Assembly (NCBI GenBank): GCA_029881615.1 | Contig: JAOUMF010000102.1 | Location: forward strand, 1 to 6,987 | Direction of reading: 5' to 3' | DNA length: 6,987 nt | Source: Alphaproteobacteria bacterium | Lineage (GTDB): Bacteria > Pseudomonadota > Alphaproteobacteria > UBA8366 > JADFVY01 | Shown: piece by piece, positions 1 through 6,987 of the stretch | How positions within the stretch are numbered: the stretch's first letter is position 1 | Layout: every line of letters starts with the position of its first letter | Translations under genes and position numbers: made by a program | Notes under the pieces: generated by a model | The model's database searches: none | What the model saw: only the letters and a program-made list of their open reading frames with translations | What the model was told of the DNA's origin: nothing

Positions 1-630
1 CTTACCCCGAATCCGGAGTCCTGGCCCGACGCGGAACCGGCCCGGACGCGCCAGGAAATGGCAACGGCGTTCAGGGCGGACGAGGATTGGGGACCGGCCG
101 CAATCGTCGACGAGGTCCGAAAGATACTGCCCGACGACGGCATCGCCACCGTTGACACCGGCGCGCACCGAATTTTGCTGAGTCAGATATGGCATTGCAA
201 ACATCCCCGAACCTTGCTGCAATCCACCGGATTCTGCACCATGGGCTGCGCGCTGCCCCTGGCGATGGGCGTCAAGCATGCCGCGCCGGACAGACCCGTG
301 ATCGCCTTCACCGGCGACGCCGGGCTGGAAATGGTGATGGGCGAGCTGGCCACGGCGCGTGACCTGAAACTGCCGATCGTCATTATCGTTTTCGTCGACG
401 AATCACTGTCGCTGATCGAGATCAAGCAACGCAACAGCGAACTGGCCAATCAGGGTGTGGATTTCGGCGCGACCGACTTCACGGCGCTGGCCAAGGCCAT
501 GGGCGGCAACGGTGTGACGGTCCGCGACCGCGCGGCACTGGCGAAAGCCGTGGAAGACGGTCTTGCCGCTGAAAATTTCACGATTATTTCGGCCATGATC
601 GGCCGTCAGGCCTATGACGGACGGCTATAG
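1..630 (+). CDS. Thiamine-diphosphate-dependent enzyme, acetolactate synthase-like (C-terminal part, 5' end outside window)
   Basis: The reading frame is open from base 1 to a TAG at 628-630, giving the last 209 residues of a larger protein (the family is usually 500-600 residues). What is visible is the C-terminal TPP-binding domain of the IlvB/benzoylformate decarboxylase/sulfopyruvate decarboxylase group: a 'DTGAHRI' strand near residue 51, an 'STGFCTMGCALPLAMG' segment near 76-91, and the diphosphate/Mg motif starting GDAG at residues 105-108. In the family, the Asp of this motif (here D106) and a residue 27 positions later bind Mg2+; the second ligand is normally Asn and here it is Asp (D133, in 'FVDESLSLIEIKQ'). 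Such enzymes decarboxylate or ligate 2-oxo acids in the cytoplasm. The substrate cannot be told because the N-terminal catalytic-Glu domain is missing. chaC follows after 18 bp and may be co-transcribed. The family is sure, the substrate open. Confidence 0.9.
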   Translation, partial: LTPNPESWPDAEPARTRQEMATAFRADEDWGPAAIVDEVRKILPDDGIATVDTGAHRILLSQIWHCKHPRTLLQSTGFCTMGCALPLAMGVKHAAPDRPVIAFTGDAGLEMVMGELATARDLKLPIVIIVFVDESLSLIEIKQRNSELANQGVDFGATDFTALAKAMGGNGVTVRDRAALAKAVEDGLAAENFTIISAMIGRQAYDGRL

Positions 631-648
631 CGCCCTACATTTACTGGC

Positions 649-1329
649 ATGACTTACGGTCGCGACTGCATCCGCAACGGGTTGTTCGAGGAAATCGGGC
701 TTGAAGCCGAACGGCTGGGCCTGATGCGCCGCTGTACCGACGAGGAGCGCGCTGAATCGCAGGCGCGAATGCTGGCCGATGTCGGCGCGGACGAGGATGT
801 CTGGATTTTCGGCTATGGTTCGCTGATGTGGAATCCGGCTATCCATTATGCCGAACGCCTGCCCTGTCTGGTTCGCGGCTGGCATCGCAGCTTCTGCCTC
901 TGGACGCCGATGGGACGCGGAACACCGGATAATCCGGGGCTGGTTCTGGCGCTGGATCGCGGCGGATCCTGCCGTGGCGTCACCTACCGGGTCGCGGCGC
1001 GCGACCGGGAGACCGAGTTACCCCTGCTGTGGCAGCGCGAAATGGTTGGCGACGGCTACAAGCCGCGCTGGGTAACAGTGCGCTGCGACGCCGGCGAGAA
1101 GAGGGCCATAACCTGGGTCATCAATCGCCAGGGCGCGCGCTATGCCGGCAAACTGCCCATGGAGACGCTGGCCCGAACGCTGGCGACGGCATCCGGCCGG
1201 CTGGGCAGTGGCCGGGAATATCTGGAAAACACAGTCGCCCATCTCGACGAGCTGGGCATCGGTGAACGGCCACTACACAAAATTCGCGACCGGGTGCGTG
1301 ACTATGCGCGAATGAACGGAGAGGAATGA
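649..1329 (+). CDS. chaC: Glutathione-specific gamma-glutamylcyclotransferase, ChaC family
   Basis: The 226-residue product matches the ChaC family over its whole length (E. coli ChaC is about 231 residues). ChaC cleaves cytosolic glutathione into 5-oxoproline and Cys-Gly. The glycine-rich substrate loop GYGSL lies at residues 55-59 within '[14 protein letters not shown]', followed by '[10 protein letters not shown]' (75-84), 'GRGTPDNPG' (89-97) and '[12 protein letters not shown]' (126-137). E131 in that last segment is the expected catalytic general base. Further family marks are '[13 protein letters not shown]' (180-192) and 'LDELGI' (199-204). The ATG at 649 is preferred because about 50 residues upstream of GYGSL also exist in E. 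coli ChaC, and the '[12 protein letters not shown]' helix is recognisable; the ribosome binding site is weak. The stop overlaps the msrB start, so the two are translated together. The older link of ChaC to calcium transport is not supported by its enzymology. Confidence 0.93.
1318..1324 (+). promoter_or_regulatory. Ribosome binding site for msrB
   Basis: GGAGAGG lies inside the last codons of chaC. GGAG ends 4 bases before the ATG at 1326 and 7 bases before the in-frame ATG at 1329, so the second ATG is the better-spaced start. Both remain possible. Confidence 0.6.
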
Positions 1330-1739
1330 TGACAATCGAGAAAATCCGGAAAAGCGACGATGAATGGGCGCGCGAACTGACCCCGGAACAATTCGCAATC
1401 TGTCGGAAAAAGGGCACCGAACGAGCCTTTACCGGCGAGTTGAACGACTGCAAGACGCCGGGAACTTACGTCTGCGCTTGCTGTGGCAACGCTCTTTTCG
1501 ATTCCGAAACGAAATACGAGTCCGGCAGCGGCTGGCCCAGCTTCTGGGCGCCGATCGCCGAGGAGGCAGTGGCGACCGAGGAAGACCGCAAGCTCTTCAT
1601 GCGCCGCACCGAGGTGCTCTGCGCTGCTTGCGACGCCCATCTCGGCCACGTCTTCGAAGACGGCCCGGCCCCCACGGGCCTGCGCTACTGCATGAACTCG
1701 ATAGCCATGAAGCTGAAACCGCGCGAGGGGGAAACATAG
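1326..1739 (+). CDS. msrB: Peptide-methionine (R)-S-oxide reductase MsrB
   Basis: This cytosolic repair enzyme of 137 residues (the usual length of a stand-alone MsrB) reduces methionine-R-sulfoxide in proteins. Visible marks in order: '[10 protein letters not shown]' (30-39), the first zinc pair C50/C53 in 'YVCACCG', the active-site segment 'SGSGWPSF' (66-73), 'RRTEV' (93-97), the second zinc pair C99/C102 in '[16 protein letters not shown]', and 'LRYCMNS' (119-125) with the catalytic Cys C122. The position before GWPSF, which is the resolving Cys in E. coli and Neisseria MsrB ('SGCGWPSF'), is Ser here (S68). Regeneration therefore probably uses another Cys (C26, C42 and C52 are available) or thioredoxin directly. 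The start codon overlaps the chaC stop (ATGATGA); starting at 1329 would remove one Met. No msrA is in the window. Confidence 0.96.
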
Positions 1740-1755
1740 CCGGCCCGATCGATTT

Positions 1756-3273
1756 TCACTTGGCTACGCTTAGCGCTCGCAATTCTGTCTTCAGCACCTT
1801 CCCATAATTATTTTTCGGCAAGGCGTCGAGAAACCGGTATTCCTTCGGGCGCTTGAAGCGCGCGATGCGAGCGAGGCAGAGGGCGTCGAGTTCCCCCGGC
1901 GCCACCTCCCGGCCCGGCGCTGCCACGATGAAGGCCAGCACGCTTTCGCCCCATTCCGGATCCGGCCTGCCGACAACCGAAACCTCGCGCACGCCGGGGT
2001 GCTCGAGCAGCACTTCCTCTACCTCGCGCGGATAGATGTTGGTGCCGCCGGAAATGATGACGTCCTTGCTACGATCCTTCAGCGTCAGATAGCCGTCCCC
2101 GTCGAAGGCGCCGATATCGCCGGTATGCAGCCAGCCGCCGCGCAGGGTTTCGGCGGTGGCCTGCGCGTCATCCCAATAGCCGCGCATGACGGAATCGCCG
2201 CGCACCAGAATCTCGCCCGTCTCGCCCGCCGGCAACGGCGCGCCACCCCCATCCACAACCCGCACATCGACGATGCCGAAAGGCATGCCGACCGACGCCA
2301 GCCTTTCCTCGAAGCGGGGATCGCCCGATCTGGGGAATCGGTGTTTCGCCAGCGAGGTAATGGTCATCGGGCTTTCGCCCTGGCCGTAAATCTGGGCCAG
2401 ACGATTACCCAGCATATGGATCGCCCGCTTGCAGTCCTCCACATACATCGGCCCGCCGCCATAGATAATGGTCTTCAGGCCGGCGAGGTCGGGGTCGGCG
2501 GTTTCGGCAGCCGCGACCAACCGATGTACCATGGTGGGTGCGGCGAACATGGCGACGCCCGTGTGGGCGGTGAACAGGCGAAACATCTCGTCGGGCTCGA
2601 ACCCGCCGGATTCCGGAATCACCTGCGCCGCGCCGGCCGCCACATGGGGAAGGATATAAATACCGGAACCGTGCGACATCGGCGCGGCATGCAGGATGGC
2701 ATCGCCCGGCGCGATCGCGTCCACATCGGCGAAATAGCCCCAATTCATGGCCAAAAGATTGCGGTGGGTCAGCATCGCGCCCTTGGGTCGCCCCGTGGTG
2801 CCGCTGGTATAGAATAGCCAGGCGACGTCATCGGGATCGCAAGGCGCGACAGCCATCCCGTCGCCCTCGCCCAACCGCCGCCATTTCGCGCCGCCTACTT
2901 CGATCACCGCTCGGGGACCGGTCAGCGCGCCTACCATGCAAGCCAGATCGGACGTAACAAAACAGACCCGCGCGCCGCTGTGATCAAGAATGTACTGGAA
3001 CTCGGCAGCCGCCAGTTTTGCATTCACCGGCACGGCGGTCAGCCCCGCCTGCCAGCAGGCAAACATCAGCTCGACATAGTCCGGGCAATTCTTCATGACC
3101 AGCGCCACCCGGTCGCCGGGCGACAACCCCAACCGCCCGCGCAGGTTTGCGGCCAGAACGGCCACGCGCCCGGCCAGCGAGCGGTAATCGCAAACGATCC
3201 GCTCGCCCAGCGCAATCGCCGGCCTGTCGGCGAAAGACCGGCCGGCGCGGTCGAGCAATAAAGCCAGATTCAT
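1756..3273 (-). CDS. AMP-forming acyl-CoA synthetase (ANL superfamily; fatty acid/aryl acid-CoA ligase)
   Basis: This cytosolic enzyme of 505 residues should activate a carboxylic acid with ATP to an acyl-AMP and transfer it to CoA. Core motifs (residues counted from the ATG at 3273): P-loop-like 'YTSGTTGRPKG' (155-165), 'YGGGPM' (271-276), A5 'YGQGES' (296-301), 'GWLHTGDIG' (380-388), hinge region 'DRSKDVIISGGTNIYP' (400-415), and the C-terminal catalytic Lys K492 in 'PKNNYGKVLK'. The A5 motif has Gly where many members have Thr (YGQTE). The frame stays open upstream to a TTG at 3375, but the ATG at 3273 has a strong ribosome binding site and gives the normal family N-terminus ('MNLALLLDRAG', then 'RPAIALGERIVCDYRSL'). 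The chain length and nature of the acid cannot be read from the sequence. It stands alone, convergent with msrB (16 bp apart) and divergent from the aminomutase operon. Confidence 0.93.
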   Translation of the reverse strand: MNLALLLDRAGRSFADRPAIALGERIVCDYRSLAGRVAVLAANLRGRLGLSPGDRVALVMKNCPDYVELMFACWQAGLTAVPVNAKLAAAEFQYILDHSGARVCFVTSDLACMVGALTGPRAVIEVGGAKWRRLGEGDGMAVAPCDPDDVAWLFYTSGTTGRPKGAMLTHRNLLAMNWGYFADVDAIAPGDAILHAAPMSHGSGIYILPHVAAGAAQVIPESGGFEPDEMFRLFTAHTGVAMFAAPTMVHRLVAAAETADPDLAGLKTIIYGGGPMYVEDCKRAIHMLGNRLAQIYGQGESPMTITSLAKHRFPRSGDPRFEERLASVGMPFGIVDVRVVDGGGAPLPAGETGEILVRGDSVMRGYWDDAQATAETLRGGWLHTGDIGAFDGDGYLTLKDRSKDVIISGGTNIYPREVEEVLLEHPGVREVSVVGRPDPEWGESVLAFIVAAPGREVAPGELDALCLARIARFKRPKEYRFLDALPKNNYGKVLKTELRALSVAK

Positions 3274-3277
3274 GATG

Positions 3278-3284
3278 CCCTCCC
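3278..3284 (-). promoter_or_regulatory. Strong ribosome binding site of the acyl-CoA synthetase gene
   Basis: On the minus strand AGGGAGGG is followed by CATC and then the ATG at 3273. This near-ideal Shine-Dalgarno sequence decides the start and argues against the 34-residue upstream extension to 3375. Confidence 0.8.
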
Positions 3285-3369
3285 TGCTTACCGGCATTCG
3301 ACATTGTTGGACCCGGACATCAAAAACCAGGCCCGGCCGGCATGGAAAAATGGCGAGTTGTGCACCCCC

Positions 3370-3434
3370 TGACAAGGGTTGAATTACCCCAAAAAATAAC
3401 TCTTTACATAAAACACGAATCGATCAATTAATTA
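3370..3434. promoter_or_regulatory. AT-rich divergent promoter region between the acyl-CoA synthetase and aminomutase genes
   Basis: The 239 bp between the two divergent genes (3274-3512) contain the only clearly AT-rich stretch of the window, about 3381-3434. For the plus strand, TTTACA at 3403-3408 (5 of 6 to the sigma-70 -35 box) is followed after 18 bp by ATTAAT at 3427-3432 (4 of 6 to -10, but lacking its leading TA). For the minus strand, TTGTCA (reverse of 3370-3375) could be a -35 box, but its -10 is poor. The 8-mer AATTACCC occurs twice, at 3382-3389 and 3430-3437, flanking the plus-strand candidate. The rest of the gap shows nothing I recognise. A promoter somewhere here is likely; the exact boxes are weakly supported. 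Confidence 0.35.
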
Positions 3435-3512
3435 CCCGCCCCGTTGCACAGGCACCGCTTCTCTTGATGGTCAAGGAACGTCCTGATCCGGGTGTGGGTC
3501 TTTCGAACAGAA

Positions 3513-4835
3513 ATGGACACATACCGTGTCTCGGAAGGCGTCGTCCCTTCCGAATCGGACCTGGAGGAGCCTCCAAGTTCGCGCCGAAAGAGTATCTCTC
3601 AACAATCCACCACCTATGTGAAGCCGCCCATTTTGGTGCCCCCGCCATCGGGCGGCGTACGATTCCCTGCGGGGAAAGAGCGCCGCGCCTTCATGCGTCG
3701 GTATTTCCCGAACGCCACAATGGCGGATTGGAACGACTGGCGCTGGCAGTTACGCAACCGGATCAAGAACCTCGGCGATCTCGAAAGAATTCTGGCACTG
3801 TCGGAAGACGAGCGCACCGCGGTACGGAACCACAAGGGTTCGCTGCCGATCGGAATCACTCCGTATTACGCCAGCTTGTTGTCACCGGACGACCCGCTGG
3901 AACCGTTGCGCCGAACCCATATCCCGACTGGCGACGAGTATCTGAGATCGCCCGGCGAAGCCGACGACCCGTTGGGCGAGGATCACGACTCCGCGGTTCC
4001 CGGCCTGGTGCATCGCTATCCCGATCGCGTGCTGTTTCTGGCGACCGGAACCTGTTCGACCTATTGCCGCTACTGCACCCGTTCACGCATGGTTGGCGAT
4101 CCGGGCGGGGACTATTCCTTCCCCAAAAGCCAATGGGACAAGGCCATCGCCTATATCGAGGCACATACGGAAATCCGCGATGTGCTGCTTTCGGGCGGCG
4201 ACCCATTGACCCTGGCGGACGATACGCTGGACTACCTGCTGGGGCGGTTACGCGCGATTCCGCATGTGGAATTCCTGCGCATCGGCACAAAGGTACCGGT
4301 GGTGCTGCCGATGCGTGTCACGCGGGGTTTCACCCGTATGCTGCGCAAACATCACCCGCTATGGATAAGCATTCACTTCACGCATCCTGACGAGTTGACG
4401 CCAGAAGTTACCGAGGCCGTTACCCGCCTGGCCGATGCTGGTATTCCGCTGGGCAGCCAAACGGTCCTGTTGAAAGGCATCAACGACGAGGTCGATACGC
4501 TGAAAAGCCTGTATCACGGGCTGCTGATGCGGCGGGTGCGGCCCTATTACCTCTATCAGTGCGACCCTATCACCGGTTCGGCCCATTTCCGCACGTCGGT
4601 GGAAAAAGGGCTGGAGATCATGCGCGGGCTGCGCGGTCATACAACGGGTTATGCCGTTCCAACATTTGTAATCGACGCGCCGGGGGGCGGTGGCAAGATT
4701 CCGTTGTTGCCCGATTATGTGGTCGGCCGCGATGGCGGCGATCTGTTGCTAACCAACTTCGAAGGCGGACTTTATCGTTATCCGGATCCCGACGGCCATA
4801 TCGGATCGGATCGAAATATCGGGGGACTGCTCTGA
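3513..4835 (+). CDS. kamA: Lysine 2,3-aminomutase (radical SAM, PLP-dependent), KamA/AblA type
   Basis: This enzyme moves the alpha-amino group of L-lysine to the beta carbon, giving beta-lysine, with a 4Fe-4S cluster, S-adenosylmethionine and PLP. From the ATG at 3513 it has 440 residues (clostridial enzyme about 416). Visible: 'DWNDWRWQLRNRI' (72-84); radical SAM cysteines C181, C185 and C188 in 'CSTYCRYC'; 'DVLLSGGDPLT' (223-233); 'RPYYLYQCDP' (343-352); PLP-binding K395 in 'DAPGGGGK'. By alignment from memory to the Clostridium subterminale enzyme, the lysine-contacting R134, D293 and D330 correspond to R190, D351 and D388, all conserved, which favours lysine over glutamate. The C-terminal Cys cluster for the structural zinc is absent. 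About 60 residues precede the usual family start, and M61 (ATG 3693) aligns with the clostridial N-terminus. A GTG at 3492 is another possible start; neither 3492 nor 3513 has a good ribosome binding site. The stop overlaps the next gene (TGATG). Confidence 0.93.
   Translation: MDTYRVSEGVVPSESDLEEPPSSRRKSISQQSTTYVKPPILVPPPSGGVRFPAGKERRAFMRRYFPNATMADWNDWRWQLRNRIKNLGDLERILALSEDERTAVRNHKGSLPIGITPYYASLLSPDDPLEPLRRTHIPTGDEYLRSPGEADDPLGEDHDSAVPGLVHRYPDRVLFLATGTCSTYCRYCTRSRMVGDPGGDYSFPKSQWDKAIAYIEAHTEIRDVLLSGGDPLTLADDTLDYLLGRLRAIPHVEFLRIGTKVPVVLPMRVTRGFTRMLRKHHPLWISIHFTHPDELTPEVTEAVTRLADAGIPLGSQTVLLKGINDEVDTLKSLYHGLLMRRVRPYYLYQCDPITGSAHFRTSVEKGLEIMRGLRGHTTGYAVPTFVIDAPGGGGKIPLLPDYVVGRDGGDLLLTNFEGGLYRYPDPDGHIGSDRNIGGLL
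3652..3686 (+). other. Possible RNA hairpin with UNCG-type tetraloop near the start of the aminomutase gene
   Basis: An outer stem GCGGCG (3652-3657) pairs with CGCCGC (3681-3686). An inner stem TTCCC (3663-3667) pairs with GGGAA (3672-3676) around the loop TGCG, closed by a C-G pair, which fits the stable UNCG tetraloop class. It lies 6 bases before the in-frame ATG at 3693 and covers the purine-rich GGGGAAAGAG that could serve as its ribosome binding site. It also lies inside the reading frame as drawn, so it may be chance in GC-rich coding sequence. It has no U-tract and is not a terminator. Confidence 0.3.
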
Positions 4836-5842
4836 TGCTTGTCGGTTTCGTTTATGACGCGCGCGAGGATTATCGCGCCCTGGGTTTCGGCGAGGAAGCG
4901 ATCGCCGAGTTTGATTCTCCGGAAACACTGGCAGAGATCGAGGCTGCGCTCATTCGCATCGGCCATGAGGTCGAGCGGATCGGGCATGGCCGCGAACTGG
5001 CGGCGCGGCTGGTGCGAGGCGATCGCTGGGATCTCGTATTTTCGATCGCCGAAGGCGTTAGCGGCCGCAATCGGGAAGCACAGGTGCCGGCGCTCTGTGA
5101 ATTGTTCGAGCAAGCCTACGTATTTTCAGACCCGCTGACCAACTCCACCACGCTGGACAAGGGTGTGGCAAAGCGATTGGTGCGCGACGCGGGCGTGCCG
5201 ACGGCTCCTTTCGCGGTGCTGGAACATGCCGGCGAGGCGGCAAAGGTTACATTGCCCTTTCCGCTGTTCGTCAAACCGGTAGCGGAAGGCACGGGCAAAG
5301 GCTGTGAATCAGCCTCCAAGGTAACGTCGCGCAGCCAGTTAAAGTCAACGGCGCAACGGCTGATCGCGCGATTCCACCAGCCGGTGATCGTCGAGACCTT
5401 CCTGCCAGGCCGCGAGTTCACCGTAGGGCTGACGGGTACTGGAGAGGCGGCGCGGGCCATCGCCGTGCTGGAGGTGGTGCTGCTTGATGAGGCAGAGGCC
5501 GAAATATACTCTTTCCTGAACAAGGAACAGTGCGAGACCCTGGTTCGTTATCAGCTGGCCGACGACGCGGAAGCGATGCTGGCGGCCGAGCATGCGTTGC
5601 GGGCCTATCGCGCGCTCGGCTGCCGCGACGCCGCCCGGCTGGACTTCCGTTCCGATGCGAACGGCATTCCGATGTTCCTGGAGGCCAACCCGCTGGCCGG
5701 TCTCCACCCGACGCACTCAGACCTGCCAATGCTCGCGACCAAATCGGGCCTGCCCTATGATGCGCTGATGGCCGAAATTCTGGAGTCGGCATCGGCACGC
5801 TACGGGATCGGGAAAACCTGGGAACGGTTACAAGGGTCCTGA
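4835..5842 (+). CDS. ATP-grasp carboxylate-amine ligase, D-alanine-D-alanine ligase-like (first of two)
   Basis: The 335-residue protein has the ATP-grasp fold of the Ddl family, which activates a carboxylate as an acyl-phosphate and joins it to an amine. Visible: 'DKGVAKRLVRDAGVPTAP' (109-126); ATP-binding K147 with 'EGTGKG' (151-156), matching the VKP/EGSS loop of Ddl; 'PGREFTVG' (191-198); and metal ligands D270, E283 and N285 in 'ARLDFR' and 'LEANPLAGLHPTHSDLP'. The last segment resembles the acceptor-site loop of Ddl, including a Ser near the D-Ala position. The N-terminal Ddl signatures (the Ser-Glu-Arg-Glu segment and HG..GEDG) are missing, so the substrate is probably not D-alanine. 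The frame stays open back to 4559 inside kamA, but the ATG at 4835 overlaps the kamA stop, has GGGGGA 8 bases upstream, and begins a typical beta strand 'MLVGFVYDA'. Its position behind kamA suggests beta-lysine as a substrate (inference). Confidence 0.88.
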   Translation: MLVGFVYDAREDYRALGFGEEAIAEFDSPETLAEIEAALIRIGHEVERIGHGRELAARLVRGDRWDLVFSIAEGVSGRNREAQVPALCELFEQAYVFSDPLTNSTTLDKGVAKRLVRDAGVPTAPFAVLEHAGEAAKVTLPFPLFVKPVAEGTGKGCESASKVTSRSQLKSTAQRLIARFHQPVIVETFLPGREFTVGLTGTGEAARAIAVLEVVLLDEAEAEIYSFLNKEQCETLVRYQLADDAEAMLAAEHALRAYRALGCRDAARLDFRSDANGIPMFLEANPLAGLHPTHSDLPMLATKSGLPYDALMAEILESASARYGIGKTWERLQGS

Positions 5843-5845
5843 TCA

Positions 5846-6838
5846 ATGGTGAAAAAACCAAGGGCCGTCATATTGCATGGCGCTTCCGCCGATCGACCCG
5901 ACGAAGCCGACACCATTGTACAGGCCAACATGGTGACCGACGCTCTCAGGCGCATGGGCTGGGTCAGCGAAATAATCGCCGTTGGGCTTGATTTGTCGAA
6001 GCTTGAGCGGCGGCTGACTCCGCGGCCCGGGATCGTTTTCAATCTGGTTGAATCGGTGAATGGCGATGGCCGACTGGTGCATCTTGTGCCAGCCGTTCTG
6101 GAGCATCTCGGCATCGCCTTTACCGGAGCACCGGCGGCGGCGCATTTCGCCACCACCAACAAACCATTGGCTAAACGCCTGTTACGTGGGGCCGGACTCG
6201 CGACCCCGAACTGGATCGGCCCCGGCGAAAATCTGGCGATGCGCAATAGCAGCCAAATGATCGTAAAGGCAGTGTCCGAGGACGCATCCCTTGGCATCGA
6301 TTCGGACTCGGTCGTGCCGGCCGGCCAGGTCCATGCGGAAATCGCGCGCCGCGCCGCCACCTATGGTGGTGAATGGTTTGCGGAAAGCTTTATCGACGGT
6401 CGCGAGTTCAATGTCGGGATCCTGACGGCGGATGGCCGCCCGCAAGTGCTGCCGATCGCCGAAATCCTTTTCGTCGATTATCCGGCCGACCGGCCGCGGA
6501 TCGTCGATTACGAGGCAAAATGGATCGAGGACAGTTTCGCCTTCAATCACACGCCGCGGCGTTTCGACCTGCCGTCAACGGACGCCGGTCTAGTTGAAGA
6601 ACTCGGCCGCCTGGCTATTGCCGCATTCAACCTGTTCGGCCTGAAAGGATACGGCCGGGTCGATTTCCGCGTCGATCGCACCGGCCTGCCCTGGATACTT
6701 GAGGTCAACGCCAATCCCTGCCTGGCACCCGACGCCGGCTTTTCCGCGGCTGCGGCCGAGGCGGGGCTGACGACCGACAATGTGATCGAACGGATTGCCA
6801 GATCAGCCTTTCTCAAGGAGGCGCGCGCCGCCGCCTGA
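5846..6838 (+). CDS. ATP-grasp carboxylate-amine ligase, D-alanine-D-alanine ligase-like (second of two)
   Basis: A 330-residue Ddl-family ATP-grasp protein that is a distant paralogue, not a recent copy, of the gene before it. Visible: 'GIVFNLVESVNGDGR' (62-76), matching the FN..HG..GEDG region of Ddl; 'LEHLGIAFTGAPAAA' (85-99); 'TNKPLAKRLLRGAGLATP' (104-121); ATP-binding K141 with 'EDASLGI' (145-151); 'IDGREFNVGIL' (183-193); the omega-loop-like 'DYEAKW' (221-226), as DYEAKY in Ddl; and metal ligands D273, E286 and N288 in 'GRVDFR' and 'LEVNANP'. The Ddl acceptor loop (PG.T..S) is replaced by 'NPCLAPDAGFS', so the amine acceptor should differ from D-Ala. It starts 3 bp after the previous stop, with AAGGG about 9 bases upstream, and is clearly in the same operon. 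It probably performs another ATP-dependent amide-forming step on the same product line. Gene prediction tools would often label it D-alanine-D-alanine ligase. Confidence 0.9.
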   Translation: MVKKPRAVILHGASADRPDEADTIVQANMVTDALRRMGWVSEIIAVGLDLSKLERRLTPRPGIVFNLVESVNGDGRLVHLVPAVLEHLGIAFTGAPAAAHFATTNKPLAKRLLRGAGLATPNWIGPGENLAMRNSSQMIVKAVSEDASLGIDSDSVVPAGQVHAEIARRAATYGGEWFAESFIDGREFNVGILTADGRPQVLPIAEILFVDYPADRPRIVDYEAKWIEDSFAFNHTPRRFDLPSTDAGLVEELGRLAIAAFNLFGLKGYGRVDFRVDRTGLPWILEVNANPCLAPDAGFSAAAAEAGLTTDNVIERIARSAFLKEARAAA

Positions 6839-6839
6839 C

Positions 6840-6987
6840 ATGTTACGCATTCGCAAAATCACCGACGATCGAACGCCGGCAAATCGCACCGCGGTTTCCC
6901 AGGCGCAGGCGATTATTCGCGCTCAATTCCCGGGAATTCCCGGTAGCGACATCGACAAACTGCCGGAGCAGTTGCGCAATCCACTGA
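6840..6987 (+). CDS. Unidentified protein, N-terminal 49 codons (3' end outside window)
   Basis: An ATG one base after the preceding stop opens a frame that runs off the window end. The visible N-terminus starts 'MLRIRKITDDRTPANR', then an Ala/Gln/Ile-rich probable helix ('AVSQAQAIIRAQFPG') and 'DIDKLPEQLRNPL'. There is no signal peptide or membrane segment. Codon use is like the neighbours. No good ribosome binding site lies at the right distance (AAGGAGG at 6815-6821 is 18 bases away), so translation is probably coupled to the second ligase. I do not recognise the family with certainty. An acetyltransferase-like domain is conceivable by analogy with beta-lysine acetyltransferases that accompany KamA/AblA elsewhere, but no acetyl-CoA motif is visible in this part. 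Confidence 0.75.
   Translation, partial: MLRIRKITDDRTPANRTAVSQAQAIIRAQFPGIPGSDIDKLPEQLRNPL

What the first reader, a model, noticed from the sequence alone, without database searches (positions are those of the whole stretch)
3513..6987. Lysine 2,3-aminomutase coupled to two different Ddl-like ATP-grasp ligases: candidate beta-lysine peptide or osmolyte pathway
Four genes lie with overlaps or gaps of 1-3 bp: kamA, two divergent D-Ala-D-Ala-ligase-like enzymes and an unknown. Known settings for this aminomutase are lysine fermentation, N-epsilon-acetyl-beta-lysine (AblA/AblB), EF-P modification (EpmB with EpmA) and antibiotic clusters; none is visible here. Two tandem ATP-grasp ligases after a beta-lysine maker suggest stepwise amide formation, for example a small beta-lysine-containing peptide or compatible solute. 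Families and spacing are seen; the product is inference.
Basis: partly seen in the sequence, partly recalled or inferred. Interest (0 to 1): 0.72.

Follow-up and report, generated by a model that had tools for sequence, protein, structure and literature searches.

The report
Beta-lysine peptide cassette with two ligases
A recurrent bacterial gene cassette pairs a lysine 2,3-aminomutase with two ATP-grasp ligases and an acetyltransferase, in some relatives also with deacetylase and SET domains, and is predicted to build a short beta-lysine peptide that is likely acetylated; no product has been shown, and databases often name one of the ligases a cell-wall enzyme.

Summary
In detail: kamA (3513-4835), two Ddl-like ATP-grasp genes (LIG1 4835-5842, LIG2 5846-6838) and a gene cut by the contig end (6840-) follow with a 1 bp overlap and gaps of 3 and 1 bp. 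The "unknown" gene is the start of a GNAT-HDAC(-GNAT) protein. In the 80 kept relatives of LIG2, KamA lies upstream in 64, LIG1 in 69, a GNAT downstream in 63; the GNAT is fused to LIG2 in 13; an HDAC part is present in 22, a SET match in 7. Parts missing at a locus mostly sit elsewhere in that genome. All 64 cassette KamAs keep the lysine-binding aspartates. Both ligases keep the ATP-grasp residues but not the Ddl second-subsite pair, and 13 of 15 cassette genomes have a separate Ddl. Best reading: lysine to beta-lysine, then amide bonds giving a short beta-lysine peptide, N-acetylated by the GNAT. Substrates, order of steps and product are inferred. An osmolyte role is unproven: no riboswitch above the gathering score beside kamA, no conserved osmo-gene neighbour. 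In some genomes EpmA probably shares this beta-lysine for EF-P. Ten paper searches (listings, partly capped) showed no account; a recalled 2009 survey could not be read.

The parts
3513..4835 (+). kamA: radical-SAM lysine 2,3-aminomutase family protein (CxxxCxxC at residues 181-188; equivalents of R134, D293, D330, K337 of PDB 2a5h at residues 190, 351, 388, 395)
3564..3578 (+). EEPPS motif in the N-terminal tail of KamA, recurrent in the cassette KamAs, function unknown
   Evidence: [DE]PP[SG] in 35 of the 55 tails (of 64 KamAs) in which the fold start was recognised; 200 sets of shuffled tails mean 1.2, maximum 4; rows are related
4835..5842 (+). LIG1: Ddl-like ATP-grasp ligase, not a Ddl; beside KamA elsewhere in four genomes with a split cassette
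5846..6838 (+). LIG2: second, divergent Ddl-like ATP-grasp ligase; fused to a GNAT in 13 of 80 relatives
6840..6987 (+). start of a GNAT-HDAC(-GNAT) protein, cut by the contig end; the HDAC part itself is not in the window
   Evidence: 49 aa, 90% identical to L002 4177-4323, whose open frame goes on into an HDAC part; the complete L003 relative matches PF00850
3369..3397 (+). weak sigma-70-like promoter match upstream of kamA
   Evidence: 9 of 12, 1 found, shuffles mean 0.2; not evidence of function

Best explanation
This is a recurrent gene cassette that is predicted to turn L-lysine into beta-lysine (KamA), then likely to join it to one or two further amino acids by two ATP-grasp ligases (probably LIG1, then LIG2), and probably to N-acetylate the resulting short peptide with the GNAT that follows or is fused to LIG2. 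In the window's lineage the next gene starts a GNAT-HDAC(-GNAT) protein. Its HDAC domain would remove an acetyl group again, and in some alphaproteobacteria a SET domain, downstream or in one case fused, could methylate the same kind of amine. Shown by sequence: families, catalytic residues, gene order, fusions, genome-wide co-occurrence. Inferred: lysine as substrate, order of steps, peptide product, site of acetylation. Unknown: partner amino acids and physiological role (compatible solute or other small peptide).
For: KamA: residues equivalent to R134, D293, D330, K337 of lysine 2,3-aminomutase 2a5h and the three cluster cysteines are kept in 64 of 64 cassette KamAs. A KamA from a different ATP-grasp pair, L106, that lacks the two aspartates scores best with the glutamate 2,3-aminomutase model (586.7 bits, below its cut-off of 650). 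Ligases: Arg, Asp, Glu, Asn of the ATP-grasp site invariant in 57/57 LIG1 and 67/67 LIG2 relatives (57 of 63 and 67 of 78 extracted sequences were aligned). AlphaFold models (pLDDT 92.5 and 94.7) match Ddl folds. The Ddl Ser-Leu second-subsite pair is Ser-Asp in LIG1 (57/57) and Ala-Gly in LIG2 (Ala 66/67) by profile alignment. A separate Ddl over cut-off in 13 of 15 cassette genomes. Pathway unity: order counts and 13 LIG2-GNAT fusions; one GNAT-HDAC-GNAT-SET polypeptide, P0240. Where a part was missing at the locus, the genome holds a LIG1 of at least 493 bits in 8 of 9, a GNAT in 6 of 6, a cassette-type KamA (58-64% identical) in 8 of 9. In four of these genomes (G074, G075, G076, G078) KamA lies within 0.03-0.65 kb before LIG1 on another contig.
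Against: No substrate or product is shown. KamA is below the AblA equivalog cut-off. The three GNATs tested are not AblB by NCBIfam, and their only close solved relative, 2r7h, is named putative D-alanine N-acetyltransferase. HDAC is in only 22 of 80 loci and SET in 7 of 80, so they are not core. The way a split cassette breaks does not settle the order of steps: besides the four genomes with KamA-LIG1 together, G064 and G067 have KamA with LIG2-GNAT and LIG1 elsewhere, L027 and L077 have LIG1-LIG2-GNAT with KamA elsewhere, and in G077 and G079 KamA and LIG1 are on different contigs. No riboswitch above the gathering score beside kamA in the 64 sources scanned and no osmo-gene family conserved next to the cassette across lineages. 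Distances of KamA, LIG1 and LIG2 correlate only moderately (Spearman 0.47-0.60 over 60-62 loci, no correction for host relatedness). Some matches counted carry stops inside the aligned stretch (LIG1 of G074; KamA of G077 and G079).
Confidence: 0.5

Rival explanations
1. The cassette makes a compatible solute: a neutral, N-acetylated beta-lysine peptide accumulated under salt stress, in the way of N-epsilon-acetyl-beta-lysine or N-acetylglutaminylglutamine amide. This is a narrower form of the best explanation.
For: Beta-lysine plus acetylation is the chemistry of the known solute (PMC3543383, passages, describe ablA/ablB as a possible osmolyte route in Pelobacter). An ATP-grasp ligase fused to a GNAT resembles the recalled NAGGN synthetase. 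In one locus, L003, the cassette is followed by a protein with DUF3772, recalled as occurring in some mechanosensitive channels.
Against: No riboswitch above the gathering score beside kamA, no osmo-transporter or regulator conserved across lineages; HDAC and SET additions are unusual for a bulk solute.
Confidence: 0.25
2. The KamA serves EF-P: it supplies beta-lysine to EpmA, and the ligases and GNAT are a side branch or a second protein-modifying arm.
For: EpmA over cut-off in 14 of 17 genomes; in seven of these (G001, whose record is titled complete genome, G003, G004, G006, G007, G009, G046) the cassette KamA is the only KamA-family match.
Against: G010 and G011 carry a second KamA close to EpmA as well as the cassette KamA. 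In none of the 14 genomes is EpmA beside the cassette: other contigs, or the same contig about 80 kb (G008) and 1 Mb (G001) away. KamA is below the EpmB cut-off (260.1 against 369.3). G005 has one KamA, in the cassette, and no EpmA over the cut-off. EF-P use does not explain two ligases and a GNAT.
Confidence: 0.12
3. The two ligases are ordinary or cell-wall-related D-Ala-D-X ligases and the KamA is a chance neighbour.
For: Databases often name LIG1 D-alanine--D-alanine ligase; Ddl is the nearest fold.
Against: Below the Ddl/Van cut-offs listed, second-subsite pair lost, a separate Ddl in 13 of 15 genomes, KamA linkage in 64 of 80 loci, and KamA beside LIG1 in four split genomes.
Confidence: 0.05
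4. The cassette tags a protein- or RNA-borne amine with beta-lysine, and GNAT, HDAC and SET modify the tag, a bacterial protein-tagging system.
For: GNAT, HDAC and SET domains are together known mostly as protein-lysine modifiers (recalled); they are fused in P0240.
Against: Ddl-type ligases act on free amino acids (established for Ddl); no acceptor gene was found conserved in the cassette among the predicted neighbours; the nearest solved HDAC relatives are acetylpolyamine amidohydrolases.
Confidence: 0.08

Closest known systems
AblA/AblB N-epsilon-acetyl-beta-lysine pathway
   Same: Lysine 2,3-aminomutase family enzyme plus a GNAT acetyltransferase
   Different: Two ATP-grasp ligases added; the three GNATs tested not AblB by NCBIfam; HDAC and SET additions in part of the relatives
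N-acetylglutaminylglutamine amide (NAGGN) trio (recalled)
   Same: ATP-grasp ligase coupled or fused to a GNAT, likely to give an N-acetylated small peptide
   Different: Beta-lysine source, two ligases, ATP-grasp first and GNAT second in the fusion; no asparagine-synthetase-like amidotransferase recognised in the window, but no specific search was made for one
EpmA/EpmB EF-P beta-lysylation
   Same: KamA-family enzyme making beta-lysine; EpmA in 14 of 17 genomes checked
   Different: Not beside epmA in those genomes; below the EpmB cut-off; two ligases and a GNAT instead of a LysRS paralogue
D-alanine--D-alanine ligase (Ddl)
   Same: Fold and ATP-grasp catalytic residues
   Different: Second-subsite residues lost, scores under the Ddl cut-offs, a separate Ddl in 13 of 15 genomes
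Acetylpolyamine amidohydrolase (PDB 9gkz, 3q9b)
   Same: Nearest solved relatives of the HDAC domain in L003; HDAC motifs kept
   Different: Fused between an N-terminal GNAT-like part and a GNAT domain in a beta-lysine cassette

Membership tests
Lysine 2,3-aminomutase (KamA family) | CxxxCxxC cluster, PLP lysine, carboxylate-binding Arg and two lysine-binding Asp (roles recalled) | tested here: met
   64 of 64 cassette KamAs
AblA/AblB solute pathway | AblA equivalog cut-off TIGR03820 | tested here: not met
   475.8 bits against 525.4
AblA/AblB solute pathway | AblB-type beta-lysine acetyltransferase | tested here: not met
   GNATs of L003, L024 and L065 match only other NCBIfam GNAT models, below their cut-offs, (three proteins; for a fourth, the L034 fusion, 25 of 28 hits were shown, none AblB)
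EpmA/EpmB EF-P modification | EpmB equivalog score | tested here: not met
   260.1 bits against 369.3
EpmA/EpmB EF-P modification | EpmA in the genome | tested here: inconclusive
   14 of 17 genomes have it, not beside the cassette; no match in the window's own incomplete MAG
D-alanine--D-alanine ligase | Ddl model cut-offs | tested here: not met
   LIG1 118.9 and LIG2 94.7 bits against 245.65 (TIGR01205)
D-alanine--D-alanine ligase | Second-subsite Ser-Leu pair (role recalled) | tested here: not met
   Ser-Asp in 57/57 LIG1; Ala in 66/67 LIG2
ATP-grasp carboxylate-amine ligase | Mg/ATP residues Asp, Glu, Asn and oxyanion Arg (roles recalled) | tested here: met
   57/57 and 67/67; fold
NAGGN trio (recalled) | GNAT-ATP-grasp synthetase model | tested here: inconclusive
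   not among the 25 of 28 hits displayed for the LIG2-GNAT fusion of L034
NAGGN trio (recalled) | asparagine-synthetase-like amidotransferase partner | not tested
   no specific search made
HDAC/acetylpolyamine amidohydrolase | PPGHH, DxDxHHG, LGxD and EGGY motifs | tested here: met
   22 loci: 18 complete HDAC parts, of which 16 match all four patterns and L002 and L008 miss only LGxD; 4 are cut by contig ends. Not testable in the window, where the gene is cut

The most novel reading that the evidence does not exclude
Bacteria of many phyla carry a dedicated pathway for a new class of small beta-lysine peptides whose amine is acetylated, deacetylated and methylated by GNAT, HDAC and SET domains: the chromatin-type lysine toolkit working on a small molecule, with a large family of ligases misnamed D-Ala-D-Ala ligases.
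Probability: 0.22. Interest if true: 0.82.

Novelty: new variant of a known kind. Interest (0 to 1): 0.62.

Why it matters
At least 7,999 protein clusters match LIG1 at E <= 1e-20 (only the 8,000 best candidates were scored), and of the 120 listed those with a name are called D-alanine--D-alanine ligase or hypothetical protein. If the reading is right, that annotation is wrong for a large family, a widespread small molecule is unaccounted for in sulfate reducers, planctomycetes and alphaproteobacteria, and the structure 2r7h gains a pathway. Relatives of the GNAT-HDAC-GNAT protein occur in named species of Roseovarius, Ruegeria and Rhodovulum (whether they hold the rest of the cassette was not checked), so gene removal and metabolomics may be feasible.

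Tried and rejected
A minimal form without LIG1 (KamA + LIG2-GNAT in L034 and L047) looked like evidence on the order of steps; the whole-genome search found LIG1 elsewhere in both genomes, so I dropped it. G073 (L068) has only a 194-bit LIG1 match. Of nine genomes without KamA at the locus one (G083, L059) shows no cassette-type KamA, only a 37% partial match (the tenth genome of that call, L068, has its KamA at the locus). Osmotic or lysine riboswitches near the cassette: none at the gathering score in 64 sources, i.e. the window, 61 of the 80 loci, L106 and L108 (the three hits were two group II introns and one cobalamin riboswitch, none upstream of kamA). Conserved neighbours beyond the core: only lineage-specific ones in the predicted genes. 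The rest of the cut fourth gene elsewhere in the window's MAG: not found, only 35-38% HDAC relatives. EF-P in the window's MAG: no match, uninformative at 81.8% completeness. L107 was fetched as a possible further KamA-ligase pair; its genes lie on opposite strands and I dropped it. LIG2 family in the window's order: I count only G000 and G046 of 43 genomes as true members (443.8 and 439.8 bits, next 143.2); the tool's own tally of 41 of 43 includes weaker ATP-grasp matches. G046 appears to be the genome of L002 (same 6001-base contig length). Paper searches; only listings were seen, capped at 20 of 41, 20 of 38 (24), 20 of 56 (25) and 25 of 43 (84), plus passages of PMC3543383. A 2009 survey of ATP-grasp amidoligases (Iyer and others, recalled) may have listed this neighbourhood; it is not held, so prior description cannot be excluded. 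A recalled NAGGN paper is not held either.
Full report
What is there. The window is contig C581 of a 3.24 Mb, 705-contig MAG (81.8% complete). Its right half holds, on the + strand, kamA (3513-4835), LIG1 (4835-5842), LIG2 (5846-6838) and the first 49 codons of a further gene (6840-6987): a 1 bp overlap, then gaps of 3 and 1 bp. Upstream, divergent, is an acyl-CoA synthetase (1756-3375). The nearest relative, L002, comes from a MAG titled Rhodospirillales, apparently the genome G046 that the genome search places in the window's family.

The fourth gene. Its 49 residues are 90% identical to the start of the L002 gene at 4177, an open frame of 608 aa with an HDAC part, itself cut by the contig end. 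The complete L003 relative (761 aa) carries an N-terminal part with GNAT-like motifs by eye (no Pfam match there and no solved-structure match), a histone-deacetylase domain PF00850 (E 5e-74; nearest solved relatives acetylpolyamine amidohydrolases) and a C-terminal GNAT. Of 22 loci with the HDAC part, 18 are complete: 16 match all four HDAC motif patterns and L002 and L008 miss only the LGxD pattern.

Conservation. The LIG2 scan confirmed 156 encoding stretches in one-genome-per-species contigs and kept the best 80; the counts here are on those 80. KamA lies upstream on the same strand in 64 of 80 (53 of 61 with 4.5 kb held), LIG1 in 69 of 80 (53 of 61), the GNAT downstream in 63 of 80 (51 of 57 with 3.5 kb held); KamA, LIG1 and GNAT together in 34 of 45 with both flanks held. 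LIG2 and GNAT are one open frame in 13 of 80. HDAC is present in 22, a SET match in 7. The records are titled as Alphaproteobacteria, Desulfobacterales and other deltaproteobacterial lineages, Gammaproteobacteria, Planctomycetes, Magnetococcales, Acidobacteria, Verrucomicrobia, Lentisphaerae and Krumholzibacteriia. Within the window's own order I count 2 of 43 genomes with true LIG2 members, so the distribution there is patchy.

Missing parts are mostly elsewhere, not absent. Of nine genomes without LIG1 beside LIG2, eight hold a LIG1 scoring at least 493 bits elsewhere and one only a 194-bit match. Of twelve genomes searched for the GNAT all hold one, including the six whose locus lacked it. 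Of nine genomes without KamA at the locus, eight hold a cassette-type KamA, 58-64% identical; G083 has only a 37% partial match. Some of these matches have stops inside the aligned stretch (LIG1 of G074, KamA of G077 and G079). The splits vary. In G074, G075, G076 and G078 KamA stands 0.03-0.65 kb before LIG1 on another contig than LIG2, and in the first three of these LIG2 has the GNAT beside it. In G064 and G067 KamA stays with LIG2-GNAT and LIG1 is elsewhere. In the genomes of L027 and L077 KamA is elsewhere and LIG1-LIG2-GNAT stay together. In G077 and G079 KamA and LIG1 are on different contigs. The order KamA, LIG1, LIG2, GNAT follows the usual gene order and is inference.

What KamA acts on. 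Alignment to solved lysine 2,3-aminomutase 2a5h puts its R134, D293, D330 and K337 at window residues 190, 351, 388 and 395; all four, and the three cluster cysteines, are identical in 64 of 64 cassette KamAs. Their roles are recalled. As a contrast, a KamA next to a single ATP-grasp gene and an M20 peptidase in L106 has Lys and Thr at the aspartate positions (read from the sequence) and scores best with the glutamate 2,3-aminomutase model (586.7 bits, below its cut-off of 650). So KamA plus a Ddl-like ligase recurs in at least one more arrangement.

What the ligases are. Both models are confident and closest to Ddl. The ATP-grasp residues are invariant in 57 of 57 and 67 of 67 aligned relatives (57 of 63 and 67 of 78 extracted ones were aligned). 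Against Ddl, LIG1 has Ser-Asp in place of Ser-Leu at the second substrate subsite (57 of 57), and LIG2 has Ala (66 of 67) followed by an invariant Gly, with Asp (65) or Glu (2) one position earlier. An acidic residue there would suit a cationic substrate such as beta-lysine; this is inference. Of 15 cassette genomes 13 hold a Ddl over the curated cut-off, one more has a match at 245.0 against 245.65 bits, and in one none was found.

What follows. The GNAT's one close solved relative is 2r7h, named putative D-alanine N-acetyltransferase (E 1e-42 to 3e-46 for three GNATs). No AblB match was seen. A SET match lies after the GNAT in six loci (L003, L004, L006, L017, L020, L035) and about 3.4 kb after LIG2 in L075; only that of L003 was checked against Pfam. 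One protein, P0240 (912 aa), joins GNAT, HDAC, GNAT and SET. Among the listed GNAT-HDAC-GNAT relatives are named Roseovarius, Ruegeria and Rhodovulum species.

Known settings. EF-P: EpmA passes its cut-off in 14 of 17 genomes; seven of these have the cassette KamA as their only KamA-family match, including one whose record is titled complete genome (L020). There beta-lysine for EF-P would have to come from the cassette. But G010 and G011 have a separate KamA close to EpmA, and G005 has the cassette without an EpmA over the cut-off, so EF-P is unlikely to be the cassette's own purpose. Osmolyte: chemically attractive, but no riboswitch was found beside kamA in 64 scanned sources and no osmo-gene neighbour is conserved across lineages.

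Verdict. A real and widespread cassette for which I saw no description (ten paper searches, listings only and partly capped; one recalled 2009 survey not readable). Most likely it makes an acetylated short beta-lysine peptide. Substrates, product and role are inference.

Noticed in passing
window 3564-3578; N-terminal tails of KamA in L002-L081: A short [DE]PP[SG] motif sits in the N-terminal tail of the cassette KamAs: 35 of 55 tails against a shuffled mean of 1.2 (rows are related). Possibly a docking site; unexplained.
   Followed up: partly
L106 3775-7349: A different pair: Ddl-like ATP-grasp gene, glutamate-2,3-aminomutase-like KamA and an M20-type peptidase in one run on the minus strand. 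Suggests a beta-glutamate peptide route.
   Followed up: partly
L108 1158-3375: Another ATP-grasp and KamA-family pair overlapping on the minus strand, KamA of no clear subtype, near a gamma-glutamyltransferase-like gene by eye.
   Followed up: no
L018, L032, L065, L068, L076, after KamA: A protein of the CxxCxxCC kind is inserted after KamA in five loci. Of the two checked, L065 passes PF03692 and L068 is just below its cut-off.
   Followed up: no
L012, L014, L024, L060 between LIG2 and the GNAT; near the cassette in L040: A small membrane protein, PF04342 in the one checked (L024), lies inside the cassette in four loci; a candidate exporter.
   Followed up: no
G001, G003, G004, G006, G007, G009, G046: EpmA is present while the cassette KamA is the only KamA-family match, so EF-P beta-lysylation may depend on this cassette.
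   Followed up: partly
window 649-1739: A ChaC-like gamma-glutamylcyclotransferase gene overlaps a methionine sulfoxide reductase B gene by 4 bp; probably a redox pair unrelated to the cassette.
   Followed up: no
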